From Haloarcula sp. CBA1129 (GTDB lineage Archaea; Halobacteriota; Halobacteria; Halobacteriales; Haloarculaceae), in assembly GCF_008729015.1 (NCBI RefSeq), contig NZ_RKSM01000001.1:3348001-3412000 (forward strand): a stretch of 64,000 bases of DNA, read 5' to 3'. The translations under genes and the position numbers were made by a program. The notes under the pieces were generated by a model. The model saw only the letters and a program-made list of their open reading frames with translations, made no database searches and was not told where the DNA came from. Positions 1 through 64,000 of the stretch are shown in pieces. The number at the start of each line of letters is the position of its first letter. Position 1 is the stretch's first letter.

Positions 1-237
1 AACAACGAGACGATTCTGGAAGCCGGTGAGGAGGAGGGCTGGGACCTGCCGTACGCCTGCCGTGAGGGTCAGTGTATCTCCTGTTCCGGTCATATCGAGG
101 ACGGCCCGGCGACGGACCACATCCGTCACAGCAACAACGACTCGCTGATGGACGACGACATGGAAGAGGGGTACTGCCTGACCTGTGTCGCGTACCCGAC
201 CAGCGAGTTCACGATCGAAACCGGCGAGTCTCCCTGA
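1..237 (+). CDS. 2Fe-2S ferredoxin, 3' part only
   Basis: The window opens inside this gene; 78 codons and a TGA stop remain. The visible part holds a plant-type 2Fe-2S ferredoxin signature: CREGQCISC gives three cysteines in the C-x4-C-x2-C spacing, and the fourth lies in YCLTC about 31 residues later. The protein is acidic, as expected of a soluble haloarchaeal electron carrier. The N-terminal beta-grasp part is missing, so start and full length cannot be given. It is not related by operon to the tRNA that follows. Its redox partner is unknown; a second, separate ferredoxin of the same fold lies at 4216-4533. Confidence 0.9.
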   Translation, partial: NNETILEAGEEEGWDLPYACREGQCISCSGHIEDGPATDHIRHSNNDSLMDDDMEEGYCLTCVAYPTSEFTIETGESP

Positions 238-286
238 CGCCCCGGTTCACAACCGTTAAAACAGACAGCCTGATACTACCTTTTGT

Positions 287-359
287 GGGCGGCTAGTTCA
301 GCGGACAGAACGCCTGGTTCCGGACCAGATGGTCGGGGGTTCAAATCCCTCGCCGCCCG
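287..359 (+). tRNA. tRNA-Arg, anticodon CCG
   Basis: A 73-base cloverleaf can be drawn. The acceptor stem GGCGGC-type 7 bp is at 287-293 and 352-358 with discriminator G359. The D stem is GUUC/GAAC. The anticodon loop UUCCGGA carries anticodon CCG, read as arginine. The T stem (GGGGG/CCCUC) closes a UUCAAAU loop. The outermost anticodon-stem pair is C-A, a mismatch. No intron and no encoded CCA are seen. A TATA-like CGTTAAAAC lies 25-34 bases upstream. The last 22 bases are repeated downstream (see the array at 360-775). Confidence 0.93.
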
Positions 360-472
360 TGCAGCGAACCCGAGTTTTACGAGCGGTGAGCGAACCGGCA
401 GCGAGGATTTGAATCAGGGAGTGTAGCGGCGCGGAACGACCGTGGTTCAAATCCCTCGCCGCCCGCTTTCTC

Positions 473-562
473 CGACGAACAGACATGAGATGCGAAAGCG
501 GAACCGAGGATTTGAATCCTGCCAGTCGCGCGCAGCGGAGCGAGCACGTCTGGCTTCGGTTC
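473..562. repeat. 90-bp direct repeat, copy 1
   Basis: This 90-base stretch matches 670-759 with four substitutions. It contains nested complementary arms, GAACCGA at 501-507 with TCGGTTC at 556-562 and GCCAG at 521-525 with CTGGC at 550-554, so it can fold into a long hairpin whose loop is rich in GCG/AGCG. The right arm runs into a copy of the tRNA 3' end. Confidence 0.9.
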
Positions 563-669
563 AAATCCCTCGCCGCCCGTTTTTCGGCGAACTAATGTGA
601 GCCGTGAAAACGGCCCGAGTATTTGCGAGGCGTTCGCGTGGTTCAAATCCCCCGCCACCCGCTATTTTA

Positions 670-759
670 CGACGAACAGACGTGAGGAGCGAAAGCGGAA
701 CCGAGGATTTGAACCCTGCCAGTCGCGCGCAGCGGAGCGAGCACGTCTGGCTTCGGTTC
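670..759. repeat. 90-bp direct repeat, copy 2
   Basis: Second copy of the element at 473-562, with four mismatches in 90 bases. The hairpin arms are kept. The tRNA-derived sequence that follows (755-775) is more decayed than in the other units. Confidence 0.9.
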
Positions 760-842
760 GAACCTTCCGAACCCGACGCCCGGCACTTTCGACCCGGGAA
801 TCGCCGCAACGTCCTTGGGGTTTCGACACAAGGTACGAACAT

Positions 843-1727
843 ATGCGTGTGCTCGTTGTGGGTGCGACCGGATTCATCGGACAGCGACTGGTTCGTTCCC
901 TGAACGACGCAGGCCACGATGTGGTGGCGTTTTCCCGGAGCGCGAGCGAAGACTCTTTTCCTGACGGAGTCGAGCCGTTTGAGGGCGACCTTGGCGAACC
1001 CGACTCTCTTGACGGCCTCTGTGACAATGTCGATGTCGCGTACTACCTCATTCACTCGCTCACGTCCGAGAACTTCGCCGAGCTGGACCGGCGCTACGCT
1101 CGCCGGTTTGCCGACTCGGCGTCGGCTGCGGGTGTCGACAGGGTCGTCTATCTCAGCGGTATCAGCGGTGACGAGGAGAATCTCTCACCCCATCTGGCGT
1201 CGCGGCGCGAAGTCGAATCGGTGCTGGCGGAGGGGTCGTTCGACCTGACGGTACTCCGGGCGGCGGTCATCATCGGCCCGGAGAGCGCGAGTTTCCGGAT
1301 CGTCGACGACCTGACCGACCGCCTACCGCTGATGCTCGTCCCCAAGTGGGTCCGAACACCGTGTCAGCCCATCGGCGTCGACGACGCGATCAGCTACCTC
1401 GTGGCGTTACTCGATGCCGATGCAACCCGCGGCGAGACCTACGATATCGGCGGGCCGTCGGTGTGGTCCTACGAGTCACTGTTGAAACTTACCGCGGCGG
1501 AAAAGGGCAAGCGGGTGTTTATTATCCCCGTGCCAGTGATGACGCCCGGCCTCTCCTCGCACTGGCTTCGCTTCACGACGGACGTGCAGTACGCTATCGC
1601 CCGGCCGCTGGCCGAGAGCATGCGGAACCCAGTCACGGTCGACCCGGCGATGAACCTGCAGGATGTCGTGCCGATCGACCAGACGCCGATTAAAGACGCC
1701 GTTCGACGGTCGTTGATGGCGTCGTAG
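843..1727 (+). CDS. Atypical SDR / NAD(P)-binding protein
   Basis: The 294-residue protein starts with the Rossmann motif GATGFIG at residues 8-14, preceded by a beta strand, as in NAD(P)-binding proteins of the NDUFA9-like or SDR_a5-like atypical SDR group. A central YLSGISGD segment and a C-terminal substrate half follow. The classical Y-x3-K pair is not evident, so dehydrogenase activity is doubtful; cofactor binding in a structural or isomerase-like role is possible. The reading frame stays open upstream, but translation there would run through the tRNA-derived repeats, so ATG 843 next to the Rossmann strand was chosen. The next gene is an unrelated-subfamily epimerase on the same strand, 53 bases on. 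Confidence 0.85.
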   Translation: MRVLVVGATGFIGQRLVRSLNDAGHDVVAFSRSASEDSFPDGVEPFEGDLGEPDSLDGLCDNVDVAYYLIHSLTSENFAELDRRYARRFADSASAAGVDRVVYLSGISGDEENLSPHLASRREVESVLAEGSFDLTVLRAAVIIGPESASFRIVDDLTDRLPLMLVPKWVRTPCQPIGVDDAISYLVALLDADATRGETYDIGGPSVWSYESLLKLTAAEKGKRVFIIPVPVMTPGLSSHWLRFTTDVQYAIARPLAESMRNPVTVDPAMNLQDVVPIDQTPIKDAVRRSLMAS

Positions 1728-1780
1728 GCAGCGACGGACTCTGCGGGACTGTTTTGGGGCTGTACCTAGCAGCCCTACGT

Positions 1781-2683
1781 ATGCCCAAATCGGTCGCCGT
1801 CACTGGTGGAAACGGCCGCGTCGGCCAGCACGTTCTCGAATACCTGACCGCAGAGGGGTATCGCACGGTTAATCTTTCCCGTGGGAAACGCGAGGAGGAC
1901 CGCTCAGACGTATACGTCAAAACTGACCTGCTCGACGCAGGAGAGGTCTACGGCGCACTCGCCAAATCTGACCCTGACGCAGTTGTCCACCTCGGGATGG
2001 TTCCCACGCCCGACCACTCGCCGGGGTATCGGACCTACGAGAGCAACGTCATGTCCAGCTATCACGTGCTGGAGGCTGCCGGCGAACTGGGCGTCGATAC
2101 GGTTGCGCTGGCGTCGAGTTTCAGCGCCATCGGCGGCGGGTTCGAACCAGAGCCGATCACAATCGATTATCTTCCGGTTGATGAGGACCACCGCCTTACA
2201 CCGTCAAACCCGTACGCAATGGGGAAACAGGCACTGGAGATCGCTGCCGACGGGTTCGACCGCCGGACCACAGACGCCCCGGACACTATCACGTCGTTGC
2301 GGTTCCCGTGGGTCGTTGACGACGAGCTGGTCCGGGAGACGTTCGTCGATGCCGACCGCACGCTCGCGGGCCTCCGTGCTTCCGAACACTTTCACACCCA
2401 GCGGAATACTCTGTGTGGCTACGTCCATGCTACCGACGCGGTCTCGCTGGTCGAGGCGGCGGTCGAGGCGACGTTTGATGGCCACGAGCGGCTCTGGGTG
2501 TCGGCCCCGGACACCAGCGCCGAGACACCGAGCGCCGAACTCGCGGCGGAACTGTACGCCGATGCTGACTACCGGGGGCCGACAGCCGACGACGAAAACC
2601 CGTATGCGGCGCTCATCGATACGACGAAAGCCGAGCGGCTGCTCGACTGGAAACCGACGTGGAGCTGGCGACAACTGGCGTGA
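1781..2683 (+). CDS. NAD-dependent epimerase/dehydratase family protein
   Basis: A 300-residue extended SDR. The N-terminal GGNGRVG is the nucleotide-binding glycine motif, SSFSAIGG corresponds to the catalytic serine strand, and YAMGK is the Y-x3-K catalytic motif. The C-terminal half would bind a nucleotide sugar or similar substrate. ATG 1781 sits nine codons below a TTG and directly precedes the first Rossmann strand, so it was chosen. The family acts on UDP- or GDP-sugars, but the specific substrate cannot be read from the sequence; there are no glycosyltransferases or other sugar genes nearby. Cytoplasmic. Confidence 0.87.
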   Translation: MPKSVAVTGGNGRVGQHVLEYLTAEGYRTVNLSRGKREEDRSDVYVKTDLLDAGEVYGALAKSDPDAVVHLGMVPTPDHSPGYRTYESNVMSSYHVLEAAGELGVDTVALASSFSAIGGGFEPEPITIDYLPVDEDHRLTPSNPYAMGKQALEIAADGFDRRTTDAPDTITSLRFPWVVDDELVRETFVDADRTLAGLRASEHFHTQRNTLCGYVHATDAVSLVEAAVEATFDGHERLWVSAPDTSAETPSAELAAELYADADYRGPTADDENPYAALIDTTKAERLLDWKPTWSWRQLA

Positions 2684-2795
2684 AGCCGGCGGTGGCTCGT
2701 GCATCTATTCTGACGCCGCCATTACCGCGCCGCATGTAGCGGCCGTTTCGTCCGGAACACATTGCTAAAATGTAATGTGTGTGTAACTAACAGGC

Positions 2796-4193
2796 ATGAG
2801 TGATACAGAGCACCCAGCCGAGAGCGGGACACACGATCACCACGAGAATCACGACCACGAGGGACCGGGGTACGCCACTCCGCAGGCCGCCATCGAGGAA
2901 GCCGAACCTGAACGGACTGCGTACGTGATGGGCCTCCACGTCGGGCAGGACGTCGACGCGCCGGACTTCTTGGCTGTCGTCGACGTGGACCCCGACTCTG
3001 ACACGTACAGCGAGATAATCAACCGAGTCAAAATGCCGAACAGGGGCGACGAGCTCCACCACTTCGGGTGGAACGCCTGCTCCTCCTCGTGTCACATGGA
3101 GGGGCTGGAGCGCCGGCATCTCGTCATCCCCGGCCAGCGCTCCTCGCGTATCCATATCGTCGACACGAAAGAACGGCGGGACCCGGAGCTGACGAAAGTA
3201 ATTGAACCCGAAGAGGTGTACGACCACGACCTCTCCGCGCCGCATACAGTCCACTGCATCCCCGACGGTGAGATCCTCATCTCCATGCTGGGCGACGCTG
3301 ACGGCGACCTCCCCGGCGGCTTTCTGGAACTGAACGACGACTTCGAGGTGCAGGGTCGGTGGGACCCGCCCGGCGAGATCGAGATGAACTACGACTACTG
3401 GTACCAGCCCCGCCAGAACGTGATGCTGTCGACGGAGTGGGCGGCCCCGAAAACCTACTACCCCGGTTTCGACTTAGAGGATGTCGAGGACGGCAAATAC
3501 GGGCAGCGGCTCAACTTCTGGGACTGGGAGGCCGGTGTCGTCGAGCAGACCATCGACCTCGGCGAGGACGGCCTGATTCCGCTGGAGGCCCGGTTCCTGC
3601 ACACGCCCGAGAGCACACATGGCTACGTGGGGGCAGCGCTGTCCTCGAATATCATTCACTTCCATGAATCGGATGGTGAATATCACGCTGAACCGGTCAT
3701 CGAGTTCGACGACCGCGAGCACGAGGGCTGGGATATGCCAGTCCCCGCTCTGGTGACGGACATCCTCATCTCCATGGACGACCGCTATCTGTTCGGCTCG
3801 AACTGGCTCCACGGCGAGGTGTGGATGTACGACATCTCGGACCCGTCGAACCCCCGAAAGGCCGATTCCATCTCTATTGGCGGTTACTTCGGCGACATCG
3901 AGCAGGTGCAGGGCCGTGATATCGTCGCCGGTCCACAGATGCTCCAGCTTTCACTCGACGGCGAGCGGCTGTACTGGACGACCTCGCTGTTTTCCTCGTG
4001 GGACAACCAGTTCTTCCCCGAGGAGGCCGAGATGGGGTCGGTGATGCTCAAAGCCGACGTGGACCCGCGGCGGGGGACGATGTCGCTGGACCGGGACTTC
4101 CTCGTGGACTTCGGCGACCTACCGGAGGGGCCGGCCCGTGCCCACGAGATTCGGTGGCCCGACGGCGACTGCACGAGCGACGTCTGGCAATGA
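2796..4193 (+). CDS. SBP56-family selenium-binding protein / methanethiol oxidase
   Basis: The 465-residue product matches the SBP56 family in length and motifs: an acidic His-rich N terminus (HDHHENHDHEG), a FGWNACSSSCH segment with the family's paired cysteines near residue 95, LSAPHTVHC, and a C-terminal PARAHEIRWPDGDCTSDVWQ-like end. Bacterial members oxidise methanethiol to formaldehyde, hydrogen sulfide and hydrogen peroxide using copper; the family folds as a seven-bladed propeller. No signal peptide is visible, so the protein appears cytoplasmic, unlike periplasmic bacterial methanethiol oxidase. A 2Fe-2S ferredoxin gene follows after 22 bases, suggesting co-transcription and possibly an electron partner (inference). 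Confidence 0.9.
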   Translation: MSDTEHPAESGTHDHHENHDHEGPGYATPQAAIEEAEPERTAYVMGLHVGQDVDAPDFLAVVDVDPDSDTYSEIINRVKMPNRGDELHHFGWNACSSSCHMEGLERRHLVIPGQRSSRIHIVDTKERRDPELTKVIEPEEVYDHDLSAPHTVHCIPDGEILISMLGDADGDLPGGFLELNDDFEVQGRWDPPGEIEMNYDYWYQPRQNVMLSTEWAAPKTYYPGFDLEDVEDGKYGQRLNFWDWEAGVVEQTIDLGEDGLIPLEARFLHTPESTHGYVGAALSSNIIHFHESDGEYHAEPVIEFDDREHEGWDMPVPALVTDILISMDDRYLFGSNWLHGEVWMYDISDPSNPRKADSISIGGYFGDIEQVQGRDIVAGPQMLQLSLDGERLYWTTSLFSSWDNQFFPEEAEMGSVMLKADVDPRRGTMSLDRDFLVDFGDLPEGPARAHEIRWPDGDCTSDVWQ

Positions 4194-4215
4194 GGACAAG
4201 GGGACCGGACGGCCG

Positions 4216-4533
4216 ATGACCGAAGTCCTGTTGGACTGGCGGGACAGCGACCGGACGGAGACGGTTTCGGTGCCGGACGGGGAGACGATACTCGACGCCG
4301 CCGAAGCCGCGGATATCGGGTTGCCGTTCGGCTGTCGAACCGGCGCGTGTGGGACCTGTACCGCTCGCTTGCTGTCCGGCGACGTGACCCATCGCCGTCC
4401 GCCGCGGGCACTCAAGGGCCGGCATCTGGAGGCGGGGTACGTACTGCTCTGTATCGCCGAACCGACGACCGACGCGCACCTCGCCGTCGGCGCGACGGTG
4501 CAGGCAGAACTGGTTCCGAACCCTTGGAAGTGA
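4216..4533 (+). CDS. 2Fe-2S ferredoxin linked to SBP56
   Basis: A 105-residue plant-type ferredoxin. CRTGACGTC gives three ligands in C-x4-C-x2-C spacing and YVLLC the fourth. The N-terminal strands and the GETILDAAEAADIGLPFGC region are typical of the fold. ATG 4216 starts immediately before the first beta strand; an open frame extends upstream into the SBP56 gene, but that part has no ferredoxin character. The 22-base gap to the SBP56 gene indicates an operon. A role as electron donor or acceptor for the SBP56 protein is inferred from context only. Confidence 0.88.
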   Translation: MTEVLLDWRDSDRTETVSVPDGETILDAAEAADIGLPFGCRTGACGTCTARLLSGDVTHRRPPRALKGRHLEAGYVLLCIAEPTTDAHLAVGATVQAELVPNPWK

Positions 4534-4550
4534 CCAGCGCTCGACTCCGC

Positions 4551-4775
4551 TTAGCTCGACAGCGCCTGCTGGAGGATGTGCCCCAGAAACCCGATAGCCG
4601 GAACGACGAACACCGTCGCGTGGACCCACGCGTCGTATGTGATATCGCCGGGCTTGGTCAGGAGAAACAGGCCGTAGAGGACGAGCATCACGACGACCCA
4701 CAGGGTAGTGATGACCAGAAACGGGACGGCGTCCCGGACCGGTTCAGCGACCGCTTTGCGCAGTGTGCCGGACAT
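4551..4775 (-). CDS. Small two-helix membrane protein
   Basis: 74 residues with two clear hydrophobic helices (about residues 17-40 and 50-68) joined by a short loop. ATG 4775 was chosen because the open upstream region lacks hydrophobic or conserved character. It lies convergent to the ferredoxin at 4216-4533, 17 bases apart. No catalytic motif is visible and the family is not recognised; similar small membrane proteins are common in haloarchaea. Confidence 0.7.
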   Translation of the reverse strand: MSGTLRKAVAEPVRDAVPFLVITTLWVVVMLVLYGLFLLTKPGDITYDAWVHATVFVVPAIGFLGHILQQALSS

Positions 4776-4990
4776 ACTTTGACAGTCAGGCGGAAACGGC
4801 AAAAGCGTGTCCGCTATGGCCCGAACTCCGTCACCCATTCGGTGCCGTCGGTTTCGGCCTCAATAGCCGTTGGCACGTCTGCGACGGCGCTGGCGTCGAC
4901 ATCGCACGCAGAGACAACGGCGCAACGGACTGCTGGCCGGCCAGCTATCGGGAGCCGAGTTTATATGGCCATGCGGCCAACTGTCGGACT

Positions 4991-5323
4991 ATGACCCTCC
5001 TCCCGGTCGTTGTCGCCCTGTTCGTGTCTCCGGCCGCCGCTGCGCTGGCGTACGCCGACGCCAGACGGCGCGATCTGTCTCAGCGGTACTGCACTGCCGC
5101 AGCCTCCGCCGTTGGCCTCGCCAGTTTCGGGGGGTTTCTCGCCGCGTCCCTCTTCGGTAGCGGACTCTTTTCGGCGTACTATCGCCTCTTGGACCGACCG
5201 GTCATAGCCGTCACGCCGCTTGACTTCCTCCTTTCCTTGCTCTACCTCGGCCTCAGTATCACTGTACTGGCTGTTCTGGGGTATGGAGTCGCTAGTCGGT
5301 ACGGCCCGCTCACGTCGTCGTAA
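4991..5323 (+). CDS. Small integral membrane protein
   Basis: 110 residues with three hydrophobic segments (about 3-21, 38-60, 76-98). The N terminus could be an uncleaved signal anchor. The motif YADARRRDLSQRYC after helix 1 is positively charged, suggesting a cytoplasmic loop. The start is set by ATG 4991, which precedes the first helix directly. Function unknown; the next gene is an M28 peptidase on the same strand, 61 bases on, but there is no sign that they work together. Confidence 0.65.
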   Translation: MTLLPVVVALFVSPAAAALAYADARRRDLSQRYCTAAASAVGLASFGGFLAASLFGSGLFSAYYRLLDRPVIAVTPLDFLLSLLYLGLSITVLAVLGYGVASRYGPLTSS

Positions 5324-5384
5324 CTGCTGCCGATTGCCGGCGGGCACCCCTAATTTCAAACCCGGCACGGCCTCACTGAGACGT

Positions 5385-6713
5385 ATGGACGACACCGACT
5401 GGATCGGCGAAACGTTCACCAGCGCGGCCGGGTGGGACCACTTGGAGACACTGGTAGACATCGGGAATCGGATGGCGGGCAGCGACGGCGAACGGGCGGC
5501 CGCAGAAGCGACCCGAGACGCACTGGCGGCGTCCGCCCGCGACGCTCGGCTCTCCGAATTCGATATTCAGGGCTGGGAACGGGGGGCTAGCGCCGTCCAC
5601 ACTGACGGGGTCCCGGTCGCGACGCAGGCCCACGAGTGTATCGCCCTGCCGCGGTCGCCGGCCGGTTCGGTGACCGGCGAACTGGTCGATGTCGGTCACG
5701 GCCTCCCGGAAGACTTCGAGGACGGTGACTGTGAGGGGCAGATCGTGCTGGCTCGCTCGGATGTCCCAGACTGGTACGACCGATACATCCACCGACGGGA
5801 GAAGTATTACCACGCCGTCGAGGCCGGCGCAGTCGGATTCATCTACCGCAACCACGTCGAGGGCGTGCTGCCACCGACTGGCAGCGTTGGGACGGCGGAC
5901 ACTCCCATTGGCGAGATTCCCGCTCTCGGCGTCGCCAGCGAGACGGGTTCGCGACTGGCCCGTCGGTACGCGGGCGACGATATCACCGTCACCGTCGACT
6001 GCGAGACGCCAGAGGCGACGAGCCAGAACGTCCACGCCGAACTCGGACCCGACACTGACGAGCGGCTGCTGGTCACCAGTCACGTCGACGCACACGATAT
6101 CGCGGAGGGAGCGATGGACAACGGGGCCGGCACTGCGATGGTCGTCGAGGTGGCCCGCGCGTTAGCCGGCCGCGAGGACGAACTGGAGACGCGCGTGGAG
6201 TTCGTCGCCTTCGGTGCCGAGGAAGTCGGCCTGATCGGCTCGAATCATGTGGCCGAGGAAACTGCCCTCGACGACGTAACGGCCGTGCTCAACTTCGACG
6301 GCGTCGTTCAGGGCCGCACGCTGAAGTGTTACACCCACGGTTTCGACGCGCTGGCGGCCGCTGCCGAGGACGTGGCTGATCGGCTTGACCACCCTATCTC
6401 GCTCACCCCGGAGCAAGGCCCCCACAGCGACCACTGGCCGTTCGTGCAGCGGGGCGTCCCCGGCTATCACGTGACCAGCGAGACCGGCGGCGAGGGACGT
6501 GGCTGGGGCCACACCCACGCCGATACGTTGGATAAACTGCAAGCCCGAACCTTCCGCGAGCAGGCCGTCATCCTGACCGAACTCGCCGTGACGCTGGCTG
6601 ACGGCTCGGTAGCACCGACTCACAGAGACCCCGGGGAGATAGCCGATGCGCTCGAAGCACAGAATCTCGCCGAAGGGATGCGGATTACAGGTGACTGGCC
6701 CTTCGACGATTGA
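5385..6713 (+). CDS. M28 family metallopeptidase with PA domain
   Basis: A 442-residue M28 aminopeptidase-like protein. The first part (about 90-200) resembles the PA insertion found in these enzymes; the catalytic core starts near residue 225. Dinuclear zinc ligands are visible in order: SHVDAHD (His, Asp), MDNGAG (bridging Asp), GAEEVG (Glu pair, general base and ligand), NFDG (Asp) and HTHADTLD (His). No Sec or Tat signal is present, so action on peptides in the cytoplasm is likely. ATG 5385 precedes the conserved start; an open frame upstream overlaps the preceding membrane protein and was rejected. Substrate specificity is unknown. Confidence 0.9.
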   Translation: MDDTDWIGETFTSAAGWDHLETLVDIGNRMAGSDGERAAAEATRDALAASARDARLSEFDIQGWERGASAVHTDGVPVATQAHECIALPRSPAGSVTGELVDVGHGLPEDFEDGDCEGQIVLARSDVPDWYDRYIHRREKYYHAVEAGAVGFIYRNHVEGVLPPTGSVGTADTPIGEIPALGVASETGSRLARRYAGDDITVTVDCETPEATSQNVHAELGPDTDERLLVTSHVDAHDIAEGAMDNGAGTAMVVEVARALAGREDELETRVEFVAFGAEEVGLIGSNHVAEETALDDVTAVLNFDGVVQGRTLKCYTHGFDALAAAAEDVADRLDHPISLTPEQGPHSDHWPFVQRGVPGYHVTSETGGEGRGWGHTHADTLDKLQARTFREQAVILTELAVTLADGSVAPTHRDPGEIADALEAQNLAEGMRITGDWPFDD

Positions 6714-6903
6714 CGCGAAACTGGGACTGCTATCGCCACATTTGTCTCGCGACACCGATAATAAAGAATTACCAGAACTCTAGTACTTTCGGCCCCCGCT
6801 GAGTTCCGGTGGCATAGTCGCTGAGCGCGGACTATAATGATTTACTCAGTATAGAAGTAACATATTCCGTAGGTTATTTACCATATGGGTACATGGAAAT
6901 CGA

Positions 6904-7103
6904 TGGCAGGTTGATTGGTCTACGTCCTGTAGCCCGTACGTGAACGCCATCACCGGCGTTCGCTGCCAAGCTCCCATGCTGTACCGGTCTCGCGGAGTCC
7001 GAGACCGAGTCGACGTGAGTAAACCATCCCTGCCGTCGTCAGTCAACACCAACACCAATACCTGACACAACGGCCGTCCACGTGCCAAGACGGCCGTCGT
7101 GTC
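6904..7103 (+). ncRNA. Candidate structured non-coding RNA
   Basis: A 471-base gene-free stretch (6714-7184) contains successive stems: TGGCAG 6904-6909 with CTGCCA 6963-6968 enclosing CTAC/GTAG (6920-6932) and GAACGCC/GGCGTTC (6942-6961); then CGGTCTCG/CGAGACCG (6985-7007); then a 14-bp arm pair with one mismatch (7064-7077 and 7090-7103). A TATA-like TTATTTA at 6874-6880 lies about 27 bases ahead of the first stem. No known family (SRP, RNase P, C/D or H/ACA) was recognised. It could also be the 3' untranslated region of the minus-strand gene at 7185. Boundaries and strand are uncertain. Confidence 0.35.
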
Positions 7104-7184
7104 CACTTTCGGACTATTCCTCTGAGGAACACCAACCGGTAGCGGGTACTGTAGAAAACGACTCCCAGCGGCGGGCCCGCTCTA

Positions 7185-7961
7185 TCACTCGTATGCCTGC
7201 TTCACGTCAGCCTTCGCTGAGGGAATGACCTGCTTTTCAGCGTATCGCATCGACCGCAACGCCTCATCGGTGAACTCGACGTCGAGTGTCGGCAGTGCTC
7301 GTGCGAGACCGCCCAGTACCTCACCGGGGTCAATGGTGAGTTTGAAGGCGAAGGCGTTCTGGTCCTCTCGCAGTGGGACGGAGAACTCGAAATGTGTCTG
7401 GACGATCTCTGTCGCTCTTTCTTGATTGTATGCGTCGGTGACAGCCGTCCAGAAGTCGTCGCTGTCGGCGGCGACTAGCGGTGCGAGGTCGTCGCCGAAC
7501 GACTGCTGGCGGGCCAACAGCCGGTCCCGAATCCGGTCCCGGCGGTCGCCACGGACGGTGTCGCGGAGTGCGTTCCAATAGAGATCACGGGCCAGTACTT
7601 CCGCAGCATAAGTGTCGAACGCCGCGTCAGTGGCGGCGTAATCCAGCACCGGCTCCAGCTGGGCGAGTATCTGCTGCCGGTAGGACTGGAGTTTCGGCCG
7701 AACCACGTGGCGTTCCAGCGGGCGGCTGTTGTTCAGGAGTTTGCCGGCAACACGGCTGCCGCTCCCGTTTGACCCGCGTAGCACGGCCGCTACATCGAAC
7801 GCGGCGTACGTCTCGTCGACGAACTCGGAGAGGTAGCGCTCGAACTCCTGTTCGACGGCACGTCGTGTCACACCAGTCTCTGTGGACTGCAGTGACCTAT
7901 CCCTTACGCCGATGACAGCCGGCGACAGAACACGAGTATTATGCTTGTACATATCTAACAT
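7185..7961 (-). CDS. Haloarchaeal hypothetical protein
   Basis: 258 residues, mostly helical and hydrophilic, with no signal peptide or membrane segment and no motif that I recognise. The N-terminal 60 residues are basic, the rest acidic. Two in-frame ATGs (7961 and 7952) are possible starts. It is divergent from 7967-8257, with only five bases between start codons if 7961 is used, so the promoters of the two genes would lie inside each other's coding region; this favours the start at 7952 or overlapping regulation. Function unknown. Confidence 0.7.
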   Translation of the reverse strand: MLDMYKHNTRVLSPAVIGVRDRSLQSTETGVTRRAVEQEFERYLSEFVDETYAAFDVAAVLRGSNGSGSRVAGKLLNNSRPLERHVVRPKLQSYRQQILAQLEPVLDYAATDAAFDTYAAEVLARDLYWNALRDTVRGDRRDRIRDRLLARQQSFGDDLAPLVAADSDDFWTAVTDAYNQERATEIVQTHFEFSVPLREDQNAFAFKLTIDPGEVLGGLARALPTLDVEFTDEALRSMRYAEKQVIPSAKADVKQAYE

Positions 7962-7966
7962 TGTGT

Positions 7967-8257
7967 GTGCCCAGCGACCTGCCCAGTGATGTACACGCGG
8001 TTCTGACGCAACTCGTTGACGCGGGCGAAACAGCGGTCACTTCTGCGGAATTCGAAACGGCTCGACAGACAGTTTCGACGGCTGAGACGGTCAGTCGGAA
8101 CAAACTCCCAGAGTGTGATCTGCGGGCACAGTTGCTACACGGCTGCGAGCAAGTCCACACCGCACTGAGCGACCACAACCCCGACGCGGCTGCCGAATAC
8201 TTGCGCGCGATGAGCCGACGACTTGCGGCAGCTGACGACGAACCGCTATCCACGTGA
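7967..8257 (+). CDS. Small helical hypothetical protein
   Basis: 96 residues, alpha-helical and acidic, starting at GTG 7967 (a TTG two codons upstream is also in frame). Helical heptads suggest dimerisation. There are two cysteines (RNKLPECDLRAQLLHGCE) but no metal motif. Divergent from the hypothetical gene ending at 7961. Function not recognised; it may belong with its divergent neighbour as a haloarchaea-specific pair. Confidence 0.6.
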   Translation: MPSDLPSDVHAVLTQLVDAGETAVTSAEFETARQTVSTAETVSRNKLPECDLRAQLLHGCEQVHTALSDHNPDAAAEYLRAMSRRLAAADDEPLST

Positions 8258-8377
8258 TTCTGTGCCCGCTGCTCGGTGCGCGCTGTTTTTCGGTCTGTTC
8301 ACTCGACAGCCGTGGGACGGAGACACTGACCGGCAGGCTCCCGTGAGAGTTAAGACAGCCACCGATAATACCGAGAT

Positions 8378-8827
8378 ATGCCTCAACGACTATCAAAGGC
8401 CGAAGACGCGCTCGCCGACGCGGGTGAACGCGAACTCGTCGTCGGCGGCGACCGGCCGCTCCGCATCTCTGCGGGCCATCGATTGCTCCATCACGACGGG
8501 AAATGCTCGCGCCCGCACGGACACAACTACGAAATCACCGTCCGCGTCACCGGCGAACTCACAGATGAGGGGTGGGTCGTGGATAAGGGCGCGGTCACGG
8601 ACGTAGTCGACGAGTGGGACCACCGCTTCCTGCTGGAGGCCGGCGACCCGCTTGTCGAGGCCTTCGACGCCAGCGGCGACGGCGACGCTGTGGTCGTCCT
8701 CGACCACCCACCGACAGCCGAAGTCATGGCCACGATACTGGAACAGCGCCTCGCCGACCGACTTCCGGAGACGGTGTCGGATGTGGCCGTCTCCGTCCGA
8801 GAGACCAGCGAACTCTGTATCCGCTGA
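8378..8827 (+). CDS. queD: 6-carboxy-tetrahydropterin synthase QueD
   Basis: 149 residues of the 6-pyruvoyl-tetrahydropterin synthase family. Zinc ligands come from SAGHRL (His) and HGHNYE (two His); the cysteine in GKCSRPHGHN is the catalytic residue. QueD converts dihydroneopterin triphosphate to 6-carboxy-tetrahydropterin, the first dedicated step to preQ0. Its stop overlaps the start of queE (TGATG), and queC follows, so the three form one operon. In archaea preQ0 is placed at position 15 of tRNA and converted to archaeosine. The start precedes a short N-terminal extension typical of haloarchaea. Cytoplasmic. Confidence 0.93.
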   Translation: MPQRLSKAEDALADAGERELVVGGDRPLRISAGHRLLHHDGKCSRPHGHNYEITVRVTGELTDEGWVVDKGAVTDVVDEWDHRFLLEAGDPLVEAFDASGDGDAVVVLDHPPTAEVMATILEQRLADRLPETVSDVAVSVRETSELCIR

Positions 8828-9609
8828 TGCCGGTCGCAAACGACGCACCCGGGGTCGATATCGAGGGGACTGACGCCGACGCAGAGACGGGTGACCTCCC
8901 GATTAACGAACTGTTCCAGTCGCTGCAAGGCGAGGGCCGACTGGCCGGTGTCCCGAGCGTGTTCGTCCGAACCAGCGGCTGTAATTTGCGGTGCTGGTTC
9001 TGTGATTCCTATCACACCTCGTGGGAACCGACTCACGACTGGTTCGATGTTGAGGACGTGCTGGCAGCTATCGAGGAGTACGATGCCGACCACGTCGTCC
9101 TTACCGGCGGCGAACCGCTCATTCACGACGCGAGCGCGGACCTGCTGGAGCGGCTGGCCGACCGGGACTATCACACGACGGTCGAGACCAACGGGACCGT
9201 CGTCCCCGACGCACCCATCGACCTCGCCAGCGTCAGCCCGAAACTGGCCTCCAGCACACCGACGGCCGACCGCGATCCCGACGGCGACGGTGAGTGGGCT
9301 GACCGCCACGAAGAGCGTCGACTCGACGTGCCGACACTCGCCGAACTCATCGAGCGCTACGACACGCAACTGAAGTTCGTTGTCACCGGACGCGAGGACA
9401 TGGCCGAAATCGAGGGCCTCATCGAACAGCTCCGCGACGCCGCGTCCGTTCGCGTGCGTGACGACGACGTGTTACTGATGCCGGAAGGACAGACGCGCGA
9501 CCAGCTCGAAGCGACCCGGGAGACCGTCGCGGATCTCGCACTGGAGTACGGCTACCGGTACACGCCGCGGCTCCACGTCGACCTCTGGAACGACGCACCG
9601 GGTACCTGA
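8827..9609 (+). CDS. queE: 7-carboxy-7-deazaguanine synthase QueE
   Basis: 260 residues. CNLRCWFC at about residue 51 is the radical-SAM C-x3-C-x2-C 4Fe-4S motif, with the QueE hallmark residues (LPINELFQSLQGEG, TGGEPL) around it. The enzyme rearranges 6-carboxy-tetrahydropterin to 7-carboxy-7-deazaguanine using S-adenosylmethionine and magnesium. ATG 8827 shares one base with the queD stop, indicating translational coupling; a longer open frame upstream lies within queD in another frame and was rejected. Middle gene of the preQ0 operon. Confidence 0.94.
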   Translation: MPVANDAPGVDIEGTDADAETGDLPINELFQSLQGEGRLAGVPSVFVRTSGCNLRCWFCDSYHTSWEPTHDWFDVEDVLAAIEEYDADHVVLTGGEPLIHDASADLLERLADRDYHTTVETNGTVVPDAPIDLASVSPKLASSTPTADRDPDGDGEWADRHEERRLDVPTLAELIERYDTQLKFVVTGREDMAEIEGLIEQLRDAASVRVRDDDVLLMPEGQTRDQLEATRETVADLALEYGYRYTPRLHVDLWNDAPGT

Positions 9610-9626
9610 CTGAGAAACGATAACAG

Positions 9627-10325
9627 ATGACTGATGACACCCGCGCTGTCGTGCTCGCCTCCGGCGGCATGGACAGCGCCACGGCGGCCTACGAAGCACA
9701 GACCCGCGGGTACGACGACCTGTATCTCCTCCATACGAGCTACGGGCAAAACACCGAAGACCGGGAGTACGACTGCGCCAGCGCGCTGGCCGACCACGTC
9801 GACGCGGCGGACTTCCTCCACGTCGAGACCGGCCATCTCACCCAGATCGGCGCGTCGTCACTGACCGACGACGCGATGGACGTGGCAGACGCCGACACTG
9901 ACAGCGACGAGATTCCGACCTCGTATGTCCCGTTCCGCAACGCGAATCTGCTGTCGATGGCGGTCTCCTACGCCGAGGCCAACGACTGCGGGGCCGTCTT
10001 CATCGGCGCACACAGCGAGGACTTCTCTGGGTATCCGGACTGCCGGCCCGCCTTCTTCGACGCCTTTCAGGGCGTCATCGACGCCGGCACGAAGCCCGAG
10101 ACGGACATCGACCTCGTCGCGCCCTTCGTCGAGTGGTCAAAGACCGACATCGCCGAGCGCGGCGTCGAACTCGGCGTCCCCTACGAGGATACGTGGAGCT
10201 GTTACCGGGACGACGAGCCGGCCTGTGGGACGTGTGACGCCTGCGCCTTCCGGCTCGAAGCCTTCCAGCGCATCGGCGAGCGGGACCTCATCGAGTACGC
10301 GGAGCGACCGACGTACGCGGAGTAG
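9627..10325 (+). CDS. queC: 7-cyano-7-deazaguanine synthase QueC
   Basis: 232 residues. SGGMDS near residue 13 is the PP-loop ATP-binding motif, and the C-terminal cluster CYRDDEPACGTCDAC gives the zinc-binding cysteines. QueC converts 7-carboxy-7-deazaguanine to preQ0 with ATP and ammonia. It starts 17 bases after queE and closes the preQ0 operon. No transglycosylase or archaeosine synthase gene is in the window. Length and motif order are normal for the family. Confidence 0.95.
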   Translation: MTDDTRAVVLASGGMDSATAAYEAQTRGYDDLYLLHTSYGQNTEDREYDCASALADHVDAADFLHVETGHLTQIGASSLTDDAMDVADADTDSDEIPTSYVPFRNANLLSMAVSYAEANDCGAVFIGAHSEDFSGYPDCRPAFFDAFQGVIDAGTKPETDIDLVAPFVEWSKTDIAERGVELGVPYEDTWSCYRDDEPACGTCDACAFRLEAFQRIGERDLIEYAERPTYAE

Positions 10326-10355
10326 GCTGCCCGCGAGCGGTTGCCTTCTGACGGG

Positions 10356-10739
10356 CTAGTCGTCGGCTGTGTCTTGAGCCAGCCCTTCGAGAACGTATTC
10401 CGCCGAGGTCCGGGTCGTTGCCAGCGGTACGTCGTGCACATCACAGATGCGCAGGAGCGCAGAGATGTCCGGCTCGTGGGGCTGTGCCGTCAGCGGGTCC
10501 CGAAGGAAGACGATACCGTCCATCCGGCCCTCGGCGACTTCCGCGCCGATCTGTGTGTCGCCGCCCATCGGCCCGCTCTCCTTGCGCTCGACCGTGAGCT
10601 CGGTCTCGGCCATGATGCGCTTGCTCGTCGTACCAGTTCCGACGAGATCGAACTCCGAGAGTGTTGCTTCGTAACTCTGTGCCAGATCTATCATCTCGGG
10701 TTTCTCGTCGTCGTGTGCGATGAGCGCGACGCGGGTCAT
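10356..10739 (-). CDS. mgsA: Methylglyoxal synthase
   Basis: 127 residues, full length for Mgs[10 protein letters not shown] at the N terminus, TGTTSK (phosphate-binding loop) and [13 protein letters not shown] are the family motifs; the Asp in GGDTQ is the catalytic base. The enzyme converts dihydroxyacetone phosphate to methylglyoxal and phosphate, a bypass of lower glycolysis that relieves sugar-phosphate stress. Convergent with queC, 30 bases apart, so not part of that operon. Cytoplasmic. Confidence 0.94.
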
Positions 10740-10797
10740 ACCGATGGCTCTCAGGCCACTGTCTTATGTCATTTGGACGGGGGCGTGTCAGCGCCGG

Positions 10798-11076
10798 TTA
10801 CCCACCGACAGAAATCTCCCCATCAGCGGTTACTGTCACGTCGTGTCCTTCGACAGCGAACGTCAGCGACTCCGTCGTCCCCTCTCCGACGACCGCACGG
10901 AGTGACTCGCTGTCGACGTACGTATCCAGCCCGTCAATATCATCCGCATCCAGATCCGTCGCTTCAAGCACCGCATCGGCAATAACATCTTCCGCGGGTT
11001 CAGGGCTCACCCAGTCGTCGGACTCCTCCGTGGCCCGACTCCGCAGCATATACACAGTCCCCTCGTTCGAGCTCAT
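10798..11076 (-). CDS. HalOD1 output-domain protein
   Basis: 92 residues, a stand-alone haloarchaeal output domain (HalOD1 type): a helical first half with the VIADAVLEATDLDADDIDGLDTYVD-like pattern and a C-terminal beta pair (SLTFAVEGHDVTVTADGEI, cited in two parts in the family). Such domains sit at the ends of haloarchaeal signalling proteins or occur alone; their partner is unknown. A TATA-like box lies 22-31 bases upstream (11098-11107, minus strand), so the transcript is likely leaderless. Separated from mgsA by 58 bases on the same strand. Confidence 0.78.
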   Translation of the reverse strand: MSSNEGTVYMLRSRATEESDDWVSPEPAEDVIADAVLEATDLDADDIDGLDTYVDSESLRAVVGEGTTESLTFAVEGHDVTVTADGEISVGG

Positions 11077-11299
11077 ACCCCAACGTACGCGCTCCGCTCT
11101 TATAACAGCGGACGAGCTGTTTCACTGTCTGAAGTAACCGGCGTGTCGACGACGACCCAGACGCGACGCCCACCCACGCTGTCGGCTTACATGACGAAAA
11201 ACGCAGCTATTCGGCGACACCTAGCCCCTAGACCCACTACAGAGGGCCAGCGTCCCACCATCTTCGCTTTCCACGAACGGGGATCCGTTCTCAGTCCGA

Positions 11300-11959
11300 T
11301 TACTCCGGCGGTGAGCCGACAAGCGGCCGTTCAGGGGCTGCCAGTGTGTTCTGGACCAGCGTTCGCGTCCCCCGGCGGAGCCGCTCCGAAGCGGCCTGAC
11401 TGGAGATACCGAGCTCCGCAGCGAGGTCCGAGAGGGACGACTCCCGCGGAACGGTGAAGTACCCACGGTTGAGCGCGAGCAACAGCACTTCTTGCTGTGG
11501 ATCTGTCACGCCGAACTGTGGAGAGGCCTCCGTGTCGTCAGTGATGGTCTGAATGTCGATGTTGATGTCACTGGACACGAGCACATCACGGAACGATAGC
11601 ACCGAACTCTTCTCCGGGAACCGGGCTCGAAACACCCAGTCCTTGCCGGTCTGTGCGGCACCGAGCAGGAATCCGTCCGCGTTCAACAACGCTTCTCCGA
11701 TCGTATCGATTGTCGTGTCAGTCGTATGCAGGGTGTACCAGTGACCATCTCCTTCTGCCGCTACGTGGGCATAATCGGTGATACTCTCGTCCTGGGCCAG
11801 ATTCGCTTCGATGGCGGGCCGCTCGACAGGGCCAATCCAGGCGACGGCACGGCAGTCGCCACTCTCACAGTGAAGTCGCTGTATCCGTATCGCTGCTTTA
11901 CTCAGCGTTTCAGCTGTTCGCTGCAAGAGGGGGGCATCGATGTGAAATTCTACTATCAT
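11300..11959 (-). CDS. Bat-type HTH transcriptional regulator
   Basis: 219 residues. The N-terminal ~150 residues resemble the domain that accompanies Bat-type HTH proteins, and the C-terminal 55 residues form the HTH_10 domain (LLLALNRGYFTVPRE, then LSDLAAELGISSQAASERLR), named after the bacterio-opsin activator. It should bind DNA through the C-terminal helix-turn-helix and sense an unknown signal through the N-terminal part. CESGDC near residue 31 might be redox-sensitive (speculative). The direct target is not visible; neighbours are a HalOD1 protein and a pilin-like surface protein. Confidence 0.86.
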   Translation of the reverse strand: MIVEFHIDAPLLQRTAETLSKAAIRIQRLHCESGDCRAVAWIGPVERPAIEANLAQDESITDYAHVAAEGDGHWYTLHTTDTTIDTIGEALLNADGFLLGAAQTGKDWVFRARFPEKSSVLSFRDVLVSSDINIDIQTITDDTEASPQFGVTDPQQEVLLLALNRGYFTVPRESSLSDLAAELGISSQAASERLRRGTRTLVQNTLAAPERPLVGSPPE

Positions 11960-12259
11960 GTCTCACTGTCACGCAGCAACGGTGATAAACCCCGGTCAGA
12001 CAGTTGTCGTACCTGAAAACGGTGCTTGTGTAATTTCCGGGTACTGAAGGCTGACGGCAGTATGGACCGAGGTATAGTTGCTTCAAGCACCACTCGATAG
12101 CACTCAGGAAATCCACTTAAATTCCCAGCATGGCCTACCATGTCTCAAACACCAGCACCCTTTTGACTGGCAACAAGTATAATCACAGCATCCACTGTGC
12201 TACGCCTGCTGACACCCACACTCGACGGCCCCGTGCAGTACGCTCCCGTCTGAATCAAC
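11960..12259. other. Intergenic region, divergent promoters
   Basis: 300 bases between the Bat-type regulator (minus) and the pilin-like gene (plus). It is more AT-rich than its neighbours and must hold both promoters. I see no open reading frame with haloarchaeal codon use, no clear inverted repeat and no RNA gene. Confidence 0.6.
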
Positions 12260-14116
12260 ATGACTGACCTTTGCCGCGGTCAATCGGAGACAGTTGGTGT
12301 TGTGTTACTGACGGCTGTTATCGTCATCTCGGTCTCGGTACTGGGTGCTGGTATTCTTTCGTCCGGGGCACAATCCGTTGACAAGCCGCTGGTGGATCTC
12401 GACATAGACATTACAACGACTACGATCTCGGTTACACACGATGGCGGTGACACTGTCGACGGTACGTCACTCGACATTATCATCCGGAACGAAACTGCGA
12501 GCCAGCGCTATGAGTCCGCCGTCACCGGGCAGTTCAAACCGACTGATACCGTGACCCAGTCACATACTTACACCGGCACCGTGACGGTTCTTGTCGTGTA
12601 CACCGACAGCAACACCGTCCTCGGCCGAGAGAGCCGAACGCTGTATACTGACACGGGGACGGATGCCGAGACGACGCCGGCCACAGAGACGGATACCGGC
12701 GAGACGCCGACCGCGGAGCCGCCGGCTATTGATTCGGCGACACTTCCCGGAACGCCGATAGACGACACCGAAGCCAACAGCAACGTCGAACGACCACTCA
12801 CGCTGACCTTCGATGACGAGATGGACCAGACTGTTGCACCGACTATCGAGCTTGACGGCGTCACTGATAGCTCGGCGACTGTGGTGACTGCGGACGGGGG
12901 CTGGACAACGTCGACAACGTACGAAGTCCCGATTCGGTTCGCTGACAACGACGTGGACGAAACAGTCGACGTGGAGGTATCGGGAGCGACGGACACCGAC
13001 GGAACCGAGATGTCGCCACAAACTGCGCTGTCGTTCCTCCTCGACAGTCGCTCGCCGGGCGACGTGAACGGTGTTGTCGTCGAGCCCGATGCCATCACTC
13101 GAGCGAATCAAGACGCTGTCGACGTGACTGTTACCGACCCGGATTCGCTGGACGGCGACGAGACGGCAATTGTTACGCTGGAAGACCAGACCGGGACGAC
13201 AATAACACGGACAGCGGCCATCGACCCGTCGACCAGCGAAACGACGCTGACGTTCGATACGACCGCGCTCGCTGACGGAGCGGTCACACCAACGGCAGTC
13301 GTCGAGGACGACGTGGGCAACCGCGGCGACTCGGTCACGAACGACCAGACGCCGAAGGACACGACCGAACCGACCGTCGATTCGTTCACAGCGACAGAGG
13401 ACGGGAGCCGGACGTTCACTGTTACGCTCGAAGCGACTGAACGAACCGCCATTCAAGCAAGTGACGTGACGCTTGATGTGTCCGGTCCGGGAACTGTCGA
13501 AAACACGGAGCAGCTGAACCTCGACAACAGCGGCTCGTCGTTCACCTATGAAATCAAGTACACGGTGAGTCAGCCCGGCGAGTACACTGTCACGCTATCA
13601 AAACTAGAAGACGCCTACGGCAACGACGGCGCGACCGGCCAAACCGAATCGGTCGCGCTTGGCGATGCTGCCGACTCTGTCAGTTATCGGGACGATGCTA
13701 GCACGTTCGGCAGCGACGGCTCCGGTGTCACGCTATCGGTCGAGAATACGGCCTCGACATCGGTCAGCGTCAGGAACGTCACTGTCAGTACGAACGCTGC
13801 GAGTGTGCTGTATGAGGGACAGTCTGGCAGTACCCGGACTGAGCATGAAATTCGTGTCGTCGGCTCGTCGACGGGGTTCTGGGACACGGACAAGGAACGC
13901 AATGCCGGGAAAGACGGCTATACCATCGGAGAGACAGCGACATTATCCGGCGCCGCAACCATCGCTGGCGATTCGACCGCTGAAGTCACGATGTACGAAT
14001 TTATCGACTCTGGATCTGGTAACTCCGGCAAACCCGTCGATATGGCGGATAAAAACATCACCGTAACGCTGGGCTTCGCTGACGGAAGCGAACTGACGTT
14101 CACCGTGAGGCCGTAA
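12260..14116 (+). CDS. Large pilin-like surface protein with Ig-like repeats
   Basis: 618 residues. The N terminus RGQSETVGVVLLTAVIVI is an archaeal class III signal (charged residues, cleavage before Q-S-E, then a hydrophobic assembly helix), as in haloarchaeal pilins of the Pilin_N family. After this domain (to about 110) comes a Thr/Glu-rich linker, then a SbsA/Big-type Ig-like module (LTFDDEMDQTVAP near residue 180), two or three further beta-rich modules to about residue 470 and a Thr/Ser/Asp-rich end. Typical pilins have 120-200 residues, so this looks like an adhesin or minor tip pilin. A prepilin peptidase gene is not in the window. Confidence 0.82.
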   Translation: MTDLCRGQSETVGVVLLTAVIVISVSVLGAGILSSGAQSVDKPLVDLDIDITTTTISVTHDGGDTVDGTSLDIIIRNETASQRYESAVTGQFKPTDTVTQSHTYTGTVTVLVVYTDSNTVLGRESRTLYTDTGTDAETTPATETDTGETPTAEPPAIDSATLPGTPIDDTEANSNVERPLTLTFDDEMDQTVAPTIELDGVTDSSATVVTADGGWTTSTTYEVPIRFADNDVDETVDVEVSGATDTDGTEMSPQTALSFLLDSRSPGDVNGVVVEPDAITRANQDAVDVTVTDPDSLDGDETAIVTLEDQTGTTITRTAAIDPSTSETTLTFDTTALADGAVTPTAVVEDDVGNRGDSVTNDQTPKDTTEPTVDSFTATEDGSRTFTVTLEATERTAIQASDVTLDVSGPGTVENTEQLNLDNSGSSFTYEIKYTVSQPGEYTVTLSKLEDAYGNDGATGQTESVALGDAADSVSYRDDASTFGSDGSGVTLSVENTASTSVSVRNVTVSTNAASVLYEGQSGSTRTEHEIRVVGSSTGFWDTDKERNAGKDGYTIGETATLSGAATIAGDSTAEVTMYEFIDSGSGNSGKPVDMADKNITVTLGFADGSELTFTVRP

Positions 14117-14127
14117 CCGTGGCGGTG

Positions 14128-14592
14128 TTACTGTAGATTCTCGCCCTGATACGAGCCTTCGTACGTCCCTTCGTGAGCGGCGTCGGCGAGCACGAGCTGT
14201 GCGATCCGCGCCCCCTGTTCGAGTTCTATCGGATGGTGGACCTCCAGTAGCCCCTCACCCCGCCCCTCGTAGCCGGCGTCCCAGACGGCTGTATCGAGCA
14301 TACAGGAGTTACGGAGCAACGACGACCGCGGGAGGAGAAAGCCGATGTGTCCATCTGGAATGACGACTCGGTCGGCGTACTCGACGATGTAGCCGCCGCG
14401 GTCGAGGTGGTACATCCCGTCGCTGGGTTCGATCTCCTGTCGGTCGCCGACAGTCTTGCCGCCGCGTTCGATGCGCCCCGGTTCGACCTGCTCGTAGATC
14501 GCACCGAGCGTGAGGTCGACGCCGTTCGGTTGCACTTGTGACTCTCTCAGGTCGCCGAGTGCATCGGCGACGAACCGCCCACTTTTGAACAT
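14128..14592 (-). CDS. dCTP deaminase / dUTPase family protein
   Basis: 154 residues, the length of the archaeal dUTP nucleotidohydrolase group rather than of full dCTP deaminase (about 190). LPRSSLLRNS is the conserved substrate-binding segment, followed by AVWDAGYEGRGEG, the beta-strand region around the catalytic site. The enzyme would hydrolyse dUTP to dUMP, keeping uracil out of DNA and feeding thymidylate synthesis; trimeric in the family. ATG 14592 was chosen because sequence upstream in frame is basic and unlike the family. Divergent from aconitase, with 162 bases of shared upstream region; convergent with the pilin-like gene. Confidence 0.87.
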   Translation of the reverse strand: MFKSGRFVADALGDLRESQVQPNGVDLTLGAIYEQVEPGRIERGGKTVGDRQEIEPSDGMYHLDRGGYIVEYADRVVIPDGHIGFLLPRSSLLRNSCMLDTAVWDAGYEGRGEGLLEVHHPIELEQGARIAQLVLADAAHEGTYEGSYQGENLQ

Positions 14593-14720
14593 ACGCGGTT
14601 CTGTGCGAGTGTCGTGGAAAGACCTGCCGGTCTGGCCGACCGCCGTTCCGGTCAGTTGACTCGCTTCTGAGTGACGGACGGAACGGATTTTTATATGAAA
14701 AATACGACGGAATACGCGGG

Positions 14721-14730
14721 ATTTATACCG
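14721..14730 (+). promoter_or_regulatory. TATA-like box of aconitase gene
   Basis: ATTTATACCG lies 25-34 bases before ATG 14755, the spacing expected for a leaderless haloarchaeal transcript. A second AT-rich stretch (TTTTTATAT, 14688-14696) lies further upstream and could give a longer leader. Confidence 0.45.
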
Positions 14731-14754
14731 CCGCGCCATCCATTGACGCACGTT

Positions 14755-16728
14755 ATGGGACAGACGCTTACGGAAAAAATTCTCGACGACCATCTCGTCG
14801 AAGGGGAGCTAACACCCGGAGAAGAGATCGGGATCGAGATCGATCAGGTGCTGACACAGGACACGACCGGGACGCTCGTCTGGCTGCAGTTCGAAGCGCT
14901 GGGCCTCGAAGAGGTCCAGACGGAACTGGCCGCCCAGTACTGTGACCACCAGACCTACCAGTTCGACTTCAAGAACACCGACGACCACCGCTTCCTCCGC
15001 TCGGCCGCAGGCACGTTCGGGGCCCACTTCTCGCGCCCCGGCAACGGTATCTGTCACAACGTCCACAAGGAGAACTTCGCCGCACCCGGCAAGACGATGC
15101 TCGGGTCCGACTCCCACACGCCGACCCCCGGCGGCCTCGGCGAACTCGCTATCGGGTCCGGTGGGCTCGACGTCGCCGTCGCGATGGGTGGCGGTGCCTA
15201 CTACATCGAGATGCCGGAAGTCGTCAACGTCCGCCTCGAAGGCGAGCTGCCCGACTGGGCGACCGCCAAGGACGTCATCTTGGAGCTGCTCCGCCGGCTG
15301 TCGGTCAAGGGCGGCGTCGGCAAGGTGCTGGAATACACCGGTCCCGGCGTCGAGACGCTGACCGTCCCCGAGCGGACCACCATCACCAACATGGGGACCG
15401 AGCTCGGTGCGACGTCCTCTATCTTCCCGACGGACGAGCAGACCGAGGACTACCTCGAACGCCTCGGCCGCGAGGACGTATTCGAGGACATCGGCCCCGA
15501 CGAGGACGCCGAGTACGCCGACGAGATCGTCGTCGACCTCTCGGACCTCGAACCGCTCATCGCCGAGCCGTCGATGCCTGACAACGTCGTGCCCGTCTCC
15601 GAGGTCGAGGGCGTCGACGTCGAGCAGGTCATGATCGGCTCCTGTACGAACGGTGCCTACGAGGACATCCTCCCGTCCGCGAAGATGCTGGAGGGTCGCA
15701 ACATCGACAAGAAGACCGAGATGATCGTCGCGCCCGGCTCCAAGCAGGCCTCCGAGATGCTGGCCCGCGAGGGCTGGACCGCGGAGATGATGGCCGCTGG
15801 CGTCAACTTCTCCGAGGCGACGTGTGGTGCCTGTATCGGCATCGGCCACGTGCCCGCTTCCGACTCCGTCTCGCTGCGGACGTTCAACCGCAACTTCGAG
15901 GGTCGCTCCGGCATCGAGGACGACAACGTCTATCTGTGCTCGCCGGAAGTCGCCACCGCGGCGGCCATCAAGGGCGAGATCGTCGACCCACGGGACCTCG
16001 CCGACGAACTCGGCGACCTCGAGGCCCCCGGTCTGGAGATGCCCGACCAGTACATCGGCAACTCCGAATCGGACCTCATCGCGCCGGACAACGCCGTTGA
16101 CGACGAACTCATCAAGGGCCCGAACATCGGCGACGTGCCGCTGAAGGACCCGCTGGAGACGGAAGTCGGTGGTGAAGCCCTCCTGAAGATGGAGGACAAC
16201 ATCACGACGGACCACATCATCCCGGCCACACAGGACATCCTGATGTACCGGTCGAACGTCCCGAAGCTCTCCGAGTTCACGCTCTCGCGCGTCGACGACA
16301 CGTTCGCGGAGCGCGCACTCGAAGCCGACGGCGGCGTCCTCGTCGCTGGCGAGAACTACGGCCAGGGCTCCTCGCGTGAACACGCGGCCCTGTGCCCGAT
16401 GTACCTGGGAATCGAGACCGTCCTTGCACAGAGCTTCGCCCGCATCCACAAGGCGAACCTGTTCAACTTCGGTATCGTCCCACTCACCATCGACGAAGAG
16501 ACTTACGAGAAGATCGAGGAAGGCGACGACATCGAGATCGTCGACGACGCAGCCGAAGCCGTCCGCTCCGGTCAGGAGGAGTTCACCATCCGCGTGAACG
16601 ACGACTGGGAAGCGACCGGCAAGCTCGACGCCTCCGAGCGTGAACGCGAGATCCTCGCCGCCGGTGGCAAGCTCTCGCACACGAAACAGCAGCACGACGA
16701 CAGCGGCGCTGCACCTGCAGACGACTAA
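14755..16728 (+). CDS. acn: Aconitate hydratase
   Basis: 657 residues. It interconverts citrate and isocitrate through a 4Fe-4S cluster in the citric acid cycle. Cluster cysteines are in GSCTN (near residue 288) and CGACIG (near 354); the swivel domain follows, with the NYGQGSSREHAAL segment near residue 540. The length, shorter than bacterial AcnA (about 890), fits the mitochondrial/archaeal type. ATG 14755 was chosen over an upstream ATG because it begins the conserved GQTLTEKIL region and has a TATA-like box at the right distance. Monocistronic: divergent gene upstream, hairpin and 500-base gap downstream. Confidence 0.95.
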   Translation: MGQTLTEKILDDHLVEGELTPGEEIGIEIDQVLTQDTTGTLVWLQFEALGLEEVQTELAAQYCDHQTYQFDFKNTDDHRFLRSAAGTFGAHFSRPGNGICHNVHKENFAAPGKTMLGSDSHTPTPGGLGELAIGSGGLDVAVAMGGGAYYIEMPEVVNVRLEGELPDWATAKDVILELLRRLSVKGGVGKVLEYTGPGVETLTVPERTTITNMGTELGATSSIFPTDEQTEDYLERLGREDVFEDIGPDEDAEYADEIVVDLSDLEPLIAEPSMPDNVVPVSEVEGVDVEQVMIGSCTNGAYEDILPSAKMLEGRNIDKKTEMIVAPGSKQASEMLAREGWTAEMMAAGVNFSEATCGACIGIGHVPASDSVSLRTFNRNFEGRSGIEDDNVYLCSPEVATAAAIKGEIVDPRDLADELGDLEAPGLEMPDQYIGNSESDLIAPDNAVDDELIKGPNIGDVPLKDPLETEVGGEALLKMEDNITTDHIIPATQDILMYRSNVPKLSEFTLSRVDDTFAERALEADGGVLVAGENYGQGSSREHAALCPMYLGIETVLAQSFARIHKANLFNFGIVPLTIDEETYEKIEEGDDIEIVDDAAEAVRSGQEEFTIRVNDDWEATGKLDASEREREILAAGGKLSHTKQQHDDSGAAPADD

Positions 16729-16732
16729 CGCG

Positions 16733-16754
16733 AGTCTGCGCGGAGCGAAGACTC
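16733..16754 (+). terminator. Hairpin just after aconitase stop
   Basis: GAGTCT 16733-16738 pairs with AGACTC 16749-16754 around an 11-base loop GCGCGGAGCGA, four bases after the stop. No long T-run follows, so a terminator role is only likely by position. The loop resembles the GCG/AGCG-rich core of the repeats at 473-562. Confidence 0.4.
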
Positions 16755-17229
16755 CCGATTCGTGCGAACGGCGCGAAGCGCGGTGAGACACGCGCGGTCA
16801 CGCACAACCGCAATTTTTCGGAACGTGAAATCACGTCCGGACCGTGTCTGTCTCAGTGTACGCGGCGTCGATGCCGTACAACGGTCAAACAAACCAGATG
16901 GCAGCAGCCAAAGCCCGTCCTGCAACGGTCAGGCCCTTCTGTGATTGATCTCGCTTCCCCGGCGTGTGCAGTCGGCTCTGACAGCACTGACTTCTAGGCC
17001 AGTCGGTAGCGACGGAAAGACTTGGAAAGAGGGGTGGGGGTGGGGGTGGTGGCACCCAAAACGGGTGCACCTGCAACTAGACTCGTCAGGCTAAAGAACT
17101 TTCCGGCGTTCCGGCTCTGCCTCAGTCGTATCGATGCATGAATTATCAGAACCTATCGACAAACAGCCAGAACGCGGGGCGTCTTCGGTCGGCGGTAACA
17201 CATATGTAGGTCCGCATCGAAATACACAC
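16755..17229. other. Intergenic region with G-tract and hairpin
   Basis: Gene-free stretch between aconitase and rimI. At about 17032-17052 the plus strand has consecutive G-runs (GGGG, GGGGG, GGGGG, then GG pairs separated by single T), a potential G-quadruplex. Directly after it, GCACCC 17052-17057 pairs with GGGTGC 17063-17068 around AAAAC. The open frame on the minus strand here is a proline run from the G-tract and is not a gene. Nothing else was recognised. Confidence 0.6.
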
Positions 17230-17727
17230 GTGACAACGGTCGCTCCTGACGGACCGGAGACGCCGGATACGCCAGCGGTCCGGCGCGCCGTCCGCGCGGA
17301 CCTCATCGAGGTCCACCGCATCGAGCAGGCGTCGTTTCCACAGCCGTGGCCGTTTTCGGCGCTGGAGAGCTATCTCGACGAAGCGGGGTTTCTCGTCGCC
17401 GAGACTGGCAATGACGACGACGACCCGCCCGCCGTCGCGGGCTATGTCATCGCGGATACAGTCCCGAACCACGGCACGCCGCTCGGTCACATCAAGGACC
17501 TCGCGGTCCGGCCGGCGTACCGACGACAGGGCGTCGCAAGCGCGCTGTTACAGCGGGCGATGGAAGTCATCGGCCAGACTGGGGCAGGGTCAATAAAGCT
17601 GGAGGTCCGGGCCGACAACGACGGGGCACGACAGCTCTATCGGCGCTTCGGGTTCGAGCACCGCAAGACCATCCCGAACTACTACAGCAACGGCGAGGAC
17701 GCGCTCGTGATGGTTCGCTTGCTGTAA
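17230..17727 (+). CDS. rimI: Ribosomal protein S18 alanine N-acetyltransferase family
   Basis: 165 residues, a GNAT acetyltransferase of the RimI group: FPQPWPFSALESY near the N terminus and VRPAYRRQGVASALL, which is the acetyl-CoA binding R-x2-x-G-x-G/A loop, then LEVRADNDGARQLYRRFGF. Archaeal members acetylate N termini of many proteins (Ard1-like activity), so substrates may be broader than a ribosomal protein. GTG 17230 is chosen over an ATG 32 codons upstream because the extra residues are unlike the family and a TATA-like ACACATATG lies about 30 bases before the GTG. Confidence 0.88.
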   Translation: MTTVAPDGPETPDTPAVRRAVRADLIEVHRIEQASFPQPWPFSALESYLDEAGFLVAETGNDDDDPPAVAGYVIADTVPNHGTPLGHIKDLAVRPAYRRQGVASALLQRAMEVIGQTGAGSIKLEVRADNDGARQLYRRFGFEHRKTIPNYYSNGEDALVMVRLL

Positions 17728-17814
17728 GTGAGCGCCGCTGGTCGCTAGCAGTACGCTTTCTGGGCCCGAGACCCCGACTACATATACGGCTCCGCATCCA
17801 CGGTTCGCACACCG

Positions 17815-18252
17815 ATGGGATACGCCTGTCCAGTGTGTGACGACCCGCAAGCCGACGACGTGCATCTGGCGAACCACCTCGCGTTCACGGCGATGACCGG
17901 CGGCGACGACCACGAGGAGTGGCTCGACGAGCGCGTCCCCGACTGGGGTCAACTCGGAGAAGACGAACTGTCCACCGAGGTCGTCGAGTACGCCGCGGAG
18001 ACGGAGTTCCCGCAGGTGTTCGAGGACACCGTCGACCGAAGCGGCGACGGGCACAGCCACGACCACGGCCACGATCTCCCGCAGGGTGCGGACCGCCACC
18101 GTGGATCGAACGCGCTCAGCGACCACGACAGCGAGGTACTGGCCGAGGCTCGGGATCTGACGCGAGAGATGTTGCGCGATAGCGACGCCGACGCTGCTGA
18201 CGCTGACACGTCAGAGTCCGACGCTGGCGAGAGCGGAGACGAAACCGAATAG
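17815..18252 (+). CDS. DUF5810-type zinc-finger protein
   Basis: 145 residues. The N terminus has CPVC followed by two histidines (DVHLANHLAF), a likely C2H2-type zinc site. The middle is helical, and a His/Asp-rich stretch (GHSHDHGHD) may also bind metal. The C terminus is extremely acidic. Family assignment (haloarchaeal DUF5810) is by pattern and by the next gene, which looks like its usual neighbour DUF5809. Function unknown. It stands at the head of a tight same-strand cluster ending with the NUDIX gene. Confidence 0.75.
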   Translation: MGYACPVCDDPQADDVHLANHLAFTAMTGGDDHEEWLDERVPDWGQLGEDELSTEVVEYAAETEFPQVFEDTVDRSGDGHSHDHGHDLPQGADRHRGSNALSDHDSEVLAEARDLTREMLRDSDADAADADTSESDAGESGDETE

Positions 18253-18275
18253 TCCCGCCGGCGGTAAGGTGACGT

Positions 18276-18689
18276 ATGGACACTGAGGGGCAGTTCGCGC
18301 CGGCATCGGCAGCCGAGGCCCGCGAGCGCTACGGCGCGCTCGGGTCGACAGCGCAGGTTGTCGTCAAGGAAGTCGCGAAAGCGATGGGTCTCGACGCGGA
18401 GGCCTACGAGGAGCGAGTCACCAGCGAGGTGGTCGAGACCGCCCGCGACGTGCTGTTCGCGGAATCACTCGCGGTGCAGGTCGGCTCGATGGCGGAGTTC
18501 GAAGCGTGGCGCGAGGACACCGACTGTGAGGTGACGCTGGTCGGCGCGAAGAACGTGGATAACGTCGTCTGGCACGCTGCACCCTTTGCAGAGCAGGCCG
18601 TCGCAGCGACGTTTCAGGACAAACGCCGAGCGGCAGTCGGCACGCTCCGCCGGCAGGCCTTCGGCAGTATCTACCGCGAGGTCGTCTGA
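18276..18689 (+). CDS. DUF5809-type haloarchaeal protein
   Basis: 137 residues, soluble, alpha/beta. No catalytic motif is apparent. The order DUF5810-type, DUF5809-type, membrane protein, NUDIX on one strand, with a 23-base gap before and an ATGA overlap after, indicates co-transcription. The C terminus (TLRRQAFGSIYREVV) is basic. Function not known; it is a conserved haloarchaeal protein by general character. Confidence 0.75.
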   Translation: MDTEGQFAPASAAEARERYGALGSTAQVVVKEVAKAMGLDAEAYEERVTSEVVETARDVLFAESLAVQVGSMAEFEAWREDTDCEVTLVGAKNVDNVVWHAAPFAEQAVAATFQDKRRAAVGTLRRQAFGSIYREVV

Positions 18690-19102
18690 TGCGCCCGGTC
18701 ACACGGAACACTCTGCTCGGTATCATCGCCGTCGTTGTGCTGTTGCTAGCGCTGGGGGCGCTGCCGGGCCTCCTCAAGAGCGGCGACCCTTACTACACTG
18801 TCGCCACACCAGCCGATGGCGAGTACAGCGTCGACAACGGCACGGCGATCAACTGGAGTACGCAGTCGGAGCGACGCTTCCCGTACACGAGCGCGGCGCT
18901 GGCTGACGCATCCCCGTCGGCGGTCGGGCAGTCAGAGCCGTACTGGCGCGGCCCGCTCGGATTCAAAGGTGCGTTCACCCACTCGCCGTTCGACGAGCGA
19001 GACGCGCTCAGCCAGCAGTACGACGGGGCTGTGACCGATGACGGCGTCGTCGTCAGGCACAACGGCACGTTTTACCACGTCGCGGTCCGACAGGACGTAT
19101 GA
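18689..19102 (+). CDS. Membrane-anchored extracytoplasmic protein
   Basis: 137 residues. A single N-terminal hydrophobic segment (residues 9-29: GIIAVVVLLLALGALPGLL) acts as a signal anchor; the rest is a hydrophilic, probably outside, beta-rich domain. Start ATG overlaps the stop of the preceding gene by one base and its own stop overlaps the NUDIX start by four, so it is translationally coupled to both. No enzymatic motif is seen. Confidence 0.75.
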   Translation: MRPVTRNTLLGIIAVVVLLLALGALPGLLKSGDPYYTVATPADGEYSVDNGTAINWSTQSERRFPYTSAALADASPSAVGQSEPYWRGPLGFKGAFTHSPFDERDALSQQYDGAVTDDGVVVRHNGTFYHVAVRQDV

Positions 19103-19641
19103 CCCGCGAACCGGCCCACGAGTGGCCCATCGTCGAGAGCGAACGCGAGTACGAAACCGGCTGGTACACCGGCGGCTACGACCGGGTCCGCCAGCCTGAC
19201 GGCTCGGAGAAGGACTACTACTGGGCTGAACTGCCCGATGCGGCCGTCGTGGTTGCGACGACCGGTGACGAACTCGTCATGGTCGACCAGTACCGCCCGA
19301 CCATCCGCGAGCAATGTCTCGAACTCCCCGCCGGCATCGTCGAGGACAACGAGTCCTACACGACCGCCGGGGCGCGTGAACTCCGTGAGGAGACCGGGTT
19401 CGAGGCCGCCGGCGTCTCGCTCATCGAGGAGTTCTCCTGTTCGACCGGCGTGCTTCGGCACCGCCGCGGCATCGTCTTCGCCGAGGGACTGGAACCGGTC
19501 GACCGGGAACTTGACGACAATGAGTTCCTCTCCGTGACGACGGTGCCCATCGACGAGGCGCTACAGGTCGCCCGCCGCGAGCCGGCCAACGACGCGACCA
19601 TCGAGGGCATCCTGCTGGCACAGGCCGACGGCTTGCTGTAG
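19099..19641 (+). CDS. NUDIX hydrolase, ADP-ribose pyrophosphatase-like
   Basis: 180 residues. A perfect NUDIX box (G-x5-E-x7-REUxEExGU) spans roughly residues 76-98 and ends in RELREETGF. The preceding strand pair and the ELPAG segment just before the box are typical of ADP-ribose/nucleoside-diphosphate-sugar pyrophosphatases. It would cleave a nucleotide diphosphate linkage with magnesium. Overlaps the upstream membrane-protein gene by ATGA, last gene of the four-gene cluster. Exact substrate unknown. Confidence 0.9.
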   Translation: MTREPAHEWPIVESEREYETGWYTGGYDRVRQPDGSEKDYYWAELPDAAVVVATTGDELVMVDQYRPTIREQCLELPAGIVEDNESYTTAGARELREETGFEAAGVSLIEEFSCSTGVLRHRRGIVFAEGLEPVDRELDDNEFLSVTTVPIDEALQVARREPANDATIEGILLAQADGLL

Positions 19642-19679
19642 CCGGTGAAGGTTTAGGTATCGGCCGCTAGCGGCTGGAC

Positions 19680-20066
19680 ATGGACGACGAAATCGACGCC
19701 GACGAGCTACGGTCGAAACTCGACGAGGAGACGGTCCGGATAGTCGACATCCGCTCGCCGGGCGCGTACGAGCGAGGACATATCCCCGGAAGCGAGAACG
19801 TCCCGTTCCCGTCGCTCGTCGACGAAGTCGAACGGTTCGAAGGCGACGATGAAGTTGTGACAGTGTGTCCGAAAGGAAAGTCCAGCGTGCAGGCCGCCCG
19901 GCTCATCGCGTCGTATGAAGGCTTTGATGGCGACGTGGTAAGCTTCGAACCCGGGCTAAACGGCTGGGACGGGCCGCTGGAGCGTGCAAACGCTGACGGG
20001 GAGACGCCGGCAGACACTGCGGCCGCTGACGGAGACACTGACGAAGGCCCTGCTGCACCGTTTTAG
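19680..20066 (+). CDS. Single-domain rhodanese-like protein
   Basis: 128 residues: one rhodanese domain (about 1-100) with the active-site loop CPKGKSS, so sulfur transfer is plausible, and a C-terminal acidic tail rich in Ala/Asp/Gly. VDIRSPGAYERGHIPGS is the conserved entry to the domain. Cytoplasmic. It follows the NUDIX gene after 38 bases. The sulfur donor and acceptor are unknown; two two-domain rhodaneses lie at 39154-41073. Confidence 0.88.
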   Translation: MDDEIDADELRSKLDEETVRIVDIRSPGAYERGHIPGSENVPFPSLVDEVERFEGDDEVVTVCPKGKSSVQAARLIASYEGFDGDVVSFEPGLNGWDGPLERANADGETPADTAAADGDTDEGPAAPF

Positions 20067-20346
20067 CTGCTGTTTGGAGTGAAATGGTGGCTCAGGAAAA
20101 GTCCATCGTCACAAGGGGCTCAGCGGGGGTAACATCTCGTCATCGCCACCATCGGGTCGTACTTCCCCCCTCGGGAAAAGTGCATCCGTTGGCGACGAGG
20201 TGAGGGGAGCGGTCTGACAGCACCTGTAGTTGTACACTGTTGCTACTCGTCTCGTACTGGAGTGCCCACTGACGGTAGCAGTATAACCGTCTATATATCG
20301 AACATATAAAATACCTATATGGCGACAGCTGACGGTTCGGCCGAGT

Positions 20347-21132
20347 GTGTCCGACACTGAGACGAGCCAGCCGCGAATCGAGCAGGCACTCGCTGTCGTT
20401 CAGCGAGAGATCGACTGTGTCGAGGCCGAACTGACGGCCTTCAGGCGCTTTCGAACCAATCTCGCGTCTATTGAGCCGACAGGACAACCCGCAGGTACCG
20501 TCGACACCGCAGCGGGTGGGATGTCGGCGCTCAGTACCCGGCAGCCGAAACCCGATACCAGCCTGCGTGCTGTTCGGGAAGCCTACCGGGAGACGGTCAT
20601 GGCTGTGCCACACTACGAAGCCGAGTACGACGACACGCTGGAAGCGAACATGTCGATGGAGTTCGGCCCGGAACTCGGCACGCAGATCGCCACGGGAACG
20701 CGTCTGACTCCGCGGTTGTACGACGCACTGCTGACCACAAGCGAGGGGGCACACGACGAACGTGAGACGTTGCTCCCGGCGCTTGAACGCGAACGGGAGT
20801 CGTTACAGTCGGTGCGAGCAACGCTTGACGACTGTGAACGTCGCGGGGCCGCACTCGGTGCGAACGCACGCCGTACGACTGATCCAGTCCGTCTCGACAC
20901 CATCGACGACCAGCTCGCTGAAATCGAAGCTGACTGCGAGACGACGGCAGCGACCCGCCAGCAACAGCTTCACAGTCGGTCGGCTGCCGCCCTATCGGGT
21001 CTCGACGGAACGAGCCTCGTCCAGTACCTCTACGACGGCTGTTCGGTGACGTGTCCGGCGCTTGCCGATATCGTAGCCTGCCTCGACACGATCAGGCGAC
21101 ACCGCTGTCACTGTCTGGTGTCGACGAGCTGA
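20347..21132 (+). CDS. Haloarchaeal coiled-coil protein (DUF7260-like)
   Basis: 261 residues from GTG 20347, preceded by TATA-rich sequence (20290-20321) at leaderless spacing. Two long helical segments with heptad character (about 10-45 and 125-200) flank a central part with VREAYRETVMAVPHYEAEYDD, typical of the haloarchaeal DUF7260 group. The C terminus contains several cysteines and histidines (CSVTCPALADIVAC, RRHRCHC). No function known. Convergent with the AbrB-PhoU gene, 38 bases apart. Confidence 0.72.
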   Translation: MSDTETSQPRIEQALAVVQREIDCVEAELTAFRRFRTNLASIEPTGQPAGTVDTAAGGMSALSTRQPKPDTSLRAVREAYRETVMAVPHYEAEYDDTLEANMSMEFGPELGTQIATGTRLTPRLYDALLTTSEGAHDERETLLPALERERESLQSVRATLDDCERRGAALGANARRTTDPVRLDTIDDQLAEIEADCETTAATRQQQLHSRSAAALSGLDGTSLVQYLYDGCSVTCPALADIVACLDTIRRHRCHCLVSTS

Positions 21133-21170
21133 GGTCGGCGGGACGACTGTCTATCGTTCTGTTCCTGTTG

Positions 21171-22175
21171 TCAGGACTGCGGTCGCGGTGCGGCTTTCTG
21201 GAGCGCGCTTTCGGCGATGTTGCCGCCGTAGTCGGCTGTCCGGGACAGGGAGTCGACGATGAGCCCCAGTACCTGTGCGCTCTGTGGGTCGAACTCGCGG
21301 ATCTGGCCGTCGACTTCGCGGGCGGTCCCATCGACATCGGGGATCTGGCTCCGGGCCTCGTTTGCCAGTTCGACGGCCTCGTCGGAGTCCTCGGTCAACA
21401 GGGCGTCCATCGCGGTTTCGGGGACGGCGATCGCTTCGGCTTCCAGTTGATCAAGAAGATTGGCAGTTTCGCCGGTGATCTCCCCGATTTCCTGAGAGAG
21501 GCTGGCGATCTTGGTCGCGTGATCGGCGATACGCTCTAGCTGGCGGGCGCTGGACTGGAAATCGAACACGGTCTCGCGTGGGAAACCGATCTCGTCGGCT
21601 GTCGTCGGATTGCGGAGGACGGTGCGGAACACACGCGAAACCATGTACCAGAGGCGGTCCACGTCGTCGTCACGTTGCATCACGTCCGCCGCGAGGTCGT
21701 CGTCGTCCTCGATGAGCGCCTCGACAGCATCAGAGAGCATCGTCAACGAGACCAGCCGCATACGCGTGATGGCGTTGTGGACCGACAGCTCCGACGAGTC
21801 GAGCAGGTCCTGTAGGACGACCCGGTCGGTCGTTTCCTCGATCATCTCTAGACCGACCAGTCCCTGTGTCGCATCGCGGATGATACGGCGCTGCTCGGCC
21901 GTAATGCGAGAGGCTTCGAGCTGGATGATGTCGAAACCACTGACGTACATCGTCATGACCGCCCGCGTGAGTTCGTGCCTGTTTTCGAGCCCTTCAACGT
22001 CGAGACTCCCTTCCACGCGGCCGTTCTCTCGTTGCGGAGCGAGCAACAGCAGGTCCCGTTCAGCGTGGAACTCGACGACGCTGCCCGCGCTCACGTCGTT
22101 TTCTGTCGCCCACTCTTTGGGTAGGGAGACGGTGTATGTCGACCCGCCTGTCACCTGGACCTTGCGTGTCTCCAT
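21171..22175 (-). CDS. AbrB-PhoU phosphate regulator, copy 1
   Basis: 334 residues. The first ~50 are a SpoVT/AbrB swapped-hairpin DNA-binding domain (KVQVTGGSTYTVSLPKEW); two PhoU helical bundles follow (about 110-200 and 220-325), with the metal-site motif ERIADHATKIA. Such fusions are common in haloarchaea and probably read phosphate status and bind DNA directly. The gene is divergent from pstS across 330 bases, and a TATA-like GATATAAATC lies 24-33 bases before its start on the minus strand. It is the best candidate in the window for direct control of the pst operon (inference). Confidence 0.9.
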   Translation of the reverse strand: METRKVQVTGGSTYTVSLPKEWATENDVSAGSVVEFHAERDLLLLAPQRENGRVEGSLDVEGLENRHELTRAVMTMYVSGFDIIQLEASRITAEQRRIIRDATQGLVGLEMIEETTDRVVLQDLLDSSELSVHNAITRMRLVSLTMLSDAVEALIEDDDDLAADVMQRDDDVDRLWYMVSRVFRTVLRNPTTADEIGFPRETVFDFQSSARQLERIADHATKIASLSQEIGEITGETANLLDQLEAEAIAVPETAMDALLTEDSDEAVELANEARSQIPDVDGTAREVDGQIREFDPQSAQVLGLIVDSLSRTADYGGNIAESALQKAAPRPQS

Positions 22176-22505
22176 GTGGCTGGCACTCGTTCACGGGATG
22201 ATATAAATCCACTCATATCTATATACTATACATGAGCTCTACTATTTGGGGACATATTTTGCGGATAAACGTCGCCCCTGCGACGATATTCGCCGGTATA
22301 AGTGATTGAAACGGCTGAAAAAGATATACCCGACCAGTCAGTGATATCCAGCGTGTTCGAGCCTTTAACGGCCCAATACGACGAATAAGACGATATATTC
22401 CTACCTATTTGTTGGTGTTTCACACACTATGTCTATATAGCAATAGTCTAATATCTATAGGTATCTTAGCAGGTTACTTATTAGCTGTCTCGCTGGACTC
22501 TGGTG
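22176..22505. promoter_or_regulatory. Divergent pst / AbrB-PhoU control region
   Basis: 330 unusually AT-rich bases between two divergent phosphate genes. TATA-like boxes sit at both ends: GATATAAATC (22199-22208) for the minus gene and TTACTTATTA (22474-22483) for pstS, each about 25-32 bases from a start. Many further TATA-like words lie between (for instance CTATATACTATA near 22220 and ATATTCC near 22393), so more than one promoter or a phosphate-responsive element is possible. No gene was seen. Confidence 0.6.
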
Positions 22506-23657
22506 ATGGCGCACGATTCCAACGGGCTGTCAGACCGCGTATCGCGGCGGACATTCATCGCAACGACGGGCGCAACCGGTCTCGCTGCAATCGCCGGGTG
22601 TTCCAGCGGCAGCGGCGACTCCGAGGCGGACGGGACCTCCGGCAAGAGTGCGGACACCGAGGCGGCGTCGGCGGAGATGGAAGCGACCGAGCAGACGGAC
22701 GAGGGCAGTAGCTCCGGCGGCACCGGCGCGCTCGAATCCGGCGGTTCCTCGACAGTGTACCCCATCGCCAACACCGCGGCCTCGTACTGGAACGCTAACC
22801 GCCCGGCCAGCGACACCGAGTACTGGCCACACGGCGAGTACGACATCGATACGGACCAGAACCTCGCGGACTACTGGGGCGGTCTGTACGGGTTCGAGGC
22901 CGGTGGCGAGGACGGCCCGCCGTTCCAGTTCACCGTTGGCCTCTCCCACTCCGGGACCGGCGTCGAGAAGGTGATGAACGGCCAGAACGATATCGGCAAC
23001 TCCTCCGGGAACGTCGAGGACGAACTTCCGGACCGCGACTCCTACGAGCAGTTCGTCGACCACGTCGTCGGCGTCGACGGCCAGCCGCTCGTCGTCTCCC
23101 AAGAGATCGCCGACGCCGATGTCGAACAGGTTACCGGTGACCAACTCAAGGGTCTCTACAAGGGCGAAATCACCAACTGGAGCGAACTCGGCGGCCCGGA
23201 CCGCGAGATTCAGGTCCTCGGCCGCGTCAAGGGCTCCGGGACGCGAACCTCCTTCGTCTCCAACGTCTTTGGCAACCCCGAAGAAGATACCTCCGTCGCG
23301 AACCGCTACGGCCAGAACCAGCGCCTCGCACAGGCCATCGCACAGGCCGACAACGCCATCAGCTACCTCGCGCTGGCGTTTATCGACACCGACGGGCTGG
23401 CCCCTGTCGGCCTGGAGTGGGAAGGAACGACCTACAGCTACCAGGACGACCAGAACGGCCTGGACTCGAAGGCGTACCCGCTGTCGCGCGACCTCCACAT
23501 GTATACGTGGGAAGGCACCTCGATGAAGGAAGCCGCAGTCATCAACATGATCCTGTCCGACTTCGGCCAGGACACCTTCGTCGCGCCGAACAACTACTTC
23601 AAGCTCGGCGCTCGCCGCCGCGAGGAAGAGCGCGCCAAGCTCCCCGAGCAGGTGTAA
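22506..23657 (+). CDS. pstS: Phosphate ABC transporter substrate-binding lipoprotein PstS
   Basis: 383 residues. SRRTF with the following hydrophobic stretch and the lipobox LAAIAGC form a Tat lipoprotein signal, so the mature protein is anchored outside through Cys-33 or nearby. A Gly/Ser/Glu linker follows; the phosphate-binding core begins at GGSSTVYPIA and continues with GLSHSGTGVEKV and GSGTRTSF. It captures phosphate for the PstC/PstA/PstB transporter. GTG 22503 directly before ATG 22506 is an alternative start. First gene of the pst operon; 59 bases to pstC. Confidence 0.94.
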   Translation: MAHDSNGLSDRVSRRTFIATTGATGLAAIAGCSSGSGDSEADGTSGKSADTEAASAEMEATEQTDEGSSSGGTGALESGGSSTVYPIANTAASYWNANRPASDTEYWPHGEYDIDTDQNLADYWGGLYGFEAGGEDGPPFQFTVGLSHSGTGVEKVMNGQNDIGNSSGNVEDELPDRDSYEQFVDHVVGVDGQPLVVSQEIADADVEQVTGDQLKGLYKGEITNWSELGGPDREIQVLGRVKGSGTRTSFVSNVFGNPEEDTSVANRYGQNQRLAQAIAQADNAISYLALAFIDTDGLAPVGLEWEGTTYSYQDDQNGLDSKAYPLSRDLHMYTWEGTSMKEAAVINMILSDFGQDTFVAPNNYFKLGARRREEERAKLPEQV

Positions 23658-23716
23658 TCGACCGCAGCTGCGAATCGCTGAACGACTGTCGACCGTGTCG
23701 GTCGATTTTCCATACT

Positions 23717-24838
23717 ATGACAGAGGACATACCTACGACGGAGGGCGAGGCAGTGTCGAGCGGGGACAGAGTCGACGGGTCGACGCTCGCCGTCGGCGCG
23801 ATAGCGACAACGCTGGTGGCGACGATTCTCGTCTTCCTGTTCCGGCCGGCTCTGGCGTTGCCGATGTTGCTCGCGTTCGTGTTCGTCACGGCGGTCGGCT
23901 TGGTTACATATCAGGCCGAAGTCGCGCGTTTGCTCACGCTGGTCGCGACGGTGCTGACAGTGCTGACGGTCGCGTTCATCACGTTCTTCCTGTTCGTGAG
24001 CGCACTGCCGGCGTTTCTCGAACACGGGACCGGACTGCTGTTGATACCGGCGCAAAACGGGGGCCCTCGCTGGTTCTTCTGGCTTGAATCCGTCCTGCCG
24101 TCGGATTCGACGTACTGGAATCCGCTCAGTGGGGCCTACTCGCTGATACCGATGATCTGGGCGACGGTCGTCGTTACCGTCATCGCGGGCGCAGTGGCTG
24201 GTCCGCTGGGTCTGTTCGGTGCGCTGTTCATCGCCGAAGTCGCCAGCGACCGCCTGCGGGAACTCATCAAGCCCGGTGTCGAGATTCTGGCCGGTATCCC
24301 CTCTATTGTCTACGGCTTCATCGGCTTTCAGGTGTTGAACGGCTTCATCCAGACGAACTTCCTCGACGACGGGGCGAGCTTCCTCATCGCCGGAATCGTC
24401 GTGGGCGTGATGGCGCTGCCGACGGTCGTCTCCGTCGGCGAAGACGCACTCTCCAGCGTGCCCCGGTCGATGGGTGACGGCTCCGTCGCCATGGGTGCGA
24501 CCGAGTGGCAGACGATGAAAAGCATCTCCATTCCGGCGGCGTTCTCGGGCATCTCCGCGGCCGTCATCCTCGGCTTGGGCCGGGCCATCGGCGAGACGAT
24601 GGCCGTCGCCGCCATCATGGCCTCGGGGACGCAGTTCGCCGACCCGCTGTTCGACGTCTTCGACGCCAACGCGACGCTGACCAGCCTGATTGCGACCCAG
24701 TACGGAAGCGCTTCGGAGAGCACCGTCGACGTGCTGTTCGTCGCCGGCGTCATGCTGTTCGTCATCGTCGCCGGGATGAGCATCGTTTCGCAGTACATCG
24801 AGCGACGAATGCAGCGGAAACTGAAGGGGCAACAATGA
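23717..24838 (+). CDS. pstC: Phosphate ABC transporter permease PstC
   Basis: 373 residues with about eight membrane helices: two near the N terminus (residues 25-70), then the ABC permease core from about residue 150. The coupling EAA-type loop is at SMGDGSVAMGATEWQTMKSI, which contacts PstB. Forms the membrane channel with PstA. ATG 23717 was chosen; sequence upstream in frame has no membrane character. Its stop overlaps the pstA start (ATGA), supporting co-translation. Confidence 0.94.
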   Translation: MTEDIPTTEGEAVSSGDRVDGSTLAVGAIATTLVATILVFLFRPALALPMLLAFVFVTAVGLVTYQAEVARLLTLVATVLTVLTVAFITFFLFVSALPAFLEHGTGLLLIPAQNGGPRWFFWLESVLPSDSTYWNPLSGAYSLIPMIWATVVVTVIAGAVAGPLGLFGALFIAEVASDRLRELIKPGVEILAGIPSIVYGFIGFQVLNGFIQTNFLDDGASFLIAGIVVGVMALPTVVSVGEDALSSVPRSMGDGSVAMGATEWQTMKSISIPAAFSGISAAVILGLGRAIGETMAVAAIMASGTQFADPLFDVFDANATLTSLIATQYGSASESTVDVLFVAGVMLFVIVAGMSIVSQYIERRMQRKLKGQQ

Positions 24839-27489
24839 GTGACGCGTACACGACGGCGGATCGGCTCGTCAGTGCAGACTCGAACGTCTACGACCGGGGC
24901 CTCGATGCGGCAATCGCGCTCAGCGTCATCGGGTTCACGCTCGGTCTGGTCACGCTCGTCAATCTGGTCCCGCCCAGTGCCAGCGGTGACCCCCTCACCA
25001 CGGCTCTGGGAACGCTGCTGGCTGTCGTCGTCGGGGCGGTCGGAGTCACCGGTCTCGCCTCCTACACCAACGTCGTTCCGGTCACCTCACAGCGGGTGCG
25101 CGGCATCGGCCTCGGCCTCGTCGTTTCGACGGTCGCGCTGACTGTTCTCGCGGTTGCCCTTCCGGTGACGATGGCGACGCTGCTGGGAACCGTGTTGCTG
25201 GTCGAGGCGCTGGCGCTCACCGGTGCCGGTGTCACCTCCCGGCTCGAACTCGTGGACACGGAACCGAACATGAGCGCCGGGCTGCTCTCCGGCGGCGCGC
25301 TCGGCGTACTCGGCCTCGCTATCGGTGCCGCTGTCGGGGGTGCCCTCGCCGGCTTTGGCTCGCTCCTGTGGCTCGTCGGTGCTGTCGTCGCCGGTGTCGG
25401 GCTGTTCCTGCTTGCGATTCTCCCCCGTGAAGACCTCGGCTCGACGCTCCCGACGGCAATCGTCGTCGGCGCGCTCGGACTCGTAATCGTGACCGGGACC
25501 ATCGGCGTCGGCTGGCAGTGGAGCCCGAAGGCCCTCTCCGGTGGGTTCACCGGCGGTGCAGTCATCCCCGTGTTCCTCCTCGTTGGGACGCTCCTGTCAG
25601 CGTGGTCGGCCGCGAAGTGCCGGGCCGGGTTCGGTGCCCGGGGCCGCGAGTACGGGGCCTTCCTCGTCATCAACCTCAACGCCTTCCTGATGGTGGCCGT
25701 GATGGCGACCATCGTCGTGTTCGTGACGATGAAAGGCGTCAGCTACGCCCTCCACGGCCTCTCGGTCGGCGCACTGACCGCACTGGTCCTCCTGACGCCG
25801 GTGCTCGCTGCGGCTGTCCAGTTCGCTCGCACCCCCGCGGGCACGAGCGACTGGAACACCGGCGCTCGACAGCTGTTCCGGGTCCTTCCGCTGGCGGCGG
25901 TCGGCGCTCTCGCCGCGATGTTTACGAGCGTGCTCGTCACCGGGTCCCCGCTGCGCTACGCCTACGAATACACTGTCCAAGTCAACCGACAGGGACAGGC
26001 GCTTGCCACGGCAATCGCGGTCACGCCCGACACGACAGTCGGGACACTGTTGCTCATCGCGCCGGCGCTGGCCCTCGCGGTCACGTTCTTCCGCTCGTTC
26101 GGCTCGCTGCGAAATGTCGGGTCACAGTCCGAGCGCACCGGCTCGATCCGACAGGCCGTTCCGACGGGGGTCCTCACGCTCGTCGTCCTCATCGGCTTCT
26201 TCCTCGTTCTCGGCCCCGCCCCGTTCGGCTTGCCCCTCGGCGGGACGCTCGGCCTCACTGCGGTCGTCCTCGGTTCGGTCGCTGCTGGCGCACTTGCTGC
26301 CCTCCCGCTCGTCGGCGTACTCACAGGTGACGGGCCGACGCTGGCGGACAGCGCACAACGCGAGGCCCCGCTGGTCACGCTGGGGATGTTCGGCGGACTC
26401 GGGCTGTTGCTGACCGCGCTGTTGCTTCAGCCCGTCGCCGGCGTCAATCCACAGGTCGGCCCGGTGAATCTCGTGCCGGCGGTCGCGTTTGCGGCCGCCA
26501 TCGCATCACTCGCACTGGCGACACTCACGACCGTCGCAAAGCGGTCCAGCGAGGCGACGATTACCCGCCGGCTGCTGACCGAGGAGACGCGCCTCGGCCT
26601 CGTTGGTGCGGCCGGCTTCACCGCGCTGGTCGGCCTGCACGTCGCCGCGACCGGCGTCTCGTTCAGGGTTCTGGGCGTCACCGTCGCGAACGAGGGAAGC
26701 CTCTCGTGGCCGATGGTGATGCAGGCCTACATCCCGCTCGGGGCCGAACCCGGCGGGATCATGCCCGCAATCGTCGGCACGGTGTGGCTGGTCGTCGGCG
26801 CGACGCTGTTCGCCGTCCCGCTGGGGGTCGGTGCGGCGGTGTTCCTCACCGAGTACGCCGAGCAGGGCCGGTTCACCGCGCTCGTCGAGATCGCGACGAA
26901 CGCGCTCTGGAGCACACCGAGCATCGTCTTCGGCCTGTTCGGGGCGGCGTTCCTGATTCCCCGACTGGGCGGCGACGAGTCACTGTTGGCCGGAATGTTG
27001 GTGCTTGGCTTCATGCTCCTGCCACTGGTGCTCATCACATCGCGGGAGTCTATCAAGGCTGTTCCCGACGAATACCGGGACGCCAGTGCGGCCTTGGGCG
27101 TGACCCAGTGGGAGACGATCAAGAGCGTCGTTCTGCCGGCGGCGATGCCGGGCGTCATCACTGGCGTCATCCTCGGTGTGGGCCGCATCGCCGGCGAGAC
27201 CGCCCCGCTCATTCTCGTGCTCGGGTCGACGCTGAACGCGACGACGGCCGTCGATGTCATCGATGGCTTCCGCTTCGTCTCGGGCCCGCCGTTCGTCGTC
27301 AACGACGCCCTGCTGACGGCCTCGGCGTCGCTGCCGACGCAGGTGTGGGCCGTCATCGCGGCCGGGGTGTCGGGGTCCCCTGAGATGGGGTGGGCAACGG
27401 CGTTCATCCTGCTGATGGTCGTGCTGACGTTCTATGCGGTCGGTATCACGGCGCGGACGTACTTCCGGAGGAAACTCAACTATGAGTGA
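24835..27489 (+). CDS. pstA: Phosphate ABC transporter permease PstA, very long form
   Basis: 884 residues, about three times a bacterial PstA (near 290). The last ~265 residues (from about 620) are the real permease: [19 protein letters not shown], then the coupling loop [20 protein letters not shown] near residue 745. The first ~600 residues are almost entirely hydrophobic, with perhaps 14-16 further helices and no recognisable transporter motif. No stop codon or change in composition separates the parts, so this is one intact gene. Start ATG overlaps the pstC stop; end overlaps the pstB start by eight bases. The role of the N-terminal membrane part is unknown. Confidence 0.92.
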
Positions 27490-28423
27490 TAGCATCAACA
27501 CAGAGACGAGCACGGACACGCAAACGAACAGCAATCGGACAGTCGAAACCGCCTCGCCGAGTACCGAGACGACGGCCGGCGAGAGCGACGAGCAGGTCCG
27601 CGAGGCGTGGCGACAGTACGACTTCGAGGGCGAAGCGAAGCTCTCCGTCGAGAACCTCGACGTCTGGTACGGCGACGACCACGCGCTGCAAGACGTCTCG
27701 ATGGCGATTCCCGAAAACAGCGTCACGGCGCTCATCGGCCCGTCGGGGTGTGGCAAGTCGACGTATCTGCGGTGTCTGAACCGCATGAACGACCGCATCA
27801 AGGCCGCTCGCATCGACGGCTCGGTCGAACTGGAAGGCACCGAAATCTACGACCCCAACGCCAACCTCGTCGAACTGCGCAAGCGCATCGGGATGGTGTT
27901 CCAGTCGCCGAACCCGTTCCCGAAATCTATCCGGGAGAATATCTCGTATGGCCCCCGCAAGCATGGCGACATCAACAAGGGCCTGCTCGCACGCCTGTTC
28001 GGCCGCGACGATACGGAGAAGGAGGGCGACCTCGTGGAGCGGTCGCTGAAACAGGCGGCGCTGTGGGACGAGGTGAGCGACCGCCTCGACGACAACGCGC
28101 TCGGCCTCTCGGGCGGGCAACAACAGCGGCTCTGTATCGCGCGCTGTCTCGCAGTCGACCCCGAGGTCATCCTGATGGACGAACCGGCGTCGGCGCTCGA
28201 CCCAATCGCGACCTCGAAAATCGAAGATCTCGTCGAGGAACTGTCGAAGGACTACACCGTCGTCATCGTCACTCACAACATGCAACAGGCCGCCCGCATC
28301 TCCGACCAGACCGCCGTCTTCCTCACCGGCGGCGAACTCGTCGAGTACGACGACACGGACAAGATCTTCGAGAACCCCGAGAGCCAGCGTGTCGAGGACT
28401 ACATCACCGGTAAGTTCGGGTGA
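27482..28423 (+). CDS. pstB: Phosphate ABC transporter ATPase PstB
   Basis: 313 residues. Walker [10 protein letters not shown], signature LSGGQQQRL, Walker [13 protein letters not shown] and switch His in VTHNMQQA are all intact. About 50 Ser/Thr/Glu-rich residues precede the ABC domain, longer than in bacteria but usual for haloarchaea. [14 protein letters not shown] is the PstB-specific Q-loop neighbourhood. Energises phosphate import with PstC and PstA. Starts inside the end of pstA and is followed after three bases by phoU. Confidence 0.96.
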
Positions 28424-28426
28424 CCC

Positions 28427-29104
28427 ATGTCGCGCGAGTCGTACCAGCGACAACTGGACGAACTCCGGGAAAATGTGGTCGAGATGGGCGACCTCGTCGT
28501 CGAGCGACTCGAAGCAGCACTCGCCGCGCTCCGGACGGTTGACCCGGAGATGGCGCAGTCGGTCATCGACGGCGACGACGAGATTAACGCGCTGTATCTG
28601 TCCCTCGAAGCCGACTGTATCGACCTCTTTGCCCTCCAGCAGCCGGTCGCGACCGACCTCCGCTTCGTCGCCGCCTCGTTCAAGATACTCACCGACCTCG
28701 AACGCGTCGCGGACCTCGCGACGAACCTCGCGGCGTACGCGCAGTCGGCCGACCGCCGACTCGCCCCCGAAGTCGACGTCGATACGATTGGCCGGGAAGC
28801 CTCCGAGATGGTCGAGCGAAGCATCGACGCCTACCGGCGGGAGGACACCGAGGAATGTCGCGCCATCGCGGCTGCCGACGATGCACTCGATGCGCTCTGC
28901 CAGCGGGCCAGCGAGACCGTCGCTCGGGACCTCATCGAGCGGGAGGCCGACAGCGCCGACGGCTGGGCGGTCGAGCAACTCCTCGATGACGTGTCCCGGC
29001 TCTTGCTGACGGTTCGGGACCTCGAACGCGTCGGCGACCACGCCGTCAACATCGCGGCACGCACCCTGTACATGGTCGAAACTGATTCCGAACTTATCTA
29101 CTAA
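28427..29104 (+). CDS. phoU: Phosphate transport accessory protein PhoU
   Basis: 225 residues, full-length canonical PhoU: two three-helix bundles with metal-cluster motifs DLERVADLATNLAAYA (first repeat) and DLERVGDHAVNIAARTLYM (second repeat). In bacteria PhoU restrains the Pst transporter and signals phosphate sufficiency. Separated from pstB by three bases and from the next AbrB-PhoU gene by two, so clearly in one operon. Cytoplasmic. Confidence 0.94.
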   Translation: MSRESYQRQLDELRENVVEMGDLVVERLEAALAALRTVDPEMAQSVIDGDDEINALYLSLEADCIDLFALQQPVATDLRFVAASFKILTDLERVADLATNLAAYAQSADRRLAPEVDVDTIGREASEMVERSIDAYRREDTEECRAIAAADDALDALCQRASETVARDLIEREADSADGWAVEQLLDDVSRLLLTVRDLERVGDHAVNIAARTLYMVETDSELIY

Positions 29105-29106
29105 GC

Positions 29107-30168
29107 ATGGACACCCGAAAGATACAGACCGTCGGCGGCGGCACGTACACCGTTTCACTGCCGAAAGAGTGGGCCGAGTCCGAGAACTGTACGGCCGGGA
29201 CGACGGTGAACCTCCACACGCATATCGATGGCCTGCTTGTGATTCAGACCCCCGAGTCCCAGACGACGGCGCGGAACCACGTCGCGCTCGATGCCGGGAC
29301 CGACGACCCGGCCGAGATAGAGCAGTTGCTTCGGGCAGCCTACGCCGCCGGCGTTGAATCGGTCGCCCTCGGAGTCCCCAACGGCTACACCGACGAGCAA
29401 CAGCGGGCCATCGAACGCGTCACCCGGAACCTGACCGGCGTCACCGTCGCCGAGGAAACCGAATCGCAGGTAACAGTCCAGACACTGCTTGACGCCAGTG
29501 AGGTGTCCGTCAGGCAGTCGGTCCGCCAGCTTCAGTTCGTCGCGCTGTCGATGCACCGGGACGCGATGGCCGCCCTCACAACCGGAACGACCAGCGACCG
29601 GTGGGCTGACCGCGATGAGCAGGCCGACCGGCTGTACGCCATGATCGACCGCTACTTCGAGCGCGGGCTGGCGCGACTCGATGAGATAGACGCGCTCGGG
29701 CTGACCCGCCCCGAACTGTTCACGCTCTGGGGGACAGCGAACGAACTCGAACGCGTGGCCGACCACGCCGAACGGATCGGCACCGTTGCTGAACAGCTCG
29801 ATGGGCAGCCAGAACCACCTATCGTCACAGCCCTCGAAGATATCGCTCAGGACGTTCGCACCGTCGTCGAGGACGCTGTCCGCGTCATCATCGGTGATGC
29901 CTGCGTCGCTACCGCCCGGCAGACGCTGGCCACGCGCCGAGCGGTACGCCAGCGAATAACCAGCCTCGACCGCCACCTGTTCGAAGCCGGCGACGCCGAC
30001 TACCGACTCACGCGCGCCCTCGACAGCCTCGCCAGAACGGCGGAACACGGCGGTAACATTGCCGAGTTCGGCCTTCGGATGGCCGTGCGCGACGGTGCGG
30101 TCATGGGTTCCAAGACTGGCACCGACGATGCGGACACGGCGAGTTCGACAGCCGAAACGGAGTCCTGA
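29107..30168 (+). CDS. AbrB-PhoU phosphate regulator, copy 2
   Basis: 353 residues. An N-terminal SpoVT/AbrB domain (TRKIQTVGGGTYTVSLPKEW) is followed by two PhoU-like bundles; ELERVADHAERIGTVAEQL is the first metal-type motif and the last bundle carries SLARTAEHGGNIAEF. It is diverged from copy 1 at 21171 but has the same plan. Placed at the end of the pst operon, it could give feedback on the operon's own promoter (inference). The C-terminal Thr/Ser/Asp tail is probably disordered. Confidence 0.9.
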   Translation: MDTRKIQTVGGGTYTVSLPKEWAESENCTAGTTVNLHTHIDGLLVIQTPESQTTARNHVALDAGTDDPAEIEQLLRAAYAAGVESVALGVPNGYTDEQQRAIERVTRNLTGVTVAEETESQVTVQTLLDASEVSVRQSVRQLQFVALSMHRDAMAALTTGTTSDRWADRDEQADRLYAMIDRYFERGLARLDEIDALGLTRPELFTLWGTANELERVADHAERIGTVAEQLDGQPEPPIVTALEDIAQDVRTVVEDAVRVIIGDACVATARQTLATRRAVRQRITSLDRHLFEAGDADYRLTRALDSLARTAEHGGNIAEFGLRMAVRDGAVMGSKTGTDDADTASSTAETES

Positions 30169-30211
30169 CCTAACGCACAGCACCCAAGACCCGTCGGTTC
30201 CGAGACCAGAT

Positions 30212-30847
30212 ATGGTCGACTGGGACGTGTACCTCGTCACGCAGGCGTCGCTTTCGGCGGGCCGGACAACCGACGCAATCGTCGCGGACGCAATCGACGG
30301 CGGCGTTGGCGTCGTCCAGCTCCGCGAGAAGGACCGAACCGCGCGCGAGCGCTACGAACTCGGTCGCGAACTGCGAGAGCTGACCCGCGAGGCCGGCGTC
30401 GCGTTTGTGGTGAACGACCGTGTTGACATCGCACAGGCACTTGACGCCGACGGGGTCCACCTCGGCGACGACGACCTTCCCGTCTCTGTTGCGCGGGACC
30501 TTCTCGGTGCTGACGCGCTCATCGGGCGCTCCGTCTCGACTGTCGAAGCTGCCAAAACCGCAGCGGCGGCCGGTGCGGACTACCTCGGTGTCGGCGCGGT
30601 GTTTGCCACCGGCTCGAAAGACGACATTGACGACGACGAGTACGCTATCGGCACTGATCGCGTCGCCGCTATCGCCGAGGCCGTAGACATTCCGTTTGTC
30701 GGCATCGGCGGCATCACGGCCGAGAACGCCACTGAAGTCGCCGAAGCCGGGGCTGACGGTGTGGCTGTTATCACCGAGGTCACACAGGCCGACGATCCGA
30801 CAGCAGCAACCGAAGCATTGCAACACGCAGTCGAACGCAGTCGGTAG
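30212..30847 (+). CDS. thiE: Thiamine-phosphate synthase
   Basis: 211 residues, a TIM barrel of normal ThiE length. VQLREKDRTARE is the phosphate/pyrophosphate-binding loop, VNDRVDIAQALDADGVHLG and LIGRSVST are family motifs, DYLGVGAVFATGSK and FVGIGGIT contact the thiazole phosphate. The enzyme joins hydroxymethylpyrimidine pyrophosphate to thiazole phosphate. ATG 30212 lies 43 bases after the AbrB-PhoU stop. Whether it shares the pst transcript is unclear. Confidence 0.94.
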   Translation: MVDWDVYLVTQASLSAGRTTDAIVADAIDGGVGVVQLREKDRTARERYELGRELRELTREAGVAFVVNDRVDIAQALDADGVHLGDDDLPVSVARDLLGADALIGRSVSTVEAAKTAAAAGADYLGVGAVFATGSKDDIDDDEYAIGTDRVAAIAEAVDIPFVGIGGITAENATEVAEAGADGVAVITEVTQADDPTAATEALQHAVERSR

Positions 30848-30929
30848 CACCGGTTCCGTCGGCGACCGTGTCTGCTCTTGCGGTCGCTAGTGAGCAGGAA
30901 ACTACCCGGCTCCCGACGTAGTGTCGCGG

Positions 30930-31226
30930 TCAGCCAACAATAAACTCGGGTGCAGCGATGGAAGCAACGACGAGAGAGAGGAGTACGAGAATCGCGACGG
31001 ACCGGAGGACACCAGCCGTTTGCCGCCGACTCGCTGGCAGCGCCTCGGCAATACCGGCCAATCCAGTCCCGAGTACCATGATGAGCAACCAACTACCCGG
31101 GGCTCCATCGACAACCCAGCCGTAGCTGTACAGGCCGGCGAAGATGAGTGCTCCGGCGGCATGAACGAGTGTAATAGGGCGTCCGGACGGCTCACTAAAG
31201 ATGGTCTCGCTGATACTGGAGGGCAT
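30930..31226 (-). CDS. Small three-helix membrane protein
   Basis: 98 residues with three hydrophobic helices (about 17-35, 43-60, 75-95) and a short basic loop PASRRQTAG. ATG 31226 was chosen because the in-frame sequence upstream is basic, cysteine-rich and unlike a membrane protein N terminus. Family not recognised. Convergent with thiE. Confidence 0.65.
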   Translation of the reverse strand: MPSSISETIFSEPSGRPITLVHAAGALIFAGLYSYGWVVDGAPGSWLLIMVLGTGLAGIAEALPASRRQTAGVLRSVAILVLLSLVVASIAAPEFIVG

Positions 31227-31404
31227 CGCCGATGTATTCTCAGCGAGAACCAATAAACGACACTGGTGCTTGCCACATAGCGTCGACCAAGCAGCGAACG
31301 ACGCTGCTGTCCGGGTCTGGAACCGAAACCACCGCATGACACCCGCAGCGATAGGCTACCGACTGCTCAGTTGCGGGTCACACCCGCTCTCCGACTCGCT
31401 GCGG

Positions 31405-31659
31405 CTACGCCGACTGCTGCAGTTTCTCACGCAACTGTCGCTCGGTGACGTGGTACTTGAACGTCGGCGACCCGTCGACGAAGACGTAGGGCACGCGCTC
31501 ACCGTACTCCTCGCGGAGTTCGGGGTCCTCATCAACGTCAATGAGGGCCAGTTCGATGGCGACCCCTTCGTCGTCAGCGACCCGCTCTATTGTCTCGATG
31601 GCCTCCTCACAGAGATGGCAGTCCTCCCGCGTGTAGACGGTGACCGGCACGTCGCTCAT
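31405..31659 (-). CDS. Glutaredoxin-like thiol protein
   Basis: 84 residues, thioredoxin fold: VTVYTREDCHLCEEA carries the C-x2-C redox site at the start of helix 1, and RVPYVFVDGSP is the cis-proline segment. Resembles the DUF836 glutaredoxin-like group. ATG 31659 begins four codons below another in-frame ATG and matches the usual start just before the first beta strand. Probable cytoplasmic disulfide exchange; the partner reductase is unknown. Confidence 0.84.
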   Translation of the reverse strand: MSDVPVTVYTREDCHLCEEAIETIERVADDEGVAIELALIDVDEDPELREEYGERVPYVFVDGSPTFKYHVTERQLREKLQQSA

Positions 31660-31744
31660 CACCGGAAACACGGGGGCGACGGCATAAGACTCTCACTCTC
31701 TCGCCGCCGATGGGTTTCAGTGTCTCGCGCCCGTAACTGCGCCA

Positions 31745-32686
31745 ATGACAGGCTGGACTCGCAAAGATATGCCCCCGCTGACGGATCGAACTGTGGTTGT
31801 GACTGGCGCGAACAGCGGACTGGGACTCGAAGGCTCGAAAGCGTTCGCTCGCAGGGCTGCAACGGTGGTGATGGCCTGTCGGAGCGTCGAGCGCGGGGAA
31901 TCGGCCGCCGAAGAGATCCGCGAAGCCGTTCCGAATGCGACGCTCGATGTCAGAGAGTGTGATCTGGCCGACCTATCGAACGTCGCGTCGTTCGCCGACG
32001 GCCTCCGGGACGACTACGACGCCATCGACATCCTCTGTAACAACGCCGGCGTCATGGCGATCCCACGGAGCGAGACGGCCGACGGCTTCGAGACGCAGTT
32101 CGGCGTCAACCATCTGGGCCATTTTGCCCTGACCGGGCACCTGCTTGACTTGCTCCGGGCTGCCGACGGCGAGTCCCGAATTGTCACGCAGTCCAGCGGC
32201 GCTCACGAGATGGGCGAAATCGACTTCGATGACCTCCAGCACGACCGCTCCTACGGGAAGTGGTCGGCCTACGGCCAGAGCAAGCTCGCCAACCTCCTCT
32301 TTGCCTACGAACTTCAGCGCCGGCTGGGCAACCACGGCTGGGGCGATGTGATAAGCGTCGCCTGCCACCCCGGCTACGCCGACACCGACCTCCAGTTCCG
32401 CGGGCCGCGAGAGATGGGGTCGGCGCTGCGAACCGCGGCTATGGGCGTTGCGAACGCCGTGCTCGCACAGTCCGCCGAACAGGGCGCGCTGCCGATGCTG
32501 TACGCCGCCACCGCCGACGACGTCATCGGCGGCGAGTACGTCGGTCCCGGCGGGCTGTTCGATATGCGCGGCTCGCCCGAGTTCCAGCAGTCCAACGAGG
32601 CCTCTCGCGAGGAGGCGACCGCCGAGCGGCTCTGGGACGTTTCGACCGACCTCACCGGCGTCGAGTACGACTTCGAGAGCGCCTGA
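31745..32686 (+). CDS. Short-chain dehydrogenase/reductase
   Basis: 313 residues, classical SDR. TGANSGLG is the cofactor glycine motif, NNAGVMA the structural strand, a serine in TQSSGAH and the YGQSK pair supply the catalytic triad. The protein resembles the retinol-dehydrogenase/WW-domain oxidoreductase branch in length and in the CHPGYADTDLQ segment after the active site. The cofactor is probably NADP(H), from the ACRS residues after strand 2. Substrate unknown. It is divergent from the glutaredoxin-like gene. Confidence 0.9.
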   Translation: MTGWTRKDMPPLTDRTVVVTGANSGLGLEGSKAFARRAATVVMACRSVERGESAAEEIREAVPNATLDVRECDLADLSNVASFADGLRDDYDAIDILCNNAGVMAIPRSETADGFETQFGVNHLGHFALTGHLLDLLRAADGESRIVTQSSGAHEMGEIDFDDLQHDRSYGKWSAYGQSKLANLLFAYELQRRLGNHGWGDVISVACHPGYADTDLQFRGPREMGSALRTAAMGVANAVLAQSAEQGALPMLYAATADDVIGGEYVGPGGLFDMRGSPEFQQSNEASREEATAERLWDVSTDLTGVEYDFESA

Positions 32687-32755
32687 TGACGGTCCAGTGC
32701 CGTCGCTACCGGTAAGCCTCACTTTTTTACGTCAGGACGTGAACCCCGCCGGTAC

Positions 32756-33832
32756 ATGCAATCAGTCGAGATCGCGGTCAGGCTGCTTGCAGGGGTCGCC
32801 CTGATCCTCGCAAACGGCTTCTTCGTCGCCATCGAGTTCGCGCTGACGAGGGCCAGACAGTACGACGAGTCCGAGTTCGACGAACCCAGCCTCCGGCGGG
32901 CTTGGGAGATGACTGACGACCTCGAAATCTACCTGACGAGCTGTCAGGTCGGCATTACCGCCTCCAGTATCGCGGTCGGTATCGTCGCCGAGCCGGCGCT
33001 GGCGGCCATCTTCGAGCCGTATTTCCAGTCTTCGGCGCTGGCCGGGGTCGGGGCTGGCGCGGCCATCGCGTTCCTCATCATCAATCTCGTCCATCTGACT
33101 CACGGCGAGCAGACGCCGACGTACCTCGGCGTCGAGCGCGCGAAGTTCGTCTGCCGGTACGGTGCGACGCCGCTGTACTACTTCGCGTGGGTCATCTCGC
33201 CGATTATCAAGGTCGGCGACGGCGTCGCGAAGTGGACGCTGGGGTTGTTCGGCGTCGAGATGTCCGGCGCGTGGCTCGAAACCGAAGTCGATAGCATCGA
33301 GTCTCGGGCCGAACTGCGCAACGAACTCGGCTCCGTCCTCGACCGCGGCGACGTACCGGCGGAGCGCCGTGAGGAGGTACTGGCGGCGTTCCGGGTCGGC
33401 GACCGCGAAGTCGGCGAGGTGATGGTCTCGCGAGAAGACATCGTTGCGCTGTCGCCCACCGACGACGACGCGACCAACGCCGAGCGGATCGCCGAGACGC
33501 CCCACACCCGCTATCCGCTCGTCGGCGAGACGCTCGAAGAGTTCCTCGGCATCGTCTACATCCCCGCCCTCGTCGACGAGCGCGAGGAGCAGGACGGGTC
33601 GGGCGGCCTGCTGGACGGCATTGACCTCGAAGAGGTCGCCTCGCCGCCGATGACAATGTCGCCAGACTCGACCGTCAGTGACGCCATCGACCAGTTTCAG
33701 GCCGAGCGTCAGGAACTCGCGTTTGTTCTTGAAGACGGTGAAGTCGTCGGGCTGGTGACCGTCACCGACCTCCTCGAAGAGGTCGTCGGCGACATTCAGG
33801 ACCCGATGGACGCCGAAGCTGGCGTCGCCTGA
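32756..33832 (+). CDS. CNNM/HlyC-CorC family membrane protein with CBS pair
   Basis: 358 residues. The N-terminal CNNM (DUF21) domain has three to four helices (residues 5-145) with the ANGFFVAIEFAL start and the TSCQVGITASS segment; a CBS pair follows (about 200-345; for instance MVSREDIVAL and VVGLVTVTDLLEEVVGDI). The family exports or senses magnesium or other divalent ions. The CorC_HlyC C-terminal domain is missing, so this is the shorter form. Starts 69 bases after the SDR. Confidence 0.88.
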   Translation: MQSVEIAVRLLAGVALILANGFFVAIEFALTRARQYDESEFDEPSLRRAWEMTDDLEIYLTSCQVGITASSIAVGIVAEPALAAIFEPYFQSSALAGVGAGAAIAFLIINLVHLTHGEQTPTYLGVERAKFVCRYGATPLYYFAWVISPIIKVGDGVAKWTLGLFGVEMSGAWLETEVDSIESRAELRNELGSVLDRGDVPAERREEVLAAFRVGDREVGEVMVSREDIVALSPTDDDATNAERIAETPHTRYPLVGETLEEFLGIVYIPALVDEREEQDGSGGLLDGIDLEEVASPPMTMSPDSTVSDAIDQFQAERQELAFVLEDGEVVGLVTVTDLLEEVVGDIQDPMDAEAGVA

Positions 33833-33959
33833 CGCTGACAGCATTCTCAGTGAGTCGTGTCTCGGCGGTTTCCATGACCATCTCGAAGTGCCGGTCAAAA
33901 TCGAGGCGTGTCCGCCCTCCGTCCCAGTCTATCCGTACCGCGGAGCACTTTCGGGACTC

Positions 33960-35192
33960 TCAGTCACCGCTCGCGAGCCGCCCCACCCGCCCGGTGAGTC
34001 GGGCTGCGATACCCTCGAAGTGGACGGTACTCCAGCCCGCGACGATGAGTGCGCCGACCGTATTGAACACGAGGTCGTTCACGATGTCGCCCGTTCCGTA
34101 CTGGGCGAGGACCGCCTCACCGCCGACGACCGACGCGATGCCGCCGCTGGCAAATTCTAGGATCTCCCAGCCGACACCCACCGCGAGGACGAACAGGACG
34201 ACGAAGGTCGCACGGAACTCCCTGTTGAAATCAACCGCCCCGGAGTGGCGTTCGACTGCTCGGGCAATCGCGTATCCCACCCCAGCTATGAGCGATGCCG
34301 AAACGGCGTGGGCCAGACTGTCGTACCAGCCAAACGCTTCGTACAGCTCGAACGCGCCGGCCCCGTGCAGCGTCGACGCCACTGTGATCCACAGCACGAG
34401 ACCGGTATCCATCGCGTAGCCGTACTCCCGGCGGAACAGTGCTGGGAGGAACGTTATCGCCAGCGGGCCGCCGCTGTTGACGAACAGCGTCACGTTGCCC
34501 TGCACGAGTGCGAACAGGGATATCCCACTGAGAACAGCCTGTAGCGCCCGGACCGCGAGGCGGTGGTGCTCCCCGTCTCCGGGGAGGGACGCCCCGGATT
34601 GGTCAACTGCTGGGGAATCCGGGTCCGAGACCCGCAGTCGAGCAATGCGTGCTGACCGCTCGAAGTACAGTTCGAACACGACGCCAGCGACGATACCGGC
34701 GACCGTCGCAGTGACGAGGTCCCACATCAGCTCGGTCTGGCCGTCGAGAAACGCGGTTCCCAGCAGTGTGTCTGTCGCATAGATACTGACCGCCCAGACG
34801 CCGGCGACGGCCATCGTCACGATGACGACGAACACCGTTGCGAACCGCGGCGTCATCGTCAGCGAGGTATGCGCATCGAGAACGACGGCCAGCAACAGCG
34901 CGACCCCAGCGACCACGAGGAACGGCGTGACCTGCGGGAAGCCGCCGAACGCCCGGACGAGTACCGGCACCGCGACCAGTCCGAGCAACTCCGCGGGCAC
35001 CGTCGTTTCGAGGTCCCGTGTGACGAACGGAGCCGTGACCGCGACAGCGACGAGAAGTGCCGTGAGTACTGCCCAATCAAATTCGCCACTGGCCGCGAAG
35101 CGTCCGGCGCCACCCATGAGAATTCCCGTTACCGCCCACGCGCCGAGCGCGTCGAGTCGGTGGGGGCGAATAAGAGACTGTAGCGTGCCCAT
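33960..35192 (-). CDS. Polytopic membrane protein, DUF2238/YjdF-like
   Basis: 410 residues with about ten to eleven hydrophobic helices. The C-terminal third (GWYDSLAHAVSASLIAGVGYA, here shortened in the family sense to YDSLAH, and GWEILEFA, GTGDIVNDLVFNTVGA) resembles the DUF2238/YjdF group, with its D-x-x-x-H and WE-x-x-E polar residues in helices. The first half is a separate hydrophobic unit. ATG 35192 was chosen over a GTG one codon upstream. Function unknown. Confidence 0.75.
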   Translation of the reverse strand: MGTLQSLIRPHRLDALGAWAVTGILMGGAGRFAASGEFDWAVLTALLVAVAVTAPFVTRDLETTVPAELLGLVAVPVLVRAFGGFPQVTPFLVVAGVALLLAVVLDAHTSLTMTPRFATVFVVIVTMAVAGVWAVSIYATDTLLGTAFLDGQTELMWDLVTATVAGIVAGVVFELYFERSARIARLRVSDPDSPAVDQSGASLPGDGEHHRLAVRALQAVLSGISLFALVQGNVTLFVNSGGPLAITFLPALFRREYGYAMDTGLVLWITVASTLHGAGAFELYEAFGWYDSLAHAVSASLIAGVGYAIARAVERHSGAVDFNREFRATFVVLFVLAVGVGWEILEFASGGIASVVGGEAVLAQYGTGDIVNDLVFNTVGALIVAGWSTVHFEGIAARLTGRVGRLASGD

Positions 35193-35346
35193 CACTGACT
35201 GTGGATATGACGGGCGTCGTAATCAAAGCACGGCGGCTTCCTGACACCGTCCTGAAACTCCTCGCTTGCGCGGCCGCTGTCACGCGACTGACTGACGACT
35301 GTCTGACGAGGATATATTTCTCTGGCCGTCGAACTCCCCGTAATCA

Positions 35347-35526
35347 ATGGACGAAGCGTTTCTGGACCTCGAATCGATTGAGGTCGAACTGGACGAGGAG
35401 TTGCTCGACGCGATTGACGACAAGGCGTTCGCCGACCACCGCGACAACCGGGACGCCGCAATCCGCGACCTGCTCGACGAGTGGCTGAAACAGCGTGCCA
35501 CCGGAGCCGCGGACGAGGGCGAGTGA
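35347..35526 (+). CDS. Small ribbon-helix-helix protein
   Basis: 59 residues. The N-terminal strand region SIEVELDEELLDAIDD and the following helix pair with RDAAIRDLLDEWLKQR have the layout of a MetJ/Arc (CopG-like) ribbon-helix-helix DNA-binding protein. No toxin gene lies next to it, so it is more likely a small regulator than an antitoxin. It sits between the DUF2238-like gene (divergent) and the beta-CASP nuclease (convergent, 28 bases). Confidence 0.75.
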   Translation: MDEAFLDLESIEVELDEELLDAIDDKAFADHRDNRDAAIRDLLDEWLKQRATGAADEGE

Positions 35527-35554
35527 CCGCATCGCTCGTCTCGTCGTCGCCGTC

Positions 35555-36787
35555 CTACACGGCGATAGTCGCACCTAACTCGGGCGCTGTCGCGTCGTAG
35601 CCGTTCTCGCAGAGCGTGGTTGCAAAGGCCACACAGCGGTCGCCGTGGTTCACGAGCACCGGCGTGTCACGGTAGCTCTCGAGGTATTCTAGCAGTCCAC
35701 CGCGATCAGCGTGTGCGGAAAAGTCGTACTGCTCGACCCGCGCGCTGACCGGCATAACCCGACCGTCTATCTCGGCGCGCCCCGTCTCTATGAGGTCCCG
35801 TCCCGGCGTCCCCTCGACCTGATATCCGGTCATCGTGATCTTGTTCATCGGGTTTCCCCGAATCGAAGGAATATACGTCATCGCTGGGCCGCCCGAGAGC
35901 ATCCCGCTGGTGGTGACGATAGCCGCCTTTTGATCGGAGATACGCTTGCGCTGGCCGTCCTTGCCCGTAACAAACCGAGCGTGGGATTTCGCCCGCTGAA
36001 GCGCGGTCGCGTCGCGGACGAACTCGGGGTACTGTCCGAGCATCTCGGTCACCTGCTTCCCCATTCCGTCGACGTAACACGGGATGTCGTGCGCCTCACA
36101 GATGAGGAGCATCTCCTGCGTTCGACCGATGGCGAAGGCGGGCACGACGACGGTGCCGCCTTCCCAGAGCGTCGTTTCGACGCTTTCGACGAACCGTCCC
36201 TCGACCGTGTCTCTGGGGTCGTGATCGACATCGGAGTAGGTGCTCTCGCAGATGATCGCGTCCGCGTCGGGGCGGGCCGTCGTCCCCGACACGAGGCGCT
36301 GGTCGACAGTGTGGAAATCACCCGTGTAGAGGAGGCGGGTGTCGCCATCGTCGACGAGGACGTGCGCACTTCCCGGGATGTGGCCGGCGTTGTAGAACGT
36401 GACCTCGTAGCCGGCGGCCTCGAACGACTCGCGGTAGCCGTGGGTCTCCGACACTTGCGTGACTCGCCTGACGTTGGTCTCAGTGAACGGACAGTTGACC
36501 GTCCCGCCGTGGAGTTTGAGCGTGTCCCGCGCGAGCGTCATCGCCAGTTCGTACGTCGGCGGCGTCCAGTGAATCGGTGGCCGTGCGTCGCCCGATACCA
36601 AGGCCGGGATGTTCCCGACGTGATCGAGGTGACCGTGGGAAACGACGACGGCGTCCGGTGAGGGCGTACGCACCGGAAACTGTGGTGGCGAGTCGGTCAG
36701 CATCCCGAAATCCAGCAGGAGCGACTCGTCGATGAGGACGGCGCTCCGTCCGATCTCACGAGCGCCGCCGAGAAACTGAACGTTCAT
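35555..36787 (-). CDS. Beta-CASP metallo-beta-lactamase nuclease (aCPSF2-like)
   Basis: 410 residues. Metallo-beta-lactamase motifs are in order: SHGHLDHVG (HxHxDH), HIPGSAH, YTGDF; then the beta-CASP motifs ESTYSD, FAIGRTQE, TTSGMLSGGP and FSAHAD. No N-terminal KH domains, unlike aCPSF1/FttA, so the aCPSF2 group of RNA nucleases is the best fit; RNase J is less likely given the short length. Role in RNA processing or decay, dinuclear zinc enzyme. ATG 36787 is placed directly before the first strand; upstream open sequence is not conserved. Confidence 0.88.
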   Translation of the reverse strand: MNVQFLGGAREIGRSAVLIDESLLLDFGMLTDSPPQFPVRTPSPDAVVVSHGHLDHVGNIPALVSGDARPPIHWTPPTYELAMTLARDTLKLHGGTVNCPFTETNVRRVTQVSETHGYRESFEAAGYEVTFYNAGHIPGSAHVLVDDGDTRLLYTGDFHTVDQRLVSGTTARPDADAIICESTYSDVDHDPRDTVEGRFVESVETTLWEGGTVVVPAFAIGRTQEMLLICEAHDIPCYVDGMGKQVTEMLGQYPEFVRDATALQRAKSHARFVTGKDGQRKRISDQKAAIVTTSGMLSGGPAMTYIPSIRGNPMNKITMTGYQVEGTPGRDLIETGRAEIDGRVMPVSARVEQYDFSAHADRGGLLEYLESYRDTPVLVNHGDRCVAFATTLCENGYDATAPELGATIAV

Positions 36788-37050
36788 TGTCGGGGGTAGC
36801 ATCCGCATACGCTTTCCGTCGTCGGTTCGCGGACACCGGAATCCGATGGAGTACCCTGCTGCCGATGCTGTCCCCGTTCCGGGTGGACCCCGACGGGCAG
36901 ACTGGTGGACCACCACGAGCGATCTGTTCCCCGTCGTGTTCACGTTCGGTCTCGGAACGATACAACGACTGTATCGACACGCTCCGGGAGATCGACGAAC
37001 CGTTTTACGACTGGAGCGAGCAACAGATAGAAGAACTGGGACGACTGTAG
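36788..37050 (+). pseudogene. Possible remnant of a small gene
   Basis: The last ~32 codons before the TAG at 37048 (CIDTLREIDEPFYDWSEQQ region) have the codon use and acidity of a haloarchaeal gene, but the upstream part of that frame is basic. A neighbouring frame looks more natural upstream (EYPAADAVPVPGG, DLFPVVFTFGL). A frameshifted remnant is therefore possible, with an intact gene or chance as alternatives. The promoter of the beta-CASP gene must also lie here. Low confidence. Confidence 0.25.
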
Positions 37051-37080
37051 TGCAGCCACGCTCACCATATCCTCTCACCG

Positions 37081-38118
37081 ATGCAAACTGACACCCTCGT
37101 CGAGACGCTCGATACCCACACCGCCGGCGAACCGACCAGAATCGTTACCAGCGGGTTCGACCGTTCGACGATCCGGGGCGGCAGCGTCGCCGCCCAGCGC
37201 GACCGGTTCGCCGACGCGCTGGACTGGTTGCGCGAACTGCTCCTCTGTGAACCGCGCGGCCACGACGATATGTTCGGCGCTGTACCGGTCGAACCGGCCG
37301 CTGACCACGCCGACCTCGGGCTGTTCTTCATGGACAGCCGGGGGTACCTCGATATGTGCGGCCACGGGACCATCGGTGCCGTGACCGCCCTGATCGAGAC
37401 GGGCCAGCTCTCGCCCGCTGAGACTATCGTCGTCGAGACGCCGGCCGGGCTTGTCGAAACCCGGCCGACCGTTTCTGACGGTCGCGTTGAAGATGTCACG
37501 GTTCGAAACGTCGAATCGTTCGTCTGCGACGGAGTGTCTGTCTCCCTCGACCACCTCGGCGCTGTCGCCTCACTTGACGCTGCCGACCCGACCGACGATT
37601 CGCTCTCGGTGCCGGTGGATATCGTTTCGGCCGGCAACGTCTTCGCGATGGTCGAGGCCGATGCGGTCGGCCTGTCAGTCGAGACGGCATCGGTCGACGC
37701 GTTTGTCGAGTACGGCAGAGCTATCCGGCGCGCGGTCAACGAGCGAGGCGATGTCGTCGACCCCGTCACCGGCGAGGCGAGACAGGTTTCCATTGTCGAG
37801 TTCTACGAGCACGGTGCCGAAGCCGACCGCAACGTCGTCGTTTTCGGTGACGGACAGGTCGACCGTTCACCCTGTGGCACCGGCACCTGTGCGAAGATGA
37901 TGCTGCTGCACCACGAGGGCGACCTCGATGTCGACGAGCCGTACCGCTACGAGAGCGTCATCGGCACGCGCTTCACCGGTCGACTGGTCGATATCGAGCG
38001 GCGCAACGGTATCGACGTCGGGACACCGGAGGTGACCGGGTCGGCGTACATCACCGGTCGCCACACGTTCATGCGCGACGAACGCGACGACCTCGGCGGG
38101 TTCTCGCTCCGGTCCTGA
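37081..38118 (+). CDS. Proline racemase / hydroxyproline epimerase family
   Basis: 345 residues. Both catalytic cysteines are present: MCGHGT (near residue 92) and SPCGTGT (near 264), so the protein should be a true racemase or epimerase rather than the Ser/Thr-containing dehydratase. TAGEPTR at the N terminus is the family start. Candidate substrates are proline and 4-hydroxyproline; no proline catabolic gene is adjacent to decide. Homodimer in the family, cytoplasmic. Confidence 0.9.
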   Translation: MQTDTLVETLDTHTAGEPTRIVTSGFDRSTIRGGSVAAQRDRFADALDWLRELLLCEPRGHDDMFGAVPVEPAADHADLGLFFMDSRGYLDMCGHGTIGAVTALIETGQLSPAETIVVETPAGLVETRPTVSDGRVEDVTVRNVESFVCDGVSVSLDHLGAVASLDAADPTDDSLSVPVDIVSAGNVFAMVEADAVGLSVETASVDAFVEYGRAIRRAVNERGDVVDPVTGEARQVSIVEFYEHGAEADRNVVVFGDGQVDRSPCGTGTCAKMMLLHHEGDLDVDEPYRYESVIGTRFTGRLVDIERRNGIDVGTPEVTGSAYITGRHTFMRDERDDLGGFSLRS

Positions 38119-38238
38119 CCGAACCGCGCCGTCGCGACTGGGTCGAGAGGAAATCTACGGACTAGAACACGATGCTATCCGAACTGTTAGCTCTTGTGGG
38201 GCGCTAACTCGTCGGTCACAGATTCTGTATTGTGTGAA

Positions 38239-38266
38239 GATAACACGTCGACTGGGCAGTGTTATC
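38239..38266. promoter_or_regulatory. Inverted repeat ahead of microprotein promoter
   Basis: GATAACAC (38239-38246) and GTGTTATC (38259-38266) form a perfect 8-bp inverted repeat with a 12-base spacer. It ends about 15 bases before the TATA-like ATTATTATA (38282-38290) of the microprotein gene at 38315. This layout suits a dimeric transcription factor site. A second inverted repeat, GTTAGC/GCTAAC (38186-38208), lies nearer the end of the racemase gene. Confidence 0.45.
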
Positions 38267-38314
38267 ACGCTAGCATAAACAATTATTATACTCGGGGCTC
38301 ATTGTTCAGTTGTC

Positions 38315-38434
38315 ATGGCGACACGCCAGCAACCCCCGACGACGTACCACACGTGCAGTTGCGGTGAGGAGTTCGACACGACGGAGGAACTCCTCGAACA
38401 CGCACGAGAGGCACACGGGCTTAGCGTACACTGA
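38315..38434 (+). CDS. Zinc-finger microprotein
   Basis: 39 residues. Ligands are laid out as in a C2H2 finger: CSC (C-x-C), a hydrophobic and acidic stretch, then HAREAH (H-x4-H). TATA-like ATTATTATA ends 25 bases before the ATG, at leaderless spacing, which supports expression. Such microproteins are common in haloarchaea and act as small regulators or adaptors; the target is unknown. It stands alone between the racemase and a hypothetical gene. Confidence 0.75.
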   Translation: MATRQQPPTTYHTCSCGEEFDTTEELLEHAREAHGLSVH

Positions 38435-38483
38435 CTGGCATCACGTCGTTTTTTCCGAAAAAGAGCTACCTGCCAGCAACTGG

Positions 38484-38861
38484 TCAGGATGTCTTGTCGA
38501 TGTCCTGTCGCACGCTGAATCGGGCGTAGCCGCCGTGTGAGAGGTCAAGCGCACCCAGCCACCAGTTCCATCGCTCGGCGAGTCCGTAGTCGTCGGGCGC
38601 GTCCGCGAGGTTATCAACGATATCCCCCACCGTTAGCTCCGCCCCGAAATCGGTCACGAACTGGTCCGATTCTGAGAGGTCCCGCGCCTGTCTGGCCACG
38701 ACGGTAACGATGTCAGGGTCGGCGTCGAAGGTGTCGCGGAGTTCCCGTTCGAGTTCCTTTCGGTCCACGTCCGGGTTAGGATGCGCATCTGACTTGAATG
38801 TACGGTTGGGGACAACGTTGCGTTTCGGGGTCGGAAGAGAGCCGTTCGGAACGACGGTCAC
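38484..38861 (-). CDS. Haloarchaeal hypothetical protein
   Basis: 125 residues from GTG 38861; acidic and soluble. The C-terminal segment AERWNWWLGALDLSHGGYARFSV is unusual for its tryptophans and may be the conserved core. The N-terminal ~35 residues are basic and could be an artefact if a later start is used. Located downstream of the tail-repeat array of the rhodanese gene on the same strand. Function unknown. Confidence 0.65.
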   Translation of the reverse strand: MTVVPNGSLPTPKRNVVPNRTFKSDAHPNPDVDRKELERELRDTFDADPDIVTVVARQARDLSESDQFVTDFGAELTVGDIVDNLADAPDDYGLAERWNWWLGALDLSHGGYARFSVRQDIDKTS

Positions 38862-38934
38862 TGCCTCGGTTACGCCATCGGTCCCGACCAGCGCGACAAA
38901 AACCGAAGGTAAATCGATATTTCTACGTTATCGT

Positions 38935-39174
38935 TTACTCGGCCTCGCCCTTCTCCGCGGGTCGGCTATGCCTCCCCGCTCCGATTCGAAGCTTCGTGCG
39001 CTACGCTTACTCAGCTTCGCCCTGCTTCACGGCTCCCGGTGGTCGCCGTTCCGCTACGAGACCGATTCTTCGCTACGCTCAGTCGTCGGCCTCGCCCTTC
39101 TCCGCGGGTCGGCTATGCCTCCCCGCTCCGATTCGAAGCTTCGTGCGCTACGCTTACTCAGCTTCGCCCTTCTC
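38935..39174 (-). repeat. In-frame tail-repeat array after rhodanese gene
   Basis: On the minus strand, the last codons of the rhodanese gene (EKGEAE, stop; 39154-39174) recur at 39079-39102 (EKGEADD, stop), 39007-39027 (KQGEAE, stop) and 38935-38955 (EKGEAE, stop). Spacings are 75, 72 and 72 bases, all multiples of three, so every tail is in the gene's own frame. The first three stops are followed by GCGTAGCG. Units one and three are identical over 85 bases (38939-39023 and 39086-39170); the middle one differs. Confidence 0.9.
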
Positions 39175-40014
39175 GATAGGCGCACCAACCAGATTGCCCC
39201 ATTCGGTCCAGGAGCCGTCGTAGTTGATGGTGTCCTCGTAGCCCAGCAGTTCGTGCAGGGCGAACCAGGCGACCGAGGAGCGCTCGCCGATGCGGCAGTA
39301 GGCGACCGTCGTGGAGTCGCCGTCGATGCCGTACTCAGCGTAGAGCTCTTCGAGTTCGTCGTAGTCCTTGAAGGTGCCGTCGTCGTTGGTGACGGCCGCC
39401 CAAGAGATGTTCTGTGCGCCGGGCACGTGGCCGCCACGCTGGGCCGTCTCTTGGAGTCCAGGGGGTGCGAGGATTTCGCCGGAGAACTCCTCGGGCGAGC
39501 GAACGTCCACAAGCGGCAGTTCCCGCTCGATGGCGTTCTCGACGTCCTCTCGGTAGGCGCGGATGGACTCGCGCGGACCGGCGGCTTCGTAGTCGACTTC
39601 CGAGAACTCGGGCACTTCGTCGGTGAGTTCGTAGTCGTTTTCGACCCAGTACTCGCGGCCGCCGTCGAGGAGCTTCACGTCGTCGTGGCCGTAGTACTTG
39701 AACTGCCAATATGTGTAGGCAGCGAACCAGTTGGAGTTGTCACCGTAGAGGACGACCGTCGAGTCCTCGCTGATGCCGTGGGCACCGAGCAGGTCCTCGA
39801 AGTCGTCCTTGTCGAGAATGTCTCGTGTCGTCTGGTCTTGGAGATCCGTCTCCCAGTTGAAGCCGACAGCGCCGGGCGCGTGGCTCTCGTCGTACAGTTC
39901 CGTGTCGACGTCGACCTCTACCAGTCGATGGGCGGGGTCGTCGCTCTGGAACTCGTCCAGATGCTCGCTGACCCAGTCGGCCGAGACGAGCACGTCGTTA
40001 GCGTATTCAGTCAT
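39154..40014 (-). CDS. Two-domain rhodanese (thiosulfate sulfurtransferase family)
   Basis: 286 residues, two tandem rhodanese domains. The C-terminal one carries the active cysteine in YCRIGERSS; the N-terminal one has a glycine/aspartate loop (YGDNSNWFA) and is catalytically dead, as usual in thiosulfate or mercaptopyruvate sulfurtransferases. ATG 40014 was chosen; a TATA-like CATATATTAC lies 26-36 bases upstream on the minus strand. Divergent from another two-domain rhodanese at 40276 across 261 bases. Its 3' end is the source of the tail-repeat array. Confidence 0.92.
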   Translation of the reverse strand: MTEYANDVLVSADWVSEHLDEFQSDDPAHRLVEVDVDTELYDESHAPGAVGFNWETDLQDQTTRDILDKDDFEDLLGAHGISEDSTVVLYGDNSNWFAAYTYWQFKYYGHDDVKLLDGGREYWVENDYELTDEVPEFSEVDYEAAGPRESIRAYREDVENAIERELPLVDVRSPEEFSGEILAPPGLQETAQRGGHVPGAQNISWAAVTNDDGTFKDYDELEELYAEYGIDGDSTTVAYCRIGERSSVAWFALHELLGYEDTINYDGSWTEWGNLVGAPIEKGEAE

Positions 40015-40275
40015 AGTGCATCGAAGCGTAAGTCTACCAGACATATATTACTACGACTTTCGGCATGTTCGGCCACTCATCCACCGTGACGGCATATGTT
40101 GCCTCTACTACTGTCTGTAGAAACCGAGTACTTCGGCAGCCCAGCGGACACGCGCCATGGCGTCCCATGTCCGGGAGTGAACCGGGTCACGGTCTCACGA
40201 GAGTCGGCAGTATTTGCATCCACCTTCGACCGGCTATGATGGGAGTTTTCAAGCGGACGGAGCGGTAACGCGTGG

Positions 40276-41073
40276 ATGATGACTGATTTCGTCTCTGCGG
40301 AGTGGGTGTCAACCCGGGGTGACGGCCTCCGGGTAGTCGATGTCCGGGACGCGTGGGAGTACGACGGCCTCGGACACCTCCCGGGCGCGGTGAACGTGCC
40401 CTTCGATTCGTTCCGGGCAGACGAACACGGCGCGGAATCCGATGCCGGCCACGGGATGCTCCCAGACGAGGATGCGTGGGCGAAACTCCTCTCGGCGGCC
40501 GGCATCATGCCGGAGAGCGAGATCGTTGCGTACGACGACCATCACGGCGTCTTCGCTGCTCGCTTTCTGGTCACTGCGGAACTGTTCGGCCACGACCCTG
40601 ACCGGCTCCACCTCCTCGACGGTGACTTCTCCAGTTGGCAACTCAAACGGGAGACGACGAGCGAGTCGCCGGCCGTCGAGCCGACCGACTACGAAGTGAC
40701 GCGTCCCGACTCGACGCCGCTGGTCGGCCCGGACGCGGTCGCTGACGCCGCAGACGATCCTGACGCGGTGCTGGTCGACACACGCGAGGACGAGGAATAC
40801 GACGCGGGTCACATCCCCGGTGCGGTCCTGCTGGACTGGCGGGACCTCGTCGACGACGAGACCCGGGGCCTGTTACCTCGTGACGAGGCACTATCGGTTC
40901 TCGAAAATGCGGGCATCGTCCCAGAGAAACGTGTTGTCCTCTACTGTAACACCGCCCGGCGTATCAGCCACACGTACGTCGTCCTGCGGCATCTCGGCTT
41001 CGAGCAGGTAGATTTCTACGAGGGGAGCCTCACCGAATGGGAGGCACAGGGACGGCCGCTGGAGACGAACTGA
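40276..41073 (+). CDS. Two-domain sulfurtransferase
   Basis: 265 residues, two rhodanese domains. The second has the active-site loop YCNTARRIS; the first has YDDHHGVFA in the corresponding place and lacks the cysteine. It differs clearly from its divergent neighbour at 39154, so the two are not recent duplicates. Two adjacent ATGs (40276 and 40279) are possible starts. Probable role in sulfane-sulfur transfer, donor unknown. Convergent with the AI-2E-type permease. Confidence 0.9.
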   Translation: MMTDFVSAEWVSTRGDGLRVVDVRDAWEYDGLGHLPGAVNVPFDSFRADEHGAESDAGHGMLPDEDAWAKLLSAAGIMPESEIVAYDDHHGVFAARFLVTAELFGHDPDRLHLLDGDFSSWQLKRETTSESPAVEPTDYEVTRPDSTPLVGPDAVADAADDPDAVLVDTREDEEYDAGHIPGAVLLDWRDLVDDETRGLLPRDEALSVLENAGIVPEKRVVLYCNTARRISHTYVVLRHLGFEQVDFYEGSLTEWEAQGRPLETN

Positions 41074-41104
41074 GTCTGCGTCGCGACCGCTGGAACAGCC
41101 CACA

Positions 41105-42109
41105 TCACGTCAGCCTCTGCTGGTCCCCCTGTTGCTCGTTCGTCAACAGCGACGACAGTTCGACCAGTAGCGCGATAACGACCGGCCCGGCGATGAAGCC
41201 GATGACGCCCAGCGTCAACACCCCGCCGGTGAACCCGACGAAGTAGAGGCTGGCTGGAAGGCCGGTCGTGTAGCGGGCGAGCTTCGGCCTGATAACCGCG
41301 TCGGGGAGAAAGCCGACGAAGACGAGGCCGAACACGGTCACCAGTATCGCCCCAGTGATATTGCCGTTGATGATGTCCGCGCCAGCGATGGTGAGGACGA
41401 CGACGCTGGGGCCGATGACGGGGATGAACTGCAGGACGCCGGCGATCACAGCCAGCGCGAACGCTCCCTGATAGCCCAGCAGCCAGAACACGACCCATGC
41501 CACGACGAAGGTCCCGAACGCTGTCGCCGCCTGAAGGACGTATATCGCGTACAGCGTTCCCCGAAGCCGCTGGTGCAGGCGGTTGACGACCTCGTGATAC
41601 GACGCCGGCACCGTCCGATAGACGGCCTTTTTCGGAACCTTTGGCTGCCAGAGCATCGCATAGACGAGAATGGCAAACAGCACAGCCTTCAGCGCCAGCA
41701 CGGGTGATTCAGCGGCCAGATCCACCGCGATAGCCGTGAGTGTCTCCCGGGCGGCCGTCAGCGTTGGATCGATTTCGACCGGGTAACTGAACCCGCCGAA
41801 ATCGAGGGTCACCACCGACGGGAGCTGTTGGAAGAAGGTAAACAGGTCCCGGCGGCGCAGATACAGCACGGCCGCGAGTGGGACGAACACGAGCGTTCCG
41901 ACGACGAAGGCGATGCCCGTCGTCACGGCCGCCGACAGCCGCTTGTTGAGCCCATTGCGTCCGAGCCACTCCGAGACGGGAAACAGCACGTACGCGACTG
42001 TGATTGCGAAGAAAATCGTCGATAGCACCCGCGCGAGCAGGACTGTCGTTAGGCAGCCGGTGAGAACAAGCAGGCCCGCGAGGACGTAGGTACGTCGGCG
42101 TGTTACCAC
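41105..42109 (-). CDS. AI-2E family transporter-like permease
   Basis: 334 residues with about eight helices in the pattern of the family: two helices at the N terminus, one near residue 60, a soluble part (about 85-130), then five helices with the signature GYQGAFALAVIAGVLQFIPVIGP. The name comes from bacterial autoinducer-2 exporters, but members also export sodium/protons or other small molecules; archaea make no AI-2 by the LuxS route as far as is known, so the substrate is undetermined. Start ATG or GTG at 42109. Confidence 0.86.
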   Translation of the reverse strand: MVTRRRTYVLAGLLVLTGCLTTVLLARVLSTIFFAITVAYVLFPVSEWLGRNGLNKRLSAAVTTGIAFVVGTLVFVPLAAVLYLRRRDLFTFFQQLPSVVTLDFGGFSYPVEIDPTLTAARETLTAIAVDLAAESPVLALKAVLFAILVYAMLWQPKVPKKAVYRTVPASYHEVVNRLHQRLRGTLYAIYVLQAATAFGTFVVAWVVFWLLGYQGAFALAVIAGVLQFIPVIGPSVVVLTIAGADIINGNITGAILVTVFGLVFVGFLPDAVIRPKLARYTTGLPASLYFVGFTGGVLTLGVIGFIAGPVVIALLVELSSLLTNEQQGDQQRLT

Positions 42110-42205
42110 GCCCGTCCTTTTCCATCGGCCGGTAAAAACGTTATCTGCACACGCCAGAAGAATAACACGTCACGCGGACTCGATGAGGTCATCGCAGTCG
42201 GGCGT

Positions 42206-43288
42206 TCAGGTCCGGGAGAACAGCGCCGCCAACTGCTCCCGGGAGAACAGCGTCGTCGGCCGGTCCATGTGGACGCCGATCTCGCCTTCGAAGGCTTTCA
42301 TCCCGGCCTTCTGTATCGGCTCCGGCGCGGAGTAGCCGGCCCGAACCGCGTGGCCGAGGCGTATCTCCTGCCGGAGGTCGTCGCGCCACGCTCTCTCGTA
42401 GTCGCCCAGCGTCGCCGGGTCTTCCGGGTCGATTTCACGGGCCGCGTGGTCGGCCGCGGTCATACTGTAGCGGATGCCGCCGCCGGTGAAGGGCTTGGTC
42501 TGGGCCGCGGCATCCCCGATGAGAAAGGACCGCCGGCCGGTGACCCGTTTCGGTGGGCCAATGGGAATGAGTCCCGAGCAGCGGCGGTCGGTTTCGACCC
42601 CGTAGCCGTCGACGAATTCTTCGAAGCGGCCGCGGGCGTCGTCCCCCGGTGGTACCGCCAGTCCGTACTCGACGCCGGCCTCGCCCCGCGGGATGCGCCA
42701 AGCGAAAAAGCGCGGGACGGTGAGGTGGACGTCGACGAAATCGCTGTGGTCCACCTCGTCGCTGAACCCGAGTACGCCGTGGAGCAGTTCGTCGGGTTCG
42801 GGCAGGTCGAGTTCCCGCCGGACGCGGCTCTTCGGCCCGTCACAGCCGGCGACCATCTTCGCGCGGTGCGTCTCGACGCCGTCGTCGCCCCGGACATCCA
42901 CGGTGACGCCGTCCCTGTCCTCGGTGACGCCAACGACGGAGTGCTCCTCGCGAACGTCGGCACCGGCGTCGCGGGCCAGCCCGGCGAGGTGCTTGTCCAG
43001 CCCGACGCGGTCGATGACGTTCGAGATGACTTCATCCTTGTAGAAGGGATGGTCTGCGCTCCCGGGGCCGCCCGTGTGGAACCGCGCACCGGAAATCTCG
43101 TTCTGGAACAGTTCGTCGCGAGCGTCCTCGGTGAACTCCCAGATGTCCGTGCTCACGTGGCCCGAGCAGGCCAGCGGCTTGCCGATCTCCCCCTGTTCGA
43201 ACACCACCACGTCAAGCCCCCGACTCGCCGCCTGACGCGCGTACCGGGACCCAGCCGGACCCGCGCCGACCACCGCAACATCGTGCAT
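42206..43288 (-). CDS. Geranylgeranyl reductase family flavoprotein
   Basis: 360 residues. VVGAGPAGSRYA at the N terminus is the FAD-binding dinucleotide fold, CSGHVS is the conserved motif after it, GCDGPKSRVRR and FLIGDAAAQTKPFTGGGI are the second and third FAD motifs. The family saturates geranylgeranyl chains, in archaea those of membrane lipids; which member acts on archaeol lipids cannot be decided here. ATG 43288 precedes the Rossmann strand directly. Peripheral membrane or cytoplasmic. Confidence 0.9.
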   Translation of the reverse strand: MHDVAVVGAGPAGSRYARQAASRGLDVVVFEQGEIGKPLACSGHVSTDIWEFTEDARDELFQNEISGARFHTGGPGSADHPFYKDEVISNVIDRVGLDKHLAGLARDAGADVREEHSVVGVTEDRDGVTVDVRGDDGVETHRAKMVAGCDGPKSRVRRELDLPEPDELLHGVLGFSDEVDHSDFVDVHLTVPRFFAWRIPRGEAGVEYGLAVPPGDDARGRFEEFVDGYGVETDRRCSGLIPIGPPKRVTGRRSFLIGDAAAQTKPFTGGGIRYSMTAADHAAREIDPEDPATLGDYERAWRDDLRQEIRLGHAVRAGYSAPEPIQKAGMKAFEGEIGVHMDRPTTLFSREQLAALFSRT

Positions 43289-43352
43289 ACACGTTCTCTC
43301 GGTGTCACGAACCAAATAGCTTCTCGATTTAGCGCACACCGTGCCCGTCGCG

Positions 43353-43778
43353 TCAGCTACCCGCTGCGGGGATTCGCGGGTGGCCCTGTCGCTCGGCCAG
43401 CCAGCCGCCGAAGCGACCGGCCAGAGCACCGACCAGCACCGGAAGTGCCAGCAGCCACACGCCGACGACCAGTGTCATGATGAGGCCGACAGCCCGGAAC
43501 CACAGCGGGTTGGGAACCGTCGGTACTGCCACCAACAGCTCTTTCAGCGACCAGAGAGCTGGGAGTCCCCCGATGAGGCCGGCCCTGTGCCCAGCGGCGG
43601 TCCCCGTTCCACCGTGGCGCTTGATCAGATACCCCGCGACGGCGCTGCCGAGGAATAGCCCGTGAAAGGTGATGTTCGACGACGACTGCAACACCTGCCC
43701 AATCGTAAACAGCGCGGGGACGAGGCCGCCGATGAGGGCGCATTGCCATGTCTTCGATACCTCGAACTGGAGGGACAT
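43353..43778 (-). CDS. DUF5518-type membrane protein
   Basis: 141 residues with four hydrophobic segments (about 12-30, 36-52, 70-85, 100-125). The GLFLGSAVAGYLIKR and AGHRAGLIGGLPALW segments fit the haloarchaeal DUF5518 pattern. ATG 43778 was chosen; upstream residues lack membrane character. Function unknown. Same strand as the reductase at 42206, 65 bases before it. Confidence 0.75.
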   Translation of the reverse strand: MSLQFEVSKTWQCALIGGLVPALFTIGQVLQSSSNITFHGLFLGSAVAGYLIKRHGGTGTAAGHRAGLIGGLPALWSLKELLVAVPTVPNPLWFRAVGLIMTLVVGVWLLALPVLVGALAGRFGGWLAERQGHPRIPAAGS

Positions 43779-43899
43779 AGCCGGGGCATGGGTCGCCGGA
43801 GTCAAAAAATGAAACCCTGATGACACAGACATCGCCAGCAGTCACCGTATCGACGGCCCAATCAGGATTCATTTGTCGGTCGCGCCCCTAGCAACGGCT

Positions 43900-44286
43900 A
43901 TGGCAGAGTACCAGCCCGGCGTGTGTAACATCGGAGCGAACCAGCGCCGCGCCCGACGGCTGTCGGCCATCGGGTCGTTCGCCGTCGCTCTCGGTATTGC
44001 GGTCGCCGTTGGGGTCGGTGCGGTCCCGGCTCTGTCGCTGTGGGCGACCGTCCCGTTCGTCTTCGGCGGCTACCTCGGCGCGTTGCAGGACTACTTCCGG
44101 TTCTGTGTTGCCTTCGGTGCGCTCGCCCGCTACGACCTGTCGGGGTCGGGCGGGGACAGCGGAAACGTTGCTGCAACCGAGGCTGTTCGTGCTGATCGCC
44201 GACAGGCCGCGAAAATTCTCCTGCTCGCGGCCGCGGCGACAGTCGTGACGGGCGGCCTCGGAGCTGCTTTCCTCCAACTGGTGTAA
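43900..44286 (+). CDS. Small membrane protein
   Basis: 128 residues. Hydrophilic N terminus (EYQPGVCNIGANQRRARR) followed by three helices (about 25-44, 47-68, 104-126). The NIGANQRRARRL segment looks like a conserved start, with a positive cytoplasmic patch before helix 1. ATG 43900 chosen over a TTG/GTG region upstream. No function known. Confidence 0.7.
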   Translation: MAEYQPGVCNIGANQRRARRLSAIGSFAVALGIAVAVGVGAVPALSLWATVPFVFGGYLGALQDYFRFCVAFGALARYDLSGSGGDSGNVAATEAVRADRRQAAKILLLAAAATVVTGGLGAAFLQLV

Positions 44287-44328
44287 CTGCGGACGGACTC
44301 TGGCGACAGCTATCCGTCTGGCCGCGTG

Positions 44329-45303
44329 TTAAACGATAGCCAGTCCGCTCGGCACCTGATTGTACTCGGCCGACCAGTCTCCAGCGTCAGGCCACCGCCT
44401 GACCCACATCTCCCCTCGTTTCGACTCGAACAGCCCGTGGTTCGTCAGCGCGAGCAAGCTGCCGTCCGGGTCGGTGGCGAGCACCGGTCTGGCCAGTCCG
44501 TCCGGCCCGGGCAGGCCGTCCATCGATTGGATCCAGCGGTCGCCGTCCCACCGATACACGTAGCTCTCGCCGCTGGTGCTGTGGGCCGACCGGGGGCCGC
44601 TGGCCGCCGAGACGACGATGCGGTCCGGATCCTCCGGGTGGACGGCAAGCCCCCACACGTACCGATGGGCCAGCCCCGCCTGTGGGTGGGTCCACGTCTC
44701 GCCGCGGTCGGTCGACAGCGCGAAGCCGTCGCCGGCTGCGGTGTACACCCGGTCCGGGGCGTCGGGGTGGGTCGCCAGCGTGTGGTTGTCCCGCCGCGCG
44801 CCGTCGGGGTGGTCGACCCACGTTTCGCCGCCGTCGGAACTGCGGAGGAACGCGCCGGCCTCGATGGCGACGTACACCTGCTCCGGATCGTCCGGCGCGA
44901 GGGCGAGCCAGCGCACATGGTGGGTGTGTGGCCGCGGCGGGAACGACCATCGCGACGCCGAATCGAGGTTGGTCAGCCCCGACCGCTCCGTCCACGTCGC
45001 CCCGCCGTCGGCCGAGCGGTAGACCGCGCTCGGCTCCGTCCCGGCCCACACCACGTTGGAGTCGTGCGGGCTGACCGTGACGCTCGTCACGCGGTCGCCA
45101 GCGGCCAGTACCTGCTCCCACGTCGCGCCGCCGTCGGTCGTCCGCTGGAGGCCGGCGTCTGCGGTGCCCACGAAGGAACGTTCTGGTTTGGCCGCTTCTG
45201 CGGCGACGCACTCGATGTCGTGGCCGAGAAGATAGTCGTCCCAGCCGCTGTCGCCGTCCCCAACGAGGACGCGGTCACTGAGCGCGGCGTAGGCGGTGTG
45301 CAT
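44329..45303 (-). CDS. Asp-box beta-propeller protein
   Basis: 324 residues. Four Asp boxes (S/T-x-D-x-G-x-T-W) are visible: TTDGGATW, SADGGATW, SSDGGETW and STDRGETW, each at a blade turn, as in BNR/YCF48/sortilin-like propellers. HPEDPDRI-type loops recur between them. No signal peptide is present, so it probably acts in the cytoplasm. Sialidase activity is unlikely, since catalytic arginines are not placed for it. Function unknown. It follows the membrane protein at 45373 on the same strand, 69 bases after it. Confidence 0.85.
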   Translation of the reverse strand: MHTAYAALSDRVLVGDGDSGWDDYLLGHDIECVAAEAAKPERSFVGTADAGLQRTTDGGATWEQVLAAGDRVTSVTVSPHDSNVVWAGTEPSAVYRSADGGATWTERSGLTNLDSASRWSFPPRPHTHHVRWLALAPDDPEQVYVAIEAGAFLRSSDGGETWVDHPDGARRDNHTLATHPDAPDRVYTAAGDGFALSTDRGETWTHPQAGLAHRYVWGLAVHPEDPDRIVVSAASGPRSAHSTSGESYVYRWDGDRWIQSMDGLPGPDGLARPVLATDPDGSLLALTNHGLFESKRGEMWVRRWPDAGDWSAEYNQVPSGLAIV

Positions 45304-45372
45304 ACTGCATGCGACGAGCTACGTGCAGAGAACGGTGTCGCCCGCTCGCGCCTTTTGCCTCGAAATCGAGGA

Positions 45373-46140
45373 CTACGGCGTCCACCAGCGCAGGCCGACC
45401 ATCACGAAAACGATGGCCAGTTGCATCAGCCCCTGCAGGCCCCCGAGCTTGGCGTTTCGCATCCCGATCTCCGAGACGAGGTCCACGTCCGGGTTCTCGG
45501 AGACGACTTGCCGGTAGATTCGGACTTCGCCGGGGAGAATGACGCCGAAACCCTGCACGGACAGTACCGTCACGATAGCGAGCGTGGCGACGATCCACCA
45601 CGAGGTCATCGCAAAGGCAGGTAGCGTCGTGGCGAGATACGCGCCGGAGCCCACGACGGCCACGCCGAGGACGCCCAGCGTCTTTGGGTCGGTCAGTGCG
45701 TCGAACTGATAGCCGATGAGGAGGACGACCGGAATCAGCGTCGCGGCGGTCAGAATCGCTAACCACGGGTCGGCGTTCGGGAACTTTCCGAGGCGAAGCG
45801 CCAGCAGGATGCCGCCGCTGATAGTCACCGTCGCCAGCGTCGGCATCAGGAACGTCATCTTGGGCGTGAACGACGCGAAGAAGTCGGCCCGGGCCTCGGG
45901 CTCCTGGCCGCCCAGCACCGGCCCCAGCACTAGGCCCATGAACAGGTCGATGCCGGTCCACAGCACGCCAGCCATGACGTGCACATAGGTCAGCGCCCGG
46001 ATGTTGCCGCTGGCGAGCGCCCCCGCAAACGCGAGCAGCGGGACGGCGACCGCTCCCACGGCAAAGGCCGGGTTCGCCTGCTTCGCCAGCCCACCGATAC
46101 CACGTTTCCGCTCGACACGGTCCGCTGTCGACTGCGCCAT
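45373..46140 (-). CDS. Six-helix integral membrane protein, DUF2269-like
   Basis: 255 residues with six to seven helices. VHVMAGVLWTGIDLFMG near residue 55 and a final hydrophobic helix (LMQLAIVFVMVGLRWW) recall the DUF2269 or heme-copper-oxidase-like small membrane proteins; histidines in VHVMAG could be a heme ligand, but this is speculation. Start ATG 46140 is followed by a basic cytoplasmic stretch. Function unknown. Confidence 0.7.
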   Translation of the reverse strand: MAQSTADRVERKRGIGGLAKQANPAFAVGAVAVPLLAFAGALASGNIRALTYVHVMAGVLWTGIDLFMGLVLGPVLGGQEPEARADFFASFTPKMTFLMPTLATVTISGGILLALRLGKFPNADPWLAILTAATLIPVVLLIGYQFDALTDPKTLGVLGVAVVGSGAYLATTLPAFAMTSWWIVATLAIVTVLSVQGFGVILPGEVRIYRQVVSENPDVDLVSEIGMRNAKLGGLQGLMQLAIVFVMVGLRWWTP

Positions 46141-46235
46141 GTCTGCTATATCAGGTGTCGCTATCGACTAAAACGTTGGTGGCCGCTTCCTAACTCGCTG
46201 CTACACTGCTACCTGACTCACGTGACCATACGTTT

Positions 46236-46258
46236 AATGCATCGCAATGCGTTGCATT
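46236..46258. promoter_or_regulatory. Palindromic operator of toxin-antitoxin operon
   Basis: A 23-base near-perfect palindrome, arms AATGCA and TGCATT with GCA/TGC inside, ends five bases before the antitoxin ATG at 46263. TATA-like CGTTTAA directly precedes it. The position fits autoregulation by the ribbon-helix-helix antitoxin. Confidence 0.65.
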
Positions 46259-46262
46259 ACAC

Positions 46263-46559
46263 ATGGAAAATGTCACCACTCGCATGAGTGACGAGGAACT
46301 CGGTCTGGTGGCCCGACTCGCCGACGTGACCGGGGCGAGCCGCAGTGATGCTATCCGACAGGCCATTCAGCGGGGGGCCAGAGAGGAACTGATTCGGACT
46401 GCACTCCAGCGGTATCAGGACGGCGAGGTCGGGATGCGTGGGGCTGCCGACATCGCTGGCCTCACCATCGCGGAGATGATGACTGAAGCGAACGAACGCG
46501 GCGTTATGACGAACTACGATGAGGCAGACCTGGCCGGCGACGTAGATTCGCTCCGATGA
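46263..46559 (+). CDS. UPF0175-type antitoxin with RHH start
   Basis: 98 residues. The N-terminal half (TRMSDEELGLVARLADVTG, then ASRSDAIRQAIQRG) is a ribbon-helix-helix DNA-binding domain. The second half (ALQRYQDGEVGMRGAADIAGLTIAEMM) matches the UPF0175 family pattern, usually found as the antitoxin of PIN/DUF3368 toxins. Its stop overlaps the toxin start by four bases (ATGA), so the pair is translationally coupled. It should neutralise the PIN protein and bind the palindrome at 46236. Cytoplasmic. Confidence 0.85.
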   Translation: MENVTTRMSDEELGLVARLADVTGASRSDAIRQAIQRGAREELIRTALQRYQDGEVGMRGAADIAGLTIAEMMTEANERGVMTNYDEADLAGDVDSLR

Positions 46560-47083
46560 CTGACGGCGACCGAACGGTTCTGGTAGATGCCAGCGTATTC
46601 ATCACACTAGCTGATACTGGGAGCGCTGACCTGCTTACCGGACTCGATGGTTCAGTCGTCATTCCCGACTGCGTTCGCCAAGAGATTACCAGTGACCCGG
46701 CAGCGAAAACGCTGTCCGACGCCGTCGCTGACGGCTTGATCACCTGCCCAGAGCCTGTTCCCGATGCTGCCGTTGAGGAGGCAGCCAGCCACCTCGGCCG
46801 TTCCGAGGAGGAAGTTCAAGGAGATGCCGTACTGCTGGCTCACGCACTAGTCGAAGATGACCCCGTCGTCATTACCGACGATAACCCTCTCAGACAGACC
46901 TCCAAGGCGCTGTCGATACCGATCTCTGGGTCGATTGGTGTCCTCGTACGGACTGTCGAGCGGGGTGATGTCGATTCGGACGCCGCAAAGGAGACACTCT
47001 ATGCGATGGATGAAGTCGGAGCCCGCCTCAGTGCGAGTCTCGTAAAGCGAGCGGAGCGATTGATCGACGACGCGGCCGATTAG
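46556..47083 (+). CDS. PIN-domain toxin (DUF3368-like)
   Basis: 175 residues. PIN nuclease acidic residues are visible: LVDASVFI (Asp-1), the Glu of CVRQEI, and DAVLLAHAL and ITDDN (later Asp residues), all consistent with a magnesium-dependent RNase. DUF3368-type members are the usual partner of UPF0175 antitoxins. The C-terminal ~35 residues form an extra helical part. Its stop codon overlaps the uvrA stop from the opposite strand. Likely RNA target unknown. Confidence 0.85.
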   Translation: MTDGDRTVLVDASVFITLADTGSADLLTGLDGSVVIPDCVRQEITSDPAAKTLSDAVADGLITCPEPVPDAAVEEAASHLGRSEEEVQGDAVLLAHALVEDDPVVITDDNPLRQTSKALSIPISGSIGVLVRTVERGDVDSDAAKETLYAMDEVGARLSASLVKRAERLIDDAAD

Positions 47084-50061
47084 TCGTCGTCCGCGGCTGG
47101 CTGCTCAGCCGCCGACTCGCGGTCGGCGCGTGGCCCCTCTAGCTCGACGGTCGGCAGCAGGTCCCGGAGGTACTTTCCGGTGTAGGACGCTTCGGTCCGG
47201 GTCACGTCCTCCGGTGTTCCCTGAGCGACGAGCTCACCGCCGTTCTCGCCGCCTTCGGGGCCGAGGTCGATGATGTGGTCGGCGTTTTTCACGAGGTCGA
47301 GTTCGTGCTCGATGACGACCACGGTGTTGCCGTCGTCGGTGAGCCGGTGGAGCACGTCGATGAGCTTGCGCTCGTCCTCCGGGTGGAGCCCGGTCGTCGG
47401 TTCATCCAGCAGGTACAGCGTCTCGCCCGAGTCTTTCTTGCCGAGTTCCTCGGCGAGCTTCACGCGCTGGGCCTCGCCGCCGGAGAGCGTGGTCGAGGGC
47501 TGTCCGAGGCGCATATAGTCCAGTCCCACGTCCTTCAGGAGTTCCAGCCGGCGGCGGATGCCGCTGTGGCTCTCGAAGAAGTCGTAGGCCTCCTCGACAG
47601 TCATGTCGAGCACGTCGGCGATGGTCGCACCCTTGTAGGTCACGTCCAGCGTTTCGTCGTTGTAGCGCGCGCCGCCACACTCCTCGCAGGGGACCGTCAC
47701 GTCCGAGAGGAAGTTCATGTCGATGGTGACCGTGCCCTGTCCGCCACAGCCCTCACAGCGGCCGCCCTTGACGTTGAACGAGAACCGCCCCTTCTCGTAG
47801 CCCCGCTGTTTCGAGAGGCTGGTCTCGGCGAACAGCTCGCGGATGTGGTCGAAGACGTTGGTGTAGGTCGCCGGGTTGGAGCGGGGCGTGCGGCCGATGG
47901 GCGACTGGTCGATGAGCCGCACCGTCTCGACGGCGTCGAGGCCGTCGATAGCGTCGTGCTCGCCGGGGTTCACGTCGGTGTCGTTCATCCGGCGGACCAG
48001 CCCCTTGTACAGCACGTCGTGCATCAGCGTCGACTTCCCGGAGCCAGAGACGCCCGTGATGGCGGTGAACGTCCCCAGCGGGATGGACACGTCGAGGTCC
48101 GCGAGGTTGTGCTGACGAGCGCCCCGAACCGTGAGTTCGCCGTCGGCCTCGCGGCGGCTGTCGGGCACCGGAATCGTCCGCTCGCCCGAGAGGTACTTCC
48201 CGGTGACCGACTCGTCGGTGTCGATGACCTCGTCCATCGGCCCGTTGACGACGACTTCGCCGCCGCGCTTGCCCGGCCCGGGGCCCATGTCGATTATCTG
48301 GTCGGCCCGGCGCATCGTCTCGGTGTCGTGTTCGACCACGAGCAGCGTGTTCCCGAGGTCCCGGAGCTCTTCAAGGGTGTTCAGCAGGCGGTCGTTGTCC
48401 CGCTGGTGGAGGCCGATAGAGGGTTCGTCGAGGACGTAGAGGACGCCGACGAGGCCGCTTCCGATCTGAGTCGCCAGCCGAATACGCTGGCTCTCCCCGC
48501 CCGACAGCGTCGAGGCCTCACGGTCCAGTGTCAAGTAGTCCAGCCCGACCTCGGTCATGAAGCCAAGGCGGGCGCGAATCTCCTTGAGAATCTCCTCGGC
48601 GATTTTCCGGTCCCGAGCCGAGAGGTTCCCCTCCATCCCTTCGAAGTGCGCCAGCGCGTCGCTGATAGACATCTCGTTGACGTCGGTGATTGAGGTCCCG
48701 TCCACGAGCACCGCCCGCGACTCGGCCTTGAGTCGCGTCCCTTCGCAGGCCGGGCACGTCGTCGTCGCCATGAACTCCTCGATGTGCTCGCGGGCGCGGT
48801 CCGAGTCCGTCTCGACGTGTCGCCGCTCAAGGTTCGGGATGACGCCCTCGAAGCGCTCGCTTTTCTCGCGGGTCCCGTTCTTGGTCCGCCACTGGAAGTC
48901 GACGATGCGGTCGGTCCCATAGAGGAACTGCCGCTGGATGGACTCGTCTAGCTCCTCGAACGGCGTCGAGAGGTCTACGCCGAAGTGCTCGGCGACGTTG
49001 TCCAGTTGCCGCGAGTAGTAGGTCCGGTCGTAGCTCCATGGCTCGAAGACGTGCTTGAGCGCCTTCGACGGGTCGGTGATGACGAGGTCTTCGCTGACCT
49101 CCTTCGTCTCGCCCAGCCCCTCACACTCCGGGCAGGCCCCGTGCGGTGAGTTGAACGAGAACGAGCGCGTCTCGATTTCGGAGATGTCGATACCGCAGTG
49201 AGTACAGGCGAGGTCCTCGGAGAGTTCGACAACGAGGCGGTCCGCGGCGGTGTCGTCGTCCGCTTCGTCCCCGTCGGCAAGGTCACCGGTCGCTCTGGCG
49301 TCTGACCCGCCGAGCGTTTCCGACGCGCCCTCGGGCGGGTCCGGCAGGATGACCTTCAGCGTCCCGTCGGCCTCTTCCAGCGCAGTCTCGACGGAGTCCG
49401 TGAGACGCGAGCGGGCATCCGGCGAGATCTTCACGCGGTCCACGACCACGTCGATGGTGTGGTCGTAGTTCTCGTCCAGTTCGGGGCGGTCCATCGTGAG
49501 GTCGAACGCCTCGCCGTCGACCTCGACGCGGCTGTACCCCTCGCCGACGAGGTCGTCGAACAGGTCCTCGAAGGCCCCCTTCTGGTCGCGAACGACCGGC
49601 GCACACAGTTTCGCTCGGGTTCCCTCGGGCAGTTCGAGGAGGCGAGACACCATGTTCTGGGCGGACTGCTCGCCCACTTCGCGGCCACACTCCGGACAGT
49701 GAGGCGTGCCGACGCGAGCGTACAGCAGCCGGAGGTAGTCGTGCAGTTCGGTGACGGTGCCGACCGTCGAGCGGGGGTTGTTGGCGGCGTTCTTCTGGTC
49801 GATAGAGATCGCCGGCGAGAGCCCTTCGACGTTCTCGACCTGTGGCTTGTCCATCTGCCCCAAGAAGTTCCGTGCGTAGGCGGAGAGCGACTCGATGTAG
49901 CGCCGCTGGCCTTCGGCGTACACCGTCTCGAACGCGAGCGAGGATTTGCCCGACCCCGACAGCCCGGTGACGACTGTCAGTTCCTCGCGGGGAATCTCCA
50001 CGTCGACGTCCTTGAGGTTGTGTTCCTCGGCCCCTCGGACCTCGATTATATCCTTGCTCAT
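47080..50061 (-). CDS. uvrA: Excinuclease ABC subunit UvrA
   Basis: 993 residues, complete. Two ABC ATPase modules: Walker A GLSGSGKSS near residue 32 and GVSGSGKST near 650; signature LSGGESQR and LSGGEAQR; Walker B regions VLYVLDEPS and LYLLDEPT. Zinc-finger cysteines appear as CPECEGLG/CPACEGT and CEGCGGQG/CEECGG. UvrA recognises bulky DNA damage and loads UvrB. No uvrB or uvrC in the window. ATG 50061 starts the conserved IEVRGAEEHNLKDV region; in-frame sequence upstream is chance. Acidic C-terminal tail typical of haloarchaea. Confidence 0.97.
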   Translation of the reverse strand: MSKDIIEVRGAEEHNLKDVDVEIPREELTVVTGLSGSGKSSLAFETVYAEGQRRYIESLSAYARNFLGQMDKPQVENVEGLSPAISIDQKNAANNPRSTVGTVTELHDYLRLLYARVGTPHCPECGREVGEQSAQNMVSRLLELPEGTRAKLCAPVVRDQKGAFEDLFDDLVGEGYSRVEVDGEAFDLTMDRPELDENYDHTIDVVVDRVKISPDARSRLTDSVETALEEADGTLKVILPDPPEGASETLGGSDARATGDLADGDEADDDTAADRLVVELSEDLACTHCGIDISEIETRSFSFNSPHGACPECEGLGETKEVSEDLVITDPSKALKHVFEPWSYDRTYYSRQLDNVAEHFGVDLSTPFEELDESIQRQFLYGTDRIVDFQWRTKNGTREKSERFEGVIPNLERRHVETDSDRAREHIEEFMATTTCPACEGTRLKAESRAVLVDGTSITDVNEMSISDALAHFEGMEGNLSARDRKIAEEILKEIRARLGFMTEVGLDYLTLDREASTLSGGESQRIRLATQIGSGLVGVLYVLDEPSIGLHQRDNDRLLNTLEELRDLGNTLLVVEHDTETMRRADQIIDMGPGPGKRGGEVVVNGPMDEVIDTDESVTGKYLSGERTIPVPDSRREADGELTVRGARQHNLADLDVSIPLGTFTAITGVSGSGKSTLMHDVLYKGLVRRMNDTDVNPGEHDAIDGLDAVETVRLIDQSPIGRTPRSNPATYTNVFDHIRELFAETSLSKQRGYEKGRFSFNVKGGRCEGCGGQGTVTIDMNFLSDVTVPCEECGGARYNDETLDVTYKGATIADVLDMTVEEAYDFFESHSGIRRRLELLKDVGLDYMRLGQPSTTLSGGEAQRVKLAEELGKKDSGETLYLLDEPTTGLHPEDERKLIDVLHRLTDDGNTVVVIEHELDLVKNADHIIDLGPEGGENGGELVAQGTPEDVTRTEASYTGKYLRDLLPTVELEGPRADRESAAEQPAADDD

Positions 50062-50196
50062 CTTTGAATCTTGGTTGGCCGGCAGGAGGGAAACCCTGTC
50101 GGTTCGGGTACCGGTAGACGAGTTCTCTCGCGGGACTGTTTTTATTTTGAGTGATGGTGCGAAAGATTTACCATAAATATCGAGTATGAGATTTGT

Positions 50197-50778
50197 ATGG
50201 GTACGACGAGCGACTACGACATCAAAGGAATCGACCTCTCCGACGACAGCTACACGGTCGAACAGAGTCTGGTCCGCAACAAGTACAAGGCGATGGACGC
50301 CGCCGGAAACGTCGTCCTCCGCGGGAAACAGAAGATGCTGAAGATGAAAGAGCAGTTCCCGTTCGTCGACGCGAACGGCGACGAGGTGTTCGAGGTCAAT
50401 GCCGGCGGCATAATCGACGTGGCCGGCAACTACGTCCTCACCGACTCCAAGACAGGCGAGGACATCGTCATCCTCGACAATGACTACTCGATCTTCCAAG
50501 ATACGTGGAAGATTCGGGACGCCAGCACGGAGGCGAAAATCGCCGAGATCAACTCCCAAGGCGCGCTCGTGACTATCGCCCGGAACTTCGTCCCCTTTGG
50601 CGGCTGGATTCCTCACAAGTACGAGATAACCGATCAGGACGGCAACCACGTGGGCAACATCGACGGGCAGTTCTCGCTCAAAGACCGCTACGAGATCACC
50701 ATCGACGACGCCAGCACGGTCCCGAAAGAGCCGATTATCGCAGCGGCGATGGTTATCGACGCGATTCAGGGGAACTAG
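50197..50778 (+). CDS. LURP-one-related (tubby-like) family protein
   Basis: 193 residues, predicted beta barrel with a central helix: YTVEQSLVRNKYKAMDAAGN, VVLRGKQKMLKMKEQFPFVD and the following DANGDEVFEV are typical LURP-one-related features, as are the alternating strands up to DRYEITIDD. The family resembles phospholipid scramblases/tubby proteins, function in archaea unknown. No signal peptide. TATA-like ATAAATAT lies 17-24 bases before the ATG. Divergent from uvrA. Confidence 0.82.
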   Translation: MGTTSDYDIKGIDLSDDSYTVEQSLVRNKYKAMDAAGNVVLRGKQKMLKMKEQFPFVDANGDEVFEVNAGGIIDVAGNYVLTDSKTGEDIVILDNDYSIFQDTWKIRDASTEAKIAEINSQGALVTIARNFVPFGGWIPHKYEITDQDGNHVGNIDGQFSLKDRYEITIDDASTVPKEPIIAAAMVIDAIQGN

Positions 50779-50830
50779 CTGACCTGCGGACACCGGAATC
50801 CTTCTTGCCTTGGCACCCTCAGAGACGGCT

Positions 50831-52237
50831 ATGCGCCGCCGGACGGTCCTCCGACGACTCGCCCTCGCAGGCACAGGTGTCGGTCTGGGAACCGGGACAG
50901 CCCACGGCCATCCGATGCCGACCGGAGACGGCACAGCTGAGCCAGCATCTTCCGATACCCCGACCGGCGAAGACCCGCTGGGGGTGCTGGAGATGGAGAC
51001 GGTGTACGAGGTCGTCACTAGCCCCGACGGACACACGGCCTACGTTGCGACGGGGGACGGCATCGCGCTCGTCGACCTCGTCACGCCGACCAGTCCGCGA
51101 CTGCTCAGCCGACGGACCGGGTTGCTAGCCGAGAGCGACAGCGGGCCGATACAGCGCGTGCAGGACCTCGCCGTCAGCGACGGCCGACTGCTGGCCGCCG
51201 GGCCGGCCCACCCCGCCGATGGCGCTCACGGGTTCGTCGTCTTCGACGTGAGTGACCGGCGGGACCCGTCCCGAATCGCGAGCCTCGAACTGGACACGCG
51301 TATCCACAACTGCCACTTCGACGGCCGTTACGCCTATCTGACCGCGAACGACCGCGACGGTAACCCATTGCTGGTGGTGGATGTCGACGCCGAACGGGAA
51401 GTCGGCGAGTGGTCGCTGCTCGACGCCAGTGACGTCTGGCAGGACGTTCCAACGTCACTCTGGCCGCTGCATGACGTCTGGGTGCAAGACGACCGGGCGT
51501 ATCTGGCCTACTGGGACGGCGGAACGTGGATTCTCGACGTGTCGGACCCGGGTGACATCTCGCTGGTAGCGAACGTCCGCGGGCGTTCCCCCGAGGAATT
51601 GGCCGCTATCGAGGACCCCGGCACCGAACGGAGCGAGCCGCCGGGCAACGACCACTTCGTGACCGTCGACGAAGACGCGTCGCTGCTGGGTGTCGGCGGC
51701 GAATCGTGGGACCTCGGCGGCGACGGCAGCGGCGGCCCGAGCGGCATCGACCTGTACGACATCAGCGATCCGACTGACGCCGAACTGCTGGCAACGCTTG
51801 ACCCGCCGCCGACCTCGGACCCCTCGCCGGGGGGCATCCTCACGACGGCGCACAACTTCGAACTGACCGACAACCGCTGTTATTCAGCGTGGTACAACGG
51901 CGGGGTCCGGGTCCACGACCTGACGGACCCGGCCGCACCCGACCTCGCCTTCGAGTGGCGCAACACCGAAGCGACCTCGTTCTGGACCGCCCAGCGGGCC
52001 GCCGGCTGTTTCGTCGCCGGGAGCACCGACGCGAGTCAGGGGACGGATGTCCAGCCCGGGCTGTACACGTTCCCGGACCCCCAGATACGGACGCCGACGA
52101 CCACGGACGAGGAGGGGGCCGGTGTCGACGGAACCGACGGGGCCTCACTCGGTGTCGGCGGCCCCGGCTTCGGCGTCGGGTCGGCGGTCGCGGCGGTCGG
52201 GCTGGCGGCGTGGCGCGCCCGTCGTCGGCAGGATTAA
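50831..52237 (+). CDS. Exported LVIVD-repeat protein with Tat signal and PGF-CTERM
   Basis: 468 residues. N terminus RRRTVLRRLALAGTGVGLG is a twin-arginine signal. The body has LVIVD-type propeller repeats (GIALVDLVTP, GFVVFDVSDRRDPSRI, TWILDVSDPGDISLV, IDLYDISDPTDAELL). The end PGFGVGSAVAAVGLAAWRARRR is a PGF-CTERM tripartite signal, processed by archaeosortase A with lipid attachment. So it is folded in the cytoplasm, exported by Tat and anchored to the cell surface. ATG 50831 is seven codons below another in-frame start and begins the Tat signal. Ligand unknown. Confidence 0.88.
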   Translation: MRRRTVLRRLALAGTGVGLGTGTAHGHPMPTGDGTAEPASSDTPTGEDPLGVLEMETVYEVVTSPDGHTAYVATGDGIALVDLVTPTSPRLLSRRTGLLAESDSGPIQRVQDLAVSDGRLLAAGPAHPADGAHGFVVFDVSDRRDPSRIASLELDTRIHNCHFDGRYAYLTANDRDGNPLLVVDVDAEREVGEWSLLDASDVWQDVPTSLWPLHDVWVQDDRAYLAYWDGGTWILDVSDPGDISLVANVRGRSPEELAAIEDPGTERSEPPGNDHFVTVDEDASLLGVGGESWDLGGDGSGGPSGIDLYDISDPTDAELLATLDPPPTSDPSPGGILTTAHNFELTDNRCYSAWYNGGVRVHDLTDPAAPDLAFEWRNTEATSFWTAQRAAGCFVAGSTDASQGTDVQPGLYTFPDPQIRTPTTTDEEGAGVDGTDGASLGVGGPGFGVGSAVAAVGLAAWRARRRQD

Positions 52238-52261
52238 TTCTGGCCGCACCACTGCTTCCCG

Positions 52262-53662
52262 CTACTCCAGCGCGCTCTTGACCGCGGCCGCGACGCTCCG
52301 GGCGCGCTCGGCCAGCGGCTCGGGGACGTGGCCGCGCTCGACGGCCGCGTCCAGTTCGTCGTCGTCGACCCGCTCGACGGCCCCGTCGGCGTGTTTCACC
52401 ACGTCGACGTGGAGGTCGACGTACCGGGCGGTGTCGGGGAACACCTCGACGGGCGTACAGACGTTGACGTAGGTCCCCTTCTTTTCGCCGTCGCTGTCGC
52501 GGTACACCGTCGGGTACCACCAGCGTCCCTCCTTGACCTTCGTTTCGGCGATGTCGCCGGCCTCCTTCGGCACGCCGAGGGCGTCATAGGTGCCCCCGGC
52601 GGACATCTCCCGTTCGATGGTCACCGTGCCGTCGTCGTCGACTGACTGGACCTCGCCGTCGCCCAGCGTGATGAGACGGCCGTCGGGCTTGCCGTGGCCC
52701 AGCGATAGCGACCCGCCGACCTGCGGACCGAACTGCCGGGCCGTCACGGCGAAGGGGAAGTCCGTCTCGCCGGTTTCGAGGTCACCACACAGCGCCTCGA
52801 CGTAGTCCACGGCGGCGCTGGCCGCCCGGTCGCCGGCCTTTACGCGGTGGTGGCCCGGCATCGTCGCCGTCACCTCGCGGCGGGCCTCGTCCAGTGCGAA
52901 CCGGCTCTCCCGGCCGAACCACAGCCACGTCGTCGAAAGCCCCTCGTCGTAGCGGGTGGGCGCGCAGTCCTCGGGCGCATCGGCTCCGTCCAGCGCCTTG
53001 TCGATGGCCGCTGCGCGGTCGTTGGCGGCGTCGAGCGCTGTCGCCAGTGCGTCGAAGCTCGCGTCCTCGCTCGCCGATTCCCACGAGACGCCCCATCCCG
53101 CTCGGGGCTCCGCGGCGATGACGTCCAGCATCGCCGGCCCGCCGGTTCCCGGTGCACTGGCGGTCCCACCGCGTACGAGCGAGAGGAGTGACCCACGGAC
53201 CGCGACGGTGGTGTCCAGCACGGGCCGGCCGTTCGTCCACGGTGCGCTCGCCTCGACGACCTGCACCCGGAGCGTATCACCGGTCTCGACACGCTCGTCC
53301 GAGGACGAGTACGGGAGAAAGCCTTCGCCGTCGCCGAGGTCGACAACGGCTCCGCTGCCCAGCGTCTCGGTCACGGTGCCAGCGTAGACAGCGCCTTCTG
53401 GCGTCGGGTCGTTCCAGCGGAGCGTGTCACGCCCGATTTCGGTCAGGCGGTCCGTGACGGCCGCGGCAGAGTCGTGGTCGCCGATGACGCCGACGCCCTG
53501 CTGGTCGTCCGTCGTCGCAACGGTGACCGCTGCTCGCTCGTCGTCGAACTCACCGTCGAAGCGGTTTCGGATGGGTTCCGATGCCTGAACGACCTCGTGG
53601 CCTGCCTCGCGCAGCAACTGGGTCAGCGCCGTCGCGTAGATGCCCCTGACCCGGACGGTCAT
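52262..53662 (-). CDS. fau-1: FAU-1 type RNA-binding ribonuclease
   Basis: 466 residues of the archaeal FAU-1 family: an N-terminal part with an RNase E/G-like S1 fold (YAGTVTETLGSGAVVDLGDG), a central part and a C-terminal DUF402 domain (WWYPTVYRDSDGEKKGTYVNVCTP). FAU-1 binds AU-rich RNA and has been linked to 5S rRNA maturation in thermophilic archaea. Start ATG 53662 overlaps the stop of the preceding gene by four bases, so the two are coupled. Longer upstream reading is in another gene. Cytoplasmic. Confidence 0.92.
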   Translation of the reverse strand: MTVRVRGIYATALTQLLREAGHEVVQASEPIRNRFDGEFDDERAAVTVATTDDQQGVGVIGDHDSAAAVTDRLTEIGRDTLRWNDPTPEGAVYAGTVTETLGSGAVVDLGDGEGFLPYSSSDERVETGDTLRVQVVEASAPWTNGRPVLDTTVAVRGSLLSLVRGGTASAPGTGGPAMLDVIAAEPRAGWGVSWESASEDASFDALATALDAANDRAAAIDKALDGADAPEDCAPTRYDEGLSTTWLWFGRESRFALDEARREVTATMPGHHRVKAGDRAASAAVDYVEALCGDLETGETDFPFAVTARQFGPQVGGSLSLGHGKPDGRLITLGDGEVQSVDDDGTVTIEREMSAGGTYDALGVPKEAGDIAETKVKEGRWWYPTVYRDSDGEKKGTYVNVCTPVEVFPDTARYVDLHVDVVKHADGAVERVDDDELDAAVERGHVPEPLAERARSVAAAVKSALE

Positions 53663-54033
53663 AGCGCGTCCTCGTCGGCGGCAAAGCGGACCCGTCCGTG
53701 GACCGTCGGCCCCAGCGACAACTCTACCTTGTCGTCGCTCAAGACCCGTCCACCCTCGATGGGGACGCCCCAAGTGTCGAACCGGAGGTAGCCACGGATG
53801 TCGTCGGCGTGGGTGAACAGGTCGCAGTACTCGACGGTGTGTTCCTGAATCTCGCTGGAGCTGTGTGCGATATCCATATCAGAGTACACCGTCTCGCGGC
53901 CGTCGAAGAAGGCTTCGAGTGTATCGGCCGCGTCGTCGGTGGCCGCGACGACCGCGTCGGAGGCCGCTTCGATGGTGTTCTGGTCGACGCCCGCATCGCG
54001 CAGCGCCTGCTGCTCGCGTTGCGTGAAGTGCAT
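53659..54033 (-). CDS. DUF7532-like haloarchaeal protein
   Basis: 124 residues; helical first half (FTQREQQALRDAGVDQNTIE) and a beta second half ending in DKVELSLGPTVHGRVRFA. Pattern and position before FAU-1 fit the haloarchaeal DUF7532 group. Overlap of four bases with the FAU-1 start suggests functional coupling in RNA metabolism, but nothing in the sequence shows RNA binding. Acidic, soluble. Confidence 0.78.
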   Translation of the reverse strand: MHFTQREQQALRDAGVDQNTIEAASDAVVAATDDAADTLEAFFDGRETVYSDMDIAHSSSEIQEHTVEYCDLFTHADDIRGYLRFDTWGVPIEGGRVLSDDKVELSLGPTVHGRVRFAADEDAL

Positions 54034-54077
54034 ACCCGCGAATCAGTAGCGGGGAGAGGAAAACAGTGCGGAATCGC

Positions 54078-54239
54078 CTACACGATCATCGCGTTCAGCA
54101 CGAGCATCAACAGCCCGAACATGACGCCGGTCGCGACGATTGTTCGGGGGTCGATACGGATCGTATTCTGGTCTTCAGCGTCGAAATACCGGACCAGTCC
54201 CGCACTGGACATCAGTCCGCCGCTGTCGCTCCCACTCAT
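54078..54239 (-). CDS. secG: Preprotein translocase subunit SecG (Sec61-beta)
   Basis: 53 residues, too short for simple length filters but clearly Sec61-beta: [15 protein letters not shown], then [20 protein letters not shown] with a single C-terminal membrane helix. The N terminus is cytoplasmic. It is the small accessory subunit of SecYEG, membrane-embedded. Lies 44 bases upstream of the DUF7532-like gene on the same strand, so the order secG, DUF7532-like, fau-1 may be one transcript. Confidence 0.92.
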
Positions 54240-54354
54240 ACATCAGGGTGGTGTATCACCAACACTAAGCCTTTCGGGTCACCCGCGATTGCGTGTGCCG
54301 AGTACACATGGATAACCCTTATCAGATACCACGGGCTAACACGAACAGAGTACT

Positions 54355-54621
54355 ATGACGGTTACACTGAAGGACTTTTACGCGGACTGGTGCGGCCCTT
54401 GCAAAACGCAGGACCCGATCCTCGAAGACCTCGAAGAGGAGTGGACGGACGTCGAGTTCGAGAAGGTCAACGTCGATGAGGAGCAGGACGTCGCCAACGA
54501 GTATCAGGTACGCTCGCTGCCGACGCTCATCATCGAGAACGACGACGGCATCGTCGAGCGGTTCGTCGGCGTCACGCAGGCCGACGACATCGACGACGCG
54601 CTGCAGCAAGCCTCGGCGTAA
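54355..54621 (+). CDS. Thioredoxin
   Basis: 88 residues: a compact thioredoxin with active site WCGPC near residue 12-16 and the cis-proline loop SLPTLII. Short compared with E. coli TrxA (about 108) because the first strand and helix are missing, a common archaeal form. Reduces protein disulfides using thioredoxin reductase; none is in the window. TATA-like CCTTATCAG lies about 30-38 bases upstream. Confidence 0.92.
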   Translation: MTVTLKDFYADWCGPCKTQDPILEDLEEEWTDVEFEKVNVDEEQDVANEYQVRSLPTLIIENDDGIVERFVGVTQADDIDDALQQASA

Positions 54622-54670
54622 CACAGCGGCTTTTCGCGGTTCGTCACATCGATCAGTAGCGACCGCTGGC

Positions 54671-55423
54671 TCACTCTCGTTCGGCCAGCCCCGCATCGTC
54701 GATTTCGTCGACGGCGATCAGCATTCGTCCGCCCTCAAGCGCCGTCACCATCTTCGACTCGGTGAACGTGGTTTCGTCGGCCCGCAACCCCTTGCTCTGG
54801 CCGGTCCATTTCCCACCGCTTCTGACGACCGGAATGACGTGCGTCCGGATGTGCTTTACCTCGTCGCTCGGGTGGAGTTCTGACCAGTGCGTGCCGATCA
54901 ACTCCTCCGAATCATAGCCGTAATACGAGGCGTAGGTCTCGTCGACCCGCTCGAAGCGTTCGTCCGTGCCGATGACACCGACGCCGCTGAGCTTGACCTC
55001 GCTGCCGGTTTTGAAGCTGCCGTCCGAGTCGACCGCGTGTTCGACCCGTCGGATGAGCGACGTGTACTGGTCCGTCCCGACGGACTTCTTGAGATAATCA
55101 GTGACGCCGGCCTGAATGATTTCGGCAGCGACGTCGCCGGTCTCCTCTCCAGAGAACAACAACACCGGTAACTCCTGATGGGTCTCGCGAATCGCTTCGA
55201 GGAAGTCGATGCCGTTCATCTCTGGCATATTGTAGTCGCTGACGACACAGTCGAAGTCCGTCTCCGACGACCGGATCATCGTCAGCGCAGTTTCGGGGTT
55301 CGTCTCCGTCGTGACAGTACAGTCGAGGCCGCTGTCGTCTCGTTCGAGATACACTTCGACGAGGGCTCCCAACGCTGCGTCGTCGTCGACATGGAGGATT
55401 GAGAGCGGGGCTTCTGACTCCAT
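54671..55423 (-). CDS. Response regulator with PAS domain
   Basis: 250 residues. Receiver domain (about 1-125): ILHVDDDAALG gives the acidic pocket, VSDYNMPEMNG the phosphorylated aspartate, LFSGEETGD the conserved Ser/Thr region and YLKKSVG the lysine. A PAS domain (about 135-240) follows, with YYGYDSEELIGTHWSELHPSDE. No DNA-binding or kinase domain, so it passes phosphate-dependent signals to another protein. Haloarchaea have many of these. Partner histidine kinase not in the window. Confidence 0.9.
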   Translation of the reverse strand: MESEAPLSILHVDDDAALGALVEVYLERDDSGLDCTVTTETNPETALTMIRSSETDFDCVVSDYNMPEMNGIDFLEAIRETHQELPVLLFSGEETGDVAAEIIQAGVTDYLKKSVGTDQYTSLIRRVEHAVDSDGSFKTGSEVKLSGVGVIGTDERFERVDETYASYYGYDSEELIGTHWSELHPSDEVKHIRTHVIPVVRSGGKWTGQSKGLRADETTFTESKMVTALEGGRMLIAVDEIDDAGLAERE

Positions 55424-55785
55424 CCTGTATTGGCAAGGCTGCAGTACGCAAGTATTTGCTGCTCACTTGTCTCTATCTGATAACTATGTGCAACTGCGGT
55501 CCTCGCTCTAGGCCGCGCCAGCGTCTCGTCGCTGGCGTCGGGGAAAGGCAGGGCTGCCACCGAAGCGGGATCAGTAACAATGTTACTGTCGGCGGCTGGG
55601 CGGTCGCAGTATGGCTGTCGGCGGTCGGGCGGTCGCGACAGGCATACCGCTCGCCGTCGGCGAGCGGTTTCACTCCGAGCGCGCTCACAGAGCGCGACTC
55701 GGAGGTCATTTTTAGCGTAGATTTTTGCAACAGGGGGTTTCCTCGCGCCTACGGCGCTGCGGGAACCCCCTGCAGTAAAAAGGTA
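55424..55785. repeat. Palindrome-rich element 3' of F420 reductase gene
   Basis: Gene-free stretch holding five hairpins: 8-bp stem 55516-55537; 17-base palindrome 55572-55588; 10-bp stem with three-base loop 55646-55668; bipartite 14-bp stem 55673-55704; and a long imperfect hairpin 55731-55772 flanked by TTTTT and AAAAA, probably the transcription terminator of the gene at 55786. A 29-base near-duplicate lies at 55586-55614 and 55615-55643. The minus-strand open frame here is not credible as a gene. It looks like a mobile or repetitive haloarchaeal element; copies elsewhere cannot be checked here. Confidence 0.65.
55731..55772 (-). terminator. Strong hairpin, likely terminator of F420-NADP reductase
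   Basis: CAGGGGGTT 55731-55739 pairs with AACCCCCTG 55764-55772, continued by an inner GCGCC/GGCGC stem. The element starts 14 bases after the minus-strand stop codon, with TTTTT and AAAAA just outside, so on the minus strand the hairpin is followed by a T-rich run only weakly. Position supports termination. Confidence 0.5.
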
Positions 55786-56454
55786 CTATTGGAACCGAAC
55801 GCCCAGATCGTGCAGGCCGTCGTTGTGCCGGGCGACGTTGATGAGCAGCGGCGTCAGTCCCTCGACTTCCGCAGCGTTGGCGAGCGGGCCGCCGTCCAGC
55901 GCACGAAGCCCCTCGATGCCTTCGGCGAGTTCACAGACGGTGTCCTTAGCGTCGGTGTCGTCGCCGACGACGATGGTATCCCAGTCGAGGTCGGCATCGA
56001 GGTTGGCGAGACGACCGGCCGCGAGGTTGTGGAACGCGCCGACGACGGGCGTGTCGTCGGGGGCGGCGTTTGCGGCCAGTTGTGTGACGCTGCCGGCACC
56101 GGGGCGGTTGTAGTGGAAGCCGTCCTCGTCGCGTTGCATCCCGACGGCCGGCGAGACGAGCGTTGTGTCGTCGAGTTCGTCGGCGACGGCGTCGATAGTG
56201 TCCGTGAGATGGTAGGCGGGAACGGCGGCGACGACGATGTCAGCGCGGGCGGCGGCGTCCTCGTTACTCAAGCCGGCAATCGAGATGTCGTCGTGGCCGC
56301 GGCTGGCCAGTTCTGTCTCGTACTCTTCGGCTTTGTTCGCCGCCTTCTGGGCTTTCCGGGAGCCGACGATAATCGTGTGGTTGGTGTCGTCAGCCCAGCG
56401 GAGGGCGAGGCCTTGGCCGATGTCTCCGGTACCGCCAAGCAACGCGATGTCCAT
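55786..56454 (-). CDS. npdG: NADPH-dependent F420 reductase
   Basis: 222 residues. LLGGTGDIGQGLALR is the NADP Rossmann motif and GSRKAQKA the arginine/lysine loop that selects NADP(H). AAVPAYHLTDTIDAV and VVGAFHNLAA match the F420-dependent NADP oxidoreductase family (Fno). It passes hydride between coenzyme F420 and NADP, linking F420 redox to biosynthesis. ATG 56454 starts directly before the Rossmann strand; in-frame sequence upstream is not conserved. Cytoplasmic. Confidence 0.91.
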   Translation of the reverse strand: MDIALLGGTGDIGQGLALRWADDTNHTIIVGSRKAQKAANKAEEYETELASRGHDDISIAGLSNEDAAARADIVVAAVPAYHLTDTIDAVADELDDTTLVSPAVGMQRDEDGFHYNRPGAGSVTQLAANAAPDDTPVVGAFHNLAAGRLANLDADLDWDTIVVGDDTDAKDTVCELAEGIEGLRALDGGPLANAAEVEGLTPLLINVARHNDGLHDLGVRFQ

Positions 56455-56503
56455 ATCTACGGCGTAGGCCGACCACTGAATAAACGTTGTGTGACAGGTT
56501 CGC

Positions 56504-56893
56504 TCAGGTGTATTCTTCCCATGCCCGGTCGAACCCGCCGGCAAAGGCGACGTACAGGGCGCTCCCGAGGCCCACCAGATAGCTGAGCCACTGGGTCGCG
56601 ATGCCGGGGACTGAGGTATCCCCAAGCGCGAGGGCGAATACGGTCGAGAGCGGCACCATTACGAAAAAGAGGACGATAATGAACATCCCGACGCGACCCG
56701 GCCGATGCGAGGAGCCGAGAACCTCGTCGTACTCACGCATCGTCCAGTAGGCCGCGACAAGACCGATTATCTGGCAGACGACAGCGTACAGCGGCACTAG
56801 GTCGACCGACGGCTCGCGGATGACCGCGCCCCCGACGAGCCCGGCCCAAATGCTCACCAGAAGTGCCCAGCCAAACGTCGGCAGTCGTCGCAT
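56504..56893 (-). CDS. Four-helix membrane protein
   Basis: 129 residues with four hydrophobic helices (about 6-25, 30-48, 68-90, 98-120) and a basic/acidic loop REYDEVLGSSHRPGRVG. No conserved polar residues that point to a function were recognised. Same strand as the F420 reductase, 49 bases before it; a shared transcript is possible. Confidence 0.7.
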   Translation of the reverse strand: MRRLPTFGWALLVSIWAGLVGGAVIREPSVDLVPLYAVVCQIIGLVAAYWTMREYDEVLGSSHRPGRVGMFIIVLFFVMVPLSTVFALALGDTSVPGIATQWLSYLVGLGSALYVAFAGGFDRAWEEYT

Positions 56894-56962
56894 ACCCGAG
56901 GTCTCTGCCCCGCCAGTGAAACCGTTGCCGTTTATTATTGGAGGGCGATGCCCCGCTCCCCG

Positions 56963-57835
56963 TTATATCGTTTCGAGAAGCTCGGGCAGGTCGGTGACTG
57001 ATTCGATGACGGCGCTCGCACCGTTGTTAGCGAACGTCCGGCGGCCGGCGTCGCCAGTCAATCCGCCGGTCAAGACGCCGATACCGTAGTACACGCGGTC
57101 GTCGTCGGTCTCGTCGGCGTTGACCGCCGTCGCCACGTCGTCGAGAGTGTCCCCGGCGAAGGCGACCCGCTCAGCGTCGAAGCGTTCGGCGAGTGTCCGC
57201 AAAGCGGCGGGATGGGGCTTGCCCTCCTCCCAGTCGTCCATGGTGAAGCGGTGTTCCGGCGGCAGGTCGAGGCCGACGCGCTCCAGCGCGATGTCGGCCT
57301 CGGCGGCGGGGCGACCGGTGACGACGCCGACGGCGAAACGGTCCTGCAGCGCTGACAGCGTCTCGTCGTCGACCAGCAGCGGCTCGTCGTGGATGTAGCC
57401 CGGCGCGTCGAACGGTGGCTCGCCGCCTTCGATGTCGCGGTAGAGATCAGTACCGAGATACAGCGCTTGGAACACGTCCCGGAGCTGGTCGGGGTCCCAA
57501 GCGTCGAAGACTCGGCTTTCGGCCGGGTCGTCGAGCAGGTCACGAACCACTGCCTCGGCCGCCGCAAGCCCGCCGCCGCGCTCGGCGATGGCGTCGGTAA
57601 AGGCCGCTAGGTCGGCGACGGTGGATTCACGACCGGCGAGAACGAACAGCGCCGCCGCGTCGGTCAGTTCCCAGTCGTTGTTGAACCCGCCGGCGTCCTT
57701 GAACTGCTGGATTGCCGACTTCTCAATCGTGTCGCCGTACACCCGGTCGATAGATTCGACGATTGCTCGGCGATAGGAGTCCGCTACGTCTACTAACACG
57801 CCGTCGATGTCGAGGACGACCGCGTCGATTTGCAT
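56963..57835 (-). CDS. HAD-superfamily phosphatase (TIGR01548-like)
   Basis: 290 residues, HAD subfamily IA. Motif I is [11 protein letters not shown] with the nucleophile aspartate, motif II VVTGRP, motif III the lysine in EEGKPHP, motif [10 protein letters not shown]. The long helical cap between motifs I and II fits the TIGR01548 type phosphatases of haloarchaea. Substrate unknown; not adjacent to a biosynthetic operon. ATG 57835 precedes motif I directly. Cytoplasmic. Confidence 0.88.
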
Positions 57836-57854
57836 GAGCGAGCGAAAGCGGGCC

Positions 57855-58259
57855 TCACTCAAGCGCCTTGCTATCTTTCGCGCGGTACAGCGTCTCCCCG
57901 CCGGGGAGCTGCTCTCGCTTGACGGCGACTGTGGGCTGGTCGCCACCTAGTGTGGTGAACCAGAACGCCGCCTCAACGGCGTCGGCAACGGTCAGGGTCG
58001 GCCGGTGAAGTTCAGGCGGGAGGTTCCGGGCGAATACGATATCACACCCCGAATACACGGACAGGTCGGGGTTGAGTACGTCGTCAATGATGAACCGTAC
58101 GCCCTCGGGGACCGCCCGTTCGACGATATCTGTGGCTGTCACGTCCACGCCCCGCTCGGCCAGTTGCTCGGCTATGTCGGGGTGGTTCCCGACGCCGACC
58201 TCGACGACGGAATCGACGGACGCGAGTCGGTCGACGAGCGGGTCGGTGGTGTCGGTCAC
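57855..58259 (-). CDS. UPF0146 family protein
   Basis: 134 residues from GTG 58259: [20 protein letters not shown], then VTATDI and [14 protein letters not shown] give the SAM-methyltransferase-like Rossmann half known as UPF0146, too short for a full methyltransferase. Upstream in frame another GTG (58304) is possible but would place the start inside the promoter and coding start of amzA. With GTG 58259, GCATATGC lies 26-33 bases upstream. Function unknown. Confidence 0.8.
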
Positions 58260-58265
58260 GTCGTA

Positions 58266-58275
58266 CAATTTATGA
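58266..58275 (+). promoter_or_regulatory. TATA-like box of archaemetzincin gene
   Basis: CAATTTATGA lies 24-33 bases before ATG 58299, the spacing for a leaderless transcript. It overlaps the leader and possible promoter of the divergent UPF0146 gene. Confidence 0.5.
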
Positions 58276-58298
58276 GATGCGGGCGCATATGCGTTCCC

Positions 58299-58820
58299 AT
58301 GCACGTCGACATCGTGCCGGTGGGCGAGGTCTCAGCCCAAGTTAAACGCGAGGCCTCGGACGGACTTCGCTCCGTCTACGACTGTGAGGTCTCGATGCAC
58401 GAGCCCCAGTCCATTCCCGCCGGCGCGTACGATGGGGATCGCGACCAGTACCGCGCCGAGGAGTTCATCGACCTCGCTCGCCGGGTCGGCTCCGGCGGCA
58501 AGAACATCGCTATCACCCCGAAAGACCTCTTCTACCGTCGCCGAAACTACGTCTTCGGGCTCGCGTATCTCGGTGGTTCCGGCAGCGTCATCTCTACCTA
58601 CCGGCTCCAGACCTCCTCCGACGGCGGCTTCTCGAACCGCTCGGCCGGCGAAATCTTCTCCCAGCGAGTCCGCAAGGAGGTCGTCCACGAGGTCGGCCAC
58701 ACCCTCGGGCTGGAGCACTGTGACAACAAGCGCTGCGTGATGAACTTCTCCCCCACGGTCCGACAGGTCGACGTCAAGGAAGTTTCGCTGTGTGGCTCCT
58801 GCCAGCGAAACGTCCTGTAG
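58299..58820 (+). CDS. amzA: Archaemetzincin metallopeptidase
   Basis: 173 residues, normal for archaeal AmzA. HEVGHTLGLEHC is the HExxHxxGxxH zinc site, followed by CDNKRCVM, which includes the met-turn, and CGSC, the second structural zinc site (C-x4-C-M-x17-C-x2-C pattern). The zinc peptidase's substrate is unknown; catalytic activity is predicted. No signal peptide, so cytoplasmic. ATG 58299 chosen by family start (HVDIVPVG) and by TATA distance. Confidence 0.92.
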   Translation: MHVDIVPVGEVSAQVKREASDGLRSVYDCEVSMHEPQSIPAGAYDGDRDQYRAEEFIDLARRVGSGGKNIAITPKDLFYRRRNYVFGLAYLGGSGSVISTYRLQTSSDGGFSNRSAGEIFSQRVRKEVVHEVGHTLGLEHCDNKRCVMNFSPTVRQVDVKEVSLCGSCQRNVL

Positions 58821-58888
58821 TTTGCGAACGGATACCAATCTGTTTGGGGACGGTGCATATTCTTCTGTGGTACTGGTACACATACGCG

Positions 58889-59104
58889 ATGAGCAAGAGT
58901 CAGTCCCCCGAGCGCGTCGCGGAACTGCGAGACATCTTCGTGTCGGTCACCGGCGACGAATCGATCACTGAACCTCAGACCGACGAGCAATCCGACCGCG
59001 AACTCGACCCGGACGAGGAGTTCGACCCGGAGGAAGTCGCCGACGGCCTCGATGATGCGGTTGCGGGTTCCGAGACGAGCGGTGGTAGCGACCCTGCGGC
59101 CTGA
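58889..59104 (+). CDS. Small acidic haloarchaeal protein
   Basis: 71 residues, very acidic. The start SPERVAELRDIFVSVTGDESITE resembles the N terminus of haloarchaeal conditioned-medium-induced (Cmi4-like) proteins, but the match is from memory and short. The rest is a disordered Asp/Glu-rich tail. TATA-like sequence is not obvious. Lies 68 bases after amzA; function unknown. Confidence 0.65.
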   Translation: MSKSQSPERVAELRDIFVSVTGDESITEPQTDEQSDRELDPDEEFDPEEVADGLDDAVAGSETSGGSDPAA

Positions 59105-59322
59105 CGCCCTGCACTGTTCCTGCGCCCCCTATGAATAGCGGCTGTACTACCATCTGAGATAGTCGTTTCACCAGCTAACTACCGAAATGATATGTGGATT
59201 GCAATACCCACGCCGGGCACAGTTCAGCAGGCACGACCGTCGAGTAGTGACCTTCGTCAACAAAACCGATTATCCACAGTTGTTCCCGGAAAAACAGCTC
59301 CGGCTTGGCTCCCGCGCTAAAC

Positions 59323-61152
59323 TTACGGCGAGTAGTAGTACTCGCCGGCGTTCTTCTGCTCGCGGTCCAGCTGTGAGTCGGGCTTGTTGATGCGCGGTCG
59401 GGAGGTCCGCTCGTCGCGGCGGAAGGTGATATCGAGGTTCTTGAGGAACTCGTTCATGCCCTCGCGCATGCCCTGTGGCGGCGCGGCGTGGCCGTTCCGT
59501 GCCGGCTCGCCGTCGAAGACGAGCAGCCGGTCGGCCAGAAGGTCGATCATGTAGATGTCGTGGTCGATGACCATCGCCGTCGCGTCGTGGTTCTCGGCGT
59601 AGCGCCGGATCGCGGAGGTCGCCATGACCCGCTGTTCCACGTCCAGATGGGCCGAGGGCTCGTCCAGCAGGTAGAGGTCGGCGTCCTTCGAGAGACAGGC
59701 CGCGATGGCGACCCGCTGGCGCTCCCCGCCCGAGAGGTCGGTGAGCTGCTGTTCCATCACCGATTCGAGCTGGAGCGGCTGTGCGATTTCGGTGTTCCAG
59801 TAGGAACTGCCGAAGTCGTCAGTGATGGATGCGAGGAAGGCGTCGACCCGCATCGGCTGGTCGATCTCGATGTACTGGGGCTTGTAGGCGATGTCGAGAC
59901 TGGTGTCGATTTCGCCCGCAGTCGGTTCCAGCCGCCCGGCGAGCATCTTCGCGAACGTCGACTTCCCGATACCGTTCGGGCCGACGACGCCCAGCACTTC
60001 GCTCTCGCGGATGGTGCCGGCCTCGACGGAAAGCGAGAACTCGCCGTCGCCGTAGCTCTTCCCGAGTTCGGGGTACTCGATGACCACGTCGCCGTTCGAG
60101 GCGCTCCGTGGCGCGTGTTCCTCGAACTCGATGTCCGTCTGGCGGATACGCATGTTCTCGTTTTCGAGGTAGCCCGAGAGGTACTCGTTGATTCCCTTCT
60201 TCGTCGATTTTGGCGGCGTGATGACACCGAACGCGCCGGGAGTCCCGTAAGCGACGTTGATGTTGTCCGCGAGCAGGTCCAGAATGGCGAGGTCGTGCTC
60301 GACGACGAGCATCGAGCGGTTCTCCTCCTCGGCGAGTTCGCGGATGAGTCGCGCGGCGGTCATCCGCTGGCCGATGTCGAGATACGGCGTGATCTCGTCG
60401 AGGAAATAGAAGTCCGCGTCCCGCGCCAGCGTCGCGACGAGGGCGACCCGCTGGAGTTCCCCACCCGAGAGGTCGCCGATGTGATTGTCCACGACCGGCT
60501 CGATACCCGTCTGCTCGATGAGGTAGTCGAGGTCGCCCCGTTCGTCGGTCTGGTCCAGCAGCTCGATGGCTTTGCCGTCGAACTGGTCCGGAATCCGGTC
60601 GACGTACTGGGGCTTGCGGGCGACATCCACGTCGCCGTCACGCATCTGTTCGAGGTACTCCTGCAGGGCGGTCCCGCGGTACTCGTCGAGAATCTCGCCC
60701 CAGTCCGGTTCCTCGCCGTAGCGGCCCAGATTGGGCTGCATCTCGTCGGCGAGGATGCGAACGGCGGTGGTCTTCCCGATGCCGTTCGGGCCGAGAATCC
60801 CGGTGACCTGACCCTCGGCGGGGCTCGGGAGCCCGTACAGTGCGAAGGCGTTCTCCCCGTAGCGGTGAACCGGCTCGTCGGTCAGCTCCTGTGGGAGATT
60901 GATAATCTCGATAGCGTCGAACGGGCACTTGTTCACGCAGATCCCGCAGGATTCGCCCAGACAGATCTCCTCGGAGATGCGGACCTGATCGGGCTGGCCC
61001 TCGAATGGTTCGTCCTCCTCGTACTCGTCTTCCCGTTTGACGATACACTCTTTCCCGCTGCGGTTGGGCGGGCAGTAGTTCATGCACTCGTAGTTACAGC
61101 GGTCGGGCTGACACCGCTCTAGGTCGACGACGGCGATACTGTCCTCAGCCAT
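59323..61152 (-). CDS. abce1: Ribosome recycling ATPase ABCE1 (Rli1)
   Basis: 609 residues. N-terminal Fe-S domain with two 4Fe-4S cysteine sets (CQPDRCNYECMNYC and CLGESCGICVNKCP), then twin ABC domains: GPNGIGKTT/LSGGELQR and GPNGIGKST/LSGGERQR, Walker B FLDEITPYLD and LLDEPSAHLD. It splits ribosomes after termination and is essential in archaea. ATG 61152 starts the conserved region; the EMC6-like gene begins only two bases upstream of it on the same strand. Cytoplasmic. Confidence 0.96.
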   Translation of the reverse strand: MAEDSIAVVDLERCQPDRCNYECMNYCPPNRSGKECIVKREDEYEEDEPFEGQPDQVRISEEICLGESCGICVNKCPFDAIEIINLPQELTDEPVHRYGENAFALYGLPSPAEGQVTGILGPNGIGKTTAVRILADEMQPNLGRYGEEPDWGEILDEYRGTALQEYLEQMRDGDVDVARKPQYVDRIPDQFDGKAIELLDQTDERGDLDYLIEQTGIEPVVDNHIGDLSGGELQRVALVATLARDADFYFLDEITPYLDIGQRMTAARLIRELAEEENRSMLVVEHDLAILDLLADNINVAYGTPGAFGVITPPKSTKKGINEYLSGYLENENMRIRQTDIEFEEHAPRSASNGDVVIEYPELGKSYGDGEFSLSVEAGTIRESEVLGVVGPNGIGKSTFAKMLAGRLEPTAGEIDTSLDIAYKPQYIEIDQPMRVDAFLASITDDFGSSYWNTEIAQPLQLESVMEQQLTDLSGGERQRVAIAACLSKDADLYLLDEPSAHLDVEQRVMATSAIRRYAENHDATAMVIDHDIYMIDLLADRLLVFDGEPARNGHAAPPQGMREGMNEFLKNLDITFRRDERTSRPRINKPDSQLDREQKNAGEYYYSP

Positions 61153-61154
61153 CG

Positions 61155-61451
61155 TTACGCTCCCGTTGTGAGGAGAATGCCCCACGAGACAAACCACAGC
61201 GAGAAGGTCATGAAGCCGACGTAGAGTACGTCCTTCGCCGAGAGGTCGTCCGTGTCGATGCCGATCACCCGCAGGATCGGGAACTGTGCTGCGACAGCAA
61301 CCGCGAGGACAAGCATGCCTTGCGGGTCGTCCGGCGCGGCCGCTAACGCGTTGGAACCGAACGCGGCGGCGATGCCAGCGACGGCTGTCAGCGTCGTGAC
61401 AGTGAGCCCTCGCATATGGGAGCTCATTCCGTCCGCCGTTTCCGTAGCCAT
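61155..61451 (-). CDS. EMC6-like membrane protein
   Basis: 98 residues with three helices (about 12-32, 42-58, 75-95). The GLTVTTLTAVAGIAAAFGSN start, PILRVIGID loop and YVGFMTFSLWFVSWGILL end fit archaeal EMC6-like proteins, relatives of the insertase subunit of the eukaryotic ER membrane complex. It precedes abce1 by two bases on the same strand and should be co-transcribed. Whether it works in membrane protein insertion here is an inference. ATG 61451 chosen; upstream residues not conserved. Confidence 0.82.
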   Translation of the reverse strand: MATETADGMSSHMRGLTVTTLTAVAGIAAAFGSNALAAAPDDPQGMLVLAVAVAAQFPILRVIGIDTDDLSAKDVLYVGFMTFSLWFVSWGILLTTGA

Positions 61452-61565
61452 ACCACACGTTCCACTACCCGCAACCAAAAGGTGCGCGGTTCAGTACGCC
61501 GAGTGCTTGTGCTGGCGAGACGGACTCCTCAATCTTTATGCGCCCGGCGCTTGTGATTACGGGTA

Positions 61566-61829
61566 ATGACGGACTCTGATGGGGAGGCCATCGCAGACCT
61601 TCCGCCGAGCGCAAAGCTCGTGTACAAGGTTCTGGAGTACGACGGCCCGCTGACGCAGAAAGGCATCGTCGAGGAGTCGATGCTCTCGGCGCGGACCGTT
61701 CGCTACGCTCTGGAACGACTCGACGAAGTCGGTGTCATCGAAGAAGACGTGTACTTCGCCGACGCACGGCAGAACCTCTACGAGATTATCGACCAACCGG
61801 CAGAAGCGGACGCTGCCGTCTCAGACTGA
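61566..61829 (+). CDS. Winged-helix (MarR-type) regulator
   Basis: 87 residues, a single winged helix-turn-helix: SAKLVYKVLEYDGPLTQKGI, then ESMLSARTVRYALERL (recognition helix) and the wing EEDVYFADARQNLYEI. No ligand domain, so likely a small DNA-binding regulator or a general factor. Divergent from the abce1/EMC6 pair by 114 bases; could control it, but there is no direct evidence. Acidic C terminus. Confidence 0.84.
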   Translation: MTDSDGEAIADLPPSAKLVYKVLEYDGPLTQKGIVEESMLSARTVRYALERLDEVGVIEEDVYFADARQNLYEIIDQPAEADAAVSD

Positions 61830-61876
61830 TACGCCTTCTCGCTTGGCTGTTTCGCGACAGATCACGCGGTCGCCGG

Positions 61877-62440
61877 TTACAGCGACGCGACTATGTCGTC
61901 CGTCGTCGCGATCCCCGCGAACTCACCGCGCAGCTGTGCCAACGCTGTCCGGTGAACGAGTGCCGGTTCGAAGCGTTCGCCGTCGAGCGTCCGGTCGAAC
62001 GTCGCTGTCGCGTCGCCCGGAACGATAACGTCGAAGCCGCGGTTGTCGGCCATCCGTGTCGTCGTTGAGACACAGTGGTCGGTCGTCAGGCCACAGACGA
62101 CGAGCGTCTCGTGCCCATGGTCGCGGAGCCACGCCTCCAGCCCGGTGTCGATGAACGCGCCGTTGACACGCTTCTCGAACGTCGCTTCGCCCGCTTCAGG
62201 CTCCAACTCCGGTTTGAACGCGAATCCCGGCTCGCCGCGCTGGAGCGGCGAACCCGACTCCGTCGAGTTGTGCCGGACGTGGACGACCGGGAGTTCGCGC
62301 TCTCGCCACGCCGTGAGCAGGCGCGTAGCGTTCGCCTCGGCGTCGGGGTTGTTCCGGGTCCCCCACCGCGACTCGTCGAACCCCTGCTGAAAATCCACCA
62401 ACACGAGCACCGGGTCGGCAGGGAGCGGGAGCGCTGCCAT
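61877..62440 (-). CDS. Isochorismatase-family cysteine hydrolase
   Basis: 187 residues. Catalytic triad of the family is visible: Asp in VDFQQGFD, Lys in FEKRVNGAF, Cys in [12 protein letters not shown]. Members hydrolyse nicotinamide, N-carbamoyl compounds, isochorismate and others; the pocket does not decide. Start overlaps the stop of the YqcI/YcgG gene by one base (TGATG on the minus strand), so the two are co-translated and may act in one pathway. Cytoplasmic. Confidence 0.9.
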
Positions 62441-63261
62441 CAGTCGGCCGGCTCCGGCGCGGGCGTCTCGATGAGCCACTCCGATTTCGGATGCTCGCGC
62501 GTCACGGTCATCGGACACTGGTCCGGCGACGCGTCCTCGTCCGACGACAGCATGTACTGGGGCCACTCACGGTCGCCCTCGACGCCCCAGTCACCGATGT
62601 CGGCGTGGGGACAGACGCCGTCGTACTCTTCGAGCCGTTCCTGAATGACATCGCGGGCGTGCTGGCCGGCCTCGGTGTCGGCCGTGACGTTCAGGTCCTC
62701 GAACAGCGCCCGGGGCTGGAACGTAATCTCTAGGCCGACCGGGCAGTAGCGGCTCTTCCGCGTGTCATAGAACGGCGCGCGACAGGTCGGAAACATCGGC
62801 TCGCCGCCGAAGCAGAACTCCCAGTGCGGGTCATCTGGATCGGTCGGAATGTCCTCGGGCCACGGTTCCGGGTCGTGGACGTGGAGGAACTGGAGGACGT
62901 GCCAGAGTCGGTCGTGGTATTCGGTCTCGGTCAGCGGCCGTTCGGGTGGCCGGAAGAACGTCACCAGCGAGGCCCGCTCACTGTGGTCCTGATAGGTGTC
63001 GCGGTATTCCAGTAGCGTCTGGCCGAGGTCGAACAGCGCATCCGGGTCGCTCATCGACGGAACAGCCGTGTACAGTGGCTCGCCGTCTCGAACTGACTCC
63101 GCGCCGAAAAAACAGGGGAACGGGGACCCGTTTCGCTCACCGGTCAACCCCTCGCTGAAGGTCCGCCAGTGGTCGGTGACCCACTCTGGCGCGTCGCCGC
63201 GCTCCACCCGAGCGGCGAGTGTCTTCTGGTCTTGTAAGCTGCCGACGACTGCGTCGGTCAT
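62440..63261 (-). CDS. YqcI/YcgG family (GntA-like heme N-oxygenase family)
   Basis: 273 residues, full length. Family motifs: FPCFFGAES near residue 48, the FFRPPERP segment, [15 protein letters not shown] near 150, and [12 protein letters not shown]. In cyanobacteria a family member (GntA) is a heme-dependent N-hydroxylase of a guanidine amino acid; that activity is known for the family, not shown here. The C terminus contains [10 protein letters not shown] and CPM. Stop overlaps the isochorismatase start, an operon of two. No signal peptide. Confidence 0.85.
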
Positions 63262-63363
63262 GGCTAGACCGTCGGGCTCAATCGGAATTTAGCTGTCGTT
63301 TTCGGCGGCTTGGCCCACTGTTCAGCACGGCTGTGAAACCGCTCAACTGCCTTCTTGCCGAAC

Positions 63364-64000
63364 CTACGACGGCACGACAGTAATCGTGCTGCCGCGGTCG
63401 ATGGCCCGCTCCAGTTCCTCGGCGATGCCCGATCCGCGCGAGACCTGTATTTCGCCGCTGCGGGACACTGTCGCGGTAAAGAGGTACTCGCCGTCGGCCT
63501 GCAGTTCGACGGTGTCGCCGGCGTGGCCGTCAAGCGGGACGATGACGTGCCGAGAGGTGACCTCCGGCTGAACGAGTTCGCCCTCCTTGCCGCCAGAGTC
63601 CGCCTTTGGACCGCCAGATGGCCCGGACGGCCGTTCTTCGAAGGTCCGCACGTCGATGTCGATTCCGAGGCGGTTCTCCACGTCGGAGATGCGGCCGCCG
63701 CCCTTCCCGATGACCTGCGAGATGTCGTCGTCCTCGACCCAGACGACGGCGGTGTTCGGGCCGCGGAGTTCGACTTCGACGTGGCCGCGAGCGATGGACC
63801 GGATCTCGCGTTCGACCTCCTGCTTGGCGAGGCGGTCGACGCCGGAGTCCTGCTCGTCCTCGTCGTCGCCCAGCGGGACCGTGACGACTTGGTTGTTGAA
63901 CGTGTAGATCTCGAACTCCGGCCGGTTGGTCTCGAAGTCTTTGACCATGATGACCGGTCGCGCGAGATCCTCTTCCATGAGGCCCTGCGGGACCTTGACC
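63364..64000 (-). CDS. PIN-ATPase-KH protein, C-terminal part only
   Basis: The gene runs off the window end; 211 codons remain from the 3' side. VIGKGGGRISDVENRLGIDIDV is the GxxG loop of a KH RNA-binding domain (about the middle of the visible part), preceded by IVRSIARGHVEVELRGP-like strands and followed by a TRAM-like beta end with SGEIQVSRGSG. This arrangement is the C terminus of archaeal proteins with PIN nuclease, PilT/VirB11-type ATPase and KH domains. PIN and ATPase parts would lie beyond 64000. RNA binding is likely. Confidence 0.85.
   Translation of the reverse strand, partial: VKVPQGLMEEDLARPVIMVKDFETNRPEFEIYTFNNQVVTVPLGDDEDEQDSGVDRLAKQEVEREIRSIARGHVEVELRGPNTAVVWVEDDDISQVIGKGGGRISDVENRLGIDIDVRTFEERPSGPSGGPKADSGGKEGELVQPEVTSRHVIVPLDGHAGDTVELQADGEYLFTATVSRSGEIQVSRGSGIAEELERAIDRGSTITVVPS

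Follow-up and report, generated by a model that had tools for sequence, protein, structure and literature searches.

Integrases that act at tRNA genes have been described as using three target regions, one of which extends from the T-loop to the 3' end (PMC8371274). Casposases use tRNA 3' ends as well, and casposons have terminal inverted repeats and produce target duplications of 14-15 bp that overlap only the last tRNA bases (PMC6977970). Integration also leaves partial tRNA copies at proviruses and islands of archaea (PMC3119063, PMC9897764). Those copies flank kilobase elements, whereas the partial tRNA copies at the locus described here, in Haloarcula sp. CBA1129, lie about 100 bp apart in tandem and belong to an arrangement found class-wide. 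Throughout, "the window" is the whole stretch of DNA analyzed, 64,000 nucleotides, and local coordinates refer to it. Directly 3' of tRNA-Arg(CCG), four units of ~80-115 bp lie head to tail, with the following parts.

286-360, plus strand: tRNA-Arg(CCG) gene, the anchor of the array (Rfam match 287-359)
338-359, plus strand: copied block T, the last 22 nt of tRNA-Arg(CCG), GGTTCAAATCCCTCGCCGCCCG
360-465, plus strand: unit 1, with an exact T copy at 444-465; hairpin z -2.85
about 360-400, plus strand: stem-loop 1 of unit 1
401-413, plus strand: inverted T-arm copy (T') of unit 1, GCGAGGATTTGAA
414-443, plus strand: stem-loop 2 of unit 1, 'CAGGGAG..CGACCG' type
466-579, plus strand: unit 2, with an exact T copy at 558-579; hairpin z -3.40
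466-503, plus strand: stem-loop 1 of unit 2
504-516, plus strand: T' of unit 2, CCGAGGATTTGAA
517-557, plus strand: stem-loop 2 of unit 2, 'GCCAGTCGCGCGC..ACGTCTGGC' type
580-661, plus strand: unit 3, shorter, with degenerate T' and stem-loop 2 and a T copy at 640-661
662-775, plus strand: unit 4, with T' at 701-713 and a truncated or eroded end copy of T at 755-775

The original prediction was that the 22-base tRNA end recurs four times downstream of the tRNA, with increasing decay. Two copies are exact and the third has two mismatches to the tRNA end, but the fourth is only partial, retaining GGTTCGAACC and otherwise scattered matches. Because the core of unit 4 is 93% identical to that of unit 2 over 98 bp (665-762 versus 468-565), we interpret the fourth T copy as truncated rather than slowly decayed. 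The prediction identified the tail copies but overlooked the inverted T-arm, the stem-loops, and the other tRNAs with the same pattern. The folds of units 1 and 2 were significantly better than those of shuffled sequences, and those of unit 3 (z -0.45) and unit 4 (z -1.18) were not. As also predicted, no integrase or cargo ORF was visible near the array when translations were inspected. Reading the inverted tRNA 3' ends on the minus strand yields spurious, mutually overlapping ORFs with GGEGFEP motifs (window 298-1055), and such frames probably lead to false small-gene annotations behind haloarchaeal tRNAs.

The array behind tRNA-Arg(CCG) is one of many in this genome, in which 15 of 44 tRNA genes have at least one copy of their own 3' end, ~60-130 bp downstream and in the same architecture. 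Own-end copies likewise follow 16 of 41 tRNA genes in Haloarcula argentinensis (G003) and 9 of 42 in a third species (G029). Copying was specific to the local tRNA: across the three genomes, matches within 3 mismatches numbered 30 for own ends and 0 for the 4,449 foreign ends. Dinucleotide-shuffled downstream regions yielded only 0-0.005 own-end copies per genome, compared with 12, 14, and 6 observed, which excludes a chance origin of the copies. The frequency of tRNA-to-copy matches was about 1.0 at nt 53-73 and 0.83-0.95 at nt 52 and was 0.2-0.6 at nt 51 and nt 74, giving sharp edges on both sides. This profile defines the copied block as extending from the T-loop to the discriminator base. 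Downstream of tRNA-Gly(CCC), tRNA-Arg(GCG), and the second copy of tRNA-Arg(CCT) in the same genome, we observed a shorter variant in which a simple hairpin precedes a ~13-15-nt copy that comprises the T-stem and acceptor 3' strand, barely more, and lacks the T-loop.

Units across the family are about 60-110 bp long (median 91) and have a constant order: a T-rich start with stem-loop 1, whose loop is often GAACAAA..CGTGAG; T', the inverted T-arm copy (GAGGATTTGAA); the G+C-rich stem-loop 2; and the direct copy of tRNA nt 53-73. The T-rich start directly follows the tRNA and also follows the copies, and T and T' alternate along the array. One widespread stem-loop 2 type, represented by 19 sequences, had 95.8% of cells paired and 24 cells with a double change, compared with 7.8 after shuffling. 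In this type G30, A31, and A16 never vary and G15 hardly does, all within a tandem G-A step. Rfam 15 gave only tRNA matches and a sub-threshold mir-1011 match (29.8 bits against a gathering threshold of 60). No terminal inverted repeats were detected, with 5.00 of 12 end-to-end matches versus 4.85 ± 0.11 in the control.

To survey these units with a tRNA-blind signature, we used GGATTYGAA-N20..50-GGTTCRAATCC, with the reversed pattern as a control. Of 242 Halobacteria genomes, 222 carried the signature, representing 69 of 74 genera; the reversed control had 0 matches. Outside Halobacteria, a single genome among 242 in the phylum sample matched, as counted from the table. In all 10 matches sampled, a tRNA with an identical 3' end lay 51-100 bp upstream. 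Among 68 sites in named haloarchaeal contigs, 55 were ≤130 bp and 9 ≤500 bp downstream of a same-strand tRNA and the remaining 4 were at contig edges, so that all testable copies (64/64) are downstream of a tRNA on the same strand. Two Woesearchaeota contigs (L309 and L356) have the order T, hairpin, inverted T-arm, hairpin, T behind tRNA-Ser, with unrelated module sequences. Matches in Bifidobacterium (L325, L329) and other bacteria were rejected as palindromes without an upstream tRNA copy; these two and three IMG/VR matches (L222, L240, L251) are long, near-perfect palindromes with arms GGATTTGAACC.../...GGTTCAAATCC, also without an upstream tRNA copy, and are apparently unrelated to the tRNA-tail units.

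Near-identical stem-loop 2 sequences (≥85%) occurred behind different tRNAs in different genera, with 86 such pairs compared with 46 same-tRNA pairs. Where a stem-loop 2 recurs behind different tRNAs, the bases flanking the T' core differ accordingly. Complementarity of T' to the local T-stem scored 199 against 119.5 ± 16.7 by permutation (maximum 183), and a second comparison gave 230.5 against 175.9 ± 6.9. T' is thus enriched for matches to its own tRNA, yet another tRNA was often better matched, and we rejected as an absolute rule that T' always mirrors the local tRNA.

When the same tRNA was compared across Haloarcula, as the original prediction had proposed, unit number indeed varied, with tRNA-Arg(CCG) followed by 0, 1, 2, or up to 4 units in differing module combinations. 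The set of unit-bearing tRNAs also differs between sister species, and no unit follows some two thirds of tRNAs. At tRNA-Arg(CCG), the H. argentinensis sequence past the second copy is identical to the G029 sequence directly past the tRNA (60/60), and precise empty sites were also found at Leu-TAG (58/60) and Val-TAC (58/60), with similar ones at Leu-TAA, Arg-TCT, Arg-GCG, Thr-CGT, and Lys-CTT. Such sites could have arisen through insertions or through deletions between direct repeats; we infer insertion. Both the range of 0 to 4 units and the base-precise empty sites agree well with the predicted small element that restores the tRNA end. The gradient of decay held in part: among 27 multi-unit arrays, the last copy matched less well than the first in 12 and better in 1, with no difference in the other 14, so that proximal copies are better preserved, but the fourth copy behind tRNA-Arg(CCG) is better explained by truncation than by such a gradient. 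One array (L339) contains two identical units in tandem.

No partner element carrying an integrase was found. Phage records contained no instance of the array, and IMG/VR contained no type B stem-loop 2. Generic-signature matches in IMG/VR were mostly inside bacterial tRNA-Ser genes and were discarded as coincidences of pattern; only one (L176), beside tRNA-Glu at the edge of a provirus contig, had the real architecture. Plasmid records gave one partial match, inside a tRNA array of Haloarcula halophila (NZ_CP119561.1), and this plasmid core is a possible link to mobile DNA. The array (L160 358-3493; NZ_CP119561.1, 237657-242714 reversed) has at least 22 tRNA genes, several with inserts, and adjoins a TROVE (Ro60-like) gene; a B-family DNA polymerase and Orc1/Cdc6 are encoded close by. 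Its tRNA-Cys-like gene (2427-2569) contains ~70 bp with a type B stem-loop 2 core before the T-arm, an intron-like or insertion-like insert at about nt 53/54. In H. argentinensis, ~15 tandem tRNA-like genes near tRNA-Arg(TCG) (L120; G003 C27:216600-223800) are probably a viral or plasmid tRNA array.

These findings require some means of moving a core from one tRNA to another and of freshly copying nt 53-73 of the tRNA entered. Target duplication at insertion would do this automatically, as it does with CRISPR and casposon integrases at their leaders. We somewhat favor the interpretation that the array represents stacked insertions of a noncoding, nonautonomous element that duplicates tRNA nt 53-73. 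The element, with a core of stem-loop 1, T', and stem-loop 2, would enter immediately 3' of the tRNA gene, and duplication of nt 53-73 upon insertion would leave the tRNA intact and place a perfect local copy at the far end of the element. New units would enter beside the tRNA, pushing older units outward to erode, and homologous deletion between the 21-22-bp direct copies could remove units without a scar. T' may later become or stay complementary to the local T-arm by palindrome correction or by selection for the hairpin. Presumably an enzyme acting in trans would be responsible, with tyrosine recombinases of the T-loop class and integrases resembling Cas1 or casposases as candidates. The edges of the block suit a tyrosine integrase with a T-loop crossover, but such an integrase would put the acceptor strand of the donor into the new tRNA.

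Several observations speak against insertion. Phage records and IMG/VR yielded no enzyme, free form, or autonomous relative; units of 60-110 bp are very short for a circle driven by a recombinase; terminal inverted repeats are lacking; T' is frequently closer to another tRNA than to its own; and all of the precise absences could be deletions. In addition, compensatory changes and fixed orientation also suit a functional RNA or terminator. A functional trailer is the alternative that we take most seriously, although we consider it unlikely. In transcripts that read through the tRNA, the hairpin formed by T', stem-loop 2, and T and followed by a T-run would serve to terminate transcription, to divert 3'-end processing as a decoy, or to switch between states in which T' pairs with the real T-arm or with the copy. 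Hairpins can terminate transcription in Haloferax (PMC7237163), and the fixed position, the tracking of the T-arm by T', the T-rich start right behind the tRNA and the copies, and a minimum-free-energy fold that pairs the 5' acceptor strand with the downstream copy are all in keeping with such a role. Less easily reconciled with it are the many tRNAs that manage without a unit, the variation in this set between sister species, the range of unit numbers at one tRNA, and the erosion of outer copies; nor would termination or a decoy function call for the complete acceptor strand of the particular tRNA.

Under another alternative, which takes up the originally predicted stack of attachment-site scars, the units would be conventional scars or miniature remnants of tyrosine-integrase elements with a T-loop crossover, one tRNA-specific lineage per tRNA. 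The block does span a described integrase target, from the T-loop start to the discriminator (PMC8371274), and the empty sites are precise, but an element of this kind must carry the 3' end of each tRNA that it enters. Because related cores recur behind different tRNAs, a conventional attachment history with a separate element for each tRNA does not fit. The units are also not bare, having a conserved, covarying architecture class-wide and at many tRNAs that bare scars would not have in common, and no integrase gene is near the array, so that we regard this explanation as improbable. We grant marginally less to mutation in place, in which replication template switching at the T-arm palindrome would produce normal-inverted-normal copies, with slippage and unequal crossing-over then altering their number. 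It would account for the alternation of T, T', and T, for precise loss and gain between direct repeats, and for the identical tandem units of L339, but copying in place leaves unexplained both the stem-loop modules common to different tRNAs and genera and the sharp block edges at nt 53 and 73. As for ordinary decayed tRNA gene duplicates, tRNA sequence does recur downstream of tRNAs, but nt 53-73 alone are copied, with none of the 5' part, and an inverted arm and conserved modules separate the copies, so that we discarded this candidate and give it virtually no credence.

Returning to the inserted, target-copying element, a broader version is conceivable, although we hold it with less confidence than the insertion itself. 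In that version, gene-free mobile hairpins would use any tRNA as a landing pad throughout the class, copying nt 53-73 and re-matching the inner arm, and would build target-adaptive, leader-proximal arrays through a host or viral integrase in almost all Halobacteria and perhaps also in Woesearchaeota, as represented by two genomes. An unannotated structured repeat that copies the local tRNA is present at about a third of the tRNAs of this genome and at some tRNAs of nearly every haloarchaeal genome sampled. If mobile, the units would be among the smallest target-adaptive elements known and would move without genes between essential tRNA genes while breaking none, which standard attachment-site logic forbids. 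If functional, they would constitute a widespread and overlooked tRNA trailer structure. Either way, they may give rise to spurious short ORF calls (such as the GGEGFEP frames) and partial-tRNA annotations, and they offer a natural system in which to compare Cas1-like and tyrosine-recombinase chemistry at tRNA ends.

Relative to known systems, the units resemble tRNA-integrated elements (PMC8371274) in the 3'-end target, the intact tRNA, the displaced copy, and a block starting in the T-loop; the direct repeat (nt 52/53-73) runs from the T-loop to the tRNA 3' end as in T-loop attachment sites. They differ in lacking an integrase and cargo, in being <120 bp and tandem, in containing an inverted T-arm, and in having cores at many tRNAs, whereas T-loop attachment elements are expected to form one lineage per tRNA, at odds with the 86 cross-tRNA pairs. 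With casposons and CRISPR arrays they would have in common a fixed site beside a leader, whose place the tRNA body takes here, and a local target copied at each insertion, and the newest unit nearest the leader in CRISPR arrays is as we propose here. As in a CRISPR-like array, the repeats agree with the target beside them and the more distal ones are less well preserved, a likeness of operation in which insertion is the proposed step. Unlike casposons, they duplicate 21-22 bp rather than 14-15 bp and have no terminal inverted repeats, and unlike CRISPR spacers, the inserts are longer and conserved in structure. Integron attC arrays, including those of archaeal integrons (PMC9668308), are similar as tandem modules ending in an imperfect hairpin site, but the tRNA-tail units have neither coding cassettes nor a nearby integrase ORF, and their recombination arm is local tRNA sequence. 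The open literature searched contained no description of these repeats; subscription papers and preprints were outside this search and may contain one. The tRNA-copying hairpin modules seem to form a family of very small tRNA-targeting elements not described before. They resemble MITE/REP-type repeats, which are also short, noncoding, hairpin forming, multicopy, and nonautonomous, but are strictly anchored to tRNAs in one orientation, without terminal inverted repeats and with arms copied from the target. Partial provirus copies and integrase target regions in tRNAs were already known; among short nonautonomous repeats, the modules are set apart by an unusual target-copying property.
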